A DNA stretch of 64,000 bases from an uncultured Thermoguttaceae bacterium (GCA_937951625.1 CALFBP010000033.1:62001-126000), one strand, 5' to 3'; counted from the first letter of the stretch, positions 1 to 64,000 are shown. Notes: generated by a model from the sequence alone, not told the origin. A program made the numbers and translations.

Positions 1-353
1 GGCGCCGTGGCGAGGTAATAGATGCGGGTCGACGAGGGAGTCGATTCGGTTTGTTTCAGGAAGTCGTTTAGCGACAGGAAGTCGTCGCGTCGTTCGATAT
101 CGCCGGAAAAATAGAAGATTCGCGAAGCGAGTTCCTTCCACGTCTCGCGATCGAAATCGGCCCCGATGAATCGGGCGGTGCTCTCGGCCAGTCGCTCGCG
201 CCACGCCTCGTGCGAGAACGCGGTCCGCGAGAACCCCACGATCGTCGTCTCCGCGGGGAGCCGCTTCTTACGAAGGAGGACGTAAAGCGCTGGAATCAGC
301 TTCCTGCTGGTCAGGTCGCCGGAGGCGCCAAAAATAACAAGCGTTGCAGCCAT
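1..353 (-). CDS. zwf: Glucose-6-phosphate 1-dehydrogenase, N-terminal part (cut by window start)
   Basis: Translation begins MAATLVIFGASGDLTSRK, the Rossmann NADP-binding signature of glucose-6-phosphate dehydrogenase (GASGDLT), followed by KLIPALY, and the visible part ends in RIYYLATAP, matching the family's fxLAxPP strand. About 117 of the usual 480-510 residues lie in the window. The enzyme oxidises glucose-6-phosphate to 6-phosphogluconolactone in the cytoplasmic oxidative pentose phosphate pathway. An AGGAAAG ribosome site sits just upstream of the ATG. It follows the SMP-30-type lactonase by about 41 bp on the same strand, so the two are probably co-transcribed, which fits a lactone-forming plus lactone-opening pair. 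Confidence 0.93.
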   Translation of the reverse strand, partial: MAATLVIFGASGDLTSRKLIPALYVLLRKKRLPAETTIVGFSRTAFSHEAWRERLAESTARFIGADFDRETWKELASRIFYFSGDIERRDDFLSLNDFLKQTESTPSSTRIYYLATA

Positions 354-394
354 GCTGGAATCTTTCCTGCTTGAAAAACTAACCTGCCGGTCGT

Positions 395-1261
395 CTAACC
401 AAGAAACTCGAAGGCGGGAACCCCGCGCACTGCCGGCCTGACGCGAAACACCCCGCCCGCCCCAGGCTGCTCCGCCAACTCCTGTTCCGAGAGGCCGACC
501 CGGGCCGTGGTGATGTACAAATCGCCCAAGTCTTCGCCGCCAAACGCGCAGGAGGTGACGCGCCGCGCCGGGACCTCAAGCCGTTCCAACAAACGGCCAG
601 TTCGCGGGTCCCAGCGGCTTACGCAACCGCCATCCCACAGGGCAATCCAAAGCATCCCCTCTGCGTCGATGGTCATGCCGTCGGGCTTGCCCAACTCGGG
701 CGGGACGGTGACGACAGCGCGGGGATGGGTGATCTCGCCCGTGTCCGGGGCGTAATCGAACGCGGTGACTTGGCGCGTCGGCGTGTCGATGTAATACATC
801 GTATCCTGACTCAAGCTCCAGGCGATGCCGTTCGAATTGGTCACGCCACGCAGCATCGTCCTTACCGTTCCGTCAGGCTCCAGGCAGTATAGGCTGGCAG
901 CGCCCGGCTGACGATCTAAACTGATCGTGCCGGCCCAAAACCGGCCGCGGGGATCGCACTTGCCGTCGTTGAAGCGATTGCCCGGCAGGTGGGCCTCGGG
1001 ATCAGCCCAAAACGTCAGCGTTCCGCTCACCAGGTCCAGTGCCGCGAACCCATGCTGCGTGGCGAGCATCACGCCGCCGCGGGCCCGAGGCACGACCGTC
1101 CCCAGCCGTTGGCCCAAGTCGAACGTGCGGTCACTGCCATTCGCCGGGTCGAATTGGTGCAGGCGTCCGGCCTCGATGTCCACCCAATAAAGCACCCCGC
1201 GCCGGGCGTCCCAGATGGCGCCCTCTCCAAGCGTCGCCTTGGCATCCAAGATAAGTTCCAC
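395..1261 (-). CDS. SMP-30/gluconolactonase/LRE-like family protein
   Basis: 288 residues, the normal size for the six-bladed SMP-30/regucalcin beta-propeller. Family signatures are visible in order: TLGEGAIWD near residue 11 (metal-ligand Glu), PGNRFNDGKCDPRGRFWAGT near 93 (Asn ligand), a SNGIAWS segment near 142 (second Asn), and GKPDGMTIDAEGMLW near 192 (catalytic Asp). Members are calcium- or zinc-dependent lactonases acting on sugar lactones. Placement directly before zwf suggests it may hydrolyse gluconolactone-type products of that enzyme, but the family also covers many other lactones. It has no signal peptide, so it should be cytoplasmic. Confidence 0.88.
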   Translation of the reverse strand: MELILDAKATLGEGAIWDARRGVLYWVDIEAGRLHQFDPANGSDRTFDLGQRLGTVVPRARGGVMLATQHGFAALDLVSGTLTFWADPEAHLPGNRFNDGKCDPRGRFWAGTISLDRQPGAASLYCLEPDGTVRTMLRGVTNSNGIAWSLSQDTMYYIDTPTRQVTAFDYAPDTGEITHPRAVVTVPPELGKPDGMTIDAEGMLWIALWDGGCVSRWDPRTGRLLERLEVPARRVTSCAFGGEDLGDLYITTARVGLSEQELAEQPGAGGVFRVRPAVRGVPAFEFLG

Positions 1262-1460
1262 GTCGGAGGAATCCCCCCACGGTTTTCAAAAGCGGCGACA
1301 AGGCGAAGTCATCGCCGATCCGCAAGGACAAAAAGCGTCTCATCAAGATTTGCCCAATTCTAGCAGGGCGATCGATCGATACAATCTGCCACCCAAAAGC
1401 CCACGTTGCATGATGTTCGGGGAGAGCCGCGCTCCGTCGCACTCGCGAGTAAGCCAGGTG

Positions 1461-1733
1461 AGCGAACTCAGCGTAGCAGAGGCCGGTCAAAGCACAGGCC
1501 AGTCCGGTGAGGGTGAAGGAGAGCATCAAGGCGGGCCCGGCTCCTGGTCGGGTCGCATCGCCCGCCGCGGCCGTGCCCACCAGGGCGAAAATCCCTGCCC
1601 CCACGATTGCGCCGATTCCCAAAAGAACCAGGTCCACCGGCCCCAAGACCCGCCGCAAACCCCGCCCGCCCTCGCCCGTCTCGGAGGTAAGCGAGTCGAT
1701 ACTTTTGCGTTGGAGGATGGAACCCAGCGGCAT
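1461..1733 (-). pseudogene. Truncated APC-family amino-acid permease (N-terminal relic)
   Basis: From an ATG at 1733 the frame reads a typical permease start: a hydrophilic tail of about 25 residues, then RRVLGPVDLVLLGIGAIVGA and a second membrane helix ending in LTGLCYAEFA at about residue 91. The intact permease at 51746 has the same segments (RRVLGPVALSSLGIGAIIGT, CYAEFASMAPIAGSAYTYAY). Here homology stops at YAEFA, and the open frame continues as arginine-rich unrelated sequence toward 1131. About 80 percent of the protein is missing, so this is read as a deletion relic. It lies between the SMP-30 gene and the CPBP protease gene. Confidence 0.72.
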
Positions 1734-1815
1734 CAAGGAAATTTCCACGTCAAGGCGTCGTGGACCGCTCCGCGCGGCCTGAGCAAATACTGGCCACTCT
1801 CGCAACCTGTGCTGG

Positions 1816-2637
1816 TCACGTTCCCAGCACGGGCCGTGCCAGGTCGTAGCCGATGGCGAAGATCGCGGCGTCGATCAGCAGGTGGCTCACCCAGGGACCC
1901 AGCAGCGAACCGCTCCGATGATAAAGCCAAGCCCAGTAGGCCCCGCCCAACGCCACGGCAAGCGAAAAAACAAACGTCCACGGCGAAAACCGTCCGAAAA
2001 ACGCGCCCAGCAGGATCACGTGATGGGCCATGAATCCAACGCTCGACACCGCCACGGCCCCGGGCCATGCCATGTGGCTGCGAAGCTGCCCGAAAACAAA
2101 CCACCGCCAATAGTATTCCTCCAACAGCGAATGGACCAGCGAATAGAACGCGCCCAGCGCCGTGTAGGCCGGCAACGAGCCTACGCCAAACCCGGCGACC
2201 TGGGACTGGATCGCGGCCCCTGCCTCTTGGAGCGTCCCAGAGGGCCGGAGCACCGAGGCATAAAGCCCCGTGGCCGCGGCAAAAGTCACCAACCCGAACA
2301 CAAGCCCTTCCAGCAGACCGGCAACGCCGAATCGGGCCAAGTCCAGACGCCGCCGCTGCACCGCCAGGACCCAAAAGACCGGAAAGGCGAATTGGATCGT
2401 CTTTCCCAGGGCATAGACGGGCTGTTGCCAACCCGGCGCCGCCTGGGGAAGCCAGACGAAATAGACCCAAGTTAGCAGGCTGGGAAACCCAAGGGCGAAC
2501 AGCACCCCAGCAACGTCCCGGCGGCGAGATAGGAAGCGGGTGTCACGGGTCATCGAACGCACCCAGAGCAAATCCGTGGGTCTACCTGCCGCCCGCGTTT
2601 CGCCGCCCGGACCAGACTCTTTCTCCGCCGACGACAC
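1816..2637 (-). CDS. CPBP-family intramembrane metalloprotease (CAAX/Abi type)
   Basis: 273 residues with about seven or eight hydrophobic segments. The glutamate motif of CPBP (CAAX prenyl protease/bacteriocin-processing) proteins is seen as SLLEEYYWRWF, then the His motif GFMAHHVILL, and a C-terminal helix with SHLLIDAAIF. The family contains integral-membrane proteases and immunity proteins of mostly unknown substrate. An internal ATG at 2553 (MTRDTRFLS) would remove a 28-residue soluble tail and may be the real start. It stands alone on the minus strand with no functional partner nearby. A second CPBP protein lies at 38612-39538. Confidence 0.85.
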   Translation of the reverse strand: MSSAEKESGPGGETRAAGRPTDLLWVRSMTRDTRFLSRRRDVAGVLFALGFPSLLTWVYFVWLPQAAPGWQQPVYALGKTIQFAFPVFWVLAVQRRRLDLARFGVAGLLEGLVFGLVTFAAATGLYASVLRPSGTLQEAGAAIQSQVAGFGVGSLPAYTALGAFYSLVHSLLEEYYWRWFVFGQLRSHMAWPGAVAVSSVGFMAHHVILLGAFFGRFSPWTFVFSLAVALGGAYWAWLYHRSGSLLGPWVSHLLIDAAIFAIGYDLARPVLGT

Positions 2638-2668
2638 GCTCTCTCCGCCCAGGATACGCCGCGAGGAT

Positions 2669-3058
2669 TCATTTCGCGGCAGGCGATTCCGCCAGCGGGG
2701 TCGCCTTATAGCCCGCCTTGCTCACGGCGGCTTCAATCTGCGATGCCGGAACTTCCGCCTCGTCGGCAACGACAACTGCCTTCTTGTCCTGAAGCGAGAC
2801 CTCGGCCGATTTCACGCCCGGGATGGCCTTCAACGCCGCCGTGATCGTCTGAACACAGCCCTCGCAGGTCATGCCTTCGATGGCGAATTGCCGGGCCGGG
2901 CCGGAAGTGTTGGAAGTGGTGGAAGTGGTGGCCTCGGCCGGGCAACGGCCGAATTCGCCACAGCCCGGGCAGCCTGTCAACGCCGCCGCCAGAAGCACCA
3001 CCACCGCGGCCATGGCACGCCAAGCTTGGACCTTGCCGGGCAAGAAGACGCCACTCAT
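2669..3058 (-). CDS. HMA-domain (heavy-metal-associated) lipoprotein
   Basis: 129 residues starting at the ATG at 3058, which has a GGAGG ribosome site about 9 bases upstream; longer upstream readings lack this. The N-terminus is a lipoprotein signal peptide ending in the lipobox LTGC near residue 30. After a Thr/Ser linker comes one heavy-metal-associated domain with metal site GMTCEGC, followed by the ferredoxin-like strands expected of MerP/CopZ domains. It probably binds Cu(I), Zn(II) or Hg(II) outside the cytoplasmic membrane. Two further cysteines follow the lipobox (CPGC). No metal ATPase is adjacent, so the partner is unknown. Confidence 0.85.
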   Translation of the reverse strand: MSGVFLPGKVQAWRAMAAVVVLLAAALTGCPGCGEFGRCPAEATTSTTSNTSGPARQFAIEGMTCEGCVQTITAALKAIPGVKSAEVSLQDKKAVVVADEAEVPASQIEAAVSKAGYKATPLAESPAAK

Positions 3059-3292
3059 CTTCAATTCCTCCACGTCATGCTCTCTTGAAAACATGTTCGA
3101 GTTTTGTCGTTGCAAAAGGCGAATCCCCCTTGCCGAACCTTGTCGTGCATATCGGGACGAGACCCACGACGCTGGCACGTAGCCGAGCAATCCGCGTTAG
3201 CATTATAGGGCATTGGCCGCGGCAATTCATTATGGGAAGGCGAAGGTTTCCGCGGGACCTCGACAACCGCCGCGCCGGCTGCGCCTCCCTGC

Positions 3293-3310
3293 GGGCGGGA
3301 AGGCCCGCCC
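3293..3310 (-). terminator. Hairpin just downstream of uvrA
   Basis: A perfect 7-bp GC stem (GGGCGGG/CCCGCCC) with an AAGG loop begins 8 bases past the uvrA stop codon. There is no T-tract after it on the minus strand, so it may be a transcript-end or processing hairpin rather than a classical intrinsic terminator. Confidence 0.35.
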
Positions 3311-3317
3311 CGTCGGC

Positions 3318-6173
3318 TTAGCAGGCCAGGGAAGCGGGCTTCAACACCTGGCGAAGGAAACGACCGGTGTGGTTGTCGTCCAAGGCGGCGATCTGGTCGG
3401 GCGTGCCGGTGGCCACGACGTAGCCGCCCCGTTCGCCCCCCTCAGGCCCCAAGTCGATGATCCAGTCGGCGGTCTTGATTACGTCGAGGTTGTGTTCGAT
3501 GACGATCACCGTATTGCCGAGATCGACCAGGCGGCCGAGCACGTCGAGCAGCTTGCGGATGTCGTCGAAGTGCAGCCCGGTCGTCGGCTCGTCGAGCAGG
3601 TAGAGCGTGTTGCCGGTGTCGACCCGACCCAGTTCGGCTGCCAGCTTGACGCGCTGGGCCTCGCCGCTGGAGAGCGTGATCGAGGGTTGGCCAAGCGCCA
3701 TGTAGCCCAGACCGACGTCTTGCAGGCTGCGAAGCAATCGCAAGAGGGTGGGAAAATTCTCGAAGAATTCCACGGCCTCATCGACGCTCATCTCCAGCAC
3801 GTCGGCGATGTTTTTGTCGCGATAGCGGATTTCCAGCGTCTGCCGATTGAATCGCTTGCCGCCGCACACCGGACACGGCAGATACAGGTCCGGCAAAAAA
3901 TTCATCTCGATGCGTTGCAGGCCGTGGCCCTGGCATTCCTCGCAACGCCCGCCCTTGACGTTGAAGCTGAAGCGGCCGGCCTTGTAGCCCAACCGTCGCG
4001 CGTCGCGGGTATTGGCGAATACCTTGCGGATTTCGTCGAAAATCCCGGTGAAGGTAGCGGGATTGCTGCGCGGGCTGCGGCCAAGCGGCGACTGATCGAT
4101 CTGCACCACCTTGTCGACCGCGGCAGCGCCGCGGAGGGCGGTGTGAGGGCCGGGCGTGGGCGCAACCCCGCCCAAACGCCGCACCATGGCCCGATACAAC
4201 GTCTCGTTGAGCAACGAACTCTTGCCCGACCCGCTCACCCCCGTCACGCAGGTGAACACCGAGAGCGGAAAATGCACCGTGACGTTTTTCAGGTTGTTGG
4301 CCGTGGCGCCTTCGAGCGTGAGCATTCGGGATTTGGCGATTTTCCGTCGCCGCTCCGGGATGGGAATGGCAAGGCGCCCGCTAAGATAACCGCCGGTCAG
4401 CGAATCGGGCTCCGCGGCGACCACGGCCGGGGGGCCTTGGGCCACGATCCGACCGCCATGCCGACCCGCCCCCGGACCGAGGTCGATCAGCCAATCGGCT
4501 TGGCGCATGATCGCCGCGTCGTGCTCCACGGCCAACACCGTGTTGCCTCGGGCCTGAAGGTCGCGCAACGCGTCGATCAAACGCTGATTGTCCCGCGCGT
4601 GCAGCCCGATCGAAGGCTCGTCCAGCACGTAACACACGCCCACCAGCCCGGAACCCAGGCCCGTCGCCAAACGCAAACGCTGGGCCTCGCCGCCACTGAG
4701 CGAATCGCCGGGCCGATCGAGCGTGAGGTAATCGAGGCCCAGCCGCTGCATGAAGGCCAATCGGGCAGAAATCTCGGAACACAAAGGTTGGGCAATCGGC
4801 TGATGTTGCGCGTCGAAGCGGAGCTTGGCGAAGTACTCAGCCGCTTCGGCCACCGTCATCCGCGTGATCTCATGGATGGCCTTGCCCGCCACGCGGACTG
4901 ATCGGGCCTCGGGCCGCAGTCGGGCGCCGCCGCAGTCGGGACACACGACCTGCCCACGATATGCCGCCAACCGCTCGCCCCCGTTGTCGTACGTCGCGTT
5001 TTCATATTCCCGCTCCAAAAGGGCCAAAATCCCCGGAAAGTCCTTATCTCCGTGGAGCAGGGCATGGAAGGCTGCCGCCGAAAGCTTTTCCAACGGAGTA
5101 TTCCACCTAGCCCCCACCGAGGCCAGAAACGCCCGCACCAGGTTCTTCGTCTTCCGATCCGGTCCCGGCCCTTCGTTCCACGGCAGTACAGCCCCTTGAG
5201 CCAGGGACCGCCGCTTGTCGGGCACGACAAGCTGTGGATCGAACTCCTCGCGGACGCCCAAGCCCTCGCACGTGGGACAGGCCCCGTAGGGACTATTGAA
5301 GCTGAAGGTCCGTGGTTCGATCTCTTCGTAACTGATCTTGCACTGGGCACACGCATATTTCGTGCTGAACAGGCGCTCGCGCCAGGTGGCGTTCTCTGCC
5401 TTCCGTTCTTCAAAGAGGGCGACCAGGAGCCCGTCGCCATGGCGGACCGCCACCTGGACCGACTCGGCCAGTCGCGGTCGCACGCCGTTGCGCACGATCA
5501 CCCGATCCACGACGGCCTCGATGTGATGGACCTTCTGGGCGGCCAGCGGCGGGGGGTGTTCCACGTCGATGACCTGCCCATCGACCCTGGCCCGAACGAA
5601 ACCCGCCTTGCGGATCGCCGCGAACACGTCCTGATGTTCGCCCCTACGGCCGCGCACTATGGGGGCCAGGATCATCAATTTGGTGCCCTCGGGCAGCGCG
5701 AGAAGCTCGTCGATGATCTGCCCAGGGTGCTGCTGGCGGATCGGCTCGCCGCAGCGATAGCACGTCGCTTCGCCCAGCCTGGCGTAAAGCAGCCGCAGAT
5801 AATCGTAAATCTCCGTGATCGTGGCCACCGTGCTCCGCGGATTGCCCACGCCGGCCCGCTGGTCAATGGCAATCGTCGGCGGGAGCCCCTCGATGGCGTC
5901 GACGTCGGGCCGCTCCAGTTGATGGAGGAACTGCCGGGCATAGACGGAAAGACTCTCGATGTACTGCCGCTGGCCCTCGGCATAGATCGTGTCGAAGGCC
6001 AGAGAACTCTTTCCGGACCCGCTGGGACCGGTCACCACGACCAGCCGATTCCGCGGGATGTCGAGGTCGAGGTTCTGGAGATTATGGACGCGTGCCCCGC
6101 GGATGCGAATCGCCTCCGCTGGCCCGGCCGAGCCGCCGCGTCCTGATCCCAATGATGTCCCGCTCTTCGCCAT
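3318..6173 (-). CDS. uvrA: Excinuclease ABC subunit A (UvrA)
   Basis: 951 residues, standard length. The damage-recognition ATPase of nucleotide-excision repair, acting as a UvrA2-UvrB complex on DNA. Visible motifs in order: first Walker [15 protein letters not shown] (about residue 50), zinc module CAQC...CPTC around 280-310, first ABC signature [12 protein letters not shown] near 490, second Walker [17 protein letters not shown] near 645, insertion zinc module CEEC...CPVC near 740-770 with FLPDLYLPC, second signature [12 protein letters not shown] near 835, and Walker [14 protein letters not shown]. All catalytic parts look intact. uvrB and uvrC are not in this window. No SOS box was recognised upstream. 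Confidence 0.98.
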
Positions 6174-6525
6174 GCCTTGCCCGATTCGCCCCCTCGAAAG
6201 TGTCGCAAACTATTCATGCTAACCCGCTGGGCCAAACCGAGCAAGGACTTCTCTTTCGTCTCCCCGGGGCTCCGACTTCTCTCCGCTCTCTTCCGTTCTT
6301 CTCCCCCAGATCCCCCTGCATCGCTCCGCGGACGTATTGACGGTTCTCTCGCAAATTCGCCTGTTGCTGGGATGAGGCATTGACGGTCGGTCGCCCCCGC
6401 CGATACCATACACAAGCGGTGGACAATTGCTTCCGCCGGAAAGTGCTTTTCCAGCATCGCTCGGTTACGGTTCCTATCGGGGACAATTCCCGGGCTTGGT
6501 GCAACGAGTGCCTGAAGGCGTTTTG
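6174..6525. other. Intergenic region between uvrA and tRNA-Val
   Basis: About 350 bases of divergent spacing. I see no coding sequence. It must hold the promoters for uvrA (leftward) and tRNA-Val (rightward), but no clear -35/-10 pair was recognised. Confidence 0.4.
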
Positions 6526-6599
6526 GGGCGATTAGTTCAGTTGGTCAGAACGCCTCGCTTACACCGAGGAGGTCGGCGGTTCGAGTCCGTCATCGCCCA
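6526..6599 (+). tRNA. tRNA-Val (anticodon UAC)
   Basis: Full cloverleaf: acceptor GGGCGAT pairs with ATCGCCC, the D-arm contains GTTCAGTTGGTCAGAAC, the anticodon stem CCTCG/CGAGG encloses the loop CTTACAC giving anticodon TAC, and the T-arm contains GGTTCGAGTCC. The discriminator is A and CCA is not encoded. Reads GUN valine codons. Confidence 0.96.
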
Positions 6600-6612
6600 C
6601 CCCTTGCGCAAC

Positions 6613-6674
6613 AAAAAGGGGTCAGAACTCTTTTGGCTTGCCGCTTTGCCCAAAAATAGTTCTGACCCCTTTTT
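6613..6674. repeat. Perfect 17-bp inverted repeat (GGGGTCAGAACT palindrome)
   Basis: The arms AAAAAGGGGTCAGAACT (6613-6629) and AGTTCTGACCCCTTTTT (6658-6674) are perfect complements separated by 28 bases. It starts 14 bases after tRNA-Val. Similar GGGGTCAGAAC-type palindromes are known as dispersed REP-like units in many genomes, often mobilised by RAYT transposases. Its T-rich right edge would also let it act as a terminator for the tRNA transcript. Confidence 0.7.
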
Positions 6675-6723
6675 GATGTGTTCAGGCGGAGGCTATGCCT
6701 ACGCTCGGTTGGAACAATCGCCA

Positions 6724-6954
6724 TTACGGCTCATTGAAGAGGCAACAGGGCCTCTCCGCCTCGTGGCTTCGCGGTGCTTTTCGCACAAGTCGATGGTTCC
6801 AAAAATTAAGCGCCGGCAAGTCTTCCTCGTCAATTAGTACACAACCAACTTTAGCTGCCAGCTCGCAGGCCGACGGTGTAAAGCGGCTATTCGTTATCAC
6901 AGCGCTTCCGTGGCAGCCGTAATAATCCTTAGCGGTGTGCGCTTCCTGTGCAGT
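6724..6954 (-). pseudogene. Relic of an Mrr-type restriction endonuclease domain
   Basis: The minus strand holds a 77-codon open stretch bounded by stops, with no start codon. It reads AKDYYGCHGSAVITNSRFTP and then ACELAAKVGCVLIDEEDL. This matches the C-terminal half of the Mrr catalytic domain (family pattern: small residue, VvTNs.FT..A..LA, then vLiD...L). The upstream catalytic D...QxK region is absent, so this is a truncated remnant, probably of a larger planctomycete restriction endonuclease. It sits beside tRNA-Val and the palindromic repeat, a likely site of past insertion and decay. Confidence 0.65.
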
Positions 6955-7100
6955 TCACGTTTCGGGGCAAGCCAGCCATGGCACCCGGCCGTATTTAGGG
7001 CGTGCGCATGGAGGGGGGCCGGGGGAACCCGGGTGGGTGGGCAGAAATGTTCTCGCCGGGCGGCGCCGGGCGATTACAATCAAGGGTGGAGGGACGGGGC

Positions 7101-7238
7101 GTGGGCCAGAAAAAGCAGATGTCGCGCAAGACGCGTCGGATCGTGCGGATGCCGGCCACGCGGTTCGGGCATCTTCAGAAGCGGATGCGTCAAATCGAAC
7201 GAGGCGGTAAGGGGCTTCCGCCGCGGCAGTCGAAGTGA
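7101..7238 (+). CDS. Small basic protein (unknown function)
   Basis: A 45-residue GTG-start frame preceded by GGTGGAGGGA. The product begins MGQKKQMSRKTRRIVRMPAT and is extremely rich in Lys, Arg and Gln (nearly half of all residues), with no membrane segment. That composition fits an RNA- or DNA-binding peptide or ribosome-associated tail, but I do not recognise a family. It ends 10 bases before the UbiD start and may be translated from the same transcript. It could still be a chance frame, since no homology supports it. Confidence 0.42.
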   Translation: MGQKKQMSRKTRRIVRMPATRFGHLQKRMRQIERGGKGLPPRQSK

Positions 7239-7248
7239 TGTGTTGAAC

Positions 7249-9099
7249 ATGGGATACCGCACGCTCCGCGAGTGCGTCGAGGACTTGGAGTCGATCCGGC
7301 AATTGGTGCGGATCCGCGAGCCTGTCGATCCCGATCTGGAGGCCGCGGAGATCCAACGTCGGGTGTTTCGCGCGGAAGGGCCCGCGATTTATTTCGCCAA
7401 CGTCAAGGGCTGTTCCTTTCCGATGGTGAGCAACCTGTTCGGCACGATGCTGCGGATGGAGTACATCTTCCGCGATTCCTTGGCGTGGCTGGAGCGACTG
7501 GTCCGCTTGGCGGTGGATCCGGCGGACGTGCTGCGGCGTCCGCGGCTGCACCTGGACTTACGGACTCCTTGGGCATTGTGGTACTCGCGACCGAAGCGTG
7601 TACGTCGCGCCCCGGTGTTAGCCAATCAGACCACGCTGGGGGCCTTGCCTCAGGTGCGGTCCTGGCCGCACGACGGCGGGGCGTATATCACGTTGCCGCA
7701 AGTTTATACCGAGGACCCGAATGCCCCCGGTTTTGGGCGCTCGAATCTGGGGATGTATCGGATTCAGATTTCCGGCGGGGAATACGAGCCGGGCCGCCAG
7801 GTGGGGATTCATTATCAGATTCACCGGGGGATCGGGGTCCATCACGCGGCGGCGATTCGCCGTGGCGAGCGTTTAGCGGTGAATGTGTTCGTGGGCGGGC
7901 CGCCTGCCATGACCGTGGCCGCCGTCATGCCCATGCCCGAGGGTATGAGCGAGCTGGCCTTTGCCGGGCTTTTGGGGCGTCGCCGGGTGCGGATGGTCTG
8001 CTTGCCCGGTCAACTGCCGATCTCGGCCGAGGCCGATTTCGCCCTCACCGGCTACATCGAGCCGGATCGGCTCCTGCCCGAAGGCCCCTTCGGCGATCAC
8101 CTCGGCTATTACAGCCTGAAGCACCCGTTTCCGGTGATGCGTGTGGAACGGGTGTACCACCGCGACGATGCGATCTGGCCGTTCACGGTGGTGGGTCGGC
8201 CGCCGCAGGAGGACACGATGTTCGCCAAGCTGATCCACGAGATCACGGGTCCGGTGGTGCCCAAGGCGATACCCGGGGTTCGGGCGGTTCACGCGGTGGA
8301 CGCGGCCGGGGTGCATCCGCTGCTCTTGGCGATCGGCAGCGAGCGGTATGCGCCCTACGAAGGTCGTTACCGGCCAGCCGAATTACTCACGCTGGCCAAC
8401 GCGATTCTTGGCTACGGGCAACTCTCGCTTACCAAATACTTGTGGATCGCGGCGGCCGAAGATAATCCCGAGCTCGACGTCCACGATGTAGCGGAATTCC
8501 TACGCCACATGTTGGAACGCGTGGACTGGCGTCGCGATCTGCATTTCCAGACTTGCACGACGATCGATACCTTGGACTACTCGGGCGAAGGGCTGAATCA
8601 GGGGTCGAAAGTGGTGATCGCAGCCACGGGCACGCCGAAGCGAATTTTACCCGTGGTGTTGGACAGTCGCCTCTGGTTGCCTGAGGATTTGGGATTCAAA
8701 AAACCGCGCGTCTGCTTGCCTGGGATTCTGGTGGTGGAAGGTCCGCAATGCGGGGCCCAGCGAGGCCGGGACGGCGCTGTGGAGCGGTTTTGTGCCAGTT
8801 TCACGCGGGAGGACGCGATCAATCAGTTTCCCCTGGTCGTGGTGGTGGACGACAGCGACTTCGCCGCGCGGAGCTTGAGCAACTTCCTTTGGGTCACGTT
8901 CACGCGGAGCGACCCGGCCACCGATGTTCACGGCATCGACGCCTTCCAGCGGGACAAGCATTGGGGTTGCCACGGTTCCTTGGTGATCGATGCCCGCATC
9001 AAGCCGCACCATGCCCCGCCGTTGGTGGAAGACCTGCGGGTCTCGCGTCGCGTCGATGCCTTGGCCCGCCGGGGCGGCCCGCTGGAGGGAATCATCTGA
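7249..9099 (+). CDS. UbiD-family (prenyl-FMN-dependent) decarboxylase
   Basis: 616 residues from the ATG at 7249 (MGYRTLRECVEDL), the classical UbiD N-terminus. Family marks include the cofactor-proximal stretch GMYRIQISGG (about 170), VFVGGPPAMTVAA (about 220), and the catalytic-loop segment LLPEGPFGDHLGYYS (about 280) containing the conserved Glu. UbiD enzymes decarboxylate aromatic or alpha,beta-unsaturated acids with prenylated FMN made by UbiX. It is longer than Escherichia coli UbiD (about 497), the extra length lying in the C-terminal half. Candidate roles are ubiquinone/menaquinone synthesis or aromatic acid turnover; the neighbours do not decide. The next gene starts 28 bp downstream. 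Confidence 0.9.
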   Translation: MGYRTLRECVEDLESIRQLVRIREPVDPDLEAAEIQRRVFRAEGPAIYFANVKGCSFPMVSNLFGTMLRMEYIFRDSLAWLERLVRLAVDPADVLRRPRLHLDLRTPWALWYSRPKRVRRAPVLANQTTLGALPQVRSWPHDGGAYITLPQVYTEDPNAPGFGRSNLGMYRIQISGGEYEPGRQVGIHYQIHRGIGVHHAAAIRRGERLAVNVFVGGPPAMTVAAVMPMPEGMSELAFAGLLGRRRVRMVCLPGQLPISAEADFALTGYIEPDRLLPEGPFGDHLGYYSLKHPFPVMRVERVYHRDDAIWPFTVVGRPPQEDTMFAKLIHEITGPVVPKAIPGVRAVHAVDAAGVHPLLLAIGSERYAPYEGRYRPAELLTLANAILGYGQLSLTKYLWIAAAEDNPELDVHDVAEFLRHMLERVDWRRDLHFQTCTTIDTLDYSGEGLNQGSKVVIAATGTPKRILPVVLDSRLWLPEDLGFKKPRVCLPGILVVEGPQCGAQRGRDGAVERFCASFTREDAINQFPLVVVVDDSDFAARSLSNFLWVTFTRSDPATDVHGIDAFQRDKHWGCHGSLVIDARIKPHHAPPLVEDLRVSRRVDALARRGGPLEGII

Positions 9100-9127
9100 A
9101 AGGTTGCGCGGTGCCAAGGAGCGAAGG

Positions 9128-9994
9128 ATGGGCGAACAGGCGGTTGGCGACTTAGGCGTATTTGGGCTGCCCGCCTCGTTGGGATTCGTGTTGGCCGTAT
9201 GGTTTTTCGCGGTCGGGGGCGCCGTGGGAAGCTTTTTGAATGTGGTGGTCTATCGACTCCCGATGGGGCTGAGTCTGGTCACACCCGCTTCCCATTGTCC
9301 GATCTGTAAGCACCCCATCCGCTGGCACGACAACGTGCCGATTCTTGGGTGGTTCCTGCTCCGCGGCCGCTGCCGGGACTGTCGCACAAGCATCCCGTTC
9401 CGTTACCCGTTGATTGAGGCGGTCACGGCCTTGCTTTTTCTGAGCGTGGGCATCGCGGGCGGCCCGGTAGGGACAGCCTCGGGGGGCCTGGGACCAATGT
9501 TGTTGCTCGTTCTCTATCATTCGCTGCTGTTGGCAACGCTGCTGGCCGCGGCCTTGATCCGCTATGACGGTCATCCGGTGCCCCATCGGTTATTCTTCCC
9601 GGCGATCGTTGTTGGGCTTCTTGTTGCCGCGGCTTGGCCGCTTTTGCGGCTGCCGTTGACCACCACGAGCATGTTCGGGCCGCAGCATGGGTGGATGGAG
9701 GGGATCGCGGGTGCGGGGGTAGGGTTGGTGCTGGGCCATGCCCTCCGCCTGACCGTTATTCCGCGGGATCGTGAGGAGATGCCGCTCGGATTGGCCGTGG
9801 CGGGGCTGATTCTGGGTGGAAAAGCGACCTTGGTCATCGGATTGCTGGTGGTGGCCATCCATTGGAAAATTCAAGCCCTCTACATCATGCGTTCGACGCT
9901 GCAACGCACCAGCCCTGGGCTGTGGCTTTTCGTGCTGACCTGGGCGGGGGTTTTGGCCTTGCCGCCCCTCGTCGAAGGCCTCAAAATGCCGTAG
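9128..9994 (+). CDS. A24-family prepilin peptidase homologue, apparently lacking the GxGD site
   Basis: 288 residues from the ATG at 9128 (AAGGAGCGAAGG upstream). The N-terminal domain is typical: GSFLNVVVYRLP, then the paired CPICKHPIRWHDNVPILGW and CRDC zinc-type cysteines of the methylase half, followed by RYPLIEA. About seven membrane helices follow. The first catalytic-type Asp may be present (IRYDGHPVPHRL). The second motif GxGDxK, expected after the basic loop, is replaced by EEMPLGLAVAGLILGGK. The protein may therefore be inactive as a peptidase or be a divergent relative. It follows the UbiD gene by 28 bp on the same strand. Its natural substrates would be prepilins such as the DUF1559 proteins at 62-64 kb. 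Confidence 0.82.
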   Translation: MGEQAVGDLGVFGLPASLGFVLAVWFFAVGGAVGSFLNVVVYRLPMGLSLVTPASHCPICKHPIRWHDNVPILGWFLLRGRCRDCRTSIPFRYPLIEAVTALLFLSVGIAGGPVGTASGGLGPMLLLVLYHSLLLATLLAAALIRYDGHPVPHRLFFPAIVVGLLVAAAWPLLRLPLTTTSMFGPQHGWMEGIAGAGVGLVLGHALRLTVIPRDREEMPLGLAVAGLILGGKATLVIGLLVVAIHWKIQALYIMRSTLQRTSPGLWLFVLTWAGVLALPPLVEGLKMP

Positions 9995-10151
9995 CATGGC
10001 CAGTCGAGCCTTCGCCGAGACAAGTCGGAAAATAGGCTCTCCGTGGACGCTCGCGATGCCGAGGGATTGGGAAGCGCCCCAGCTTCCAACACATGCCTGA
10101 CGACCCGAGGCATTTCAGGATTCACCGGGCTTGGACTTACGAGGAGCACTC

Positions 10152-11636
10152 ATGATCTGCGTCAGCATCGGTTGCGAGTCGCAAGAGCGGATGATGGCGG
10201 AACATCGCCGCATGGTACAGGGTGGGGCGCGACTGGTGGAGCTGCGTGTGGACTACCTCCGCGGCGAGGTGGACATGGAACGCCTGCTCGCCAACCGGCC
10301 TGGGCCTGTGATCGTCACTTGCCGGCGGCAAGAGGAGGGCGGACGGTTCGCTGGCGAGGAGGAGGCCCGATTGGCCATGCTCCGCGCGGCGATCGAGGCC
10401 GGGGCGGATTATGTCGATCTCGAAGAAGACACGGCCCGGCGGATTGCCCGGCGCGGCGCTACGAAGAGGATCGTCAGCTACCACGACTTCCAGCGCACGC
10501 CCCACGAGCTGGAGGCCATGCATGCCCGCCTCGCCGCGCTGGATGCGGACGTGGTCAAGCTCTGCACCATGGCCAACCAACCTGCCGACAACCTGCGGAT
10601 GCTCCGCTTGGTGCGGGCCAGCGCCACGCCCACCGTGGGATTTTGCATGGGTGAGATCGGAGCGCCGACCCGGCTGTTGTGCGGCAAGTTCGGTTCGCCC
10701 TGGAGCTACGCCAGCCTGCAAGACGGCGGGTCGGTAGCGCCCGGCCAGTTTGCGTATCAACAGATGAAGGAACTCTTCCGCTACGAGGAGATCAACGCCG
10801 ACACGCAATTCTACGGCGTGATCGCCGACCCGGTCGGTCACAGCTTGAGTCCGCTGATCCACAACACGGCCTTTCGGGAAATGAAGATGAACTGTGTCTA
10901 CCTCCCCATCCGCGTGGCCCGCGAACATCTGGCGGAGTTTCTCGACACGGCCTGGGAATTAGGCATTTGCGGGTTGAGCGTGACGATCCCGCACAAGGAA
11001 GCCGTGATCCCCTTGCTCGACGAGGTGGACGAGGCGGTGCGTGGCATCGGCGCGGCGAACACGGTGGTTTTCGCGAGCGGCCGTCGCGTGGGACGCAACA
11101 GCGACTATGCCGCCGCGATGGGCAGCTTGGAAGCGGCCTTGGGCGTGTCCTTTCGGGGAAAGGAGACCTTGGCGGGCCGGACGGCCCTGGTGCTTGGGGC
11201 CGGGGGCGTGGGTCGGGCGATCACCTTCGGCCTTGTGGAACGCGGCGCCCACGTGGTGCTGTGCGACGGCGAGCCGAGCCGCGCGGTGCGCCTTGCCGAG
11301 GAATTCCGCTGCCAGGCCGTCGACTGGGCCGAGCGTCACACCACGGCGGCCGACATCGTGGTCAATTGCACGCCCATCGGCATGTACCCGAAGGTCGACG
11401 CCACGCCTTTCGACAAGCAATCCTTCCGTTCCTCCATGGTGGCCTTCGACGCGGTCTATAATCCCGAGGAAACGCGTTTCATTCAGGATGCCCGCGCGGC
11501 GGGTTGCACGTGCATCACCGGCGTGGATATGTTTGTGCGCCAAGCGGCCATGCAGTTCAAATGGTTTACGGGCCAGGAGGCGCCCGCCGAGGTGATGCGC
11601 GAGACGATGAAGCGGGCGATGGCCGCGGCCCATTGA
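10152..11636 (+). CDS. aroDE: Bifunctional type I 3-dehydroquinate dehydratase / shikimate dehydrogenase
   Basis: 494 residues with a GAGGAG ribosome site. Residues 1-215 form a type I dehydroquinase: VELRVDYL, DYVDLEED, the catalytic His in VSYHDFQRTP and the Schiff-base Lys in DVVKLCTMAN. Residues 220-494 form a shikimate dehydrogenase: GHSLSPLIHNTAF for substrate binding, TIPHKE with the catalytic Lys, IGAANTVV, the catalytic Asp in NSDYAAAM, and the NADP Rossmann loop LGAGGVGRAI. The two enzymes catalyse consecutive steps, dehydroquinate to dehydroshikimate to shikimate. Plants and some bacteria, including planctomycetes and chlamydiae, carry this fusion. It is monocistronic here. Confidence 0.96.
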   Translation: MICVSIGCESQERMMAEHRRMVQGGARLVELRVDYLRGEVDMERLLANRPGPVIVTCRRQEEGGRFAGEEEARLAMLRAAIEAGADYVDLEEDTARRIARRGATKRIVSYHDFQRTPHELEAMHARLAALDADVVKLCTMANQPADNLRMLRLVRASATPTVGFCMGEIGAPTRLLCGKFGSPWSYASLQDGGSVAPGQFAYQQMKELFRYEEINADTQFYGVIADPVGHSLSPLIHNTAFREMKMNCVYLPIRVAREHLAEFLDTAWELGICGLSVTIPHKEAVIPLLDEVDEAVRGIGAANTVVFASGRRVGRNSDYAAAMGSLEAALGVSFRGKETLAGRTALVLGAGGVGRAITFGLVERGAHVVLCDGEPSRAVRLAEEFRCQAVDWAERHTTAADIVVNCTPIGMYPKVDATPFDKQSFRSSMVAFDAVYNPEETRFIQDARAAGCTCITGVDMFVRQAAMQFKWFTGQEAPAEVMRETMKRAMAAAH

Positions 11637-11651
11637 CGGCGCCTGGGACGT

Positions 11652-11676
11652 CGCCCGTTTTGGGGAGCGACGGGCG
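11652..11676 (+). terminator. Hairpin downstream of aroDE
   Basis: The stem CGCCCGT/ACGGGCG with an 11-base loop begins 15 bases after the aroDE stop and lies between convergent genes. There is no T-run after it, so intrinsic termination is uncertain. Confidence 0.32.
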
Positions 11677-11718
11677 GCGAGCCGAAGGTGAAGACGCTTA
11701 GGGTCTGTCGCAAAAGTT

Positions 11719-11764
11719 TCCTCTCCCGGGAGCGGGAGAAGGGAGGTTGTGGGATAAGCTCTTA
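11719..11764. repeat. CTCTCCC-type dispersed palindromic repeat, copy 1
   Basis: CCTCTCCCGGGAGCGGGAGA followed by GGAGGTTGTGGGATAAGCTC. The second half recurs at about 59886-59904 as GGAGGTTGTGGATAAGCTC. Other copies of the CTCTCCC palindrome lie at 46735, 59778 and 60444, always between genes. Confidence 0.5.
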
Positions 11765-13345
11765 GTTCTGAGCGGACTCGCGGGCCGGGGCGAGCACGAC
11801 GGGGCCAGCGCTTTCCAGGTATTCGCGGTACTGTTTGTCCAATTCGGCGTAGCTCGTACCCGTCAGTTTTGCCAGCAAGGCGGGCGAGTCGGCCCCGCTA
11901 TAGACCGCGGAAAGGTAGGCCACCAGGGCGTCGCGGTATCGTCCACCGTCGTAGTGGATGAGGAATTGGGTCAGGCCGGCAGCCTGGCTATACAGGGTGC
12001 CGATGCGGGGGTCGGACTGAAGCTTTTGCAGACCGAAGGCGGTGAATTCGGCGAGGGGCACGTAGAAGCGATCGTTGAGCAGGCGATAGCGGGCGGCCAG
12101 GATTCGGGCATCGTCGAACCCGCCGAGCACTAGGAATCCGTCCTCGCGGCGGAGTGTCTCCATATACATCGCGATCCCTTCCACAATCCAGAAATTGGCC
12201 CGCGCGCCCACGTCGTTGGCCACCGCTCGCGTCTGGTGGAACAGTTGATGCGTGGCCTCGTGGTAGATGGTCCGATCGTCTTGCTCTTTGCTGGCGAAGA
12301 AGAAGGCCCGTTTTGCGTCGGCGATGTACACCCCTTCCGACATCCCCACCACTTCCTTTTTCAATTGGGGGAAGAGCATCGGCAGCCCGCGGAGGTAATC
12401 TTCGCGGTCGCGGAAGTAGACGACGTGCAGCTTGGGGAAGGGGGCTTGCTTTTTGCGGGAGCGGCCGTCGAAGAGGTCGGCCACCTGGGCCGAGGTGGCA
12501 TAGTAGCGGATGAAAAGTTCCCGCCACACCCGAAATAACTGCTCCAGTTTCACGCCCAGTTGCACGCCGCCTTCCAGACTGTGATTGGTGCGGATGGCGT
12601 AGTGTTCGGTTTCCACGTCCCAGCCCACGGTGATGTCGCGGCGGAGCCGGGCGTCTTCCTCCGCACTGACCCAACCCTTGGGCGACCATCGCTCGCCCTG
12701 TTCATAGCGGCGGAGATATTTGGCGGGCAGCCAGCCAAACTGATCGTGCCAGACCTGACCGGACTTGAGCTTCTCGACCTCGTAGAGCGTGTACCAGCCG
12801 TTGCGATACTTCTGATAGCCCAACAGCCGACGGATGGAGTCGAAATCCGGGTCTTCACGAATCGCCGCGATCGCCAAATCAAAGGCCAACGAGGCCCGAT
12901 CAGCTCGAACCGCACGGCGGGCCAACGCCTCGAGAAGCTTGGCTTGTTGCCGTCGCAATTGCCAGAAGCGGCGGTCCCACTCGACGACATTGGCGGGGGT
13001 GTCGGGGGGTAAATCGGGCCGACCAATGGCGCGGGGCAGATCAGCCACGTAGAGCTTGTTGGGGTCCCGCTTGCCCATCCATTGCCGTGTGATGCGGGCC
13101 TGCTCGGAAAGTCCCTGCTTGTCGCACCAATCGGCCAATTCCTGGAGTTGGGCGGAATAGCTGGTGTGCAGTTCCCGAGCCGCTCGGATCAACTCATCGG
13201 CCCGTATGACCTCCTCCGCGGACCCAAGCAACATGCCCGTCAGGATAGTCGCCACCCAGCACGTCAGACGGGCGGGGATTTGTAAAGCAAGGCGTGTGCG
13301 CGAAACGGCCACTACCACAAAATTTTTCCATACCGAAAGATTCAT
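11762..13345 (-). CDS. DUF1570-type secreted metallopeptidase-like protein
   Basis: 527 residues. An N-terminal hydrophobic stretch (about 22-42) looks like a signal peptide or anchor. A helical, TPR-like region rich in Arg and Gln follows. The C-terminal half carries the zinc motif HEATH at residues 362-366 and a downstream Glu in NFWIVEGIAMYME, the gluzincin arrangement found in DUF1570 proteins. It is probably an exported zinc protein of the planctomycete cell envelope; the substrate is unknown. It is convergent with aroDE and faces a long untranslated gap before the CheB-CheR fusion. Confidence 0.8.
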   Translation of the reverse strand: MNLSVWKNFVVVAVSRTRLALQIPARLTCWVATILTGMLLGSAEEVIRADELIRAARELHTSYSAQLQELADWCDKQGLSEQARITRQWMGKRDPNKLYVADLPRAIGRPDLPPDTPANVVEWDRRFWQLRRQQAKLLEALARRAVRADRASLAFDLAIAAIREDPDFDSIRRLLGYQKYRNGWYTLYEVEKLKSGQVWHDQFGWLPAKYLRRYEQGERWSPKGWVSAEEDARLRRDITVGWDVETEHYAIRTNHSLEGGVQLGVKLEQLFRVWRELFIRYYATSAQVADLFDGRSRKKQAPFPKLHVVYFRDREDYLRGLPMLFPQLKKEVVGMSEGVYIADAKRAFFFASKEQDDRTIYHEATHQLFHQTRAVANDVGARANFWIVEGIAMYMETLRREDGFLVLGGFDDARILAARYRLLNDRFYVPLAEFTAFGLQKLQSDPRIGTLYSQAAGLTQFLIHYDGGRYRDALVAYLSAVYSGADSPALLAKLTGTSYAELDKQYREYLESAGPVVLAPARESAQN

Positions 13346-13896
13346 AGGCAGTAGTGAGGCAACCCCTAATTATACCCCGCTTGCGTAAGGCATGTCGAAA
13401 GGTCGCAGTGCCTCGCGAGTTAGCTCGGTTGAACTTCGGGCGGGCAGCGATCTATGGATTTCGGTTCTGCCTCGCCCAGGGGGGCACGCGCTTAATTTTT
13501 CTGATTTTTTTCCATTAATGTCGGTTGGACGAAGCCTATTGTTGCAATCATGCAGCGAGGATTGATTTGCCGGGTTGGGGGGCCTCGCCTAAGGAGGGTT
13601 TTGGGAACCAATCAATCATGGTTCTCGGCGGCTAACAGGCCAATCCTGGCCTGGGTAAGTATTATAACTATGGAGGGGTGATGATATAGCCAAATAAGCT
13701 ACTTCTTTTACCTTTAAAGCTGATTTGGTTGGAGCTTTCGTTTCCCCCTTGACAGTAAAAAAACCGTGGTAGAACCGGTTCCGGAAACGGGGTTGGCGAA
13801 TCGAATTGACGTGTACAATATGATGATCAGTAAAAAGCTAAACCAAGGGACGGGTTTGGGACTCCGCGCCCGTTACGGAAAAAGGCGCTCAGTGTG
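13346..13896. other. Long intergenic region before the CheB-CheR fusion
   Basis: About 550 bases without a credible gene. It contains a 7-bp hairpin CAGGCCA/TGGCCTG at 13636-13653, an AT-rich patch near 13660-13720, a TTGACA hexamer at 13749 with no convincing -10 at the right distance, and TACAATATGAT near 13814. It probably carries divergent promoters and a long leader for the downstream gene. Confidence 0.4.
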
Positions 13897-16800
13897 ATGA
13901 ATACCCTTCGCCCACAAGATTCTGCTGAGCAAGCCGTGAGCCATCCCAAGCTTCGGATTCGCGAGGGAGAGGAGGGAGAGCAGCAATTTTACATCGTGGG
14001 GATTGGTGCTTCTGCGGGGGGTCTTGAGGCCCTGGAACAGTTTTTCGAGAAAATGCCTGCCCAAAGTGGCCTGGCGTTTGTGGTCATACAGCACCTTTCG
14101 CCCGATTTCCGCAGTCTGATGGACGAGTTGCTCGCCCGGCGTACGCCGATTCCCATACGCCGTGTGGAAGACGGGATGGTGGTGGAGCCGGACACCATTT
14201 ATTTAATGCCACCGAAGAAGGAGATGATTATTTCGGGGGGGAAACTGTTGCTCACCGACAAAGACCCTGCTCAAGGGTTGACCCTCCCCATCGATCACTT
14301 CTTCCGATCCTTGGCGCAAGACGTGGGCGAAAGGGCGATCGGGGTCATCTTGTCGGGGACGGGCAGCGACGGTTCACGCGGCGTCCGAGCGATACACGAT
14401 GCCGGCGGGCTGGTCATGGTGCAAAGCGTGGACACGGCCAAGTTCGACGGCATGCCCAAAAGCGCGTTGGAGACGGGCGTGGTGGACTTCGTTTTACCGG
14501 TTCATGAGATGCCCGCCACGCTGATGCGTTACATCTGCCACCCTACGGCGGAAGGCATGGGCCCGGTGTCCAGGGGCGCCGCGGAGCGGGAAACGGCGAT
14601 GGAGAAGATCCACCGCCTCTTGCGCGACCGCTATGGCATCGACTTCAGCTATTACAAACCGAACACTGTCGCCCGGCGGACTGAGCGGCGTCTAATGCTC
14701 AATCAGTCGTTGGATCTGGACGATTACGTCAAGCGGTTGGAAGAGGATCCCCAGGAGCTGAACCTGCTTTACCGCGATCTTCTCATCGGGGTGACGCGGT
14801 TTTTCCGCGACCGCGAGGCCTTTGAGCGGTTGGAAAAAGATGTCCTTCCGTTGGCTCTGGCGACCGTCCCACCCGGCGAGGAGTTTCGAGTATGGGTGGC
14901 GGGCTGCGCGACTGGTGAAGAGGCCTATTCGCTGGCCATCCTCTTGGCTGAACAGATGGAGGCCATGCGGCGGCCGCTGCGGGCCAAGATCTTTGCCACC
15001 GATGTGCATCGCGCTTCCTTGGAATTCGCCAGCCACGGCGTGTACAACGAGGCTGCCGTGGCCGAAGTCGGCCGCGAACGCTTGGAGCGGCATTTCACCC
15101 GCAAGCCCGACGGCTACATGATCTCCCAGGAATTGCGGCAAATGGTGGTCTTCGCCCACCACAACCTGATCAAGGATGCCCCTTTCACCAAGCTGGATTT
15201 GATCAGTTGTCGCAATCTGGTGATCTATTTCCAACCGCTGGCTCAGAAAAAAGTGATCTCCCTGTTCCACTTCGGCTTGAAGACCGGAGGCATCCTGTTT
15301 CTTGGGCCGAGTGAAAGTCCCGGCGAGTTGAGCGAAGAATTCGAACCGGTGGATCCTCACTGGAAGATCTACCGCAAACGTCGTGACGTCCGCTTGCCCG
15401 CGGACCTCCGTATTCCTTTATCGGTGGCGGATGCACGCACACGGGCGTTGGGCACAATGCCGCTGGCGATGCCGACGCCGGGCGAGGTACACCTGTTGGG
15501 TGTGTACGATGCGATCCTCGCGGAACACATGCCCCCCAGTTTCCTGGTGGATGACAATCGGGTGTTGATCCAATCGTTCGGTGGAGCGAGCCGGTACTTG
15601 CACATCGGCGATGGCCGGCTATCCACCGACTTGATCGACATGGTCGACCCCGACCTTCGCATGGCGCTTTCGGGCGCGTTGCAGCGCGTGTGGAAGGACC
15701 TGGTGCCCATCGTGTACAAGGGACTGCGGGTGCGCTTGTCCGACGGGGAACGCTTGGTCAACCTGACCGTCAAACCGATCCGCAGCCAACGCTCCAGTCG
15801 CCCGTATGCCTTGGTGTCGATCGAGGAACTGCCTCAAGCCACCATGCCGCCAGCCACCGAGATCGATTTCCGCCAGGCCTCCGACGAACAACTTCAGGCC
15901 ATGGAATTGGAGTTGCGTTATACGAAGGAGAATCTTCAGGCGACGATCGAGGAACTGGAGACCAGCAACGAGGAACTTCAGGCGACGAACGAAGAACTGG
16001 TTGCGTCCAACGAGGAGCTCCAAAGCACGAACGAGGAGCTTCATTCGGTCAATGAGGAGCTTTACACCGTCAACGCGGAGTACCAGAAAAAAATCTCCGA
16101 ATTGACCGAGTTGAACACCGACATGGAGAACCTCTTGGCATGCACCGAGGTGCATACCCTGTTCCTCGACCGAGAGTTAGCGATCCGCAAGTTCACTCCC
16201 AAAATCGCCGAAGAATTCAACCTTTTGCCGCAAGACGTCGGCCGCCGAATCGACAACTTTACGCATCATATTCAGTACGCCGACTTGGTGGACGACCTTC
16301 GGCGTGTGCTCGAGACGGGTCGGCGATTCGAGCGTGAGGTTCAGAATCGCCGCGGGCGGTGGTTCTTGATGCGGATTTTGCCGTATCGGTCGGGAGGGAA
16401 CATCCATGGCGTGGTGCTGACGCTGATCGACATTTCCGACCTCAAGCAGGTGCAGGCCGAGGTCAAACACCAGGAGCGGCTGCTGTCGGGAATTCTGGAA
16501 AACTCGCCCAATCTCGTTTCGGTGAAGGACGCCCAGGGCCGTTACTTGTTAATGAATCGGGCGTTTTGCGAGCTTTTGGGGGTGTCCAAGGAGGAGGTGA
16601 TCGGTAGGGCGGATCGCGAAATCTTCCCACCTGCCCTCGCAGAAAAGCTCAGCCAATACGACGACACCGTGCTCCGCGAGGGCATCGTGATGACCACGGA
16701 GAAGACCTTCGAACTTCCCGATGGCCCTCGAACCTATCTCTCGATCCGGTTTCCGATTCGCGATGAGGATGGGCATATTCGGTCGATTGGAGTGGTCAAA

Positions 16801-17961
16801 ACAGACGTAACGCAGTTGAAAAACGTCGAGGCGCAGGCTCGCGAGGCGCTGCTCCAACGAGATCGATTCCTAGCGATCCTGTCGCATGAACTGCGCAACC
16901 CTCTGAGTGCCATCCTTAATGCCTCGCAATTGCTGCAAGCCCATGGCGACCACACCCCAGCCGAGGCCGAATCGAACCAAGTGATCGAGCGCCAGGCCCA
17001 TCGCATGGCGCGGCTTCTCGACGATCTGCTCGATGTTTCGCGCATCACGCAGGGAAAGATCGTGATTCGCAAGGAACGCCTGGACCTGGTCGACTTGGTG
17101 GCCGATGCCTTGCAGACCGTGCGGCCAGCCTTGGAAAGTCACCATCATCACGTGACCTTCGACCGACCGCCCGAACCGCTGGTTGTTGAGGCGGATCGCT
17201 TGCGCATGGCTCAGGTCGTCGAAAACTTGCTTTCCAACGCGGCCAAGTACACACCCGACGGCGGCTGGATCGGCGTGGCTTTGCGCCGCGAGGGTGAGCA
17301 AGCCGTGATTTCCGTGCGCGATAGCGGTCGCGGGATTCCGCCCGACATGCTCCAGTCGATCTTCGACCTTTTCGTGCAATCGGACAACACCTTGGATCGG
17401 GCCGAGGGAGGAATGGGCGTGGGGTTGACCCTGGCGCGATCATTGGTCGAACTGCACGGCGGGAAGATCACCGCCTACAGTGCGGGCCTGGACCGCGGGA
17501 GCGAATTCTTGGTCTTTCTGCCGCTGGCGACCACAGCATCACCGCCAGCCCCTCCGGACCAACCCGCGAAACGACCCATGGCGTCGCACGTCCTCATCGT
17601 CGAGGACAATGCCGACAGCCGCAGCATGTTGAAGGCCCTCTTGGAGCTGGACGGTTATAAGGTCACGACGGCAAAGGACGGGATGGAGGGTTTGGAAGCC
17701 CTGCGCCAACACCGCCCGGAGGTCGCCTTGATCGACATCGGGCTGCCCGGCCTCGATGGCTATCAACTTGCGCGACAAATCCGTGCCCAGCCCGAGTTCG
17801 ATAAGGTCAGGCTGATCGCTCTGACCGGCTATGGGCGGCCTGAGGATCGCCAAAAAGTGTTCGAAGCCGGCTTCGACGATCACTTGGTGAAACCACTGCG
17901 GATCGAAAACCTCTACCCGTTTCTTAAACCGCGGTCCGAGGAGGCGGCGCCTTCAACTTAG
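13897..17961 (+). CDS. CheB-CheR-PAS-histidine kinase-receiver fusion
   Basis: About 1354 residues; ATG at 13897, with a GTG one codon earlier. Domain order by residue: CheB methylesterase 30-215 (GIGASAGGLEALEQF with catalytic Ser, QHLSPDF with His, SGTGSDG with Asp); CheR methyltransferase 235-500 (TRFFRD, VWVAGCATGEEAYS for SAM, LISCRNLVIYF); degenerate PAS 530-650; a long coiled coil 655-745 built of NEELQ-type repeats; two PAS domains 750-980; HisKA with ILSHELRNPLS, the phosphorylated His near 999; HATPase (NLLSNAAKYTPDG); and a receiver with VALIDIGLPGLDG near 1280. There are no membrane helices, so it is cytoplasmic. No chemoreceptor or CheA lies nearby. Such hybrids are thought to link protein methylation to phosphorelay; the signal is unknown. 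Confidence 0.95.
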   Translation: MNTLRPQDSAEQAVSHPKLRIREGEEGEQQFYIVGIGASAGGLEALEQFFEKMPAQSGLAFVVIQHLSPDFRSLMDELLARRTPIPIRRVEDGMVVEPDTIYLMPPKKEMIISGGKLLLTDKDPAQGLTLPIDHFFRSLAQDVGERAIGVILSGTGSDGSRGVRAIHDAGGLVMVQSVDTAKFDGMPKSALETGVVDFVLPVHEMPATLMRYICHPTAEGMGPVSRGAAERETAMEKIHRLLRDRYGIDFSYYKPNTVARRTERRLMLNQSLDLDDYVKRLEEDPQELNLLYRDLLIGVTRFFRDREAFERLEKDVLPLALATVPPGEEFRVWVAGCATGEEAYSLAILLAEQMEAMRRPLRAKIFATDVHRASLEFASHGVYNEAAVAEVGRERLERHFTRKPDGYMISQELRQMVVFAHHNLIKDAPFTKLDLISCRNLVIYFQPLAQKKVISLFHFGLKTGGILFLGPSESPGELSEEFEPVDPHWKIYRKRRDVRLPADLRIPLSVADARTRALGTMPLAMPTPGEVHLLGVYDAILAEHMPPSFLVDDNRVLIQSFGGASRYLHIGDGRLSTDLIDMVDPDLRMALSGALQRVWKDLVPIVYKGLRVRLSDGERLVNLTVKPIRSQRSSRPYALVSIEELPQATMPPATEIDFRQASDEQLQAMELELRYTKENLQATIEELETSNEELQATNEELVASNEELQSTNEELHSVNEELYTVNAEYQKKISELTELNTDMENLLACTEVHTLFLDRELAIRKFTPKIAEEFNLLPQDVGRRIDNFTHHIQYADLVDDLRRVLETGRRFEREVQNRRGRWFLMRILPYRSGGNIHGVVLTLIDISDLKQVQAEVKHQERLLSGILENSPNLVSVKDAQGRYLLMNRAFCELLGVSKEEVIGRADREIFPPALAEKLSQYDDTVLREGIVMTTEKTFELPDGPRTYLSIRFPIRDEDGHIRSIGVVKTDVTQLKNVEAQAREALLQRDRFLAILSHELRNPLSAILNASQLLQAHGDHTPAEAESNQVIERQAHRMARLLDDLLDVSRITQGKIVIRKERLDLVDLVADALQTVRPALESHHHHVTFDRPPEPLVVEADRLRMAQVVENLLSNAAKYTPDGGWIGVALRREGEQAVISVRDSGRGIPPDMLQSIFDLFVQSDNTLDRAEGGMGVGLTLARSLVELHGGKITAYSAGLDRGSEFLVFLPLATTASPPAPPDQPAKRPMASHVLIVEDNADSRSMLKALLELDGYKVTTAKDGMEGLEALRQHRPEVALIDIGLPGLDGYQLARQIRAQPEFDKVRLIALTGYGRPEDRQKVFEAGFDDHLVKPLRIENLYPFLKPRSEEAAPST

Positions 17962-17988
17962 CCTATTAGCCAGCCACGTGGGATTCCT

Positions 17989-19332
17989 ATGGTGAATAGT
18001 GATGAAGCAAGCGCAGCCTCACCTCAAGAACTCTATCGACATGCCAAACGGCTGATTCCCGGCGGCACGCAGCTCCTTTCGAAGCGGCCGGAGATGTTCG
18101 CCCCCGAGCAGTGGCCGCCCTACTACCGCGAGGCCCGAGGCTGCCAGATCATCGGCCTCGACGGCCGCACGTGGTTGGATATGTCGATCATGGGTATTGG
18201 CGCGTGCCTGTTGGGCTACAACGACCCGGACGTGACCGCCGCCGTGGTCCGTCGCGTTCAGACCGGCTCGATGTGTACCTTGAACTGCCCGGAAGAAGTC
18301 GAGTTGGCTCAACTGCTGTTGGCCATCCACCCTTGGGCCGAGAACGTGCGTTACGCTCGAACCGGCGGCGAGGCCATGGCCGTGGCGGTCCGTATTGCCC
18401 GGGCGAGGACGCGGCGCGATCGGGTCGCTTTCTGCGGCTATCACGGCTGGCACGACTGGTACCTGGCCGCCAATCGCCAGCCCCAAGGCCAGACCGATGC
18501 GCTCCAAGGACACCTCTTGCCGGGCCTCGACCCTGGTGGTGTGCCCTCGCAATTGGCCGGAACGGCTATCCCCTTCGCCTACAACGACCTGGACCGCTTG
18601 AAGGCTATCGTTGCCGAGCATGGCCGAGAATTGGCCGCAGTGGTGATGGAGCCAACTCGGGCCGTGGACCCGGCGCCGGGGTTCCTCGAAGGCGTGCGCG
18701 AGCTGTGCGATCGCCACGGCATCGTGCTGGTGTTCGACGAAATCACGGCAGGTTGGCGGCTGTGTTTGGGCGGGGCCCATTTGCGGTACGGCGTCATACC
18801 AGATATCGCTGTGTTCGCGAAGGCGATTAGCAACGGGCACCCAATGGCGGCGATCATCGGCCGGGCCGACGTGATGCAGGCCGCGCAAGAATCGTTCATT
18901 TCCAGCACGTACTGGACTGAGGGGGTGGGCCCAACGGCCGCCTTAGCCACGATCCGCAAGATGCAAGCCATCGACGTTCCCGGCCACGTCGCGGCCATGG
19001 GCCGGCGCTGGCGCGAGGGCCTGGAAGCGCTCGCCCGACGGCATCGGCTCCCGCTGGTCTTCGGCGGTCATCCGGCGATCACCACGCTGCGATTCGATCA
19101 TCCCGATGCCGCGGCCCTGGGCACCTTGCTCACGGCACGGATGCTAGATCGCGGCATCCTGGCCGGCAGCGGCTTCTATGCCTCGCTCGCGCACCAGGCA
19201 GAACATGTGGACTGCTATCTGGCCGCAGCCGAGGATATCTTCCCTGAGTTGGCCGATGCGGCCGCCCAGGGCGACGCCGCCGCGCGGATCGGCGGTCCTG
19301 TGCGACACGCCGGTTTCACCCGCTTGGCATGA
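17989..19332 (+). CDS. Class III PLP-dependent aminotransferase (glutamate-1-semialdehyde aminomutase-like)
   Basis: 447 residues. The N-terminus KRLIPGGTQLLSKRPEMF resembles the IPGG start of glutamate-1-semialdehyde aminomutases and related amino-sugar aminotransferases. PLP-site marks: ARTGGEAMAVAVRIAR for phosphate binding, CGYHGWHDW, VMEPTR, LVFDEITAGWR with the Asp, and the Schiff-base Lys in FAKAISNGHPM. It is probably not HemL itself, because the usual HemL GEVIGGG-type segment is replaced. The substrate is unknown. It begins 27 bp after the sensory fusion, so read-through is possible, but a functional link is not evident. Confidence 0.87.
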   Translation: MVNSDEASAASPQELYRHAKRLIPGGTQLLSKRPEMFAPEQWPPYYREARGCQIIGLDGRTWLDMSIMGIGACLLGYNDPDVTAAVVRRVQTGSMCTLNCPEEVELAQLLLAIHPWAENVRYARTGGEAMAVAVRIARARTRRDRVAFCGYHGWHDWYLAANRQPQGQTDALQGHLLPGLDPGGVPSQLAGTAIPFAYNDLDRLKAIVAEHGRELAAVVMEPTRAVDPAPGFLEGVRELCDRHGIVLVFDEITAGWRLCLGGAHLRYGVIPDIAVFAKAISNGHPMAAIIGRADVMQAAQESFISSTYWTEGVGPTAALATIRKMQAIDVPGHVAAMGRRWREGLEALARRHRLPLVFGGHPAITTLRFDHPDAAALGTLLTARMLDRGILAGSGFYASLAHQAEHVDCYLAAAEDIFPELADAAAQGDAAARIGGPVRHAGFTRLA

Positions 19333-19416
19333 TCGCTGGCTGCCGCGCAATCCGTTGGATCATCGGCCGTGGCCGTTGGACGCGAAGGGGCGAATAGCGG
19401 CGGGTCTCGCGGCCGC

Positions 19417-21087
19417 TCAGGTCGACGGTGGGCTTTCCGGGGGCGCGAGGGCCAGGTCCTCGACTTCCTCTTCGTCGTTGGCAGCAGGCTCTGCCGCGGA
19501 GGGCGGCGGTGGCGGTTCCTCGCTGGTTACCGTGGGAATGTCGTCCGGCAAGAAGAACGAACCCGCCGCGAACACCCCACAGATCACAGCGGCCGCAAAG
19601 GCGAACCAAAGCCACATTGGAGTCCAGTCGTGAACTTGGGCCGCCAGCCAATCGGCACGCTCCACGGAGATTTCGCCGATCTTGGCCGTCTTGAAGTCGC
19701 CCCGGGTGCGGATCGGTTTACGATCGTCGATCTGGGTGAACACGCGGATCAGATCGTCTCGGGAGTACGTGAGGATGCGCCGCTTGACCGCGCCATCGCG
19801 ACCGACTGTTTCATGAATGACTCGGAAGCCCGGGTCCCGGATCGCTTGGAGTTCCTGGAGCCAAATCTGTTCATTGCCGTCGGCGTCTAACTGGTCGACG
19901 ATTTCCTGCCAGTCAGGCAGCGGGGCCCTGGCGAGTGTCTCTTCCGACTGAGTTTGGGCGACGCCTTCCTTCTCGATCACGATCTGCCGGGTCGCCGGGG
20001 CGCTGGCCACGAACGGCGGATAGCCGTCGATAACCTGGCCACTGAGCAGCGAGCCCAGAAACATGCCCACGCCAAGCATCAAAAAGGCGATCAGACTCTG
20101 GGCGCTGGCCCTCAGATCGGCCGGGGCTTTCTTGTCCACGTAAATGTAGGCGCCGACGAACACGAAGACGTAGGCGAACCCGTGCAAAAGCAGCCCCAGC
20201 ACGATGAAGGGAAACGAGAGCGTGGCGAACAACACATAGCGCAGGGCCCAAATCGCCATCCCCACGGCGAGGATTGCCCGCAGCCCGATCGCGCTGATGA
20301 ACCACGGCATGGTGAACATCACGCCCATCTCAATGATTTGGCCCAGTGTTTGCAAGGCGGTGGGGGCGGGCCGGTCGGTCTCCTTGAGCATCAAATTGCA
20401 GCCGGCGAAATAGAAAGCGGCTGGAATGACGATCAAAAAGGCGCAGACGATGAAGAGCAGAAAAGCCGGGTCTTTGAGCAGCGTCACGGCCTTCAGGCCG
20501 AGGATGTCCGAAACTGTCTTGGCCTCGCCCTTGGGCGGCGTGTGAGGCAAGCTCAAGCAATAGGCAGCCAAGAGGAGTTCGACGGCCCCGGCGAGGTAGA
20601 AAATCCCAGGGCTGGTTTCCCCGATGCCGAACCCCACGATCCACCCCGACACCACCCAGCCGATCGACCCGAACAAGGCGATTCGCGGAAACAGATCCGG
20701 ATTGGGGAGGTTGCGGAAGGTGAGCGAATTGGCCAAGGCCAAGGTGGGCATGAAGCACAGGGTATGCACCATCAGGCAAACAAACAGCCACCAGAAACTT
20801 TCCCCTTGAGCCGCGAGGAACAGGCAGAGCCCGCCCACCACATGCAACACGCACAGCACCCGTTCGGTAGCAAACAGCCGGTCGGCGATAGGCCCGACCA
20901 ACAGCGGCGAGATCATTGCGCCCAGGGCCGTGGTCGCCACCAACCAGGCAGCTTGGGCACCGTCGAGAAACGGCCGTCCCCGCACGGCGTATGTGAAGAT
21001 CGGGACCCACCACGTGGCCCAGACGAAAAACTGCATGAACATCATCGCCGAGAGGCGGGTGCGGACAAACCCAGTCTTGAGAAACAT
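19417..21087 (-). CDS. MFS transporter, nucleoside:H+ symporter-like, with an EF-hand-like loop
   Basis: 556 residues with about twelve membrane helices, starting MFLKTGFVRTRLSAMMFMQF, the usual beginning of NupG/XapB-like (Nuc_H_symport) planctomycete carriers. RIALFGSIGWVVSGW and PADLRASAQSL are family stretches. Between the last two helices there is an insertion of about 150 residues. It contains DADGNEQIWLQE, a complete EF-hand loop (Asp1, Asp3, Asn5, Gln7, Ile8, Glu12), and a conserved-looking IRDPGFRVIHETVG segment. The last helix is followed by an acidic, proline-rich tail. Likely located in the cytoplasmic membrane; the substrate is not certain. Confidence 0.85.
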   Translation of the reverse strand: MFLKTGFVRTRLSAMMFMQFFVWATWWVPIFTYAVRGRPFLDGAQAAWLVATTALGAMISPLLVGPIADRLFATERVLCVLHVVGGLCLFLAAQGESFWWLFVCLMVHTLCFMPTLALANSLTFRNLPNPDLFPRIALFGSIGWVVSGWIVGFGIGETSPGIFYLAGAVELLLAAYCLSLPHTPPKGEAKTVSDILGLKAVTLLKDPAFLLFIVCAFLIVIPAAFYFAGCNLMLKETDRPAPTALQTLGQIIEMGVMFTMPWFISAIGLRAILAVGMAIWALRYVLFATLSFPFIVLGLLLHGFAYVFVFVGAYIYVDKKAPADLRASAQSLIAFLMLGVGMFLGSLLSGQVIDGYPPFVASAPATRQIVIEKEGVAQTQSEETLARAPLPDWQEIVDQLDADGNEQIWLQELQAIRDPGFRVIHETVGRDGAVKRRILTYSRDDLIRVFTQIDDRKPIRTRGDFKTAKIGEISVERADWLAAQVHDWTPMWLWFAFAAAVICGVFAAGSFFLPDDIPTVTSEEPPPPPSAAEPAANDEEEVEDLALAPPESPPST

Positions 21088-21430
21088 GGCACTGATCCTT
21101 GCTCGGGCAGGGATATGGAACGAAACGCCTCCCGCTGAGGTCTGGGCAGCGAAAGGGGGTGAGAAACTCCCACTTTAAGTCCTACTTTGCTTCCACGATC
21201 TCAGCCACCACCGCTTCCATCGCCTCGGCCTCAATTCAACAACTTTGGGGGCTCAAAAGTGGCAAATCCGATATAAACGCTCCGCCTCGCCGATGGTGTT
21301 GGGCGCAGGCTTTCGGGCCAGCGTCGAAGCGAACACCCCCCTGTTGCCACCGCGGTTTGGCGGGGGGGCCGACACGATGTTGATCTTGCGGGCCGGCTCG
21401 GCCGCAGGGCTGTTCTCTTTCGGGGTTGCG
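21088..21430. other. Intergenic region, 343 bases
   Basis: No supported coding sequence. It separates two minus-strand genes, so it should hold the promoter of the MFS gene and the 3' end of the LuxR-type regulator transcript. No motif recognised. Confidence 0.35.
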
Positions 21431-22075
21431 CTACTTGGTGCGCCCCAGGCTGGGCGTTTGCGCGACCAGCGAAAGGCGGGTCAGTTCGGCCAGCGAACGC
21501 ACTCGCATCTTTTGGCGAATCTTGGCCCGGCGGACCTCGATCGCCCGCACACTTCGGCCCAACGCGGTGGCCACCTCTTGATTCGTCTTGCCGTCGATCA
21601 GCATTTCCAGGACTTGAAGCTCGCCGGCGGTGAGGCGGCTGAGGCGTTTTCGGGCCCGAGCGACTTCGGCCTGGCGGCGGCCATGTTCCGCGTCCCAGGC
21701 GATAGCGCCCCGCAAGGCATCGGCCAAGATCTCCTCGTCGCACGGTTTCTGGAGGTAATTCAGGGCCCCAGCCTGCATGGCCTCGACTACCCGGGGCACA
21801 TCCCCCCGAACCGAAGCCACGATCACCGGCAAGTAAATGTTGCCTGCGGCCAACCTTCCGAACCACTGGGCCAGCGTCCAAGGGGACTCCTCTGGGGCGA
21901 TGACGAGGCAGCCACGAGAATCGCAATTTACGACGCGGAGGAAATCTTCGCCTGATTGAAACCACTCCGCGTGAACCTCCAAGCCGCCCACCACCTTCCT
22001 GAGGGTTAAGGCGAATCCCGGATCGCGGTCAACGACGAAAACACTCGGCTCCTCGCGCCAAGGCATCACGTCCAT
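21431..22075 (-). CDS. FixJ/NarL-type response regulator with a non-phosphorylatable receiver
   Basis: 214 residues from the ATG at 22075, which has a good GGGAGGT site upstream. A receiver fold (SVFVVDRDPGFALTLRKVV at the start, conserved Lys in LNYLQKPCD) is followed by a GerE/LuxR helix-turn-helix (LTAGELQVLEMLIDGKTNQEVA, RSVRAIEVRRAKIRQK). It resembles FixJ, but the beta3 strand reads CLVIAPEESP where FixJ has CLVLDxRMP, so the phospho-acceptor Asp is Ala. It probably binds DNA independently of phosphorylation or senses another cue. No kinase is adjacent in the same operon. Confidence 0.87.
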   Translation of the reverse strand: MDVMPWREEPSVFVVDRDPGFALTLRKVVGGLEVHAEWFQSGEDFLRVVNCDSRGCLVIAPEESPWTLAQWFGRLAAGNIYLPVIVASVRGDVPRVVEAMQAGALNYLQKPCDEEILADALRGAIAWDAEHGRRQAEVARARKRLSRLTAGELQVLEMLIDGKTNQEVATALGRSVRAIEVRRAKIRQKMRVRSLAELTRLSLVAQTPSLGRTK

Positions 22076-22331
22076 GACAATACCTCCCAAGGCACGATTT
22101 CCCAAGAGTTTACCTGCCGCACGCCAATGCCGCAAGCAAATGTTCCAAAGGCGCGATGAGGCGAGTTTTGCCGTTCGGCAAGTTGAGTTGACAGGCGGTC
22201 GCTCGGGGCTAAAATAATAGGTTTTCCCGCTTCAAATCCCTCACAAGAGGCGGTATTCAGGGCCGAGGTGAGCGCCGCGGCCCAAGATCGAACACCATGG
22301 TGCATCCGTTGGCCAGCATGGGAGACGCCTG

Positions 22332-23210
22332 TTGGAAGAAGCGATTGCCAAAGCCGATGTTCTGATCGAAGCCCTCCGCTGGATTCGCGAGTTCCGGGGC
22401 AAGATCACGGTGATCAAACTCGGGGGCAGCGTGATGGAGGATTCCCGCTCCATGACGCACCTCCTTTTGGACATCGTGTTCATGGAGACGGTGGGCATGC
22501 GTCCGGTGCTCGTCCACGGCGGCGGGGCGGCGGTGAGTCGGGCCATGGCGGCCGCGGGCCTGGAGCCTCGGTTCGTCCAGGGCCGCCGCTACACCGACGC
22601 GGCCACCTTGGAAATCGTCGAGCGCGTGCTGGCCTATGAAATCAATGAATCGCTGGCCGCCCAGATCCAGACACTCGGCGGCCAGGCCCGGCCCCTCAAT
22701 TTCCGCACCCAGAACCTGTTGTTTGGCGAACCGATCCAGCTCAACGGCAAAGACGGCAGCCCGATCGACTTGGGCTTTGTGGGCCGCGTGACCCACGTCG
22801 ATCGCGACACGATCATCGACTTGTGCAACCAGGGCATCGTGCCTGTCATCCCCTCGATGTGTCTGGACAAGCATGGCCAGAAGCTCAACGTCAACGCCGA
22901 TACGGCGGCGACCGCCGTGGCGCAAGCCGTCGACGCGGAGAAACTTGTGTTCTTAAGCGACGTCAATGGTGTTCGCCGCGACAAGAACGACCCCAATTCG
23001 CTGGTTCATTCCCTCACGGCCGAAGAAGCCCAAGCCATGATCGACCACGGCCAAGTGGACGCCGGTATGATTCCCAAGCTCCAGGCTTGCCTCGAAACGC
23101 TTGCCAAGGGCGTGCGCAAGATCCACATCATCGATGGACGTTTGCGGCATTCCTTGTTGTTGGAGGTTTACACGAGCCGCGGGGTCGGAACGGAGATCGT
23201 GAGGCAGTAA
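22332..23210 (+). CDS. argB: Acetylglutamate kinase
   Basis: 292 residues with a TTG start at 22332, preceded by GGGAGA at a 6-base spacing; no in-frame ATG fits. Family motifs: VIKLGGSVM with the phosphate-binding Lys and Gly pair, [24 protein letters not shown] for the acetylglutamate site, [23 protein letters not shown] and [13 protein letters not shown]. Second step of arginine synthesis, phosphorylating N-acetylglutamate in the cytoplasm. RFVQG replaces the more usual fv.GlRvTd. It starts the argB-argD-argF cluster. The N-terminus has no obvious arginine-inhibition extension, though regulation cannot be judged from sequence alone. Confidence 0.97.
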
Positions 23211-23237
23211 AGGACTCTCGGATCGAGGAGCGGCTGC

Positions 23238-24440
23238 ATGATGTTGGAGCAACGGCTCAGCTCGGCCGAAATCATCGAGCGATTCCAGAAGTACGTCATT
23301 CCGAACTACAACCGGTTCCCCGTGGTCATCGTCCGCGGCGAAGGTTCTTACGTTTGGGACAGCGAGGGGAACCGCTATCTCGATTTCTTTCCGGGCTGGG
23401 GTTGCAATTTGCTGGGCCATTGCCCGCCCCCGGTGGTCGAGGCCGTGCGCGAGCAGTTAGGGCAACTGATCCACGTGCCGAACACGTGGTACACCGAACC
23501 GCAAGGCCGCTGGGCCCAAGCCCTCAGCGAGCGGAGCTTCGGCGGCCAAGCCTTCTTCTGCAACTCCGGCACGGAGGCCAACGAGGCGGCGATCAAGCTG
23601 GTCCGCCTCCACGCTGCCCGACCACGCTACAAAATCATTACCTTCGAGGGCGGGTTCCATGGGCGCACGCTGGGGTCCACCTCGGCCACGGCGCAACCGA
23701 AGTATCACGAGGGCCTCGGGCCGCTGATGGCCGGTTTCGTTTATGCCCCGTTCGGCGACCTGGACGCGGTCGCCCGGCTGATCGACGCCGAGACCGCGGC
23801 GATCATGATCGAGCCGATCCAGGGCGAGGGCGGCGTCCGCATCCCGCCCGAGGGCTTCCTCGCTGGCCTGCGCAAGCTCGCCGATGAGCACGGGCTGCTG
23901 TTGGTGTTCGACGAAGTGCAGACCGGATGCGGTCGGACAGGCCATTGGTTCGGCTACCAGTATTTCGGTGTCACGCCCGACGTGATGACGCTCTCCAAAG
24001 CGATTTGCGGAGGGCTGGCGGGAGGGGCCATGCTGGTTCGGCCCGAGATCGCACCGAGTCTCCGTCCTGGCATGCACGCCTGTACCTTCGGCGGCAATCC
24101 TATCGCCGCCGTCGCCGGTCTGGCGGCCATCGACATGATCGAAAAGGAAAATCTGCTGGAAAACGCCCGGCGGATCGGTGACCTCTTCCGCCAGCGGCTC
24201 GACGAACTGAAGGCGCAATGTCCCATCATCCGCGACGTGCGCGTGGCCGGCGTGATGATCGGCATCGAACTGGCGATCGACGGCGCCCCGATCGTCCGCG
24301 CGTGTATGGAGCGGCGGTTGCTGGTCAATTGCACCCATGGCACGGTCATCCGCCTGCTCCCAGCGATGAACCTTAGCGAAGAGCAGGTCCATCAAGGTTG
24401 CGATATCCTGGCCGAGGTCTTCAAGAGCCAAACCGGCTAG
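23238..24440 (+). CDS. argD: Acetylornithine aminotransferase
   Basis: 400 residues, ATG at 23238 with a GAGGAG site; 27 bp after argB. Class III fold: [26 protein letters not shown] for the PLP phosphate, [34 protein letters not shown], and the Schiff-base Lys in [10 protein letters not shown]. Together with its neighbours this identifies the acetylornithine enzyme (step 4 of arginine synthesis), and it may also act on succinyl-diaminopimelate. argC and argJ are not in the window, so the pathway is split across loci. Confidence 0.96.
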
Positions 24441-24529
24441 CCCGCCGACTGGCGATCCTTTTCCCCGCGTGGTTCGAGTGCAAAAACCGGAGTCGATTTC
24501 TTGACGGCGACAAACCTCACGAGGTTGCA

Positions 24530-25447
24530 ATGCGACACTTGCTTGCCATGGCCGACCTGACCGCGGCCGAAATCGAGCGGATTTTTTCGATTTCCGAGGA
24601 CCTCAAGGCCAAGTACCAGCAAGGAATCCGCGAGCCGCTCCTCCCTGGCCGCGTGATGGCCATGTTGTTCGAGAAGCAATCCCTCCGTACTCGGGTGAGC
24701 TTCGAGGTGGCCATGGCCCATCTCGGTGGATCGGCGATCTTCTTGGGCGACGAGGCGGGCTTCGGCTCGCGGGAAAGCCTGGCCGATTTCGCCCGAGTGC
24801 TCAGCGAATACGTGGATGTGGTCGTGGTTCGGGCCAAAAGCCATGAAACCGTGGAGGCCTTCGCCTCTTACGCCTCCTGCACCGTGATCAACGGCCTGAC
24901 CGACTACAGCCATCCCTGCCAAGCCATGGCCGATCTGTTCACCCTCCGCGAATTGTTTGGCAACCTCAAGGGCCGCACGTTTGCTTGGGTGGGGGACGGA
25001 AACAACGTGGCCCGTAGTCTGGCGGTCGGCTGCGGCCGATTGGGCATGCGTTTCGCCATGGCCACGCCGGAGGGATACCGCTTCGACCAGGCGTTTCTCG
25101 ACTTGCTCGCCCGCGAGGTTCCCCAACTCGATCTTTTCGTCACTTCCGATCCCGCGGAGGCGGTGCGAGGGGCCATCGCGGTCTACACCGATGTGTGGGC
25201 CAGCATGGGTCAGGAGGCGGAACGGGATCGTCGCCGCCGCGACTTCGCCAAGTATCAAGTCAACGCGGAGCTCATGGCGCACCTTCAAAAAGGCGCGGTC
25301 TTCATGCACTGCCTGCCCGCGCGACGCGGCGAGGAAGTCACCGACGAAGTCATCGACGGCCCTCAAAGCGTCGTGGTGCAGCAGGCCGCCAACCGCCTCC
25401 ACGTGCAAAAAGGGATCCTTGCCTGGCTTCTAGGCGCTAAGGCCTGA
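24530..25447 (+). CDS. argF: Ornithine carbamoyltransferase
   Basis: 305 residues from the ATG at 24530. Carbamoyl-phosphate motif FEKQSLRTRVSFE (the usual STRTR has Leu in place of Thr), DYSHPCQAMADL for HPxQ, FAWVGDGNNVARSL, TDVWASMGQE for the SMG loop, and HCLPARRGEEV with the ornithine-site Cys. Converts ornithine and carbamoyl phosphate to citrulline. It starts 89 bp after argD on the same strand. Its stop is only 17 bp from the convergent subtilase gene. Confidence 0.96.
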   Translation: MRHLLAMADLTAAEIERIFSISEDLKAKYQQGIREPLLPGRVMAMLFEKQSLRTRVSFEVAMAHLGGSAIFLGDEAGFGSRESLADFARVLSEYVDVVVVRAKSHETVEAFASYASCTVINGLTDYSHPCQAMADLFTLRELFGNLKGRTFAWVGDGNNVARSLAVGCGRLGMRFAMATPEGYRFDQAFLDLLAREVPQLDLFVTSDPAEAVRGAIAVYTDVWASMGQEAERDRRRRDFAKYQVNAELMAHLQKGAVFMHCLPARRGEEVTDEVIDGPQSVVVQQAANRLHVQKGILAWLLGAKA

Positions 25448-25464
25448 TCGCGTTTTTCGCGGCA

Positions 25465-28164
25465 TCAGGGAAACTCGCGAGCCGACGCCATTGCCCGGCG
25501 CCGGACCAGACCCTCGAAAAATTCCTCCCAGTCCCAAGGTGAGCCCAAGCCTCGGTCCTTGTCAAAGCTCGTTTTGGGAGGATCCGCCAGCCGAAACGAC
25601 CCGCCAACGTTCCCTTCGCGGAATGAGAAACCCCAGGCAGCGCCAAGGGAGTGGCTCTTCTGGGGAGATGGGGTATCGGTGGGGAGGTTGGCCGAAAACC
25701 AAGTCCTGGGGGGCGGCTCCAGGCCGTCGACCGCCTCGTTTCGATGCAAAGGCGGTGCAGAAGCGGTGGCGCGGAGGCCCGAGGGCGACGGGGCTGCCAA
25801 AGCGAATGCGGCGTCCACGGCCCGAGGCGACAACGCTTTGGCGGCAATCGCGACCTGCCCGTCGGAGAAGGCGATTCCACTAACGATCAGCGACCAGGAG
25901 TTCAATCGGCCCGTGTCGTTGGAGTAGCCGTCGTAGACAATCAGCGTCCAGTCGCCCCGGGCGTTCTTGCCGTCGAAGGCGGTCAGCGGCTGTTCGGGCC
26001 GGTAGGAGCCTGAGAACGGCGCGGCGCCTTTGCGGATGGGGATCGAGGCCTCGTCGTTGAGCGTCGTGTTCCTGAAGTGGTCGCCCGATCCGCCGCGGTT
26101 CGACACCAAGCTGATTTGCGTCCCATCCGGACCGAGCAGGTAGATCAACAGATCGGCGTCGTAGGAATGGCTGATGTTCAGCTTGACGTTCACATCAGTC
26201 ACCAGGATGTCGTTGGGAACGTGAAGGGTCGAGCTGGCGGTCTCAAAGTCGCGGATGGGGGCGGGCGTTGCGTTGGTGAAGGTGTACGTGGACGGCTTGG
26301 TCACGCGGAACACGACGCGGTAACCGTCGTCCGACTCGCCCGGCACACCATTGCCGTTCTGATCCATCAGGTTGCCGGACGCGTCGGCCACGTAGGGGCC
26401 GAGATCGAAGCGATAGGTTCCCGCCGCGGTCTGAGCGGCGAAGCTGACGTCGAACTGCGTGTTGTTCGAGCCGGGCACGGCTTTGACTTGCTTGACGGCC
26501 AGTCCACCTTTGGGACCGTTGAACCGAGTAATGTCGGCCGTGGTGAACGTGGCCGGGTTGATCGGCTCGCTGAACGTCACGCGCACGCTGGAAACGGAAG
26601 TCGCGCCGTTGGGCATGGCGCTGACGACATGCGGACCAACCATGTCGAGCTGCAAGTCGCCTAGCGCCTTGGCGGCGTTGAGCCGTCCGCCCGTAGCTAC
26701 TTTGCCAGCGAGCGAGTCCAGCCGGTCCACGCCCGCCTTGATCCGCGCGATGACCTGGCGGTAGGTCAATCGCGGCTGGGCGCTCCAGACCAAGGCCACG
26801 GTCCCGGACACGTGCGGAGCGGCCATGGAGGTGCCGCTGTAGGTCGCGTAGGTTTCGTTGGGCGTGGTGCTGAAAATTCCCATCCCCGGCGCGCCCAAAT
26901 CCACCGAGGCGACTCCATAGTTGGAAAAGCTTGCCAACTGGTCGAAACGATCCGTGGCAGCGACGGCGATCACGTTGTCGTGGCCGAAGCTGGCCGGATA
27001 GAAGGGCTGGGTGTCGTTGTTTCCGGCATTGTTTCCGGCCGCCGCCACAAAAATATGGCCAGCCGACTGGGCGCTGCCGATCGCCCCGGCGAGGGCCGAG
27101 GAATAGCCGCCGCCCCAGCTATTGTTGCTGATCTTCACGCCCTTGCTGAGCGCGTACTGGAGGGCCTCGACCGCACCGCTGGTGTAACCGCTGCCAAAAT
27201 GGTCGAGAAACTTGAGCGGCAAAAGCGACGCCTTCCAAACAACGCCGGCCACACCCAGGCCGTTGTCACCCATCGCCCCGATCGTCCCGGCCACGTGGGT
27301 GCCGTGTCCGTGGTCGTCGATCGGGTCGTTATCGCCATTGATGAAATCCCAGCCGATCAGGTCGTCGATTTTCCCATTGCCGTCGTCGTCGCGGCCATTC
27401 GCCCAGCGGGGATCGTGAAGCACGTCGTATCCGTCGATGCGGCCGTTGGCGTTGGCGTCGAGGACCTTGCCGGCGTTGGCCGGGCTGTTCAGGTCCCAAA
27501 ACGTGTACCAGCCATCGCCGTCGGCATCGACCAGATCGAGACCAACCGGGACCTCTTCTTGATTCAACCAGATGTTTTTATAGAGGTCGGGATGCGTGTA
27601 ATCGATGCCGGTATCGATCACCGCCACAGCGGTGCGGGGGTTGCCCGTCTGAATCTCCCATGCTTCGGGGGCGTCGATGTCGGCGTCGAAACGTCCGCCG
27701 GATTGGCCCGTATTGTGCATGGCCCACAAACTTCCAACCAGCGGATCGTTCGGAACATAGCCGATCGAGACCGGCTGATCGACTTCGACAGATTGCACTT
27801 GCGGGTCGGCTCGCCAAGCGGCCAGGGACTCAATCGCCTGCGCCCAGCTTTCCAAACGTAAGGTCCGATATTCGCCCGACCGCAGCGTCAGCAACAGTTG
27901 AGGCGTCAAGGCGGCGTCCAGCAGGACCCGCTCTTCCAGCATCTCCACTCGTAGCGAGATTGATGCCCGCTGCCTCGTCCGGCTTCGCCCGAGCGTTCGG
28001 CCTGAACCGCGGGCCATTCCGATCTCCCTCGCCATGGCAAAACTGCTTCTCGGCTGATCGCGTTGCGCCGCGGAAGACGACCTGGATCGTGATCGACCCG
28101 ACGACGTAACGCCTTGGGGAACGCGAGGTGGGGCCGTTTGCGTGACGCCCCCGCCCCTAATCAT
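25465..28164 (-). CDS. Secreted subtilisin-like serine protease (S8) with P-domain
   Basis: 899 residues from the ATG at 28164; an ATG at 28035 (MAREIGMARG) is an alternative that would put the LEPR-XLL-like segment SLRVEMLEERVLLDA about 33 residues in, as usual for planctomycete exported proteins. The catalytic triad is Asp in AVIDTGIDYTHPD (about 183), His in DHGHGTHVAGT (about 285) and Ser in SGTSMAAPHVSG (about 443). Between Asp and His there is an insert with two acidic calcium-type loops (DADGDGWYTFWD, DANANGRIDGYD). Then come a Big-type domain and a proprotein-convertase P-domain (about 620-745). The last 130 residues are low complexity. Probably an extracellular or surface protease. 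Confidence 0.93.
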   Translation of the reverse strand: MIRGGGVTQTAPPRVPQGVTSSGRSRSRSSSAAQRDQPRSSFAMAREIGMARGSGRTLGRSRTRQRASISLRVEMLEERVLLDAALTPQLLLTLRSGEYRTLRLESWAQAIESLAAWRADPQVQSVEVDQPVSIGYVPNDPLVGSLWAMHNTGQSGGRFDADIDAPEAWEIQTGNPRTAVAVIDTGIDYTHPDLYKNIWLNQEEVPVGLDLVDADGDGWYTFWDLNSPANAGKVLDANANGRIDGYDVLHDPRWANGRDDDGNGKIDDLIGWDFINGDNDPIDDHGHGTHVAGTIGAMGDNGLGVAGVVWKASLLPLKFLDHFGSGYTSGAVEALQYALSKGVKISNNSWGGGYSSALAGAIGSAQSAGHIFVAAAGNNAGNNDTQPFYPASFGHDNVIAVAATDRFDQLASFSNYGVASVDLGAPGMGIFSTTPNETYATYSGTSMAAPHVSGTVALVWSAQPRLTYRQVIARIKAGVDRLDSLAGKVATGGRLNAAKALGDLQLDMVGPHVVSAMPNGATSVSSVRVTFSEPINPATFTTADITRFNGPKGGLAVKQVKAVPGSNNTQFDVSFAAQTAAGTYRFDLGPYVADASGNLMDQNGNGVPGESDDGYRVVFRVTKPSTYTFTNATPAPIRDFETASSTLHVPNDILVTDVNVKLNISHSYDADLLIYLLGPDGTQISLVSNRGGSGDHFRNTTLNDEASIPIRKGAAPFSGSYRPEQPLTAFDGKNARGDWTLIVYDGYSNDTGRLNSWSLIVSGIAFSDGQVAIAAKALSPRAVDAAFALAAPSPSGLRATASAPPLHRNEAVDGLEPPPRTWFSANLPTDTPSPQKSHSLGAAWGFSFREGNVGGSFRLADPPKTSFDKDRGLGSPWDWEEFFEGLVRRRAMASAREFP

Positions 28165-28371
28165 ACCCCACTTTGCTCAGCGCGGCGAACGGATTTTGAC
28201 AACCGCCGTTGAAGTGTCACCGCTATCGGGCGGGTGATGCTTGTCCTATTGGGCTTGGGAGGGGTCGAGCCAGAACATGGGCAACGCTGGTAGCCGCCCG
28301 CATCCCCCGGTCCTGATTCCGCAAAGCGGCAGAGGGGAAATTGGAGGGCGAGGCATCTTGGCCAAGGTCAA

Positions 28372-31300
28372 TCATCCGTTCGTGGGAGTGGTTTTTTCGG
28401 ACGACTCCAGGGGATACGGCCCACCGCTTGGCGATGGTAATCGCATCCCCCGAAGGCGGCCTTGGACCCAATCGAGCCAAGCCTCGCTCGGGGGGCCGTA
28501 AGGGCGAAATTTCTGGGACAGTCCCTCGCCACGGTCGTCGAAAATCGCCCGCCATACCCCCAATTGACTCGCCGCCGGCGAGTCGATCAGGCTGCTCGAA
28601 TCGCCCGCGTTCATCCGGAACAGCACGCGCAAGTCGATGTCATCCAAGGCTTGGCGGTCGAGTGTGCGGGAAGCGCTATTGTAGCTGTCGGCCCAAAGCA
28701 GGGCGTGAATGCCCAAGGCCGGACCTTCGCGGAGGATCCTGCGGAACTCCCGGCCGGGATCGGGCGGGGCTTGCTCATCGTAGCGCGCGAAGCCGTAATC
28801 GTCCTCGCGCTTCCGGAGGTCTCGAAAGCGACTGAGGTCGTAAACGATCAAGTAGATCGGCGGGGCGAATTCCTCGTTGGTCTGCTCGCGGCGGGACAAT
28901 TCCGCGGCGATTTCATGGATAACATGGTTCGCCTCGCGCGGAGCAGCGATGCGGACGGTGTGCGGCACCACGGCGGCGAGTCGGGTCCAGAGACCGCGGT
29001 GGGCGGAATCGGGTTTCGTGCCGTCGAGTACATAGAACCTCGCGCCGGGTTCTCCCTCTGCGGGAAAGGGGGCGTACTGGGTCGCCAGCGCGATGATCGC
29101 GGCGGCGAGAATGCCCAAGGCCGTCTCCTCGTGGTGGCCGACAATCAAGAGGTTGGCCCCACCCTGTCGTGCGAACACCGCCGCGGTCGGCTCGCGGATG
29201 GCCACCGGCGAACCCAGCCACGCCTTGGCCGACAAACGCGGCGTGTGCCAGGCAGGGGACGCGATCAGCTCGGCTAGGGCCAGGTTTTCGGCCAGGTTCG
29301 CCGGCTGATTGCCCTCGAACACGATCGCCGGAGGAGCCCGATAATTTCGTTGTTCCGCCCAAGCGCGGAGCCGGTTCAGGTATTCCTCACGCTGGCGATC
29401 CGGGAGCCAGACGACCTGGAACGGATGGTTGCCTTCGTACAAGCCGTTGGCGTCGTTATAGATGGCCTCGCCAGGTCGGCTGAGGAGCCGGGCCGCCGTG
29501 TTCTCCTCGCTGAGGATCAGGTGGGCATCGGCTTCGCTGCACTGCAAGGCGATGCGCACGGCCATTTGCCCAATGGTGGCCCGGGGAATGGAATACGCCC
29601 CAGCCAGCGTCTGCGAACCCAACAGGACGTGGATTCCAAAGGCCCGGCCTTGGCGCACGAGGCGGTCCAACAAAAGTTGCGCGTTTTGCGCGATGCGGTC
29701 GTCCTCGACGAACAGTTCTTGGAACTCGTCGACGACCAGCAGGATGCGAGGCATTCGGGCATTCGGCTCGGCGGCACGATAGGCCGGCAAATCCTGCACT
29801 CCGCGCTCGCGGAACAGATCGCCGCGGCGGCGGAGTTCCTCGTCGAGACGTTCCAACACGCTGAGGCCGAACTCGCGCTCGCTTTCGATGGCGATGATCT
29901 TGGCGTGGGGCAGCTTGGCCTCGGCGTAGGCCTTGAATTCGACCCCTTTCTTGAAGTCCACGAGATAGAGTTCGAGTTCGTCCGGGCTGTAGCGGAGGGC
30001 GAGGTTCATGACCAATACGTGCAGCAACGTCGATTTGCCAGAGCCTGTCTTGCCAGCAACCAAGACGTGCTGGGCAGTGCCTTTGCCGAGCTGAAGCGAC
30101 TGGAACTTGGTGACGCCGGCCCGGCCCAAGGGGGCCTCGATACCGCGGCGGCTTTCGGCGGTCCACCACTGGTCGGGCGGCGGGGCGACCCAGTCGAAAG
30201 GCAATTCCACGCGGCCCGCCTCACGCGATTCGGAGCCTACCCGGCGGACAATTTCGGTGAGTCTTTCGGTGGAGGGGGGCTGTTCCAAAACCAGGGGAAT
30301 GTCCTTGAAATCCGCGTCATCCCACACGAATCGGCCGTCCTCCCAACAGAGGCGGATGGCTTGGCGCTCCAAGTCGGCCAGTTGGAAGTTGTGGGGCAAA
30401 GGCAAGGCGACGTCTCGGGACAAGAGGGTATAGACGCCGCAACGGGCCCCGCTGGAAACGATGCTCAACAGCCGCCGGGCGGCCGTCTCGGTAAACCCCG
30501 CCGGAAAATTGGCGACCACGAGCACGCGGTAGGGCTCAGCCAGCTCGCCCGCCGACGCATTGTACTCTTGAAGCGCAGCGAACTCGTTCCGCAGGTACAC
30601 CTGAATGATGTTTTCCATGTGCTCGGTCAGTTCGCCGAGGCGGCGTTCGATGTGCCCGCTCTCCGTCCAAATCCGGTTCGATACGAGCTGCTCGTTGAAG
30701 TCGGCCAGGTGCATGAAGGCCGAGAAGTTTTCCCCCAACCCCACCGGGTCGATGATCAGGAAGCGGACTTTCCCGGGCGGCAAGGAGGTTAGCATCCGCA
30801 GCATGATCGCCCGGATGTTCTCGATGGCCTTGTCTCGGCCTTCGTCCCGCGCCTTCCACACGATCAGCCCCTGATCTCGGAAGGCCAAATAAGCAGGCAA
30901 GTGGAAGCGGCTATGCGGCGGCACGAGGCGAGGATCGCGAGGCATCCCGCCCTCGAAACGCTCAAGAGCCAGCTCCAATTGCCCGAACGGAACCACGGGC
31001 GGCAAAACGGTCGGCGGGGCCCAATCCGCGCCGGTCCATGCGTTCCAGTCGGGGAAGACCTGCCGGCAAAAGGCAGCGATCCGCTCCACTTGGTCATGAA
31101 ACGCTTCGATGCCGGTCCGCCAGCCCTCGGCCATTGTCTCCCAAGCCTGTTGGAAGCGGGCGTCCCATTCGTTCACCGTCTGGACGTAGCCCCGCTGGAG
31201 CCTAGCCAACTCGGCGGCATAGCGCTCCTCGAGTTCCTGGAGGCATTGGGTATAGCGCTCTTCCAAGACGCGGCGTTCGCTGTTGTGGCGCGAGGCGATG

Positions 31301-32208
31301 GCGGAGCGGGCAGCCACGAAGGCTTGTTCGGCCTCCTTTTGAGCCTGCTGCCTGTCGGTTTTCAATCGCGAGGAAACGCTGGAGAACTCCTCGGCCGCCC
31401 GATTCATTTCCGTTCTCAGTTCTGCGGCCATCTTCGTGCTTTGCCGCTGGGCGTCCGCGTGGACGGCTTCCCAAGCGGTCTGCCACCAATGTGCGGCCTC
31501 GGCCAGGGTCTGGCACAAAGCGGCGGGGGCGGGATCGGGCGGCACGGCTTGGCCGCGGCGCAATCGGGCTGACAGGGTCTTGAACACCCCCGGACCCTTG
31601 CGCGCAAGCAATGCCTGCAACTGCTTCCGGGCCGAGGCAATCGCGTTGGCGCAGCGTTGGGCGGGATCGGGATCCGACCATGGACTCGCCCGTGGCTCCT
31701 CCTTCAAACCCTCGACCAGTCCCCACTCCCGAAGCACTGGCTCCGCCTCCAGACGCACCGCTTGCAATTGGCGCTCTAGCTCGCGCAACTGCGTCTGGGC
31801 CTCCTTGAGCCGGGCGGCCAAGGCCTTCTCGGCCGCCTCGAACACGGCCGAGGCCTGCCACTGCGCATCCTGCATCCGCCGTCGCGCCTCGGACTCGGCT
31901 TCCTCGCATTGCGCGGCGATCGCCGCGCACGCCGCGTCGTACTGCTCTTTGGCTTCGCTTTGGTCCGATTGGAACTGGGCGATGATCTCGCTTCGCAGCT
32001 CAAGATAATCCGATTCCGTTTGGGCCCGGTCGCGCTCATAGCGGGCAGTGGACTCCTTTTGGGCCTCTTCGTACTGTTTTTGCGCGGCCAGTTTTCGGGC
32101 AGAAAAGTCGGCGGCCAGCGAGGTCTCGGCGCGACGCCGTTCGGACACCAAGGTGCGGAGCTTGGATACCAATTCCCGAAGCCGTTGGGCCCCAAGCGTT
32201 TCCGTCAT
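28372..32208 (-). CDS. FtsK/SpoIIIE-family (EssC-like) ATPase of a type VII-like module
   Basis: 1278 residues from the ATG at 32208, which forms an ATGA overlap with the preceding gene. Residues 1-400 are mostly heptad-rich coiled coil (Glu, Arg, Gln, Ala) instead of the FHA and membrane segments of EssC. Around 440-520 lies a degenerate ATPase domain (no Walker A; KVRFLIIDPVGLGENFSAFM). The central domain is intact: Walker A VAGKTGSGKSTLLHVLV near 719, LVDFKKGVEF, and Walker B ILLVVDEFQEL near 823, with the sensor stretch HVLLGSQTL. A third domain near 1025 has GHHEETALG in place of Walker A. Three tandem FtsK-type domains are the layout of type VII secretion motors. No transmembrane helix is visible, so it may be a soluble or peripheral motor. 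Confidence 0.88.
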   Translation of the reverse strand: MTETLGAQRLRELVSKLRTLVSERRRAETSLAADFSARKLAAQKQYEEAQKESTARYERDRAQTESDYLELRSEIIAQFQSDQSEAKEQYDAACAAIAAQCEEAESEARRRMQDAQWQASAVFEAAEKALAARLKEAQTQLRELERQLQAVRLEAEPVLREWGLVEGLKEEPRASPWSDPDPAQRCANAIASARKQLQALLARKGPGVFKTLSARLRRGQAVPPDPAPAALCQTLAEAAHWWQTAWEAVHADAQRQSTKMAAELRTEMNRAAEEFSSVSSRLKTDRQQAQKEAEQAFVAARSAIASRHNSERRVLEERYTQCLQELEERYAAELARLQRGYVQTVNEWDARFQQAWETMAEGWRTGIEAFHDQVERIAAFCRQVFPDWNAWTGADWAPPTVLPPVVPFGQLELALERFEGGMPRDPRLVPPHSRFHLPAYLAFRDQGLIVWKARDEGRDKAIENIRAIMLRMLTSLPPGKVRFLIIDPVGLGENFSAFMHLADFNEQLVSNRIWTESGHIERRLGELTEHMENIIQVYLRNEFAALQEYNASAGELAEPYRVLVVANFPAGFTETAARRLLSIVSSGARCGVYTLLSRDVALPLPHNFQLADLERQAIRLCWEDGRFVWDDADFKDIPLVLEQPPSTERLTEIVRRVGSESREAGRVELPFDWVAPPPDQWWTAESRRGIEAPLGRAGVTKFQSLQLGKGTAQHVLVAGKTGSGKSTLLHVLVMNLALRYSPDELELYLVDFKKGVEFKAYAEAKLPHAKIIAIESEREFGLSVLERLDEELRRRGDLFRERGVQDLPAYRAAEPNARMPRILLVVDEFQELFVEDDRIAQNAQLLLDRLVRQGRAFGIHVLLGSQTLAGAYSIPRATIGQMAVRIALQCSEADAHLILSEENTAARLLSRPGEAIYNDANGLYEGNHPFQVVWLPDRQREEYLNRLRAWAEQRNYRAPPAIVFEGNQPANLAENLALAELIASPAWHTPRLSAKAWLGSPVAIREPTAAVFARQGGANLLIVGHHEETALGILAAAIIALATQYAPFPAEGEPGARFYVLDGTKPDSAHRGLWTRLAAVVPHTVRIAAPREANHVIHEIAAELSRREQTNEEFAPPIYLIVYDLSRFRDLRKREDDYGFARYDEQAPPDPGREFRRILREGPALGIHALLWADSYNSASRTLDRQALDDIDLRVLFRMNAGDSSSLIDSPAASQLGVWRAIFDDRGEGLSQKFRPYGPPSEAWLDWVQGRLRGMRLPSPSGGPYPLESSEKTTPTNG

Positions 32209-32429
32209 TCGCCGCACTCCCGCTCCGCTTTGGAAAGCGCCTCGGTCAAGTGGCGGATCGCGTCCAGCGCCCGCTTGACCTTGGAATCCAGCGGGGCCAG
32301 GAACTCTTTATCGAAGCTGCGGCTCATGGGATCGTCCCAGCGCTCGGCCGCCTCGGCCCTGGCCCGATTCAGGGCCGCGAACGCCATTTCCAATCTGGCG
32401 GCCGCCGAAGCAGGATCGACACCTCGCAT
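32205..32429 (-). CDS. Small WXG-like helical protein (second of two)
   Basis: 74 residues, all predicted helical, with the turn segment RWDDPMSRSFDKEFLAPL in the middle. The pattern W-x-D-x3-R-x-F-x2-E-F is spaced identically to the one in the 90-residue WXG100-like protein at 33071. Short helical hairpins with a Trp turn and downstream Phe are the hallmark of type VII substrates and chaperone partners. Its TGA overlaps the ATPase start (ATGA), implying translational coupling. It could be an antiparallel-dimer partner or a substrate adaptor. The assignment rests on motif and context; overall similarity is low. Confidence 0.68.
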   Translation of the reverse strand: MRGVDPASAAARLEMAFAALNRARAEAAERWDDPMSRSFDKEFLAPLDSKVKRALDAIRHLTEALSKAERECGE

Positions 32430-32525
32430 GAATGGTTCCCCTGGGATGTGGGATTACCCTTCGCCCGAAAATGCCTGCCGAAAACCCTCGCAAAAAGTTC
32501 CTTCCCAACTTTCCGCAGCCTGCGA

Positions 32526-33065
32526 TCAATTCCCTTGCCCACTGGAGTGAGTTTCCCCCGAAGCTGCCGCCGCACCGCCCGGCGGCGCGAGGTCCACATA
32601 CCGTTCCAAGGCCAGGCTCAACTGTCGAAGCATCGCCAGGGCCCGGGGAACGTCGGTCTGGAGCCATTCAGCCAAGGGGGCGATGCCGCTGCGGCAGTCG
32701 TGCGCTTCGCGGTCCAACAGCCGCGACCAGCATCGGACCGCTTCGAGCTTTTCCCTCGCCCGCTCCCCGCGACGCTTCGCCGCCTCCAGGGCCTTCTTTT
32801 CCTCATAGCACGGTGGCTCCCGATCCCCGAAACGAAACATCCGCTTGCGTTCCAGGTTGAGCTTAGCCTCGGCCACCGCCTCCTGGGCCCGGCGCGACTC
32901 CTGGGCCCAAAACTCCTTCTGATCGTACTGCACCCATTGCGTGGCCCGATGAAGGCTCATGCGCACGTCGTCCAAAGCGATCGACGCCTCTTGAGCGAAG
33001 GCCTGCACCGCTCGCGCCATCTGCTCCACCACGTCGATCGACAGGACATTGGCCGCGCGGCTCAT
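32526..33065 (-). CDS. Coiled-coil protein of the type VII-like operon
   Basis: 179 residues from the ATG at 33065; a GTG at 33074 would overlap the previous stop (GTGA), so the start is uncertain by three codons. The product is helical, with a long charged stretch (RAQEAVAEAKLNLERKR, EKKALEAAKRRGERAREKLE) around 60-110 and a C-terminal Gly/Ala-rich tail. No signal peptide or membrane helix. I do not recognise the family. Its length and helicity fit longer ESX-associated proteins (LXG or EspB-like helical bundles), but no diagnostic motif is present. The gap to the 74-residue gene is about 96 bases. Confidence 0.72.
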   Translation of the reverse strand: MSRAANVLSIDVVEQMARAVQAFAQEASIALDDVRMSLHRATQWVQYDQKEFWAQESRRAQEAVAEAKLNLERKRMFRFGDREPPCYEEKKALEAAKRRGERAREKLEAVRCWSRLLDREAHDCRSGIAPLAEWLQTDVPRALAMLRQLSLALERYVDLAPPGGAAAASGETHSSGQGN

Positions 33066-33070
33066 GCGCC

Positions 33071-33343
33071 TCACCTTTGCTGCAAGTAGCGTTCAATGGC
33101 GTCGGCCTTGCGGAGCAGGAAGGGGATGTGCTGCTCGGTCACCTCGATCAGATGCGCAATGGCCCGCATCTGCTGCTCGAAGTCCTCGACAAACCGCTTG
33201 TTCTCCTGGTCGCGCCATGTCTTGCCCAAGGCGACCAATTGCCCATTCATGGCCGTGATCCGGTCGCGGACCTCGGTGTTGAACTTTCGCAGACCGGCGG
33301 CGAAGCGGCGCAAGTCCTCGGGATCGACGATGGCTTGGGGCAT
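33071..33343 (-). CDS. WXG100-like protein
   Basis: 90 residues from the ATG at 33343, preceded by the strong site GGGAGGT. Two predicted helices are joined at GKTWRDQENKRFVEDFEQQM: Trp, then Asp at +2, Lys at +6, Phe at +8, Asp at +11 and Phe at +12. Length about 90-100, helix-turn-helix hairpin, a turn Trp and a C-terminal helix with FLLRKADAIERYL are typical of ESAT-6/WXG100 secretion targets; the Gly of WxG is Asp here, a substitution seen in many distant members. First gene of a four-gene operon leading to the FtsK-like ATPase. Confidence 0.78.
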   Translation of the reverse strand: MPQAIVDPEDLRRFAAGLRKFNTEVRDRITAMNGQLVALGKTWRDQENKRFVEDFEQQMRAIAHLIEVTEQHIPFLLRKADAIERYLQQR

Positions 33344-33620
33344 GGCGACCTCCCGATCGAACGCTGCGACGGACGAGCGATTCTTCTCGGCAAGCGCTGG
33401 CATCCGCCTCGCAAAATCCGAGCAAAGGACCGCAGGGCCACGGAACAAGACGTCTCTGTTCTGCTGGCCTCAGTGGCCAAGCTCGATCGCCTCCGCAAGC
33501 GTGCGCAAAGCGCAAAACCTCGAATCGAACGCGGCTGGAAAACACTTGCCCTTTTTGTCCATATTAAACATCGGGCGACCTTTCCGCAATCTGCGGTCGA
33601 TGGCCGCGGGCCGCGCGGGG
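33344..33620. promoter_or_regulatory. Upstream region of the type VII-like operon
   Basis: 277 bases between the HzsA-like gene stop and the WXG100-like start, all reading leftward. It should hold the operon promoter. No clear -35/-10 pair or operator was recognised, and no coding frame is convincing. Confidence 0.35.
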
Positions 33621-36563
33621 CTATGGGGTCAGCATGTCGGCCAAATTGCGGCGGAGCTGGCGAAGGGCGGCTTCCTGTTCCGGGCTGAAGTGGCCTTGGA
33701 GCTGGCCATAGGTGTCCATCCAGAGGGCGAGCCGTTCCCAAGCCTCCGCCGGGAGTTTCACGTCGTAGTGCCCGGCCTTGAGTAGCTTGAGCAGCGGGCT
33801 TTGGTGCGATGCACCAGCGCCCGGGATGGAACGGCTTTCCAGGTAGCGGGCCTTGACGTGCTGGCGGAGGCTCGGATTGCCATAGTCCAGCAGCGCGGCA
33901 TAGGATTTTCCGGCCGTGAGGTCGAACTTGGGATCCTTCCCGCCCGGCTTGTGGCAGCCCACGCAATGGGTCTCCAGCACCGGTTGGACCAACGCGCTGT
34001 AGTCCAAAGGCCAGGAACCCTCGGGGCCTAACTTGATCTTGGAGGGTTCGCGCCCCAAGGCCGATACCGAAAGGTTGGCGGGCGAACTCGTGCGTGCCTC
34101 ATGGCAGCCGACGCAGGTATAGGTCTGGCCCGGCTGCACGTAGGCGGCGCTGCGCATGGTCTGCACGGCCATCCCCTCGGCGTCCAGGGCTTGGAAAAAC
34201 ACCGACACGCCCGAGGGAACGCGGAAAAACGCCGACCCATCCTCCTCGACCGGCACGGTCCCGATCACGAACTTGCCGGGATCGTCGGCTGTCACGCCGA
34301 TGGCCGGATAATTCATGGTGGGGTGCGTCTTCACCGGCACCCCCACCAGCCGCAGCCGCTTGATTGCACCTCGTTCCACGGATTCCAGACCGTCGTACAC
34401 GTTCAGCAGCAGCATCCGCCCCTCTTGGGCTCCATCCCATGCGACTTGCGAGGCAACAACCGGGGGCCGGGGCCGAGCGCGCACAGGGATCGGCGACGTG
34501 CTAGAAATCTCCGGATCGCGATAAAGCAAATTCAAATTCCCGAAAGCATCGAACAAATAGATGCCCGTGGCGTTGACCGGCTCAGGCGGGCCAGGCCAGC
34601 CAATCATCTCCAAGTCGCTCCACGCCACCAGGTAGTGGTTCTCCGAAAGCGGCCAGGGGCTGACGAAGTAACTCTTCGGCCATCCCTCGGTCTCGGGGAA
34701 GCAGACCTCGGGCGTGAGCCGGGTCATGGCCGCGGGATTGTCGGCGCCCAGCTTATAGTCCAATAGCACCAGACTGCCCCCCGTATTGGCGTGATGGCCA
34801 GAGGCAGTGAAGATCAGTTTCCGCGAATTGGGAATCGCCCGGGCCTCGAAAATGCAGTGCGGGTTTTCGCTGTAGTTGCCGTAAACGGCCTGAGCGTTCG
34901 TGCCGTCGGGCATCGTCGACCAAAGCTTCATGAAGGGCATGTTCCAACGGTCCACGTAATCCCATCGGGCGTAAAGAATCCGCCCCTCGTGATCCACGCT
35001 GGGGGTCCACTCGAACATCTCGAACGCCGAAATGGGCCGCAGATTGCCGCCGTCGCCGTCCATGACGTGCAGGGTATAGACGGCCACCGGCCGTTCCGGA
35101 CCGCCGCCGCAACGCACATAGCAATCGGGATTCGCCCCGTCGAGGCTCGCCGCCGCCGTGGCCTTGCTGGTTTGCACGAACTGCCCTCGCCGCGTGGAAA
35201 GAAACACGATCTCGCCGTTGGGCAGATACCGCGCGTCGACATTGTCGTACTTGCCCCGCGTCAGGCGGCGCAGGCCGCTGCCATCGAGATTCATCTCGTA
35301 AATGTGGTAGAAAGCGTCCTCGGGCACGCGGTTCTTGTCCAGCTTGTTGGGCTCGTCGCGCAGACCGGGATAGAACTTGCAGTGCGAGAAGAGGACCTTC
35401 TTGCCATCGTAGGAAATGTCAGGACTGAGCACACTGCCCAAGGGAAGCGACTCGGTCAGGCACCGCAGCGTGGGGTGATCCGACTTGAAATCCTTGAGCA
35501 CGAACAGCCCCCCGCCAGGCCGCGAAAACCAACCATAGTTCTGGTCCGACATGTGGGTGAACGTGCCCGGCGCCCGCTTGACGAACAGCAAATCGTCGAA
35601 ATCCAACAGCGGATTGGCCAGGGCCATGCGGCGAATGGCCCATTGGGCCTGGAGGTAAAGCTGGCGATAATCGTGGTTGCTTCTCTCGGCGCGTTCCGTG
35701 CTGGCCCGCTCCGCTTGCGGCTGCGAAACAGGAGCCCCCACCGCCGACGCCACGCGATCGAGGACGGCCACCTCAGCATCGACCTTCGCGCCCAACTTGC
35801 GAAGGTCATCGGCCAGCTTTCGACCCTGTTCGATTGTCGCTTTTAAACGCTCGGCAGATACCACCGGTCTTGCGGTCTCGGCATTCGCCGCAGTCGATGC
35901 GGGTTGCGACGCCGGGATCTTGGCCGTGGACCACTGGCTGACACTGGACTGGTCGGCTGGTTTGTTCAGGGCCACGTTGTCGCTGGAATTAACGCCGTAA
36001 ACTTCGACCTCGTCCAAGTGCAAATACCCAGGATGGGGCAGTTGGATGCGCACGAAGCGGGCCTGTTTGCCCCCGCCGGGAACCACCAGGGGCTTGTTGT
36101 CGGCAAAGCCCAGGAATTTCGTGCCGTCGTGCTGGTAAAGCTGGGTCCACGACTGCGCATCGTTGCTGAGGAGGACTTGCAGCCGCGAAGCCCGGTCTTC
36201 GACGTTGCCGTCGCCGCGGTTGTAGATCACGACCCGATCCAGGGCCACCGGCTGGCCCAGATCAACTTGCCACCAGGGCTTGGGGTCGCTGCTCGTATGG
36301 AACCCGAAGGTGCCATTCTTCACGCCGTCCACCCCGCCCGCGGCGTCCTGCGACGGCGCAATCCCTAACGTCGGCCGATGCCGCGGCGAGGGAGGAAGCC
36401 ACCGCACTTCCTCCTGCCGAAGCCAATCGGCCTCGATTTGCCGAGGCGTTCGGACCGGCTCGGCCGCGGCCCTTCCGCTACTAGGATTCCCCACCAAAAG
36501 CCCCAAGACCGCGATCATTCCCACGGCCGTTGCGATCCCAGACTCTGAACGAGCGTTTCGCAT
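33621..36563 (-). CDS. HzsA-like secreted protein: discoidin domain, beta-propeller, two c-heme motifs
   Basis: 980 residues with a good GGGAGACGGAAG site. Signal peptide 1-33. Residues 45-195 form an F5/8-type C (discoidin) domain (KPWWQVDLGQPVALDRVVIYNR, LHLDEVEVYG). Then a helical spacer and a PD40-like beta-propeller (SPDISYDGKKVLFSHCKF, NLDGSGLRRLTRGKYDNVDA). The C-terminal part has two heme-attachment motifs, TCVGCHE near 815 and HCVGCHK near 868. The order propeller plus cytochrome c resembles the alpha subunit of anammox hydrazine synthase, and many non-anammox planctomycetes carry such HzsA-related paralogues. No HzsB/HzsC genes are here, so hydrazine synthesis is unlikely; the role is unknown but periplasmic. 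Confidence 0.85.
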   Translation of the reverse strand: MRNARSESGIATAVGMIAVLGLLVGNPSSGRAAAEPVRTPRQIEADWLRQEEVRWLPPSPRHRPTLGIAPSQDAAGGVDGVKNGTFGFHTSSDPKPWWQVDLGQPVALDRVVIYNRGDGNVEDRASRLQVLLSNDAQSWTQLYQHDGTKFLGFADNKPLVVPGGGKQARFVRIQLPHPGYLHLDEVEVYGVNSSDNVALNKPADQSSVSQWSTAKIPASQPASTAANAETARPVVSAERLKATIEQGRKLADDLRKLGAKVDAEVAVLDRVASAVGAPVSQPQAERASTERAERSNHDYRQLYLQAQWAIRRMALANPLLDFDDLLFVKRAPGTFTHMSDQNYGWFSRPGGGLFVLKDFKSDHPTLRCLTESLPLGSVLSPDISYDGKKVLFSHCKFYPGLRDEPNKLDKNRVPEDAFYHIYEMNLDGSGLRRLTRGKYDNVDARYLPNGEIVFLSTRRGQFVQTSKATAAASLDGANPDCYVRCGGGPERPVAVYTLHVMDGDGGNLRPISAFEMFEWTPSVDHEGRILYARWDYVDRWNMPFMKLWSTMPDGTNAQAVYGNYSENPHCIFEARAIPNSRKLIFTASGHHANTGGSLVLLDYKLGADNPAAMTRLTPEVCFPETEGWPKSYFVSPWPLSENHYLVAWSDLEMIGWPGPPEPVNATGIYLFDAFGNLNLLYRDPEISSTSPIPVRARPRPPVVASQVAWDGAQEGRMLLLNVYDGLESVERGAIKRLRLVGVPVKTHPTMNYPAIGVTADDPGKFVIGTVPVEEDGSAFFRVPSGVSVFFQALDAEGMAVQTMRSAAYVQPGQTYTCVGCHEARTSSPANLSVSALGREPSKIKLGPEGSWPLDYSALVQPVLETHCVGCHKPGGKDPKFDLTAGKSYAALLDYGNPSLRQHVKARYLESRSIPGAGASHQSPLLKLLKAGHYDVKLPAEAWERLALWMDTYGQLQGHFSPEQEAALRQLRRNLADMLTP

Positions 36564-36861
36564 CTTCCGTCTCCCATCGAGAGGGTCAATCCCCTAAGAG
36601 TATGGATGCTTTTTCCCACCAAGTCAACAAATTGCTCGGCGGACGAAGGTCTCGCATCGCCCCGGACAGTATGCCACCCATGGTTGGACGCGCAGACCGA
36701 GGGAACGAGCTGGCGCTCGACCGTTGCCAGAACGTCGATCCCTTTGTAGGCTTGTTTTGGACGGGCAGAATCGGCTCGCCAAGTGACTTGCTGCAAGGAG
36801 CGAAACCACGGCTACCAAACCCGGCAAGAAGGCTGTCGACAAGCAGCACGACAACGAACGG

Positions 36862-37299
36862 GTGATCTGTGAGAACCGCAAGGCCAGGCACAATTACCTC
36901 GTGCTTGACGCCCTGGAGTGTGGTATTGCCTTGGTGGGAAGCGAGGTCAAGAGCCTTCGCGCGGGCAAGGTCTCGCTCGACGAGTCGTACGCGAAAGTCA
37001 AGGAAGGCGAAGTCTGGCTCCTGGGTTGCGATATTGCCGAGTACTCTCAGGCCAATCGCTTCAATCATGCCCCCCGACGGCCCCGGAAACTCTTGCTGCA
37101 CCGACGCGAAATCACGCGTTTCGCCGCGAGAGCTACCGAGAAAGGGTTAACCCTAATTCCCCTGAAGATGTATTTCAAGGCTGGTCGGGCCAAAGTCCTG
37201 GTTGGCCTGTGCCGGGGCAAGCAACGCCACGACAAACGCGAGGCCATGAAAAAGGCCGAAGCGCAGCGTGAAATCCAGCGGGCCTTGCGAAGACGTTGA
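36862..37299 (+). CDS. smpB: SsrA-binding protein SmpB
   Basis: 145 residues from the GTG at 36862; the true start may be an ACG at 36808, in frame, 7 bases after AAGGAG, adding an 18-residue Lys-rich tail that SmpB usually has. Family marks: ENRKARHNYLVLD, ALVGSEVKSLRAGKVSLDESY, VWLLGCDIAEYSQANRFNH, PRRPRKLLLHRREI, GLTLIPLKMYFKAGRAKV and the basic C-terminal tail KQRHDKREAMKK. Binds tmRNA and rescues stalled ribosomes in trans-translation. It is divergent from the HzsA-like gene. The 298 bases before it hold no recognised gene. Confidence 0.95.
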   Translation: MICENRKARHNYLVLDALECGIALVGSEVKSLRAGKVSLDESYAKVKEGEVWLLGCDIAEYSQANRFNHAPRRPRKLLLHRREITRFAARATEKGLTLIPLKMYFKAGRAKVLVGLCRGKQRHDKREAMKKAEAQREIQRALRRR

Positions 37300-37366
37300 A
37301 CCCCAAGTCCGACGGCCAAGCGGGGTACACGGCCAGAGGCCCATCCTCCAAGCCTTGGAGGAGCGT

Positions 37367-38464
37367 TTATCGCAAGTTGCCGACGCCTACTTTTCGGGCC
37401 TTCAGCGATGGATCGGCAGGCAAGGGCAGGGAGACGGCGCGGCCTGTCTCCGCGGCTTTGTAGATGGCCAAGATGAGTTCCACGGAGCGTCGGCCCTCGG
37501 CGCCGTCGATCAGCGGGGAGCGGCCTTTCTTGATCGCCTGGAGCACGTCGCGGAACTGCCGGGCGTGGCCATGGTGGCCGATGGCCGCCGGGTCAGCCGC
37601 CCCGCCGCCCCCGCTGATCCGTTCGGCCATTTTTTTCTGAATTTCCGCGTCGCGGGCCTTTTTCTTCAGGAAGTCCCACTTGATGATGTCCTCCTCTTCC
37701 ATCACGGCCGAGCCTTCGGACCCGTGGATTTCGATCCTTTTCAGATAACCGGGATAGATGGCCGTGCTGGCCTCGATCACGCCCAGGGCCCCGTTGGCGA
37801 AGCGGACCGTGGCCATGGCCACGTCTTCCACGGCGATCCGCTCATGGGCCAGCAGTCCAGTCTGGGCGCGAACCTCTACGGCCGGGCCCATCAGCCACAA
37901 CAGCAGGTCCACGCTATGAATGGCTTGATTCATCAAGGCGCCGCCGCCATCCAGTTCCCAGGTGCCGCGCCAAGCCCCGCTGTCGTAATATTGCTGGGTG
38001 CGATACCACTTGACGTAGGCGTCGCCCACGGTCAGCCGCCCGAAACGTCCCTCGTCGACTGCCCGTTTCAACTCCACGCTGGAATTGTGGAACCGCGAGG
38101 GGAAGATGGTGGAAAGCACGACGCCAGCTTTGCGGCAGGCCTCGATGATCGCATCGCAGCGTTTGAGGGTGATTTCGAGGGGTTTTTCCACGATCACGTG
38201 TTTTCCCGCCCGCGCCGCGGCCACGGCGGGTTCCATGTGCGCCCCGCTGGGCGTGCCGATGGTGACCACGTCCAAGGCCGGATCGGCCAGCATTTCCTCC
38301 AAGTTGGCATAGGCCTTGCAGCCGAAGGAGGCAGCCAGGCGTTCGGCCGCGGCGGGCTTGGTGTCATAACAGGCAACGAGCTTCGCCCCAGGCGTATCGC
38401 CGATCGCCTTCGCGTGAAAATTCGCAATCATGCCGCAACCAATGATGCCGAATCCGGTAGCCAT
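37367..38464 (-). CDS. Gfo/Idh/MocA-family oxidoreductase
   Basis: 365 residues from the ATG at 38464 (GAGGAG upstream). The N-terminal Rossmann domain shows GFGIIGCGMIANFHAKAI, VTIGTPSGAH and the family Lys in VIVEKPLEIT. The C-terminal domain carries GGGALMNQAIHSVDLLLWL with the catalytic His. These NAD(P)-dependent enzymes act on sugars and cyclitols. No signal peptide, so cytoplasmic, unlike the Tat-exported relative at 45442. The substrate cannot be told from the sequence. It is a single gene, with CPBP and pgsA further upstream on the same strand. Confidence 0.92.
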   Translation of the reverse strand: MATGFGIIGCGMIANFHAKAIGDTPGAKLVACYDTKPAAAERLAASFGCKAYANLEEMLADPALDVVTIGTPSGAHMEPAVAAARAGKHVIVEKPLEITLKRCDAIIEACRKAGVVLSTIFPSRFHNSSVELKRAVDEGRFGRLTVGDAYVKWYRTQQYYDSGAWRGTWELDGGGALMNQAIHSVDLLLWLMGPAVEVRAQTGLLAHERIAVEDVAMATVRFANGALGVIEASTAIYPGYLKRIEIHGSEGSAVMEEEDIIKWDFLKKKARDAEIQKKMAERISGGGGAADPAAIGHHGHARQFRDVLQAIKKGRSPLIDGAEGRRSVELILAIYKAAETGRAVSLPLPADPSLKARKVGVGNLR

Positions 38465-38611
38465 CGCTGTAGTGCTCCTCGTTCGATAAGTAGGTGGGCG
38501 AACCGTTGTCCTCAAGACCTCAGGGCAGCGGCGAACGGTTCGTCCAAACCCCGCCTTCCGATGTCCATGCGAAAAGATTCTGGGCCTTCGCCGACCATGC
38601 TGTGGCGTAGT

Positions 38612-39538
38612 TTACAAAACGGCCCAGGCCAGCGCCAAGCTGGCGGCGTTGAGCGCCATGTGCAGGACGATGGCCGGAACGATGCGGTGCGTGCGATAGT
38701 AGAGCAGCCCAAGCACGATGGCAAAGGGGGTGAGAGTAAAGGGATCGGGCGAGACGGACTCGGGCAGGAGTTGGGTCAGGGACCACTGAAGCAAGTAAAC
38801 CCAAGGAATCGTGGCCAACGCGGCGGCGAGTCCCAAGACAACGTCGCTTGGGAACTTCCCGCCTTCAAAACCCAAATCTTGCCACGTCGCCTGCACTCGC
38901 CAGCGGACCCAAGCCACGGCAAAGGCGGTCGTGACCAGCTTGATGATCGTGCTCCACACCAGAATGTGGAAAATCACCTGAGGACTTGGCGGCAAGCTGG
39001 CGGTCCGGGAGTGCAGGGCGGCGAAGGCCACGGAGGCCGCGAGCACGGGAATCCAGCCCCGAACCGGGCCTCGCATAATCCCGAGGGATCGCCGCATGGA
39101 TCGCTCCGCCTTTTCCAACCAACCCTGGAGGAGGAGCCGGAAGAAGACCTCTTCACTGATCGGCGCCACGACCACCGCCGCCAAAAAGCAGACCGTCAGG
39201 GCCACCGGACCAGGCTCCCCGCGAAGCAAAACGAGGACCTCATGGTCCGTGGTAGGCTCGCCGAGTGCATCGTGCTGGGCCGCCATTTCGGCCAGTTCGG
39301 GGAAAAAGCTTCGGCTCAGGTTGCCGGCCACGCCAGAAAGAACGATGTAGGCCAAGATAATGATCAACAGATCGAAGGCGCTCCACGGCACTCGACCGCG
39401 CGGCTGCCAGGGGAGCACCGGCTGGCCATGCAAAAGCCGGCGCACTACCCAAACCCACAGAGCCAAACTGGCGACGAACGCAGTGAGGAGGACAAGCGTC
39501 AACGCGGCCTCTGGCTGGGCCTTGTCGGGTTGGTTCAT
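38612..39538 (-). CDS. CPBP-family intramembrane protease
   Basis: 308 residues from the ATG at 39538, whose first bases overlap the pgsA stop (ATGA), showing translational coupling. About eight hydrophobic segments. The active-site motif is ISEEVFFRLLLQG (EExxxR), followed by AFAALHS and the C-terminal LHMALNAAS (HxxxN). Last gene of the rimO-pgsA-CPBP operon. A role linked to membrane lipids or prenylated substrates is possible, but the family's substrates are mostly unknown. It differs clearly from the CPBP protein at 1816. Confidence 0.87.
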   Translation of the reverse strand: MNQPDKAQPEAALTLVLLTAFVASLALWVWVVRRLLHGQPVLPWQPRGRVPWSAFDLLIIILAYIVLSGVAGNLSRSFFPELAEMAAQHDALGEPTTDHEVLVLLRGEPGPVALTVCFLAAVVVAPISEEVFFRLLLQGWLEKAERSMRRSLGIMRGPVRGWIPVLAASVAFAALHSRTASLPPSPQVIFHILVWSTIIKLVTTAFAVAWVRWRVQATWQDLGFEGGKFPSDVVLGLAAALATIPWVYLLQWSLTQLLPESVSPDPFTLTPFAIVLGLLYYRTHRIVPAIVLHMALNAASLALAWAVL

Positions 39539-40179
39539 CGGCTGCTCCGCACCAGGCGGGCGGCCACGACGACGTAAGCCAGTCCCGAATACACCGTTGC
39601 CAAGACCGCCGCCCAGACCGAAGTGATCATCGTCCAACGCACCCAGGCTGATGGGCCGCTGCTTGCTTGTTGACCGTCCAGGTACACCAAGCAGATCCCC
39701 GCAGCCACGCACTGCAAGGCCATCTTCAGTTTACCGGAAAACTGGGCGGAAAAGTCGGCGCCCTGGTCTTCGAGAAAACTCCGCAAGGCGGTCACCAGCA
39801 GTTCCCGGCCTACAATCACCACCACCATCCAGGGTCGCAGGCCGAAGCGAACCGCGAGCAGCTCCGGCACGGCCGCCAGGAAGATGAACGTCCCACAGAC
39901 GATAACCTTGTCGGCAAAGGGATCGAGGATCCGGCCCAGCGTGGTCACTTGGCCGTACTTTCGCGCGAAGTAGCCATCGAGCCAGTCCGTGCCCGCGGCC
40001 ACCACGAAAAGCACGAAACTCGCCCGGTAGAAATCCCCGGCGATCAGACAGAACATCACCACGGCCAAGGCCAGTCGGAGAAAGGTCAACTGGTTGGGCA
40101 AGTTCAGGGCCGAGGCCCACAAGCGTTTCGCCCGTTCCGCGCGCACGACCTCACGATCGCTGGGCAAGTGAATTTGCAT
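39535..40179 (-). CDS. pgsA: CDP-diacylglycerol-glycerol-3-phosphate 3-phosphatidyltransferase
   Basis: 214 residues from the ATG at 40179; an ATG three codons earlier (40188) is also possible. The CDP-alcohol phosphatidyltransferase motif is complete: DWLDGYFARKYGQ, then GRILDPFADK (D-G-x2-A-R-x8-G-x3-D-x3-D). The start LNLPNQLTFLRLALA is the usual PgsA beginning. Makes phosphatidylglycerophosphate from CDP-diacylglycerol in the cytoplasmic membrane. The gene overlaps the 3' end of rimO by about 29 bases and the start of the CPBP gene by 4. Confidence 0.94.
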   Translation of the reverse strand: MQIHLPSDREVVRAERAKRLWASALNLPNQLTFLRLALAVVMFCLIAGDFYRASFVLFVVAAGTDWLDGYFARKYGQVTTLGRILDPFADKVIVCGTFIFLAAVPELLAVRFGLRPWMVVVIVGRELLVTALRSFLEDQGADFSAQFSGKLKMALQCVAAGICLVYLDGQQASSGPSAWVRWTMITSVWAAVLATVYSGLAYVVVAARLVRSSR

Positions 40180-41548
40180 AGGCTGCAATCAAATCGTAAT
40201 TCTTTGCGGCGACGATCTCGCAGGGAATGATCCTTCCCGGCTGAATCCCCTCTCCCGAAACATACACCACGCCGTCGACCTCGGGGGCATCGGCGTAAGT
40301 CCGACCCAGGTAAACGTTTTTCTCGCCCGGTAGCTCTCGATCCACGAGCACGTCCAAGTGCTTGCCTATTTGCGATCGGCTCCAAGCGAAGGCGATCTCC
40401 TGTTGGGCTGCCAGGAGGGCGTCGCGCCGGCGTTGGGCGATTTCGCTTGGGATGTGGTCGGGGAGTCGGGCCGCGGGGGTGTTCGGCTCGCAGGAATAGG
40501 TAAACACCCCCAATCGCTCAAAACGCCATCGCCTCATGAAGTCCAAGAGTTCCTCGAACTGAGGCTCGGTCTCGCCCGGGAATCCCACCAGCATCGTGGT
40601 CCGCAACACCAGATTGGCGATTCGCCCACGAAGCCGATCCAAGAGCCGCTCGATCTGGGCCCGGGTGACTTGCCGCTTCATCCGCCGCAGGATCGTATCG
40701 TTGGCATGCTGCAAAGGCAGGTCCAGATAGGGGAGCACCTTGCGGCTGGAGCCCAGTATGTCCAACAGTTCGTCGGTGAAATGCATGGGATAAAGGTACA
40801 TCAGGCGAATCCATTCCACGCCCGGTACCTCTTCTAGCCGCAGCAACAGTTGTGCCAGCTCCGCTCGGCCATACAAATCCAGGCCGTAGAAGCTCGTGTC
40901 CTGAGCGACCAGAATCAGTTCCCGGACCCCGTCGGCGGCCAACTGCTGGGCCTCGGCCACGACCTGTTCGATGGGCTTGCTGACATAAGGGCCCCTCATG
41001 CTGGGAATGGAGCAAAACGTACAGAGCCGGTCGCAGCCCTCGGCGATCTTGAGAAAGGCCAAATGCGGCAGGGTGATCCGCAGTCGATCGGAGTCAGGCA
41101 AGGCCTTCGCGGCGACGGGGGGAAACAGGCCGCGTTCCGACGCCTGGGAATTGGACAGCCGTTCGGCGACCTGAACAATCTCTTCCCGGCCAAACACCCC
41201 CACCACCTGGTCGATGCCTGGACATTCCTCCAACAATCGGAACTGATCCCGCTGGGCCAGACAGCCCGCCACGATCACCCCCCCGACCAACCCCCGCTCT
41301 TTCAAGTCAACCATTTCGCGGATGGTTTCCAGGGATTCCTGTCGGGCCGATTCAACAAAACCACAGGTGTTGACGATCACGACATCCGCGCCTTCCGGCT
41401 CCCACTGGAGCTGATAACCGTGAAGATTCAACAGCCCAAGCATCCGCTCGCTGTCGACGAGGTTTTTCGGGCAGCCGAGGCTGACGATGGCACACGTCCG
41501 ATGCTGTTTCAAGTTGCGGATGACTCCTGGGATCCGAAAACGCTGCAA
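40151..41548 (-). CDS. rimO: Ribosomal protein S12 methylthiotransferase RimO
   Basis: 465 residues. The N-terminal UPF0004 domain has the first cluster cysteines in SLGCPKNLVDSERM, VNTCGFVESA and VAGCLAQRD. The radical-SAM cluster is GCDRLCTFCSIPSMRG, and SMRG with the QDTSFYG stretch marks RimO rather than MiaB. A C-terminal TRAM domain closes the protein. Adds methylthio to the beta carbon of an Asp in ribosomal protein S12. First gene of the rimO-pgsA-CPBP operon. The start (MQRFRIPGV) could be shortened to a later codon closer to the CAIVSLGC strand. Confidence 0.95.
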   Translation of the reverse strand: MQRFRIPGVIRNLKQHRTCAIVSLGCPKNLVDSERMLGLLNLHGYQLQWEPEGADVVIVNTCGFVESARQESLETIREMVDLKERGLVGGVIVAGCLAQRDQFRLLEECPGIDQVVGVFGREEIVQVAERLSNSQASERGLFPPVAAKALPDSDRLRITLPHLAFLKIAEGCDRLCTFCSIPSMRGPYVSKPIEQVVAEAQQLAADGVRELILVAQDTSFYGLDLYGRAELAQLLLRLEEVPGVEWIRLMYLYPMHFTDELLDILGSSRKVLPYLDLPLQHANDTILRRMKRQVTRAQIERLLDRLRGRIANLVLRTTMLVGFPGETEPQFEELLDFMRRWRFERLGVFTYSCEPNTPAARLPDHIPSEIAQRRRDALLAAQQEIAFAWSRSQIGKHLDVLVDRELPGEKNVYLGRTYADAPEVDGVVYVSGEGIQPGRIIPCEIVAAKNYDLIAAYANSLAQRS

Positions 41549-41867
41549 CCGCCGACCAACCTGAACTGATCCTTCAAGTTCCCCCCCCTTTCGCCTCTCG
41601 CGAGCGAAGCCGGGCAGGACGGAACCACGAACCGCCGCGAATCGTCTCGATCGACACGCACCTCGCCACCGATCTGCGGGAAGAGAGTTAGTCCGCGGAC
41701 CACATCAGCGACCGATCGACAAAATTCGCAAGCGAGCGGTTCTATTCTATACCGAGCCAAGACCAAGCGCAAGGCTTTGGCGGGAGGATCGGGTGGAGCG
41801 GCTTTCCCCCTCCGGAGCGAAGCCTTTCGCAGGCCTGCAACGCACCTCGGGCAGTTTTGGTCACCCC
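41549..41867. other. Intergenic region between divergent rimO and the ImmA/IrrE-like gene
   Basis: About 320 bases with no supported gene. A minus-strand open frame covers it but shows no recognisable domain. Confidence 0.35.
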
Positions 41868-41895
41868 TTGCAATTGCCCGTGGGAACGATATAAT
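41868..41895 (+). promoter_or_regulatory. Sigma70-type promoter of the ImmA/IrrE-like gene
   Basis: TTGCAA (41868-41873), a 16-base spacer and a perfect TATAAT (41890-41895). Transcription would begin near 41902, leaving a leader of about 50 bases before the ATG at 41951. It lies downstream of an earlier in-frame ATG at 41894, which supports the later start. Confidence 0.6.
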
Positions 41896-41950
41896 GTACA
41901 GACGTATATTATTCGGAGTTGCAGGGGGGCACGCCCCGCGAGGTGGCGCG

Positions 41951-42694
41951 ATGTTTTCTAGCCTCACGGTCGAGGAGTGGTCGCACGGTCTTGACTCGGT
42001 TGCCAGCCAAGTGCTTCAAGCGGCGGGGGTCCACGGCCCGCCCGTCGATGCCTTTGCCCTGGCCCGCGCTCTGGACCTGACGGTGGCTTGGGATGACAAC
42101 CAGCAAGGCCGAGCGAGGTACGTCCGCCTCCGGCTCCGCCGCGGCAGGCCGTCACGGCCCACGATCCTGCTTCGCGCCGATCCCCGCTTCGAGCGGCGGC
42201 ACTGGGCGGTGGCCCACGAAATCGGCGAGCACGTGGCCCATCGCGTGTTTCGCCTCTTGGGTATCGACGCTCGGGCCGTCTCGCCGAAAGTCCGCGAGGT
42301 GGTGGCCAATCAGATGGCCGGACGGCTGCTGCTCCCCACGGCCTGGTTTGAGGCCGCCGCGGCGGCTTGCGATTGGGACCTGGTCGCGCTGAAGGCCCGC
42401 TTCGCCACGGCAAGCCACGAGCTGATCGCCCGGCGGAGCCTGGAATTGCCTGCGCCCGCCATCATCACCATTTTCGACCAAGGACGGCTGACGTGGCGTC
42501 GGGGCAACGTGCCGGGCCGTTTGCCGCCGCTGTTATCCGAGGAAATCCAATGCTGGAACGTGGTGCATCGCCACGGCCGCCCCGACCAAACCGCCTATGC
42601 CAATGGTCGCGTTCGCGGCTGGCCCGTCCACGAGCCGGGCTGGAAGCGGGAAATCCTGCGAACGGAGATCGCTTGGGAACCGGCTTGGGTGTAG
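41951..42694 (+). CDS. ImmA/IrrE-like (DUF955) metallopeptidase-related protein
   Basis: 247 residues from the ATG at 41951. The N-terminal part (DAFALARALDLTVAWDD) and HWAVAHEIGEHVAHRVFRL at about residue 84 match the ImmA/IrrE family, followed by VVANQMAGRLLLPTAWF, the family's ExxANxFAaxLLmP stretch in altered form. The zinc motif reads H89-E-I-G-E-H94, so the second His is one residue later than in HExxH. Family members cleave phage-type repressors or act in DNA-damage responses. No XRE repressor or phage gene is adjacent, so it is a lone member. The C-terminal 90 residues are of unknown role. Confidence 0.8.
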   Translation: MFSSLTVEEWSHGLDSVASQVLQAAGVHGPPVDAFALARALDLTVAWDDNQQGRARYVRLRLRRGRPSRPTILLRADPRFERRHWAVAHEIGEHVAHRVFRLLGIDARAVSPKVREVVANQMAGRLLLPTAWFEAAAAACDWDLVALKARFATASHELIARRSLELPAPAIITIFDQGRLTWRRGNVPGRLPPLLSEEIQCWNVVHRHGRPDQTAYANGRVRGWPVHEPGWKREILRTEIAWEPAWV

Positions 42695-42761
42695 CTCGGC
42701 CGATGGATTCGCGGAACGCTGCCTCGATCCAGGGCATCGATCGCCCGACGAAAAATGCGGC

Positions 42762-43136
42762 TTAATGATCGAGAAACCGCCCCAGTTTGCGGATGGTGTC
42801 CGGGCTGTCGAGGTGGTCCTTGCCGAATCCCTCTTCAGCCCCCGCGGCCACTGCCGCCGCCTGGGCCTCGGGAAAGTTGCTGATCAGCATGACCGGCGTG
42901 GCCGCCGTTTTGGGCGAGTTTTTCAGGCGCCGCACCAGCTCGATTCCCTCGCTTCCATCCTGGTCGAGGCGGCGATTCACAAGCACCAGGTCGATCGACC
43001 GGGATTCCAGCGTCTGAATCGCCTCGGCGGCTGAGACCGCCCGCAGTACCTCCACGTCGAAATGCGATTGCAGTGTCGCGGCGATCCAAGCGTGGTCGCT
43101 GCGGCAATTCCCCACGTCCAACACCGTTTTTTTCAT
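42762..43136 (-). CDS. Single-domain receiver with Asn in place of the phospho-acceptor Asp
   Basis: 124 residues from the ATG at 43136. Receiver fold: MKKTVLDVGNCRSDHAWI start, IDLVLVNRRLDQDGSEGIEL, PVMLISNF with the Thr/Ser site, and a C-terminal EGFGKDHL with the conserved Lys. The usual acidic pair after beta1 is altered (DVGNCRSD), and the phospho-acceptor in LVLVN is Asn. Phosphorylation is therefore not expected. The start MKKTVLDVGN looks like a planctomycete-type family of small receivers. It is divergent from the FGE-sialidase gene. Confidence 0.83.
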   Translation of the reverse strand: MKKTVLDVGNCRSDHAWIAATLQSHFDVEVLRAVSAAEAIQTLESRSIDLVLVNRRLDQDGSEGIELVRRLKNSPKTAATPVMLISNFPEAQAAAVAAGAEEGFGKDHLDSPDTIRKLGRFLDH

Positions 43137-43330
43137 GCTTTCTTGGTACGCCCTTGAGCAAGATTTCGGTGAGCAGAGAGGACGCAACGCGTCCATTTCT
43201 TATTTTAAGAGGAATGCCTTCAAAAAAGCTGCGCCCTTGGACCCCTGAGCTTGTTCCTGACCGCCAGTTGCTGACAAGACCCTGTCGGTATTACGATGAT
43301 AGGCCACAGGGCAAAGGGGGAGGATTGCAG

Positions 43331-45388
43331 ATGAATCGCTTGACGAGAAGGAGCGTGCTGCTGGCCACGCTCTCGACCATGCTTTCGACCACGGCGGTGG
43401 TCTGGGCCATAGCGGCCGGGAGTGCGGCGGCGGAACTGCCCGAGGAAAAGATTTTTATCAACACATTGGGGATGCGGTTGGTGCGGATCGAGCCGGGCCG
43501 ATTCATCATGGGCAGTTCGCAAGGCGGCGATTTCGACGAACGCCCCGCCCACCCCGTCCGTATCACGCGACCGTTTTATCTCGCGGCCACCGAAGTGACC
43601 AACGCCCAATACGAGCAGTTCGACCCTGAGCATCGCCGCCTGCGTGGCAAGTTGGGATGGTCGAAAGCCGATGACGAGGCGGTCGTGTTCGTCAGTTGGC
43701 ACGACGCCCAACGGTTCTGCCGTTGGCTGGCGGAGAAGGAGGGGCGGCCCTATCGCTTGCCGACCGAGGCCGAGTGGGAATACGCCTGCCGGGCGGGAAC
43801 GACCACGGCCTTTTCCTTCGGCGATCGGCTGGATGACAAGGCGTTTCATAAGAACGTGGGCGTGAGTTGGTTCCCCGATCCTGCCCGATCGGAGGTTTTC
43901 GGGCCGGTGTCGTTGAGCGTGGGCCGGACGCCGGCCAATGCCTGGGGCCTGTTCGATATGCACGGCAATGTCGAGGAATGGTGCCTGGACTGGTACGGCC
44001 CCTATGAGCCGGGCGAGCAGGTCGATCCCCTCGGCCGCGCGGACGGCGATTTCCGCGTCACGCGGGGAGGGAGCCACTCCACAACGTTGGAATATTTGCG
44101 GTCGGCGAATCGCTCGGGCACGCTGCCCGAGGACCAGAGCTGGTTGATCGGATTTCGAGTGGCTTTGGGCGAAGCGCCTTCAGGCAAGCCGCTTCCGGTC
44201 CCACCCACCCAACGTTGGCAGCAAGACGTGCGACAAGATCGTCCCAGCGACCTCAGCTCGGGCCCGGACCCGGCCAAGCCGTTTTTCAAGGGACCACGGC
44301 CTTATGTGAAAATCCCTTCCGGCTCCGACGGGCCTCTGTTTTCCAGGCACAATCACGATCCCGGCATCGTTGCTTGCGCCAATGGCGACCTGCTGGCGAT
44401 CTGGTACACGTGCCGCAGCGAGCCGGGCCGCGAGCTGGCCATTGCCGCCAGTCGGCTGCGGCGTGGACAAGAAGAATGGGACGAGGCTTCGCCCTTCTGG
44501 GATGCCCCCGATCGCAACGACCATGCCCCGGCGATCTGGCACGACGGACAAGGTACGTTGTTCCACTTCAACGGGTTAGCCGCTGCGGCCACGTGGGGAT
44601 CGTTGGCCACCATCCTGCGGACTTCGATCGATCACGGCGTCACCTGGTCCAAAGCGCGGCTCATCATGCCGGAGCATGGACTCCGCCACATGCCGGTGAC
44701 CACGGTGCTTCGCACGCGCGACGGTGCGATCCTCGTGCCGTGCGACGCCGTGACCGGCGGCCACGGCGGCACTGCCGTGCTCATCAGCCGCGACGGGGGA
44801 AAGACGTGGATCGATCCCGGTGCGGGAAAACCCAAGCCCGAGTTCCGCGACGGGGCCCAAGGCGCTTGGATCGCCGGGATCCATGCGGGGATCGTGGAAT
44901 TGAAGGACGGGCGGCTCATGGCGTTCGGCCGCGGCGACAGCATCCAAGGGCGGATGCCCCAGAGCATGTCCTCCGATGGCGGCGCGACCTGGACCTATTC
45001 GGCCAGTCCGTTTCCGCCCATCGGCGGCGGCCAACGGCTCGTGCTTTTGCGCCTGGCCGAGGGGCCGATCTTTTTCGCCTCGTTTGGTCGCGAGATGACA
45101 TTTCGGGACGCGGCAGGCCAGGAATACAAAGGTTCCGGCCTTTTTGCCGCCCTTTCTATGGACGAAGGCCAGTCGTGGCCGCTGCGCCGCCTGGTAACAG
45201 ACGGCGGCCCGGCCCGGGAAATCGACGGCGGCGGCAATACCGGCCGGTTCCTCCTCAGCCGCACTACCGCCGAGCCGCGGGGCTATCTGGCCGCCTGCCA
45301 GACGCCTGACGGCGTGATCCACCTGATCACCAGCAAGAATCACTACGCCTTCAATCTGGCCTGGTTGAAGCAGCAAGACACGCAGTGA
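43331..45388 (+). CDS. Secreted fusion: formylglycine-generating-enzyme-like domain plus sialidase-like propeller
   Basis: 685 residues from the ATG at 43331 (GGGGGAGG site). Signal peptide 1-36. Residues 40-285 are an FGE-sulfatase/SUMF1-type C-lectin fold: GMRLVRIEPGRFIMGS, EVTNAQYEQF, YRLPTEAEWEYACRAGT, GLFDMHGNVEEWCLDWY, RVTRGGSH, RSANR and IGFRVA. Residues 330-680 form a sialidase/BNR propeller with four Asp-box-like repeats (SIDHGVTW, SRDGGKTW, SSDGGATW, SMDEGQSW). The FGE fold alone does not prove sulfatase maturation, because many such domains have other functions. The combination suggests a surface carbohydrate-binding or glycan-cleaving enzyme. Likely first gene of a set with the next two. 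Confidence 0.87.
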   Translation: MNRLTRRSVLLATLSTMLSTTAVVWAIAAGSAAAELPEEKIFINTLGMRLVRIEPGRFIMGSSQGGDFDERPAHPVRITRPFYLAATEVTNAQYEQFDPEHRRLRGKLGWSKADDEAVVFVSWHDAQRFCRWLAEKEGRPYRLPTEAEWEYACRAGTTTAFSFGDRLDDKAFHKNVGVSWFPDPARSEVFGPVSLSVGRTPANAWGLFDMHGNVEEWCLDWYGPYEPGEQVDPLGRADGDFRVTRGGSHSTTLEYLRSANRSGTLPEDQSWLIGFRVALGEAPSGKPLPVPPTQRWQQDVRQDRPSDLSSGPDPAKPFFKGPRPYVKIPSGSDGPLFSRHNHDPGIVACANGDLLAIWYTCRSEPGRELAIAASRLRRGQEEWDEASPFWDAPDRNDHAPAIWHDGQGTLFHFNGLAAAATWGSLATILRTSIDHGVTWSKARLIMPEHGLRHMPVTTVLRTRDGAILVPCDAVTGGHGGTAVLISRDGGKTWIDPGAGKPKPEFRDGAQGAWIAGIHAGIVELKDGRLMAFGRGDSIQGRMPQSMSSDGGATWTYSASPFPPIGGGQRLVLLRLAEGPIFFASFGREMTFRDAAGQEYKGSGLFAALSMDEGQSWPLRRLVTDGGPAREIDGGGNTGRFLLSRTTAEPRGYLAACQTPDGVIHLITSKNHYAFNLAWLKQQDTQ

Positions 45389-45441
45389 GACCATGGGGAA
45401 GTGGTAAGATACGCAGAAAGACAATGAGGAGGCTTTGTGTC

Positions 45442-46713
45442 ATGGCACACCAAACTAGGATTTCTCGCCGCAGGTGGTTGCTTCAAGCGGGAACGGCGGC
45501 CAGCGTGCCTTGGTTCGTTCCGGGCAGCGTGTTCGCCGCGCCGGGAAAACCGGCGCCCAGCGAGCGCGTGACCGTGGGGGTCATCGGCATGGGAGGTCGG
45601 GCCCGCCTGCTCATCGACCAATTGCCCGAAACCGCTCAGGTCGCCTCGGTGTGCGATTGTTTCGTCAAGCGGGCCGAGGAACACGCCAAAGCCAAGCAAG
45701 CCTCATGGCGCATTCACCAAGACTATCGCAAGCTCTTGGATGAAAAAGACCTCGATGCGGTACTCGTCGTCACCACGGACCACGGCCGCGTTTTGCCCTG
45801 CATCCACGCCTGTCAGGCCGGCAAAGACATTTACGCCGAAAAACCGCTCACGCTCACCATCGCCGAGGGCCGCGTGCTGGTCAACGCCGTGCGCAAATAT
45901 CAGCGCGTGTTCCAAGTCGGCAGCCAACAGCGTTCGATGGAAATGAACCGTTTTGCCTGCGAGTTTGTGCGCTCGGGCAAGTTGGGCAAGATTTTGGAGG
46001 TTCGCGGCATCTGCTACACGGGCCCCAAGCGTTATGAGCCGCTGCCCGAGCAACCCATCCCCGAAGGCCTCGATTGGGACATGTGGTTGGGCCAGGCCGC
46101 GATGCGTCCTTACCATCCTTCCTTGCATTTCGGTTGGATGGCGTGGCGGGACTTCTCCGGCGGCGAGATGACGAATTGGGGCGCCCACGGGCTGGACCAG
46201 ATCCAATGGGCGTTGGGCATGGACGAGACGGGTCCGGTGGAAATCTGGCCGGTCTCGCCCGGTCCCAACGGCAAGGTGCATTACCGCTATGCCAACGGTG
46301 TGCTGGTAAAGCTTGAACTGGAGCGTGGCCCGCACGGCGGCGGCATTTTCATTGGCGAGCACGGCAAAATGGAGATCAACCGCAACAAGTTCACCACCAA
46401 TCCCAAGGACCTTGTCAAGGATCCGCCGCCCCAAGCAGAAGCCGACAAGTGGCGTGACGAGGTGGCCTTGTGGCAGGCCCGCTACCACATGGAAAATTGG
46501 CTCTCTTGCATCAAGACCCGGCAAAAGCCTGTCGCCGACGTGGAGATCGGCCACCGCTCGGTCACCGTTTGCCACTTGGCGAACATCGCCCGGGAACTGG
46601 GACGTAAGCTGCACTGGGACCCGGTCAAGGAACAATTCGTCAACGACGACGAGGCCAATACCTACCTCACCCGGCCACGCCGCAAAGGCTACGAACTGCC
46701 CGAACACATTTAG
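45442..46713 (+). CDS. Tat-exported Gfo/Idh/MocA oxidoreductase
   Basis: 423 residues from the ATG at 45442 with GAGGAGG eight bases upstream. The twin-arginine signal is RISRRRWLLQAG, then a hydrophobic core ending near FAA. NAD-binding VGVIGMGGRARLLI, family motif YAEKPLTLT near residue 133, GSQQRSMEMNRF and GGEMTNWGAHGLDQIQWAL with the catalytic His. Exported members of this planctomycete-rich subfamily often sit with glycosidases and are thought to carry their cofactor across the membrane. It starts 53 bp after the FGE-sialidase gene and is probably part of the same sugar-processing unit. Confidence 0.92.
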   Translation: MAHQTRISRRRWLLQAGTAASVPWFVPGSVFAAPGKPAPSERVTVGVIGMGGRARLLIDQLPETAQVASVCDCFVKRAEEHAKAKQASWRIHQDYRKLLDEKDLDAVLVVTTDHGRVLPCIHACQAGKDIYAEKPLTLTIAEGRVLVNAVRKYQRVFQVGSQQRSMEMNRFACEFVRSGKLGKILEVRGICYTGPKRYEPLPEQPIPEGLDWDMWLGQAAMRPYHPSLHFGWMAWRDFSGGEMTNWGAHGLDQIQWALGMDETGPVEIWPVSPGPNGKVHYRYANGVLVKLELERGPHGGGIFIGEHGKMEINRNKFTTNPKDLVKDPPPQAEADKWRDEVALWQARYHMENWLSCIKTRQKPVADVEIGHRSVTVCHLANIARELGRKLHWDPVKEQFVNDDEANTYLTRPRRKGYELPEHI

Positions 46714-46734
46714 ATCACGGCCTATCCTAAAAGT

Positions 46735-46817
46735 CCCCTCTCCCAGTCGGAGAGGGTGAGGGTCGTAGTTGGCTTGAACCGAACCCTCTCCTTTTGGGAG
46801 AGGGTCAGGGTGAGGGG
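46735..46817. repeat. CTCTCCC-type dispersed palindromic repeat, copy 2 (double unit)
   Basis: Two adjacent units: CCCCTCTCCCAGTCGGAGAG at 46735 and ACCCTCTCCTTTTGGGAGAG at 46782, each followed by GGGTGAGGG- or GGGTCAGGG-type flanks. They sit between the oxidoreductase and GH172 genes. A partial third unit follows near 46865. The remaining bases to 47060 hold no gene apart from the GAGAGGAAAG ribosome site. Confidence 0.6.
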
Positions 46818-47060
46818 CGAACATCTGTAGACCGAGGAAGAAACGCCTGGGTTGTAGCTTCCCTCACCCCAGCCCTCTACCGTGCGCGGGAGAGCAACTG
46901 TGTGGGTTGTCGACGGGTGTTGGAATGGATGGCTGAATCCGCCGCCTGTTTTTGCAATCTTTCTTGATTGTTGCGTCCTTCCGCGGGGCACCTTACAATC
47001 GCCCGGCAAATGGCGATCAAGAATTGCCTTCCGACTGTTTGTGATCGAGAGGAAAGAGCT

Positions 47061-49097
47061 ATGGTTACGCGCACGAGGTTTTGGTGGTTGACGTTTGCCG
47101 CTACGCTGTTGGGCGAAATGTGGTTCGCGGGCATGGTATGTGCGGAAGAGTCGCTTTCCTACGGCGATTTGGTGCGACGGCTGATCGACCTGGAACGCCT
47201 GGCCGTGTTACCGCGGCTGGGGAACACTTGCCAGCAGTGGTCCAGCTATGATCGGGCGAGTCGGTACGATGAAAAGACGGGGAAATACGTGAATTGGGAC
47301 GCCAACGGCGATGGCGACGGCATCATTCGCCGCGAAGGCAACCAGCAGGTCTTCGCGGAGATGGAAGGGCCGGGCTGCATCTGGCGGATCTGGTCGGCGC
47401 TGCCGGAGCAGGGCCGCGTGAAAATCTACCTCGACGGCAGCCCCGATCCGGTCGTTGACATGCCGTTTGCCCATTACTTCGACGGCAAACACCCGCCGTT
47501 CAACTACCCGACGCTCTCCTACCGCCTGGAGGACATCGGCAGTCGGGGCCAGAACCTCTACTTCCCGATCCCTTACCAGAAGTCCTGCAAGGTCGTGGCC
47601 GAGGACAAGTGGGGGGCCTATTACCATTTCGTTTACGAGACCTTTCCCCCAGGCACTCGGGTGCCGACGTTTTCCGCTGCCTTGGCCCAGCAGCACGCCA
47701 GCGACTTGAAGGCGATCGATGATTACTTCGCCCAGGCCCTGGGCACGGACCCCGCCGGCAACCGAAACGGCGAGGAGACGATTCGCGACTCGGTCGCCAT
47801 CGAGCCGGGCAAGACCGCGCGGTTGGAATTGCAAGGTCCGCGGGCAATCACGGCGATCCGTGGAAAGGCCAGCTTCCAGGATCGGGAGGACGAGATGGCC
47901 GCCCTGCGGCAAATCGTCTTGCGAATCACGTGGGACGACCAGGCGGAAGCGGCGGTATGGAGTCCCTTGGGCGATTTCTTCGGCACCGCGCCCGGCGTGA
48001 ATTTTTACAAGTCGTTGCCCACCGGCATCACGCCCGACGGGGCTTATTCCCTGTGGTACATGCCGTTCGCCAAGCGGGCGGTGCTGGAACTGGTCAATGA
48101 GGGTCCGACCGCACGGCGGCTGGACTTCGAAATCACCCACGCCCCGCTGTCGCGTCCCTTCGACGAGCTGGGCCATTTCCATTGCAAGTGGCATCGCGAC
48201 GTGTTTCCGCTCCCCAAGGATCGCTGGCCCGACTGGACGATGTTGCGAAGCGAAGGCCGCGGGCGGTTTTGCGGCGTGATGCTCCACGTGTGGAACCCCA
48301 GAGGCGGCTGGTGGGGCGAAGGCGACGAGAAGTTCTTTGTCGACGGTGAAAAGTTCCCTTCGACGATCGGCACCGGATCCGAAGACTATTTCGGCTACGC
48401 TTGGGGCCATCCCGGGCTGTTCCAAAAGCCGTTCCACGGCCAAACCATGACCGAGAACAATCGGGGGCACCAATCGGTCTTCCGCTGGCACATTGTCGAT
48501 AACGTGCCTTTCCAGAAGTCGTTCGAGGGGTGCATCGAGAAATATTTTCCGAACGCCCCCGGCACGCTCTATGCCTGCACCGTCTGCTGGTATCTTGCGC
48601 CTGGCGGCGTCGATCCCTTTCCGCCCGTCCCCGTCGAGGATCGCCACAGTTACTACGTGCGCTTGCCGCTGGAACTGGCCGGATTCGAGGTGCTGGGCGA
48701 GCCGCCCGGCAACGTCGACAGCCAGAATATGACGGGTTTCGGCCCGGGGACGTGGAGCAACGACGACCATCTTTGGTGGACGGGCGCCAAACCGGGCGAT
48801 AAGCTCGAACTGGGCTTCCGCGTGCCGAAAACTGGCAAGTACAAGATGAGCGCCTTCCTCACCAAGGCCAGGGACTACGGCATCGTGCAGCTCTACCTCG
48901 ATGGGAAAAAGCTCGGGGACCCCATCGATCTGTTCAACGACGGCGTCATCCGCACCGATCCGCCCGTCCCGCTCGGCGTCCACGAACTGACCGAAGGCAA
49001 GCACACGCTGACGGTCGAGATCGTCGGGGCCAACGAGAAGGCCATCAAGTCGTACATGTTCGGGATCGACGAGCTGAAACTGGAAAAGCTTCCCTGA
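47061..49097 (+). CDS. GH172-family (DUF2961) glycoside hydrolase
   Basis: 678 residues from the ATG at 47061 with a GAGAGGAAAG site. Signal peptide 1-28. DUF2961/GH172 features: NTCQQWSSYDR, EMEGPGCIWRIW, VVDMPFAHYFDG, the STIGTGSEDYFGYAWG motif bearing the catalytic-type acidic residues, and FRWHIVDNVPFQKSFEG. Characterised GH172 enzymes act on fructose dianhydrides or on D-arabinofuranosides of cell walls. A C-terminal domain (about 560-675) looks like a carbohydrate-binding jelly-roll. Likely periplasmic or secreted, working with the preceding two genes on an exogenous polysaccharide; the exact sugar is not decided. Confidence 0.9.
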   Translation: MVTRTRFWWLTFAATLLGEMWFAGMVCAEESLSYGDLVRRLIDLERLAVLPRLGNTCQQWSSYDRASRYDEKTGKYVNWDANGDGDGIIRREGNQQVFAEMEGPGCIWRIWSALPEQGRVKIYLDGSPDPVVDMPFAHYFDGKHPPFNYPTLSYRLEDIGSRGQNLYFPIPYQKSCKVVAEDKWGAYYHFVYETFPPGTRVPTFSAALAQQHASDLKAIDDYFAQALGTDPAGNRNGEETIRDSVAIEPGKTARLELQGPRAITAIRGKASFQDREDEMAALRQIVLRITWDDQAEAAVWSPLGDFFGTAPGVNFYKSLPTGITPDGAYSLWYMPFAKRAVLELVNEGPTARRLDFEITHAPLSRPFDELGHFHCKWHRDVFPLPKDRWPDWTMLRSEGRGRFCGVMLHVWNPRGGWWGEGDEKFFVDGEKFPSTIGTGSEDYFGYAWGHPGLFQKPFHGQTMTENNRGHQSVFRWHIVDNVPFQKSFEGCIEKYFPNAPGTLYACTVCWYLAPGGVDPFPPVPVEDRHSYYVRLPLELAGFEVLGEPPGNVDSQNMTGFGPGTWSNDDHLWWTGAKPGDKLELGFRVPKTGKYKMSAFLTKARDYGIVQLYLDGKKLGDPIDLFNDGVIRTDPPVPLGVHELTEGKHTLTVEIVGANEKAIKSYMFGIDELKLEKLP

Positions 49098-49288
49098 AGC
49101 CTCTACTGAAGACCTGACGTGTTAGGCGAACGGTGGACGCGGCTGGAACAACGGCACGGTTGCTTCGCCGCGTCGCCCTTGCTGGGAAGATCGTCCAGCA
49201 AGCGGGGAGCCATTGGGCAAGGCCGCACCTGGGGAAGACTCCGCGCGGGCCGAGCTGGCCGCTTGCCAAGCGCGATCGTCTCGCTCGC

Positions 49289-49963
49289 TCACCCCACCAG
49301 GCAAACGATCAAGCGCTTGGGCCCGTGAACGCCGAGAATCAAAATCTTCTCGATATCGGCCGTGCGGCTGGGGCCGGTGATGAATACGAATTCGCCGCGG
49401 GTCTGGGGGTCCGCGATGCGGGGGACGAGTTGGGGCCAGGCAGCCGGCAGGTGCTCGAACAAGCGATCGGCAGTCGCCACGACGACGCAGGCGGGCGGCA
49501 AATAGCACAGAAGTCGCTCCTCAGCGCGGCCGCAGGCGATCATCGAGGTGCCCGTGTCGGCTAGCAAACAGTCGGCCTCCAAGATTCCCACGGCCAAATC
49601 GGCCATCGATCCCGGCGAGCCATCCGGTTGCTGGGGCCGCTGGTCTTGCGCCCCTGCCCACCAGATACGGCCGGGCTCCAAGTCCCGACAAATCTCCCGG
49701 CAAAGCGGCCGGTCCATCGCGCCGATACGGAGCCACGATTCCTGGGTGGCGAGGGTTGCCAGCCAGTTGGCGGCTTGCTGCCGGTCGGCGCAGCGAATCA
49801 CCTCGCCGTGAACGGCCTCCAGTTCTCGTTGGAACCGTTCGGCCATCGCCTGGACCGAGGGGTTCTCGCGCGGCCAGACCTCAGGAATGGGCGGAGCCGC
49901 CCGGGGTCGGTCTTGGGCCAAGGCATTGCGAATGCGACTCAAAATGGCGTCTCGGCTGCTCAT
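49289..49963 (-). CDS. lutC: LUD-domain protein LutC
   Basis: 224 residues from the ATG at 49963. LutC/YkgG fold: MSSRDAILSRIRNAL start, the central VGILEADCLLADTGTSMI stretch typical of LUD domains, LLCYLPPACVVVATADRLFEHLP, and the closing SRTADIEKILILGVHGPKRL. Part of the lutABC L-lactate oxidation complex together with LutB. The gene begins 32 bp after the lutB stop on the same strand. The third partner, LutA, is absent from this window. Confidence 0.94.
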   Translation of the reverse strand: MSSRDAILSRIRNALAQDRPRAAPPIPEVWPRENPSVQAMAERFQRELEAVHGEVIRCADRQQAANWLATLATQESWLRIGAMDRPLCREICRDLEPGRIWWAGAQDQRPQQPDGSPGSMADLAVGILEADCLLADTGTSMIACGRAEERLLCYLPPACVVVATADRLFEHLPAAWPQLVPRIADPQTRGEFVFITGPSRTADIEKILILGVHGPKRLIVCLVG

Positions 49964-49995
49964 GGTCGATCTTTCTTGCCGTCGGCGGGTGCGGT

Positions 49996-51420
49996 CTATT
50001 GGCGCGACAGGCCGTTCCCCGACGCTTCTTTTTTCCACCAGGTGCGGAAGGGGACTCGGCCGGGCAGTTCAGGCAGTTCACGTCCCCGGGTCCAGGCCCC
50101 GAGTTTCCCCGGGTGCCAAGGGAGGAAGCGGGCCAAGCGGACTCCAATCCGCACCGCCCACATCGCCAGCCGATAGCGGAGCGGCCCGCTCATCGCCCAG
50201 GCCCAACCTTTCCACATCAACCGCTCGGAGAGCGAGTTGACCGGCGAGGGTTCGTTGACCGCCCGATGCCGCAAATGGACGAGTTGGTGAGGAATGTCGA
50301 TTTTCACGGGGCAGACCTCGCCGCAGGCCCCGCACAGCGACGAGGCGAACGGCAGCGTGCCCGCTTGGTCCAAGCCGACCAGGTGCGGCGTGAGCACGGA
50401 GCCGATCGGCCCGGGATACACCCAGCCATAAGCCCAACCGCCCGTGCGGCGGTACACCGGGCAGGCGTTCAAACAGGCCCCGCAGCGAATGCAAAACAGC
50501 GACATCCGCGCGGCCGGATCCTTCAGCACGTTCGTCCGCCCATTGTCCAGGATGATCACATACAACTGGCGGCTCGGGGTCGAACCGTGGAACAGATGGG
50601 TGTAGGTAGTCAGCTTCTGGCCCGTGCCGCTTCGCGCCAGCAGGTTCAAGAACAGCGGCAAGTGGTGGATGCTGGGGATGACCTTTTCGATGCCCATCAA
50701 TGCCACGTGGACCCGCGGGGCAGAGGTCGACAGCCCCGCGTTCCCCTCGTTCTCCACCACGCAGATCGTGCCCGTGTCGGCAATGGCGAAGTTGACGCCC
50801 GAGACGCCCATGTCGGCCCGCAAAAACTCTTCGCGGAGGTGCCTTCGGGCGACATCCGTCAGCTTGCGATGTTCTTCGGTAAACGGCTCACCGAGTTTCT
50901 CCTGGAACAAGCGTCCCACGTCGGCCGCCGATAGGTGCAAGGCCGGCGTCACGATATGCACCGGCCGCTGGCCTGCCAACTGCACCAGGTATTCGCCCAG
51001 GTCGGTCTCGACCGCACGGATGCCGGCGGCCTCGAACTTATGGTTCAGCTCCATCTCTTCGCTAACCATCGACTTGGCCTTGACGACCGTCTTCACCTGA
51101 TGCTCGCGGGCGATCTGCAACACGATTCGGTTGGCCTCGGCAGCGGTTTCGGCGTAAATCACTTTGGCGCCGCGGGCGGTGATCTTCTGCTCGAACTCGA
51201 CCAGGAGCTTGTCCAAGTTGGCGATGGCGTAATCCTTGACCTGATTGGCCGCCTCGCGCCAGGACTGCCAATACGGGATTTTCGACTGTACCTCCCGATT
51301 GTGCTTGATGGATCGTTCCGCCGACTCGCCCAGGGCCTTCGAGCCCCGGGGTTCGTACAGCCCGGCGGTCTCCTGCTTGAGAAACGGGGCGCCTTCGAAA
51401 TGGAGTTCGTGTTCGCTCAT
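49996..51420 (-). CDS. lutB: Iron-sulfur protein LutB
   Basis: 474 residues. The N-terminal LUD domain has KTVVKAKSMVSEEMELN, ETDLGEYLVQLAGQRPVHI and ADTGTICVVENEGNAGLS. Then the ferredoxin-type clusters CIRCGACLNACPVY near 315 and CGACGEVCPVKIDIP near 360, and a helical C-terminal part. Carries electrons during oxidation of L-lactate to pyruvate, at the cytoplasmic side of the membrane. It is divergent from the APC permease at 51746; that permease could supply a substrate but does not look like a lactate transporter. Confidence 0.95.
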   Translation of the reverse strand: MSEHELHFEGAPFLKQETAGLYEPRGSKALGESAERSIKHNREVQSKIPYWQSWREAANQVKDYAIANLDKLLVEFEQKITARGAKVIYAETAAEANRIVLQIAREHQVKTVVKAKSMVSEEMELNHKFEAAGIRAVETDLGEYLVQLAGQRPVHIVTPALHLSAADVGRLFQEKLGEPFTEEHRKLTDVARRHLREEFLRADMGVSGVNFAIADTGTICVVENEGNAGLSTSAPRVHVALMGIEKVIPSIHHLPLFLNLLARSGTGQKLTTYTHLFHGSTPSRQLYVIILDNGRTNVLKDPAARMSLFCIRCGACLNACPVYRRTGGWAYGWVYPGPIGSVLTPHLVGLDQAGTLPFASSLCGACGEVCPVKIDIPHQLVHLRHRAVNEPSPVNSLSERLMWKGWAWAMSGPLRYRLAMWAVRIGVRLARFLPWHPGKLGAWTRGRELPELPGRVPFRTWWKKEASGNGLSRQ

Positions 51421-51745
51421 GCCTCGGGTTTCCTGCGTGCTGACCGAATTCTATGCGGGTTGTGAGGGGCACTCAAGCCGGGGCGAAAAACAGCCAAAAG
51501 AGTGTCAGCACTGAAAGGCCCTAGCGTCGGCCCAAAACGCGGCAGATAAACCGCCAGGAGGCGGCCGTCGCTGGTAGCGGCAGCAAGACACGCAGGCCCC
51601 CTCGCTGCACCGACCGCAGGCAACAATAGCGCCATGCAGTTTCTCACGCCTTTTCGCCGGTTGTTGCCGGTTGTTTTTCACGTTGTTTCATGTAAAAATA
51701 CTCGCCACAGTCTAAACGAACATAGAGTCCTAAGGCAGGCAGACC
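51421..51745. promoter_or_regulatory. Divergent region between lutB and the APC permease
   Basis: 325 bases without a gene. It contains a direct duplication of GCCGGTTGTT near 51658-51675 and an AT-richer stretch before the permease start. It must hold both promoters; no strong -35/-10 pair was identified. Confidence 0.35.
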
Positions 51746-53662
51746 ATGTGGCGGAGACAGTTGTTTGCGAAGAAATCGTTGGACCTGGTGCTGGCGGAAA
51801 TGGCCGGCGAACACCAGCTGCGCAGGGTCCTGGGCCCGGTCGCTCTCTCTTCGTTGGGAATCGGGGCGATCATTGGGACGGGTATTTTTGTGCTCACCGG
51901 GGTCGCCGCCCGGCAGCACGCAGGCCCCGGATTGGTACTTTCCTTCGTTGTGGCGGGGTTGGCGTGCGGGTTTGCGGCCTTGTGCTATGCCGAGTTCGCG
52001 TCGATGGCCCCGATTGCGGGCAGCGCCTACACCTATGCCTATGTCTCGCTCGGGGAACTGGTGGCCTGGATCATCGGTTGGGACTTGGTGTTGGAATACG
52101 CGATGGCATCGGCCACGGTGGCGAACGGCTGGGCACACTACTTTTTGAAGTTTCTAGGTCTGTTCAAAAGCAAGGCAGGCACGGCCTTGGTGACAATCCC
52201 GTTTTGGCTGACCACCGATCCGTTTACGGCGGCCACGCAGCACGTGGACTACCAGACGGCTCGAGCGCTGGAAGTGGCCACGGCGACGGCCATTCCCCTG
52301 GGAGCCAGCGCCACCGCCCCGCGCCTCGTGCTCCCAGTCGCCGAGGACTCGGAAATCAACCGCGTGGTCAAGGTGGAGGTCGTTTTCACCCCCGAGTCGT
52401 TGGCCGCGGTCGCCAAGATTCACGGTCGGGCCGCCGAGGCCTCGGTGGCCCGCGTCCAGCGGGCGATGCAGGAGCAGCTCCAGTATGAGCCGAAAATGTC
52501 GCCGGCGGAAAAACTTGCCCACGTCCGCGAGGACAATTTGCACGGTTACGAGGCCTATGAGAACACTCCTCTGGTGTTCGGCAGCGTTCGCTTGACCTTC
52601 AACGTGGTGGCCATCGCGATCGCCGCGATCATCACCACGATTCTGGTGATCGGCATTCGGGAGAGCGCCGGCTTCAATGCGCTGATGGTCGTGATCAAGG
52701 TGGCAGCCGTGCTTTTCGTGATCTTCGCCGGGATCGGGTACATCGACGTCACGCACTGGCGGCCCTTCATGCCCTACGGCTGGACGGGGGTCCTCACCGG
52801 CGCGGCGATCATCTTTTTCGCTTACATCGGCTTCGATTCGGTCTCGACCCACGCGGAGGAGGCCCGCAATCCGGCGATCGACGTGCCGATTGGCATCATC
52901 AGCTCGCTGGCGATCTGCACCGTGCTGTACATCGCCGTCGCGGCGGTAGTGACCGGCATGGTGCCTTATCCGCAAATCCCGCTCAATGCCCCGATCGCAG
53001 GGGCGTTCGAGAGGTTCGGGCTCCAGGCGGCTTCGGTGATCATTACGGTGGGCGCCTTGACCGGCATCACCAGCGTGTTGCTGGTGATGCTCTTGAGCCA
53101 GCCGCGCGTGCTGTTGGCCATGGCCCGCGATGGATTGTTGCCGCCCGGTTTTTTCGGGGCCGTTCACCCTCGCTTTCGCACGCCTCACAAGGGGACAATC
53201 GTGACGGGACTGTTTTGCGCGGTTGCCGCCGCCTTTTTCCCCATCGAGGGCTTAAGCGAGATGGTCAACATCGGAACGCTGTTTGCGTTCGTGGTGGTGT
53301 GCGCCTCGGTCTGGCTGATGCGGCGGGTGAATCCCGAGGCCCGCCGACCGTTCCGGACTCCCGCAGTCCATTTCGTAGCCCCGGCGGGAATCGTGTTTTG
53401 TCTGGGGCTGATGATTTACCTGGGTCCCTGGACCTGGGTGCGGTTTGGGGGCTGGCTGCTCCTGGGCCTGTTGATCTATTTCATCTATGGCCGCCGGCAC
53501 AGCGTGCTGGGCAAGGCCTTGCGCGACGAGATCTCGCGCCACGGGATCACTCCCGCTGGGACTCCGTTGGATGGCGAGCCGATCGAGAATCTCTCGCCGA
53601 ACGGTGATTCGCTGGACGGCGATCCGCGAGGCGGGGACCGGAAAGACGAACAAGAGGCGTAG
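51746..53662 (+). CDS. APC-superfamily amino-acid permease with a large hydrophilic insertion
   Basis: 638 residues. The start QLRRVLGPVALSSLGIGAII, the CYAEFASMAPIAGSAYTYAY stretch and GWDLVLEYAMASATVANGW are typical of the cationic amino-acid (CAT/YfnA) group. About twelve helices. Between residues 150 and 280 lies an insert of about 130 soluble residues (DYQTARALEVATATAIPL, SPAEKLAHVREDNLHGYEA), absent from ordinary members. Family helices resume with VAIAIAAIITTILVIGIRES. The C-terminal tail is acidic with a DGEP/NGD/DGDP pattern. Imports an amino acid, identity unknown. The relic at 1461-1733 is a truncated relative. Confidence 0.88.
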   Translation: MWRRQLFAKKSLDLVLAEMAGEHQLRRVLGPVALSSLGIGAIIGTGIFVLTGVAARQHAGPGLVLSFVVAGLACGFAALCYAEFASMAPIAGSAYTYAYVSLGELVAWIIGWDLVLEYAMASATVANGWAHYFLKFLGLFKSKAGTALVTIPFWLTTDPFTAATQHVDYQTARALEVATATAIPLGASATAPRLVLPVAEDSEINRVVKVEVVFTPESLAAVAKIHGRAAEASVARVQRAMQEQLQYEPKMSPAEKLAHVREDNLHGYEAYENTPLVFGSVRLTFNVVAIAIAAIITTILVIGIRESAGFNALMVVIKVAAVLFVIFAGIGYIDVTHWRPFMPYGWTGVLTGAAIIFFAYIGFDSVSTHAEEARNPAIDVPIGIISSLAICTVLYIAVAAVVTGMVPYPQIPLNAPIAGAFERFGLQAASVIITVGALTGITSVLLVMLLSQPRVLLAMARDGLLPPGFFGAVHPRFRTPHKGTIVTGLFCAVAAAFFPIEGLSEMVNIGTLFAFVVVCASVWLMRRVNPEARRPFRTPAVHFVAPAGIVFCLGLMIYLGPWTWVRFGGWLLLGLLIYFIYGRRHSVLGKALRDEISRHGITPAGTPLDGEPIENLSPNGDSLDGDPRGGDRKDEQEA

Positions 53663-53728
53663 CGAAAAACGTGACCTTCGCGGCCGGGCTGGCAAAAACA
53701 CGCCAAGCGGCGCCCGCCGCCGTACCAA

Positions 53729-54895
53729 CTACAACGGGGCCCAACGCGGGTCGGGATGCGGCAACAGGGTGGGCGTGGCGGAGCGTTGCAGTTCAGCCAC
53801 GGCGCGACGGGCCGCAGCCACGCTCGAAGCATCCGGATGCACTTCCAGCGCCACCTCGAAGGTGCGGGACTCGCCAGGGGCGAGCACGATCACCCGGCCT
53901 TGTTCCTTCTCGAACGATTTGCGATTGGGGTAGTTCGTCGCCGGCTCCAGCCCGGTCACATAGCCGTCAATGGCCGCCTGGCGGTTCTTCCAAAGGGTGA
54001 AACACGGCAGTTGCCGCTTGTTGAACGTGAGGCTCACCCCTTGATCCGCGGCGGCGTTGTGCAACAGGGCCCGCGTGTTGTCCGCGGTGTCGGCTGCCAA
54101 GTCGAAGAAGAAAACCGCTTCTGGCAGTCCCGGGCTTTCCGGGCCGTAGGTATCCCATTCGGAAAGGTTTCCCACGGCCGCGGCGTCGCGCGGGGCGGCC
54201 TTGCGCACGGGCAGGAGCACCTTGGCGCCGGGGCCTACCAACGGCGTCCCGAAATTGACGTGGTACAAAAGTTCCAACTCGCCCGGTTCGGCGGAAATGT
54301 TCGTCACCACGTCCCGGACGGTCAGCCCCAGTCGCCCCACCTGGGTGGAAATCGTCGAGGTCAACCGAAGCTTGTTGCCAAACAGTCTGGCCTCGTCGAC
54401 CACGCCTGTGACCTCCAGTTCGCCCGAGTCGCCATCGGCAGAGATCTCCACCTTGTGAGCCGGGATGTTGGCGATCTTGCCATGAAGGCCGTAGCGGACC
54501 GTGCCGTCTGGCTTGAATTCAGGGGCCCCATTGCTTTCCAGGCCACAGCGGACCAAAAGCTCGTCGAAACCGTCGAGCCAGCCGATGCCGCTGGGTTCAT
54601 GGAGATGGACGAAGGCGGGATGGACAGGCCCTCGCACCGGAGAGTTCCAACCGAGCCGCATCGAGCCGCATAGGGCATTCCAGATTCCCATGCCGCGCGT
54701 GGGCACGACGACGAAGCGAAACGCTCCGTTATCGACTTCGATGGCGTCCACTCCTTCGCGCAGCCCACCGCGGAGCGTGTGCTTGACGATGGAATAGCCC
54801 GTCGCTCCGCCGCCCACCTCGCCAGGCGCGATGGCGATCTCCTCCACATAGATGTCTTGGTCCACATCGCAGAGCGTCCACGTCTTCTTGGCCAT
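53729..54895 (-). CDS. DUF4432-family (aldose-1-epimerase-like) protein
   Basis: 388 residues; the ATG at 54895 (MAKKTWTLCDVDQDI) has a GGAAGGAA site, and the extra nine residues upstream are unlikely. Galactose-mutarotase-like beta-sandwich: FRFVVVPTRGMGIWNALC, LGWNSPVRGPVHPAFV, GWLDGFDELLVRCGLESNG, YGLHGKIANIPAHKV and LLYHVNFGTPL. Conserved His and Glu residues suggest aldose epimerisation or carbohydrate binding, though the family is uncharacterised. No signal peptide. It is convergent with the permease, with 66 bp between stops. Confidence 0.87.
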   Translation of the reverse strand: MAKKTWTLCDVDQDIYVEEIAIAPGEVGGGATGYSIVKHTLRGGLREGVDAIEVDNGAFRFVVVPTRGMGIWNALCGSMRLGWNSPVRGPVHPAFVHLHEPSGIGWLDGFDELLVRCGLESNGAPEFKPDGTVRYGLHGKIANIPAHKVEISADGDSGELEVTGVVDEARLFGNKLRLTSTISTQVGRLGLTVRDVVTNISAEPGELELLYHVNFGTPLVGPGAKVLLPVRKAAPRDAAAVGNLSEWDTYGPESPGLPEAVFFFDLAADTADNTRALLHNAAADQGVSLTFNKRQLPCFTLWKNRQAAIDGYVTGLEPATNYPNRKSFEKEQGRVIVLAPGESRTFEVALEVHPDASSVAAARRAVAELQRSATPTLLPHPDPRWAPL

Positions 54896-55113
54896 GAGCA
54901 AAAGTTCCTTCCATCGAATCACTGAGGGGCCCAGGGTTTGATCGTTTAATGTACATGGTTTGCCGTAGCCTGACTAGCAAGCGCGGAAGCACCAGAAGGG
55001 GGCCAGGCACGCTCATAGACACGCGCCAACGCCTGCCGTCGAGAGGCTTGGAAGCCTGATGAACTTCGCCCCTAATTTCCGCTTCGAGCAAGGGCCGGGT
55101 TTTGTGCCTTGGC

Positions 55114-57372
55114 TCACGCCGGGTTCTGCCCGGCCAAGGCAGCCTCGTCCGAGTCGCCCCACCAGAGGTGGCGAAGCAACCCGTGCAAGCGAACCCCGCC
55201 GCCCAGCAGCAGGACACGTTGAACGCGCCGTCCCGGATGGGCCTCTTCGAAAACGTCCAGTCCGGTCTTCAGTTCGTTGACGAGGTCTTGAATCATAAGA
55301 CGGGTGACCTCGGCCAGGCGGGCGGTATTGTCTCCCGCCCCGGGATTGCGCTTCCATTGTTCGGCGCGGGCGAACGTCATGTGGAATTCGCGGACCAAGG
55401 TTTTGGTCACACGGTCGATGCCCAAGCCGCCCGAGCGAAGCCATGCCAAGTCCCCGGCGCTTACCAGAAGGTTCGTGGCGTCAGCGCCGATGTCGAACAG
55501 CGCGATGGGCGGCTCGGCGGGGGCCTCCTCGGCTACCAAGTCGGATCGGGTGGGAAAATAGTTGAACACGGCGAAATTGTGGATCGCCAGCCAATCTGCT
55601 TGAACCACATCGACCCGCACCCCAAGCTTTCGTAGGGTTTCCAACCAATCTTCCAGCACCACGTGCTTGATGCCCAGCACCGCGACTTTCAGCCAAGTCG
55701 TGTGGTCTGCGGACCGTTCGATCTGTTCCAAGATCGCATAGCGCCACTCCAGCTCCCGCAAGGGAATGGGCAGCAGCAGGGTCGCCTCGTTCGCCACGGC
55801 GGTGTCGAGCATCTCGGGATCCATGTCGGGCAATTCGAACTGGCGGACCACGACGCTTCGCGGCGGCAAGGTCACGCAGACCCGGTCGGCGGTGGGATTT
55901 CGGGAAGCCCAGGTCTTGACGGCTTCTTCCAACAACATCCGCAACTGGCTGTCGCTGGCCGCTTGACTGAGAATCTTGTCGTATTCGACGAAATCGCAAT
56001 CGGTGACGATCGGATCGCCGCCCGACAGAGCCAGCCGAACCGCCTTCAGACCGCTCGAGCCGAGGTCGAGGCCCCAAGCGCTGCGGGCCGGGCGGCGGGA
56101 AAGCCAACGCGTGGCCTTGCCCCAGAGACTCTCGTCTTCCGGAAGCAGGTTCACGTCGCTCGAGGTCTCCACGAGTCCCTGCAAGGCCACGCCGCACGCG
56201 GCCGCGAAGCGACCCGGATGGTCCAACGCCACCGTGCTTTGAAAATCTGGGGCCACCCCTAGCCTTCCAAATCCCGTCAGCCATTCCACCGGACGACCGA
56301 GAACCGAGCCCTTGCGGGGCTTCAGCAATAAAAAGGGCTGCTCCAAGGTTCGAGCGTGGTTTTGGAAACGTTGTTCCAATTCCGCGCACACGGTTGCCAT
56401 CTCGCGATCCTGCGGCGCCAGTTTGCGGAATCGCGCCGCCAACGACACCACGCTATCGTTGACTAAAGGCGTTTCACGAAGCTCCCGAGTCAAATAGGCC
56501 AGTTCCCAGGCACGGTCCCGAATGGCACGCAATTCCTCGGTCTGTAGGCCCTCGGGCACCTGATCCAGCACACGTTTGACTTCCGTGTAGCGGCCTGCCG
56601 CCAGTTTGGTTTGGGCGACCTGGGCCAAGCGGGCGGCAAGGTGCGTGCCCATGCCTCGGGCCTCGCGATGGTCTGGGCAGAGTGTCAGCAGGCGTCCAAT
56701 CTTCCGAATCGCCTCCGCGGAGGGCGGCCCCTTGCCCAACGCCTCCAGCTCGCCTTCCAAGGCGGCGATCTCGCCGAGGGCCGCTTGCACCTCGTCATAG
56801 AGTTGCCCGACGCTCCCCACGCGGAGCGCGACCGGGATGGCCTCCAGGAGGCGTCCCGCCCCACGGTAATCGCGTTTGGCGATGAGTTGCCGGACCTCCT
56901 TTTCGGCGGTGATGGCCCGGGCCCGCCATGCCTCCCGCTCCGCACGGCACATCTCGATCATCCGCGTGGCACGCTTGGCAAACTCGCTGAGGCGCGAATC
57001 TTCGTAGGCGGCGATGGGTTGGAGCATGGCAATGGCCTCGGTGAAGCGGTGAACCTGCATCAGCTTCTCGGCCTTGGCGAGTTCTTTATCCAACGATTCG
57101 AGTCGCTCTTGGACCCACTCCAAAATGTTCGCGCCGCAGGAGCCGCAATACTTGGTGGTCGCCTCGTTAGGGGCCTTGCAGCGGAAACAGGGTTCCCATA
57201 GGCCCAGACCGCATTCCCGGCAAAAACGATTCGAGGCGGGATTGACGGCATTGCACGCCCCGCAGACCACGGTCTGGTTGCCCACCGCCCGTGGTGCCTC
57301 GGATTGCGCACCGTTACCGAGAGGGCGTGCTTTGAGGATCCCGCTGAACTTGGGCGGCGGGGTTGCGGCCAT
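55114..57372 (-). CDS. Zinc-ribbon PilM-like actin fold with a displaced C-terminal segment
   Basis: 752 residues. A double zinc ribbon 37-79 (CGAC, CREC, CFRC, CGSC), a TPR-like helical region 85-330, then a segment at about 360-410 (GRPVEWLTGFGRLGVAPDFQ followed by HPGRFAAACGVALQGL and VNLLPEDE) that in ordinary PilM proteins is the C-terminus. Next comes the PilM start (WGLDLGSSGLKAVRLALSGG) at about 431, the usual body, and the frame stops just after VLLLGGGVRLHGLLRHLWW, where GLPVE...NLLP should follow. So the order of the actin-like domain is permuted. PilM is the cytoplasmic platform protein of type IV pili. It follows its partner at 57385 by 12 bp. Confidence 0.85.
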   Translation of the reverse strand: MAATPPPKFSGILKARPLGNGAQSEAPRAVGNQTVVCGACNAVNPASNRFCRECGLGLWEPCFRCKAPNEATTKYCGSCGANILEWVQERLESLDKELAKAEKLMQVHRFTEAIAMLQPIAAYEDSRLSEFAKRATRMIEMCRAEREAWRARAITAEKEVRQLIAKRDYRGAGRLLEAIPVALRVGSVGQLYDEVQAALGEIAALEGELEALGKGPPSAEAIRKIGRLLTLCPDHREARGMGTHLAARLAQVAQTKLAAGRYTEVKRVLDQVPEGLQTEELRAIRDRAWELAYLTRELRETPLVNDSVVSLAARFRKLAPQDREMATVCAELEQRFQNHARTLEQPFLLLKPRKGSVLGRPVEWLTGFGRLGVAPDFQSTVALDHPGRFAAACGVALQGLVETSSDVNLLPEDESLWGKATRWLSRRPARSAWGLDLGSSGLKAVRLALSGGDPIVTDCDFVEYDKILSQAASDSQLRMLLEEAVKTWASRNPTADRVCVTLPPRSVVVRQFELPDMDPEMLDTAVANEATLLLPIPLRELEWRYAILEQIERSADHTTWLKVAVLGIKHVVLEDWLETLRKLGVRVDVVQADWLAIHNFAVFNYFPTRSDLVAEEAPAEPPIALFDIGADATNLLVSAGDLAWLRSGGLGIDRVTKTLVREFHMTFARAEQWKRNPGAGDNTARLAEVTRLMIQDLVNELKTGLDVFEEAHPGRRVQRVLLLGGGVRLHGLLRHLWWGDSDEAALAGQNPA

Positions 57373-57384
57373 GGTCGCCTCCCT

Positions 57385-59481
57385 TCACGGTATCTCGTCG
57401 GTCGATTCGCTCGTCCCCGCCCTCCTTGTCGCCGCCTCCATTCCCGTCACAGTCACCGAAAGGATCTCGACCGTGATTTCCTGCATTTCGTCCGGTGGGG
57501 CGTCCACTTTGGGATTGGCCCGGCTCAAAAGTACATCGACCGATCGCACCGCGCCGTTCTTGCCTGGCAACAACGTCTCCAGCCAGACGCCTTCTTTGGT
57601 CGGGTGCATCTTCGGCCCCTTCAGGGTTCGCTCATAGTGCCCGCGCACGTTCATGGGTCGGGCCCTTTGCTCGATGCGGACGTATGCGACTTCCAGCGGA
57701 TCCGGGGCTAAGGAGGCGAGTTTCGCGGCATGGTCGCCCGGCCAGCGCACGACGTACTGCACGTCGATTTCTGCCCGCGGATGCAACGGGATCGGCATTC
57801 CACTCGACTCGCCGCTGTCGTCCGCCGTCGCTTTGTCGCTCTCCTTTGCACGATTCGGCAGGACCGCCGCCGCTGCCAAACGCCGGCAAAGGTCATGCAC
57901 GATCGCCTGTTCGAAGTCCAACCACGGGTCCTTGGCTTGCGGGGAGAGCCTTTGGCCTGTGTTTCGCGTCTTGGCAGCGGCTTGGTTTGCCGTGGGGCGA
58001 TTGCGGCGGGCATTTTTCAACACAGCCAAAATGCCCGGCTCCACGACGAGGCCCTCTTGCCCATTCGCCCCCGATGAGCTCGCCACCGGGGGTCCTTCTT
58101 CCCAACGTCGCTCCAGCAAACGGCCGAGCCGCGAACGCACATCCGCCCGTGGCACCGTGGCCGCCAAGAGCACCCATTCCCTAGCCTCTTCCATGGATCG
58201 GACCGTCGTGCGCCGGGCATCGATCGCCCGGGCGAGATCGGCTTTCCAAAGCTGTTGTGCGACGCGATAAGGAAATTCCGGGTCCAAAGTTCCTAACGCG
58301 CTGACCTGCGCCGAGGCATCCACGTCCGCAATCCCTAAAAATTGCCGCATGGCCCAGCCGCTCAGCTCCGTCAGGCGATTCAGGGCCTGACTCCGAACCT
58401 GCGCGTCAAGCTCAGGCCGCTCGATCAAAAAGACATAGGCCTCCAAGTTCTCGGGATGGGGACGGAGCCAGACCTGAGCGAGGAGTTTCTTAGCCTGGGC
58501 CGGGCAGGAAGGCTCGACGAATCGTTTTGCCGCAAGTAGCCGCACGCCGCTCTTTCCGTGCTCGGCCAGGGCGGCGACGGCCTGTTCTCGAAGTTTCTCC
58601 GGGGCCGTTTCCCGGCCCCCCCAAGCGATGATCTTTTCCGGTTCGAAAACGGCCAAGGCCAGGAGCCGTTCGTTTTCCGCCGTGGGGTTCACGGCCAACG
58701 CCCTTAGCGCCGCGGCCGGGGCAGCCGATTCCTTGCCAGCGCTCACCGTTCCCGCCAACAGACCAGTCAGCGTGCGCCGGGCCTCCGCCGTTCCGTTGCG
58801 GCTCAAGGCTTCGGTAATCGCCTCGACGGCTGCCGAAGCAGTTTCCCGATCTCCTCCTCTTCCCTCTTCTTCGGCTGCCCGTGTCCCCACAAACTTCTTC
58901 AATCCCGGCGGCAAGTCCAAGACCAATAGTTTCTCGAAAAACTCGGCCTGCCGCTCGTCGCGCGGCGTGTTGTTCAAGCGGTGTTCCACTGCCCGAGGCA
59001 GTTGCGGGTGATTGGTCAGCCGGGCAACGAAATAGTCAAAATCTTTCCATGACGTGAACTCCTCCGGCACCGGCGGAAGTTCCGATGCCGATGTTGTCGT
59101 CGCCGATTCGTCTGAGGAATCGGTGTTCGATTTGGCAACTTTCTGTTCAGGCTGGCCGTTCGCCTCCGACTGTTGTTGTTTTTCAGCGGCCTTTTTGGCT
59201 GCCGCCTCTTCCTCTTTTTTCTTTTTTTCCTCTTCTGCCCGCTTGGCCGCTTCAGCTTGCTGCTTGGCCTCCTCTTCTTCCCGCTGCTTGCGCTTCTTAA
59301 GGAACTCTTCCTTGGTCATGCCGCCCCAGGCCGCGTAAGGATCTGGTCCGCGCCGCGAGCAGCCACGCCACACCACCGCCGAACCACCGGCAAGCACCAG
59401 CACCGCCAAGAGTCCCGCGATCCAATACCATCGGGGCACGCGCGATGTGGATCGGCTTCTCGATGTTCGACGTACTACCAT
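57385..59481 (-). CDS. Membrane-anchored protein of unknown function, upstream of PilM
   Basis: 698 residues. The first 15 residues are basic, then one membrane helix (WYWIAGLLAVLVLAGGSAVVW), then a long charged stretch of Lys, Glu and Gln (about 55-105), then a Ser/Thr-Glu linker. Residues 130-440 have alpha-solenoid character (HEAT/ARM-like: TAENERLLALAVFEPEKI, AQVRSQALNRLTELSG). The C-terminal region (560-698) looks beta-rich (YVVRWPGDHAAKLASLAPD, GVWLETLLPGKNGAVRSVDV). I do not recognise a family. The tight coupling to PilM suggests a partner in the pilus or secretion platform; with the helix near the N-terminus most of the chain would lie on one side of the membrane. Confidence 0.8.
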   Translation of the reverse strand: MVVRRTSRSRSTSRVPRWYWIAGLLAVLVLAGGSAVVWRGCSRRGPDPYAAWGGMTKEEFLKKRKQREEEEAKQQAEAAKRAEEEKKKKEEEAAAKKAAEKQQQSEANGQPEQKVAKSNTDSSDESATTTSASELPPVPEEFTSWKDFDYFVARLTNHPQLPRAVEHRLNNTPRDERQAEFFEKLLVLDLPPGLKKFVGTRAAEEEGRGGDRETASAAVEAITEALSRNGTAEARRTLTGLLAGTVSAGKESAAPAAALRALAVNPTAENERLLALAVFEPEKIIAWGGRETAPEKLREQAVAALAEHGKSGVRLLAAKRFVEPSCPAQAKKLLAQVWLRPHPENLEAYVFLIERPELDAQVRSQALNRLTELSGWAMRQFLGIADVDASAQVSALGTLDPEFPYRVAQQLWKADLARAIDARRTTVRSMEEAREWVLLAATVPRADVRSRLGRLLERRWEEGPPVASSSGANGQEGLVVEPGILAVLKNARRNRPTANQAAAKTRNTGQRLSPQAKDPWLDFEQAIVHDLCRRLAAAAVLPNRAKESDKATADDSGESSGMPIPLHPRAEIDVQYVVRWPGDHAAKLASLAPDPLEVAYVRIEQRARPMNVRGHYERTLKGPKMHPTKEGVWLETLLPGKNGAVRSVDVLLSRANPKVDAPPDEMQEITVEILSVTVTGMEAATRRAGTSESTDEIP

Positions 59482-59777
59482 GTCCGGTCCTCAAAATGCG
59501 CAGACCTACACCTCACGCGTTGCCAAATCGGCACTATCCTAGTCCCTTACCGTTAGCCCAGGCTTAATGTTTTGTTAGGAATGTGTAAAACTCGACCGAA
59601 GAAAAGCAGGCTTTCGACAGCGCGTCCTTAGTCGCATAGAGATCCCCTACGCGGTTCTCACACCCATCCGCTTTGCGATCTGCTCATCGACAACGGGAGT
59701 GACTTGCGAGAAACGTGTGACCTAGAATGGAAATCCCCGAGCGCGGGTGGGCACCTCGGAGCCTTCCTCAAAAATTC
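59482..59777. other. Intergenic region upstream of the membrane-anchored PilM partner
   Basis: About 295 bases without a credible coding frame. An AT-rich stretch near 59560-59590 may hold the leftward promoter. Confidence 0.35.
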
Positions 59778-59904
59778 GCTCTCCCTTTGGGAGAGGGTTG
59801 AGGTAAGGGAAAAGAGGGTCAGGGCGAGGGAAACCTATGCTGGTGCTCCCCTCGCTCCAAACCGATCTTCCGTTCCCAGGAGACGGAGGTTGTGGATAAG
59901 CTCC
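59778..59904. repeat. CTCTCCC-type dispersed palindromic repeat, copy 3
   Basis: GCTCTCCCTTTGGGAGAGGG at 59778 with GGGTTGAGG and GGGTCAGGGCGAGGG flanks, then GGAGGTTGTGGATAAGCTC near 59886, the same block found with copy 1 at 11719-11764. The region between 59904 and the tRNA holds nothing recognised. Confidence 0.58.
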
Positions 59905-60091
59905 TCGTGGGCGGCCGGACGTGACGAACGAATGGCGCAAACGTGCTGTCCCCGTCTTTCCGACTCGATGGCCTCGGACCGTCCGGCCGTCTTCTGATTG
60001 GCACCCCCTATTTTGGGCCAGCACTCGTGCCCGCACCTGCTCAAAACACAAAAAGACCCGCTGACAAGGGTTGCCAACGGGTCTTCTCTGG

Positions 60092-60164
60092 TGGAGCGGA
60101 GGAGGGTCGAACTCCCGACCTCTGCATTGCGAACGCAGCGCTCTCCCAACTGAGCTACCGCCCC
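60092..60164 (-). tRNA. tRNA-Ala (anticodon CGC)
   Basis: On the minus strand: acceptor GGGGCGG pairs with CCGCTCC and includes the G3:U70 wobble pair that identifies alanine tRNA. The D-arm contains GCTCAGTTGGGAGAGC, the anticodon stem CTGCG/TGCAG encloses TTCGCAA giving anticodon CGC, and the T-arm contains GAGTTCGACCCTC. The discriminator is A; CCA is not encoded. Reads GCG. Confidence 0.95.
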
Positions 60165-60443
60165 AGATTCGTCCCTCGCAATATTATCCGAAACCAAAGC
60201 GGCTAACAAGGTCTCTCGAGATACATCCGAAAGGGGGGGGTGAAAACGCTGGCACAAATCCGCGTTCCAGGGCGTGAATCGGGCGCGGGTCCATAAGGTG
60301 CAAGCGGACCAGGCGCTTTCTGCCAAAACTTTTGGGTTAGAGTTTATCTCACAACCCCGTTTATCCAACTATCACGGGCGTTTGGCTGGGGTGCGGGAAG
60401 TCACAATGCAGGGTTTTTCCCGCAGGTTGCGAAGCTTTTGGGA
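60165..60443. other. Intergenic region between tRNA-Ala and repeat copy 4
   Basis: No supported gene. A run of nine Gs lies near 60232. On the tRNA side it should contain the leftward tRNA promoter. Confidence 0.35.
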
Positions 60444-60479
60444 CCTCACCATGACCCTCTCCCACGGGGAGAGGGTTTA
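60444..60479. repeat. CTCTCCC-type dispersed palindromic repeat, copy 4
   Basis: CCTCACCATGACCCTCTCCC directly followed by ACGGGGAGAGGGTTTA. It has the same core and CCTCACC flank as copies 2 and 3. Confidence 0.58.
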
Positions 60480-60583
60480 GGTTTAGTTTAACCACGTGCC
60501 TGAGATGAACCATCTCGCAGGGGGGCGTTTAAGATAGGCTCTCGACTGTCGGGCGGGCTATAGGAAAACTGGTGCTACTGGAC

Positions 60584-60603
60584 GCCCGAGCGGAGGCTCG
60601 GGC
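60584..60603 (-). terminator. Hairpin downstream of the DUF1573 gene
   Basis: A perfect 8-bp stem GCCCGAGC/GCTCGGGC with a GGAG loop lies 21 bases past the stop codon on the minus strand. A short TTTT occurs only about 15 bases further on, so it is a candidate terminator rather than a certain one. Confidence 0.42.
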
Positions 60604-60624
60604 CCTCGCGCCGGTCGTCGTGCC

Positions 60625-61788
60625 TTAGCGATCACCCGGTCCTCGCGGCAACCAACCACTGGTGACCGCGAAGGCTACCTTCAAACGCGCAATCTCCGGC
60701 ATCTCGGGGTGATCGGTCAGCACGCGGATCTCGCCCATCGTGTCTTCCGAGAGGTGATTGCAGGCCGGGGCGTCGGGCGGGACGTCGATGGCGATCGTGT
60801 AAATCCCTTTTTTGGCCAATTCCGGGCTTTGCGCAAACACGCTCACCTTGAGGAAACTCGGCTTCACCTCGATCTGGCGGACTTGGATCTCAGGGTGATC
60901 TCCGCGAATCCGCAACACTAGCCGCGCCGAGGCCCCTTCGCCAGGCTTCAGCGGTCCGAGCGTGACCACGCCATCGACGTCGATGTGCGGGCCGTAGATC
61001 GACCGCAGCGGCGGTACATGTCCGGCGATCGTCAACTGGACCGGTTTCGTGGCATCCGGTTGGCCAGCGCCCTCGGCTTCGGCCTCGAACAGGCACTCAA
61101 AGGTTTTCTGTACCGCGGTTCCCGGCAAACGGAATGTCGCCAGGTAGCCGCTTCGGGCATCGAGTGGCTTCAGCTTTTCTGCCGGGGCGGGCTGAAATTC
61201 CCAGCTCAAACCCTCGAGCGAACTCTTCATATTCTTGAGCGAAAACGATTCCCAGACCTGGGAATAAATGATCGTGGAACACTCAACGGGTTTTCCACGC
61301 TCCAATTCCGAAAGCGAGATCAGCGGATCGGCCACGGCCACGTAAGAGCGGATTTCGCCCTCGATGGTCAATTGGAAACGAGGCGTCTCCGGGTCGTTGG
61401 TGACGAAATCGGCTGTGTGGCGAAACTTGCCTAGGATGCCCTCGGTCTTGGATTCGATCTCGATCGGCCCGCCCATGCCCGGCGGGATGTCTTCGGCAGG
61501 CAGCATGGATACCGTGCATTGGCAGGATGTTCCCGCTTTCGCTAGTCTCAGCGGCGCGGTCCCCTCGTTCTTAACAATGAACAAGTGCTTGCACGGTTCG
61601 CGGGGGTCGAGGATGCCGAAGTCGTGCCGTGATTCGAGAAGAACGACCTTGGGTACGCCGGGGGGCTGATTTGCGTCCGAATCGCGGGAAGACGCCAGGA
61701 TTCCTGAGCGTAGCGCCAACGCTACAACCAGTACCCCCACAACGCCAATCAATCCGCCAATGCCGATCCAAACCCGAGTGCGTTTCAA
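60625..61788 (-). CDS. DUF1573-domain membrane-anchored protein
   Basis: 387 residues. An N-terminal membrane helix (VWIGIGGLIGVVGVLVVALA) is followed by the DUF1573 module: HDFGILDPREPCKHLFIVKN, GTAPLRLAKAGTSCQCTVS (the family's sCgCt turn) and IEIESKTEGILGKFRHTADF. The later part repeats the Ig-like pattern, with a second half (about 210-380) containing LGPLKPGEGASARLVLRI. DUF1573 proteins are exported, Ig-like and common in Planctomycetota and Bacteroidota; the molecular function is unknown. A single gene with a hairpin downstream. Confidence 0.87.
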   Translation of the reverse strand: MKRTRVWIGIGGLIGVVGVLVVALALRSGILASSRDSDANQPPGVPKVVLLESRHDFGILDPREPCKHLFIVKNEGTAPLRLAKAGTSCQCTVSMLPAEDIPPGMGGPIEIESKTEGILGKFRHTADFVTNDPETPRFQLTIEGEIRSYVAVADPLISLSELERGKPVECSTIIYSQVWESFSLKNMKSSLEGLSWEFQPAPAEKLKPLDARSGYLATFRLPGTAVQKTFECLFEAEAEGAGQPDATKPVQLTIAGHVPPLRSIYGPHIDVDGVVTLGPLKPGEGASARLVLRIRGDHPEIQVRQIEVKPSFLKVSVFAQSPELAKKGIYTIAIDVPPDAPACNHLSEDTMGEIRVLTDHPEMPEIARLKVAFAVTSGWLPRGPGDR

Positions 61789-61934
61789 GCGTCCTTCTCC
61801 TCTGGCCTAAGTGACCGAGTCATGGCTGCAAATTGCCTACGAGTAAGCGGTGTCGCTCGGTCACCATACGCCGATTCTAATGAACAACCTCTCAACGAAA
61901 CAGGCTAGAGTATTAAAGTGCGACCCACAACGGG

Positions 61935-61971
61935 GCCCGCCCCGGCGGATGCACTGCATCCCGGGGCGGGC
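61935..61971. repeat. Long GC-rich hairpin
   Basis: The 11-bp perfect arms GCCCGCCCCGG and CCGGGGCGGGC enclose a second 6-bp stem GATGCA/TGCATC with a single-base loop. It lies about 63 bases past the stop of the DUF1559 gene at 62034 and upstream of the DUF1573 gene, so it may end the former transcript or be an insulated regulatory structure. No T-run follows. Confidence 0.5.
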
Positions 61972-62033
61972 GGACACACAGCAAGGCGTTGACATGAAGG
62001 TCCCCACAGGGGAGACCTTGCCTTTCAGCTAAA

Positions 62034-63287
62034 TCAGCCCTCGAACCTGCCCTTGCGGACGTTGGTGTCGATCCACGGGCCGTTGTACATGTCGCTCGGG
62101 GCGACCTCGCAACGGTTATCGGTGTAGCCCGTCGCGGCAGGTGTCGCGGTCGTGCCGACGGGGAAGCCGGGGTTCACGTAGCCGTCGCCGTTGATGTCGT
62201 AGAATTGCTTGACCGAGCCGTCGCCCATCAAGCAGTTGAAGAACTTCTTGTTGCCCGCACCGTGGATGCACATCCAGTCGCGGGTATCTTGCAGATACAA
62301 GCGGTTGTCCGGGTTCGGACCGGCAAAGTCAGCTTCGGTCTTCCCATTCAGGCCGACGTAATCGGTCGGGGTGGGCAGTTGCTGTGGGATCGCCGTAAGG
62401 ATGTTAGTCCCATTCGGCATGATGGAAATCGCGGCAGGGTTGGGGGTGGTGTTCGCGTAGGACGGGCCGTCGTTGAACGACTCACCAAGTCGCACACCGG
62501 CAGTCAATCCCAGGTCATCATTCACGTTGGCCAAAAGAACGGCCTCGTTGATGTCACCAGGACCGGCATCGCCCAGCAACGGAATCGTCGAGGAGGCGAC
62601 GGGGGCCGACTCCAACATCTGGACGGTGAGCGGGCCGATGGCGCCGCCAAGTCCCTTCAAATTGTAGCCTCCGTATCCGGTCACCATGGTACCGCTCTGG
62701 TTGACGCCCTTCGGCCCACTTCGGACCATGAACCAGCTCGAGGCGTAGTTCGTGTTGTAGCCCTCTTGGACGACCATATTGACGGCGTAGTTGAACCAGC
62801 CGGTGGTGTCAGGCAGCGTCAAGTTGTTCTGCCATGGTCCGTGCGGGGGCTCGGTCGTGCTGCCGGTCGTCGCGCCGCACTTGCCTTCGGTCAGGCGGGC
62901 CGGATCAGGCAACCCGTCGGCCGGGATGGTCGATGTGCCGATACCCAACAGGTCGTTGAGCTTTTCAAGGGAGCGGATGGGGTTGCTCGGGCAAAGCATC
63001 TTGCCGGGCACGGCGGCGCCGATCTTAATCAAGTCGGCGACCCAGCCATACTCGAACAAGCAGCCGTCACGACGCTGATCCCAAGCACCACTGCACAGGC
63101 GGCCGGCGGGGTCCGAGTTGGCGAACTCGAACATGCCAATACCGAACTGGCGCAGGTTATTCTGGCAGGTGCTGGAGCGGGCCGCCTCGCGGGCGCGGGA
63201 CAGGGCCGGCATCAACAGGGCAATCAGCAAGCCGATGATCGCAATGACCACCAGCATCTCAACCAACGTGAAACCTTTGCGTTTCAT
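62034..63287 (-). CDS. DUF1559-family prepilin-like protein
   Basis: 417 residues. It starts [20 protein letters not shown], a type III prepilin signal with cleavage between G and F, then the [19 protein letters not shown] stretch that defines planctomycete DUF1559 proteins. The C-terminal part has [20 protein letters not shown], corresponding to the H-X9-DG signature with a longer spacing after the His. An EF-hand-like [12 protein letters not shown] follows. Probably a minor pseudopilin displayed at the cell surface. Processing would need a prepilin peptidase; the only A24 homologue here (9128) seems to lack its catalytic motif. Confidence 0.92.
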
Positions 63288-63705
63288 TGTTTCTCTTGCT
63301 CCAAATACAGGTTCGAACGGTAACCACCAAACCTCATTCTCTAGTTCCGAGCGATTGGGATCGCTAAACCTCTGGAAAAGCGCTACACCTCCTTTCCTTC
63401 TTACTCCGAATGCTTTCCCTCATCACACAAGCCTTAAGACCGTGCGGTGGTCGGTAATCACCCCCCTGATCCTGCCCCTCTTGGGCACTTCGGCCATCAG
63501 CCGAGTGGCGTCGGCAACCGTCGCACGGTTGTGTTAGCATGATTTGCAGCAAACGGGTCGTTTTCTGCTTGTCAACTTCGAATGGGATTATCCAAACCGA
63601 TGTCAGAACTTTATGCGTGAAGCATAAAAAACTTGTAAAATCCGCGCTTGATGTTTGTTGTTTGGTTCCGGGCGGTGCGGTCAGGCGGTGCTGCGGTGTT
63701 GCCTG
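63288..63705. other. Intergenic region between two DUF1559 genes
   Basis: About 418 bases without a credible gene. A symmetric hairpin TTTATGC-GTGAA-GCATAAA lies at 63610-63628, about 80 bases past the stop of the partial DUF1559 gene; its flanks are A/T-rich on both sides, so it may end that transcript. The promoter of the downstream DUF1559 gene should lie near 63290-63400. Confidence 0.4.
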
Positions 63706-64000
63706 CTATTTGCGTCGCAGCATCCATTTGCTGAAGAAGTCGGTTTCGGGCAGTTCGATGCGGTCGTCGGCGAAGCCGGAATCGGGCGAGGCGGGGAAGC
63801 CGTTATTCAATTGCCCGTCCTTATTCGCGTCGGCCACGGCCCGCACGCTCCCATCGGCGAACAACACGTTACACGTATTGCGATGAACCGGACCGAACAA
63901 GCGGTAATCCTGGAGCGTGTCGTTGTTCCACACGGCCCACCAGCCGTTGGGACCATTTTGCGGAGTTCCCGGCGGGAAAGTGGGCGGTTCCAAGGTGGTC
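63706..64000 (-). CDS. DUF1559-family prepilin-like protein, C-terminal part (cut by window end)
   Basis: The visible C-terminus has NVLFADGSVRAVADANKDGQ and then NNGFPASPDSGFADDRIELP, the H-X9-DG signature (GPVHRNTCNVLFADGS) and the EF-hand-like end of DUF1559 proteins. It is homologous to the C-terminus of the gene at 62034 ([18 protein letters not shown]), so the two form a tandem pair. The frame stays open to the window edge; the N-terminal prepilin signal lies beyond it. Confidence 0.88.
   Translation of the reverse strand, partial: TTLEPPTFPPGTPQNGPNGWWAVWNNDTLQDYRLFGPVHRNTCNVLFADGSVRAVADANKDGQLNNGFPASPDSGFADDRIELPETDFFSKWMLRRK

What the first reader, a model, noticed from the sequence alone, without database searches (positions are those of the whole stretch)
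28372..33343. Four-gene type VII-like secretion module in a probable diderm planctomycete
A WXG100-like protein, a coiled-coil protein, a second short WXG-like helical protein and an FtsK/SpoIIIE-type ATPase lie head to tail on the minus strand. The 74-aa gene and the ATPase share an ATGA overlap, and the first two genes touch (possible GTGA), so they form one translation-coupled unit. WXG100 systems have been noted outside monoderms, but I see no EccB/EccD/EsaA/EssB-like membrane parts here, which would make this a minimal or divergent form.
Basis: partly seen in the sequence, partly recalled or inferred. Interest (0 to 1): 0.82.

Follow-up and report, generated by a model that had tools for sequence, protein, structure and literature searches.

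The report
Minimal type VII-like operon in planctomycetes
Four neighbouring genes in this planctomycete form a compact, phylum-wide relative of the type VII protein-export machine, with an EccC/EssC-like motor and two small WXG-type helical proteins, but none of the other known parts; this bacterium's own motor has unusually lost its membrane anchor.

Summary
A (33071-33343, WXG100-like), B (32526-33065, long helical hairpin), C (32205-32429, second WXG-like protein) and D (28372-32208, FtsK/EccC-like ATPase) lie in order on the minus strand. The order recurs across Planctomycetota with changing flanks. In 60 related genomes, Pfam WXG100 occurs in the same 33 that carry the full D, nearly always once. 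A's nearest solved relative is Helicobacter pylori HP0062; D's are EccC and EssC. A and C carry W-x-D, never W-x-G. Only D's middle P-loop domain is intact. No EssB, EccB or LXG relatives were found in 21 carrier genomes (the EccB search lacked a positive control).

New here: planctomycete D proteins have a two-helix membrane hairpin just before the stalk, where EccC has one. The window's D has lost it, although nested among hairpin-bearing relatives. Relatives in other phyla place an EssC-like ATPase and WXG proteins with toxin or stress genes; a Helicobacter plasmid inserts a colicin-type nuclease with a SUKH immunity gene.

So this is a type VII-like WXG/ATPase module, a new variant of a kind already noted in H. 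pylori and TerY-P/CoCoNuT loci. Export is inferred, not shown, and doubtful for this TM-less copy.

The parts
33071..33343 (-). Gene A, 90 aa, WXG100-like with W-R-D at the bend; HP0062/EsxB relative
   Evidence: Pfam WXG100 36 bits vs cut-off 27.3; PDB 3FX7 HP0062 E 5e-12 and B. anthracis EsxB E 4e-9 over nearly the full length; W43 and D45 invariant in 34 relatives
32526..33065 (-). Gene B, 179 aa, long two-helix hairpin (helices 6-76 and 87-159), invariant Y156, near-invariant W44 and W53
   Evidence: AlphaFold2 mean pLDDT 91; conserved between A and C in relatives; no Pfam domain
32205..32429 (-). Gene C, 74 aa, second WXG-like protein with invariant W-x-D
   Evidence: W31 and D33 invariant in 53 sequences; profile matches S. 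aureus EsxA E 0.007; A-C profile comparison probability 74.7% with W-x-D aligned
28372..32208 (-). Gene D, 1278 aa, EccC/EssC-like ATPase: N-terminal coiled coil, (missing hairpin), stalk helix, degenerate DUF-like domain, intact P-loop domain, degenerate P-loop domain
   Evidence: NCBIfam EccCa 119.7 bits vs FtsK 19.3; Foldseek top hits EccC 4nh0 E 3e-31, EssC 4lya E 1e-21; motifs
30031..30054 (-). Walker A (GKTGSGKS, residues 719-726) of the only intact ATPase domain
   Evidence: invariant in alignment
29722..29745 (-). Walker B region (D827-E828) of the intact ATPase domain
   Evidence: D827/E828 invariant, block shown
31560..31580 (-). Site (after residue 213) where relatives carry a two-TM hairpin of about 50 aa that the window copy lacks
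   Evidence: alignment and hydropathy: hairpin region hydrophobic in all 26 aligned relatives and in all 66 full-length named relatives, weak in one; absent in window

Best explanation
A-B-C-D is a self-contained type VII-like (WXG100/EccC-type) module of Planctomycetota. D most likely forms an EccC/EssC-like hexamer: N-terminal coiled coil, two-TM anchor (in nearly all relatives), stalk, DUF-like domain, one working ATPase domain and one dead one. A and C, both W-x-D proteins, probably form an Esx-like four-helix dimer that docks on D; B is a long helical hairpin that joins this dimer or is the cargo carrier. In most planctomycetes ATP hydrolysis by D would drive the A/C(/B) complex across the inner membrane. 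In the window's organism D has lost the anchor, so it either docks on the membrane another way or works in the cytoplasm. Shown: gene order, homology, domain layout, loss of the hairpin. Inferred: dimer, hexamer, export, cargo role of B.
For: WXG100 homology of A and weaker homology of C. EccC/EssC-type D by profile, PDB sequence search and fold: model residues 113-428 match EccC5 stalk+DUF (7b9f, Z 15.1, 264 aligned, rmsd 5.7) and 429-1007 match EccC ATPases 2+3 (4n1a, Z 25.3, 493 aligned, rmsd 7.1). Two-TM hairpin just before the stalk in relatives, as in EccC. Conserved operon with variable flanks and matching presence of A and D. D tree broadly follows taxonomy. In Helicobacter sp. NHP19-012 the gene after the WXG-like protein is a coiled coil fused to a WHH/colicin-type nuclease followed by a SUKH-1 immunity gene, a small gene and D, a toxin/immunity layout that fits export of a B-like cargo. 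Phycisphaerales-type B proteins carry a C-terminal Imm33-like domain (8 of 10 long B).
Against: No secretion data. No membrane partner found: EssB 0/21, EccB 0/21 (no positive control), YukD 1/21. No LXG and nearly always only one WXG100 protein per genome, so no evident substrates. The T7 signal YxxxD/E is absent from A (0/34). The window's D has no TM hairpin, and homologues in other phyla also lack it. D has three P-loop domains, whereas T7SS ATPases have four (PMC11217815). B in the 46-sequence alignment has no recognisable toxin domain.
Confidence: 0.58

Rival explanations
1. The module is not an exporter but an intracellular stress or defence motor: D is a soluble or membrane-tethered EssC-like hexamer that remodels protein or nucleic-acid complexes, with A/C as its adaptor and B as a coiled-coil partner, akin to the CoCoNuT and TerY-P associated loci.
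For: EssC-like ATPases with N-terminal coiled coil, only the central domain active and no TM, beside two WXG100-type proteins, are described in Type III-A CoCoNuTs (PMC11090510). Plasmid relatives sit beside TerD (Rhodococcus) or CARF, VWA, PP2C and kinase genes (Caballeronia). The window copy is TM-less. PADLOC SspH matches D's P-loop domain.
Against: Planctomycete modules have no such neighbours and nearly all D have a TM hairpin placed as in EccC; closest ATPase folds by Foldseek E-value are EccC/EssC, although the single FtsK motor domain ties with EccC by VIA Z. The CoCoNuT authors themselves favour secretion.
Confidence: 0.27
2. The family is an exporter, but the window's copy is a decaying or recently changed version (hairpin lost), or an assembly error removed the hairpin.
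For: Only copy lacking the hairpin among all those with that region sequenced; the window nests inside hairpin-bearing Pirellulales relatives.
Against: The deletion is in frame at an alignment boundary; Walker motifs, A, B, C and the ATGA overlap are intact, so the locus is not visibly degraded. Only one genome of this lineage is held.
Confidence: 0.12
3. Chance neighbours with no shared function.
For: None beyond the lack of experiments.
Against: Same order across the phylum and matching presence in 33 of 60 genomes.
Confidence: 0.01

Closest known systems
Helicobacter pylori HP0062/HP0066 cluster
   Same: HP0062 is A's best solved relative over the full length, is a dimeric helical hairpin with W-R-D in the bend, and clusters with an FtsK/SpoIIIE gene (PMC3397514); the pair was called a minimal set of T7SS (PMC4978471).
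   Different: HP0063-HP0066 could not be read here. In a Helicobacter plasmid relative, the gene after the WXG-like protein is a nuclease with SUKH immunity, and D (823 aa) has no comparable TM hairpin.
EssC-like ATPase plus two WXG100 proteins of Type III-A CoCoNuT / TerY-P loci (PMC11090510; Anantharaman 2012, cited there)
   Same: N-terminal coiled coil, three ATPase domains with only the middle one active, two WXG-type proteins, coiled-coil neighbour; a stand-alone occurrence was already remarked.
   Different: Planctomycete D carry a TM hairpin (window excepted); B lacks the nuclease; no Ter/VWA/kinase genes; chromosomal and broadly vertical inheritance.
T7SSa-T7SSj (EccC/EssC systems of Actinomycetota and Bacillota)
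   Same: WXG100 hairpin partner; EccC-like stalk, DUF and ATPases; two-TM anchor in relatives.
   Different: W-x-D, no YxxxD/E, three instead of four P-loop domains, only one intact, no EssB or other membrane parts found.

Membership tests
Type VII secretion system (EccC/EssC + WXG100) | FtsK-family ATPase of EccC/EssC type | tested here: met
   EccCa 119.7 bits, EssC 97.4 (below those models' curated cut-offs), FtsK 19.3; PDB sequence and fold hits EccC/EssC first by E-value
Type VII secretion system (EccC/EssC + WXG100) | ATPase anchored by two TM helices before the stalk | tested here: inconclusive
   met in relatives (26 of 26 aligned, 66 of 66 full-length named); not met in the window copy
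Type VII secretion system (EccC/EssC + WXG100) | four NTPase domains in the ATPase (PMC11217815) | tested here: not met
   three P-loop domains in the model, one intact
Type VII secretion system (EccC/EssC + WXG100) | WXG100-family hairpin protein in the cluster | tested here: met
   A above the Pfam cut-off
Type VII secretion system (EccC/EssC + WXG100) | literal W-x-G and YxxxD/E signals | tested here: not met
   W-x-D in all 34 A and all 53 C sequences; YxxxD/E in 0/34 A and 1/53 C
Type VII secretion system (EccC/EssC + WXG100) | EssB/YukC membrane partner | tested here: not met
   0/21 genomes, B. subtilis control positive
Type VII secretion system (EccC/EssC + WXG100) | EccB membrane partner | tested here: inconclusive
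   0/21, but no control rang
Type VII secretion system (EccC/EssC + WXG100) | YukD/EsaB-like protein | tested here: not met
   absent from the window genome; 1/21 genomes; control positive
Type VII secretion system (EccC/EssC + WXG100) | ATPase-dependent secretion of the WXG100 protein | not testable with these tools
   needs proteomics and mutants
CoCoNuT/TerY-P associated EssC-like WXG module | EssC-like ATPase with N-terminal coiled coil and only the central domain active | tested here: met
   description in PMC11090510
CoCoNuT/TerY-P associated EssC-like WXG module | coiled-coil nuclease and VWA/kinase/CARF neighbours | tested here: not met
   B has no nuclease domain; no such genes flank the window's or relatives' modules

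The most novel reading that the evidence does not exclude
A distinct, vertically inherited diderm class of type VII-like exporter: four proteins only, a three-domain membrane-anchored EccC-like motor, a W-x-D Esx-like pair and a long-hairpin carrier whose C-terminal module is exchanged between lineages (none, Imm33-like, nuclease), with at least one lineage that has turned the motor soluble.
Probability: 0.4. Interest if true: 0.82.

Novelty: new variant of a known kind. Interest (0 to 1): 0.6.

Why it matters
Type VII secretion is defined from Actinomycetota and Bacillota (PMC11217815). A four-gene EccC/WXG module across a diderm phylum, including strains with complete genomes such as Limnoglobus roseus and Singulisphaera acidiphila, would give a minimal system for asking which parts are truly needed and whether WXG proteins are cargo or regulators. 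It also gives orphan HP0062 a wider family. The window's TM-less motor, set beside hairpin-bearing relatives, makes the question 'does this family need the membrane?' directly testable.

Tried and rejected
Viral contigs: no relatives of D or A confirmed. The subtilisin-like gene downstream of D (25465-28164) looked like a mycosin, but no S8 motif is found in the next three genes of 74 relatives' loci, so it is taken as an accidental neighbour. B's fold gave only generic coiled-coil matches, Z about 11, near the level expected for long helices. PADLOC hits (SspH, mad8) reflect the shared P-loop domain. Anantharaman 2012 is not held, so it is cited second-hand. Literal searches for planctomycete T7SS papers found nothing relevant. 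The H. pylori chromosome was not in reach after the single genome-collection scan; a Helicobacter plasmid served instead.

Full report
WHAT IS THERE. On the minus strand, A (33071-33343, 90 aa), B (32526-33065, 179 aa), C (32205-32429, 74 aa) and D (28372-32208, 1278 aa) follow head to tail. C and D overlap by ATGA. A and B are 5 nt apart when the conserved ATG of B is used. A passes Pfam's WXG100 cut-off; D's best curated relatives are EccCa and EssC, well ahead of FtsK, though below those models' own cut-offs.

IT IS A CONSERVED MODULE. In 60 relatives, 33 genomes (own included) carry the full-type D and the same 33 carry a Pfam WXG100 protein, nearly always exactly one (G036 has a second, sub-threshold hit). 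Two further genomes (G008, G009) have a different D-like ATPase without a mid-protein TM hairpin; one of these loci (L041) has a canonical W-T-G protein and a TerB-like gene nearby. The A profile finds 60 of 392 genomes and 48 of 267 genera of the phylum, one copy each save one genome with an extra fragment. A-B-C-D order is kept while flanks change. In a family of the same class some genomes keep A-B-C and carry D elsewhere. A genome-collection scan gave 80 named loci, nearly all titled Planctomycetota (Pirellulales, Isosphaeraceae, Gemmataceae, Phycisphaerales and others); 43 show A-B-C directly upstream of D.

THE SMALL PROTEINS. A's nearest solved relatives are H. pylori HP0062 (E 5e-12) and B. 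anthracis EsxB (E 4e-9) over nearly the whole chain. W43 and D45 are invariant in 34 sequences. C has invariant W31 and D33 in 53 sequences, matches S. aureus EsxA at E 0.007 and aligns with A around W-x-D. B is predicted as two helices of about 70 residues (mean pLDDT 91). YxxxD/E is absent from A.

THE MOTOR. The model of D residues 236-1278 (mean pLDDT 82) shows a long stalk helix and three P-loop domains. The stalk and first domain match EccC5 stalk and DUF (Z 15.1); the second and third match EccC ATPases 2 and 3 (Z 25.3); single FtsK motor domains tie in Z for the middle domain. Foldseek puts EccC and EssC first by E-value. Only the middle domain has intact Walker A and B.

THE LOST HAIRPIN. 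All 26 aligned relatives and all 66 full-length named relatives (weak in L237) have a hydrophobic two-helix hairpin between the N-terminal coiled coil and the stalk, the place of EccC's membrane anchor. TM helices were called by Kyte-Doolittle hydropathy only, and in some rows only one helix passes the threshold. The window's D lacks about 50 residues there, in frame, after residue 213. In the tree it sits inside a 100/99-supported set of nine Pirellulales-type sequences, the other eight hairpin-bearing, so the loss is secondary or an assembly fault; one genome cannot decide.

OTHER PHYLA. Plasmids carry relatives. Rhodococcus sp. AH-ZY2: D, a B-like protein (21 bits), a C-like protein (W-R-D, weak), A (W-K-D), then TerD genes. 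Deinococcus actinosclerus: D, A, a second A-like protein, B-like (18.5 bits), C-like (W-N-D). Caballeronia sp. SBC2: A, a 436-aa coiled coil, a 113-aa gene, a 76-aa gene, D, then CARF, VWA, PP2C and kinase genes. Helicobacter sp. NHP19-012: A, a coiled coil fused to a WHH/colicin-type nuclease, a SUKH-1 immunity gene, a 77-aa gene, D. B and C assignments outside Planctomycetota are weak, rest partly on position, and the E-values are for a tiny search set; the 76- and 77-aa genes do not match C significantly. In Phycisphaerales-type planctomycetes, B ends in an Imm33-like domain (8 of 10 long B proteins); none of the 46 B proteins of alignment A6, window included, shows any Pfam domain.

WHAT IS ALREADY KNOWN. 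HP0062 was compared with ESAT-6, with W-R-D and an FtsK neighbour noted (PMC3397514). HP0062/HP0066 and a TerY-P linked pair were called a minimal set of T7SS (PMC4978471). The CoCoNuT paper describes TM-less EssC-like ATPases with N-terminal coiled coil, only D2 active, beside two WXG100-type proteins, and cites a 2012 remark that such operons occur stand-alone (PMC11090510). I found no paper on the planctomycete module, but the library is partial.

MECHANISM. Best reading: A and C pair as an Esx-like dimer, D is an EccC-like motor, B a carrier or scaffold; most planctomycetes would export the complex across the inner membrane. The toxin/immunity layout in Helicobacter and the changing C-terminal module of B favour export in a conflict or signalling role. 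Against this stand the missing membrane partners and substrates, the missing T7 signal, and TM-less motors in the window and other phyla. I put export by the family at about 0.58 and a soluble defence or stress role at about 0.27. No outer-membrane route was identified.

VERDICT. A real, conserved, type VII-like module that fails several defining tests of known T7SS classes, so it is not filed as a member; that it works like one is inference. It is a new variant of a known kind.

Noticed in passing
window 25465-28164 (-): Secreted subtilisin-like S8 protease with P-domain and Big_5 domain just downstream of D on the same strand; resembles a mycosin by position only and is not conserved beside D in relatives.
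   Followed up: yes
window 33621-36563 (-): Large protein with F5/8 type C and hydrazine synthase alpha middle-domain (HZS_alpha) matches, upstream of A.
   Followed up: partly
L117, L120, L125, L192, L213, L221, L234, L246 (B genes): B proteins of Phycisphaerales-type planctomycetes end in an Imm33-like domain, an immunity-type module.
   Followed up: partly
L255:3253-7655 (Helicobacter sp. NHP19-012 plasmid): WXG-like gene, coiled coil + WHH/colicin-type nuclease, SUKH-1 immunity, small gene and FtsK-like ATPase in a row: a likely toxin/immunity pair inside the module.
   Followed up: partly
L119, L122, L162, L164 and other genomes of family f21: A-B-C lie together but D is elsewhere in the genome, so the motor can be unlinked.
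   Followed up: partly
L040, L041, L042: A second type of D-like ATPase without mid-protein TM hairpin in two relatives; L041 has a canonical W-T-G WXG100-type protein at 853-1113 and a TerB-like gene nearby.
   Followed up: partly
L254 (G041:C1:1770757-1770966): A lone YukD-like (PF08817) protein in one carrier genome; context not examined.
   Followed up: no
window 55114-57372 (-): PilM-like ATPase fused to a double zinc ribbon (type IV pilus-like).
   Followed up: no
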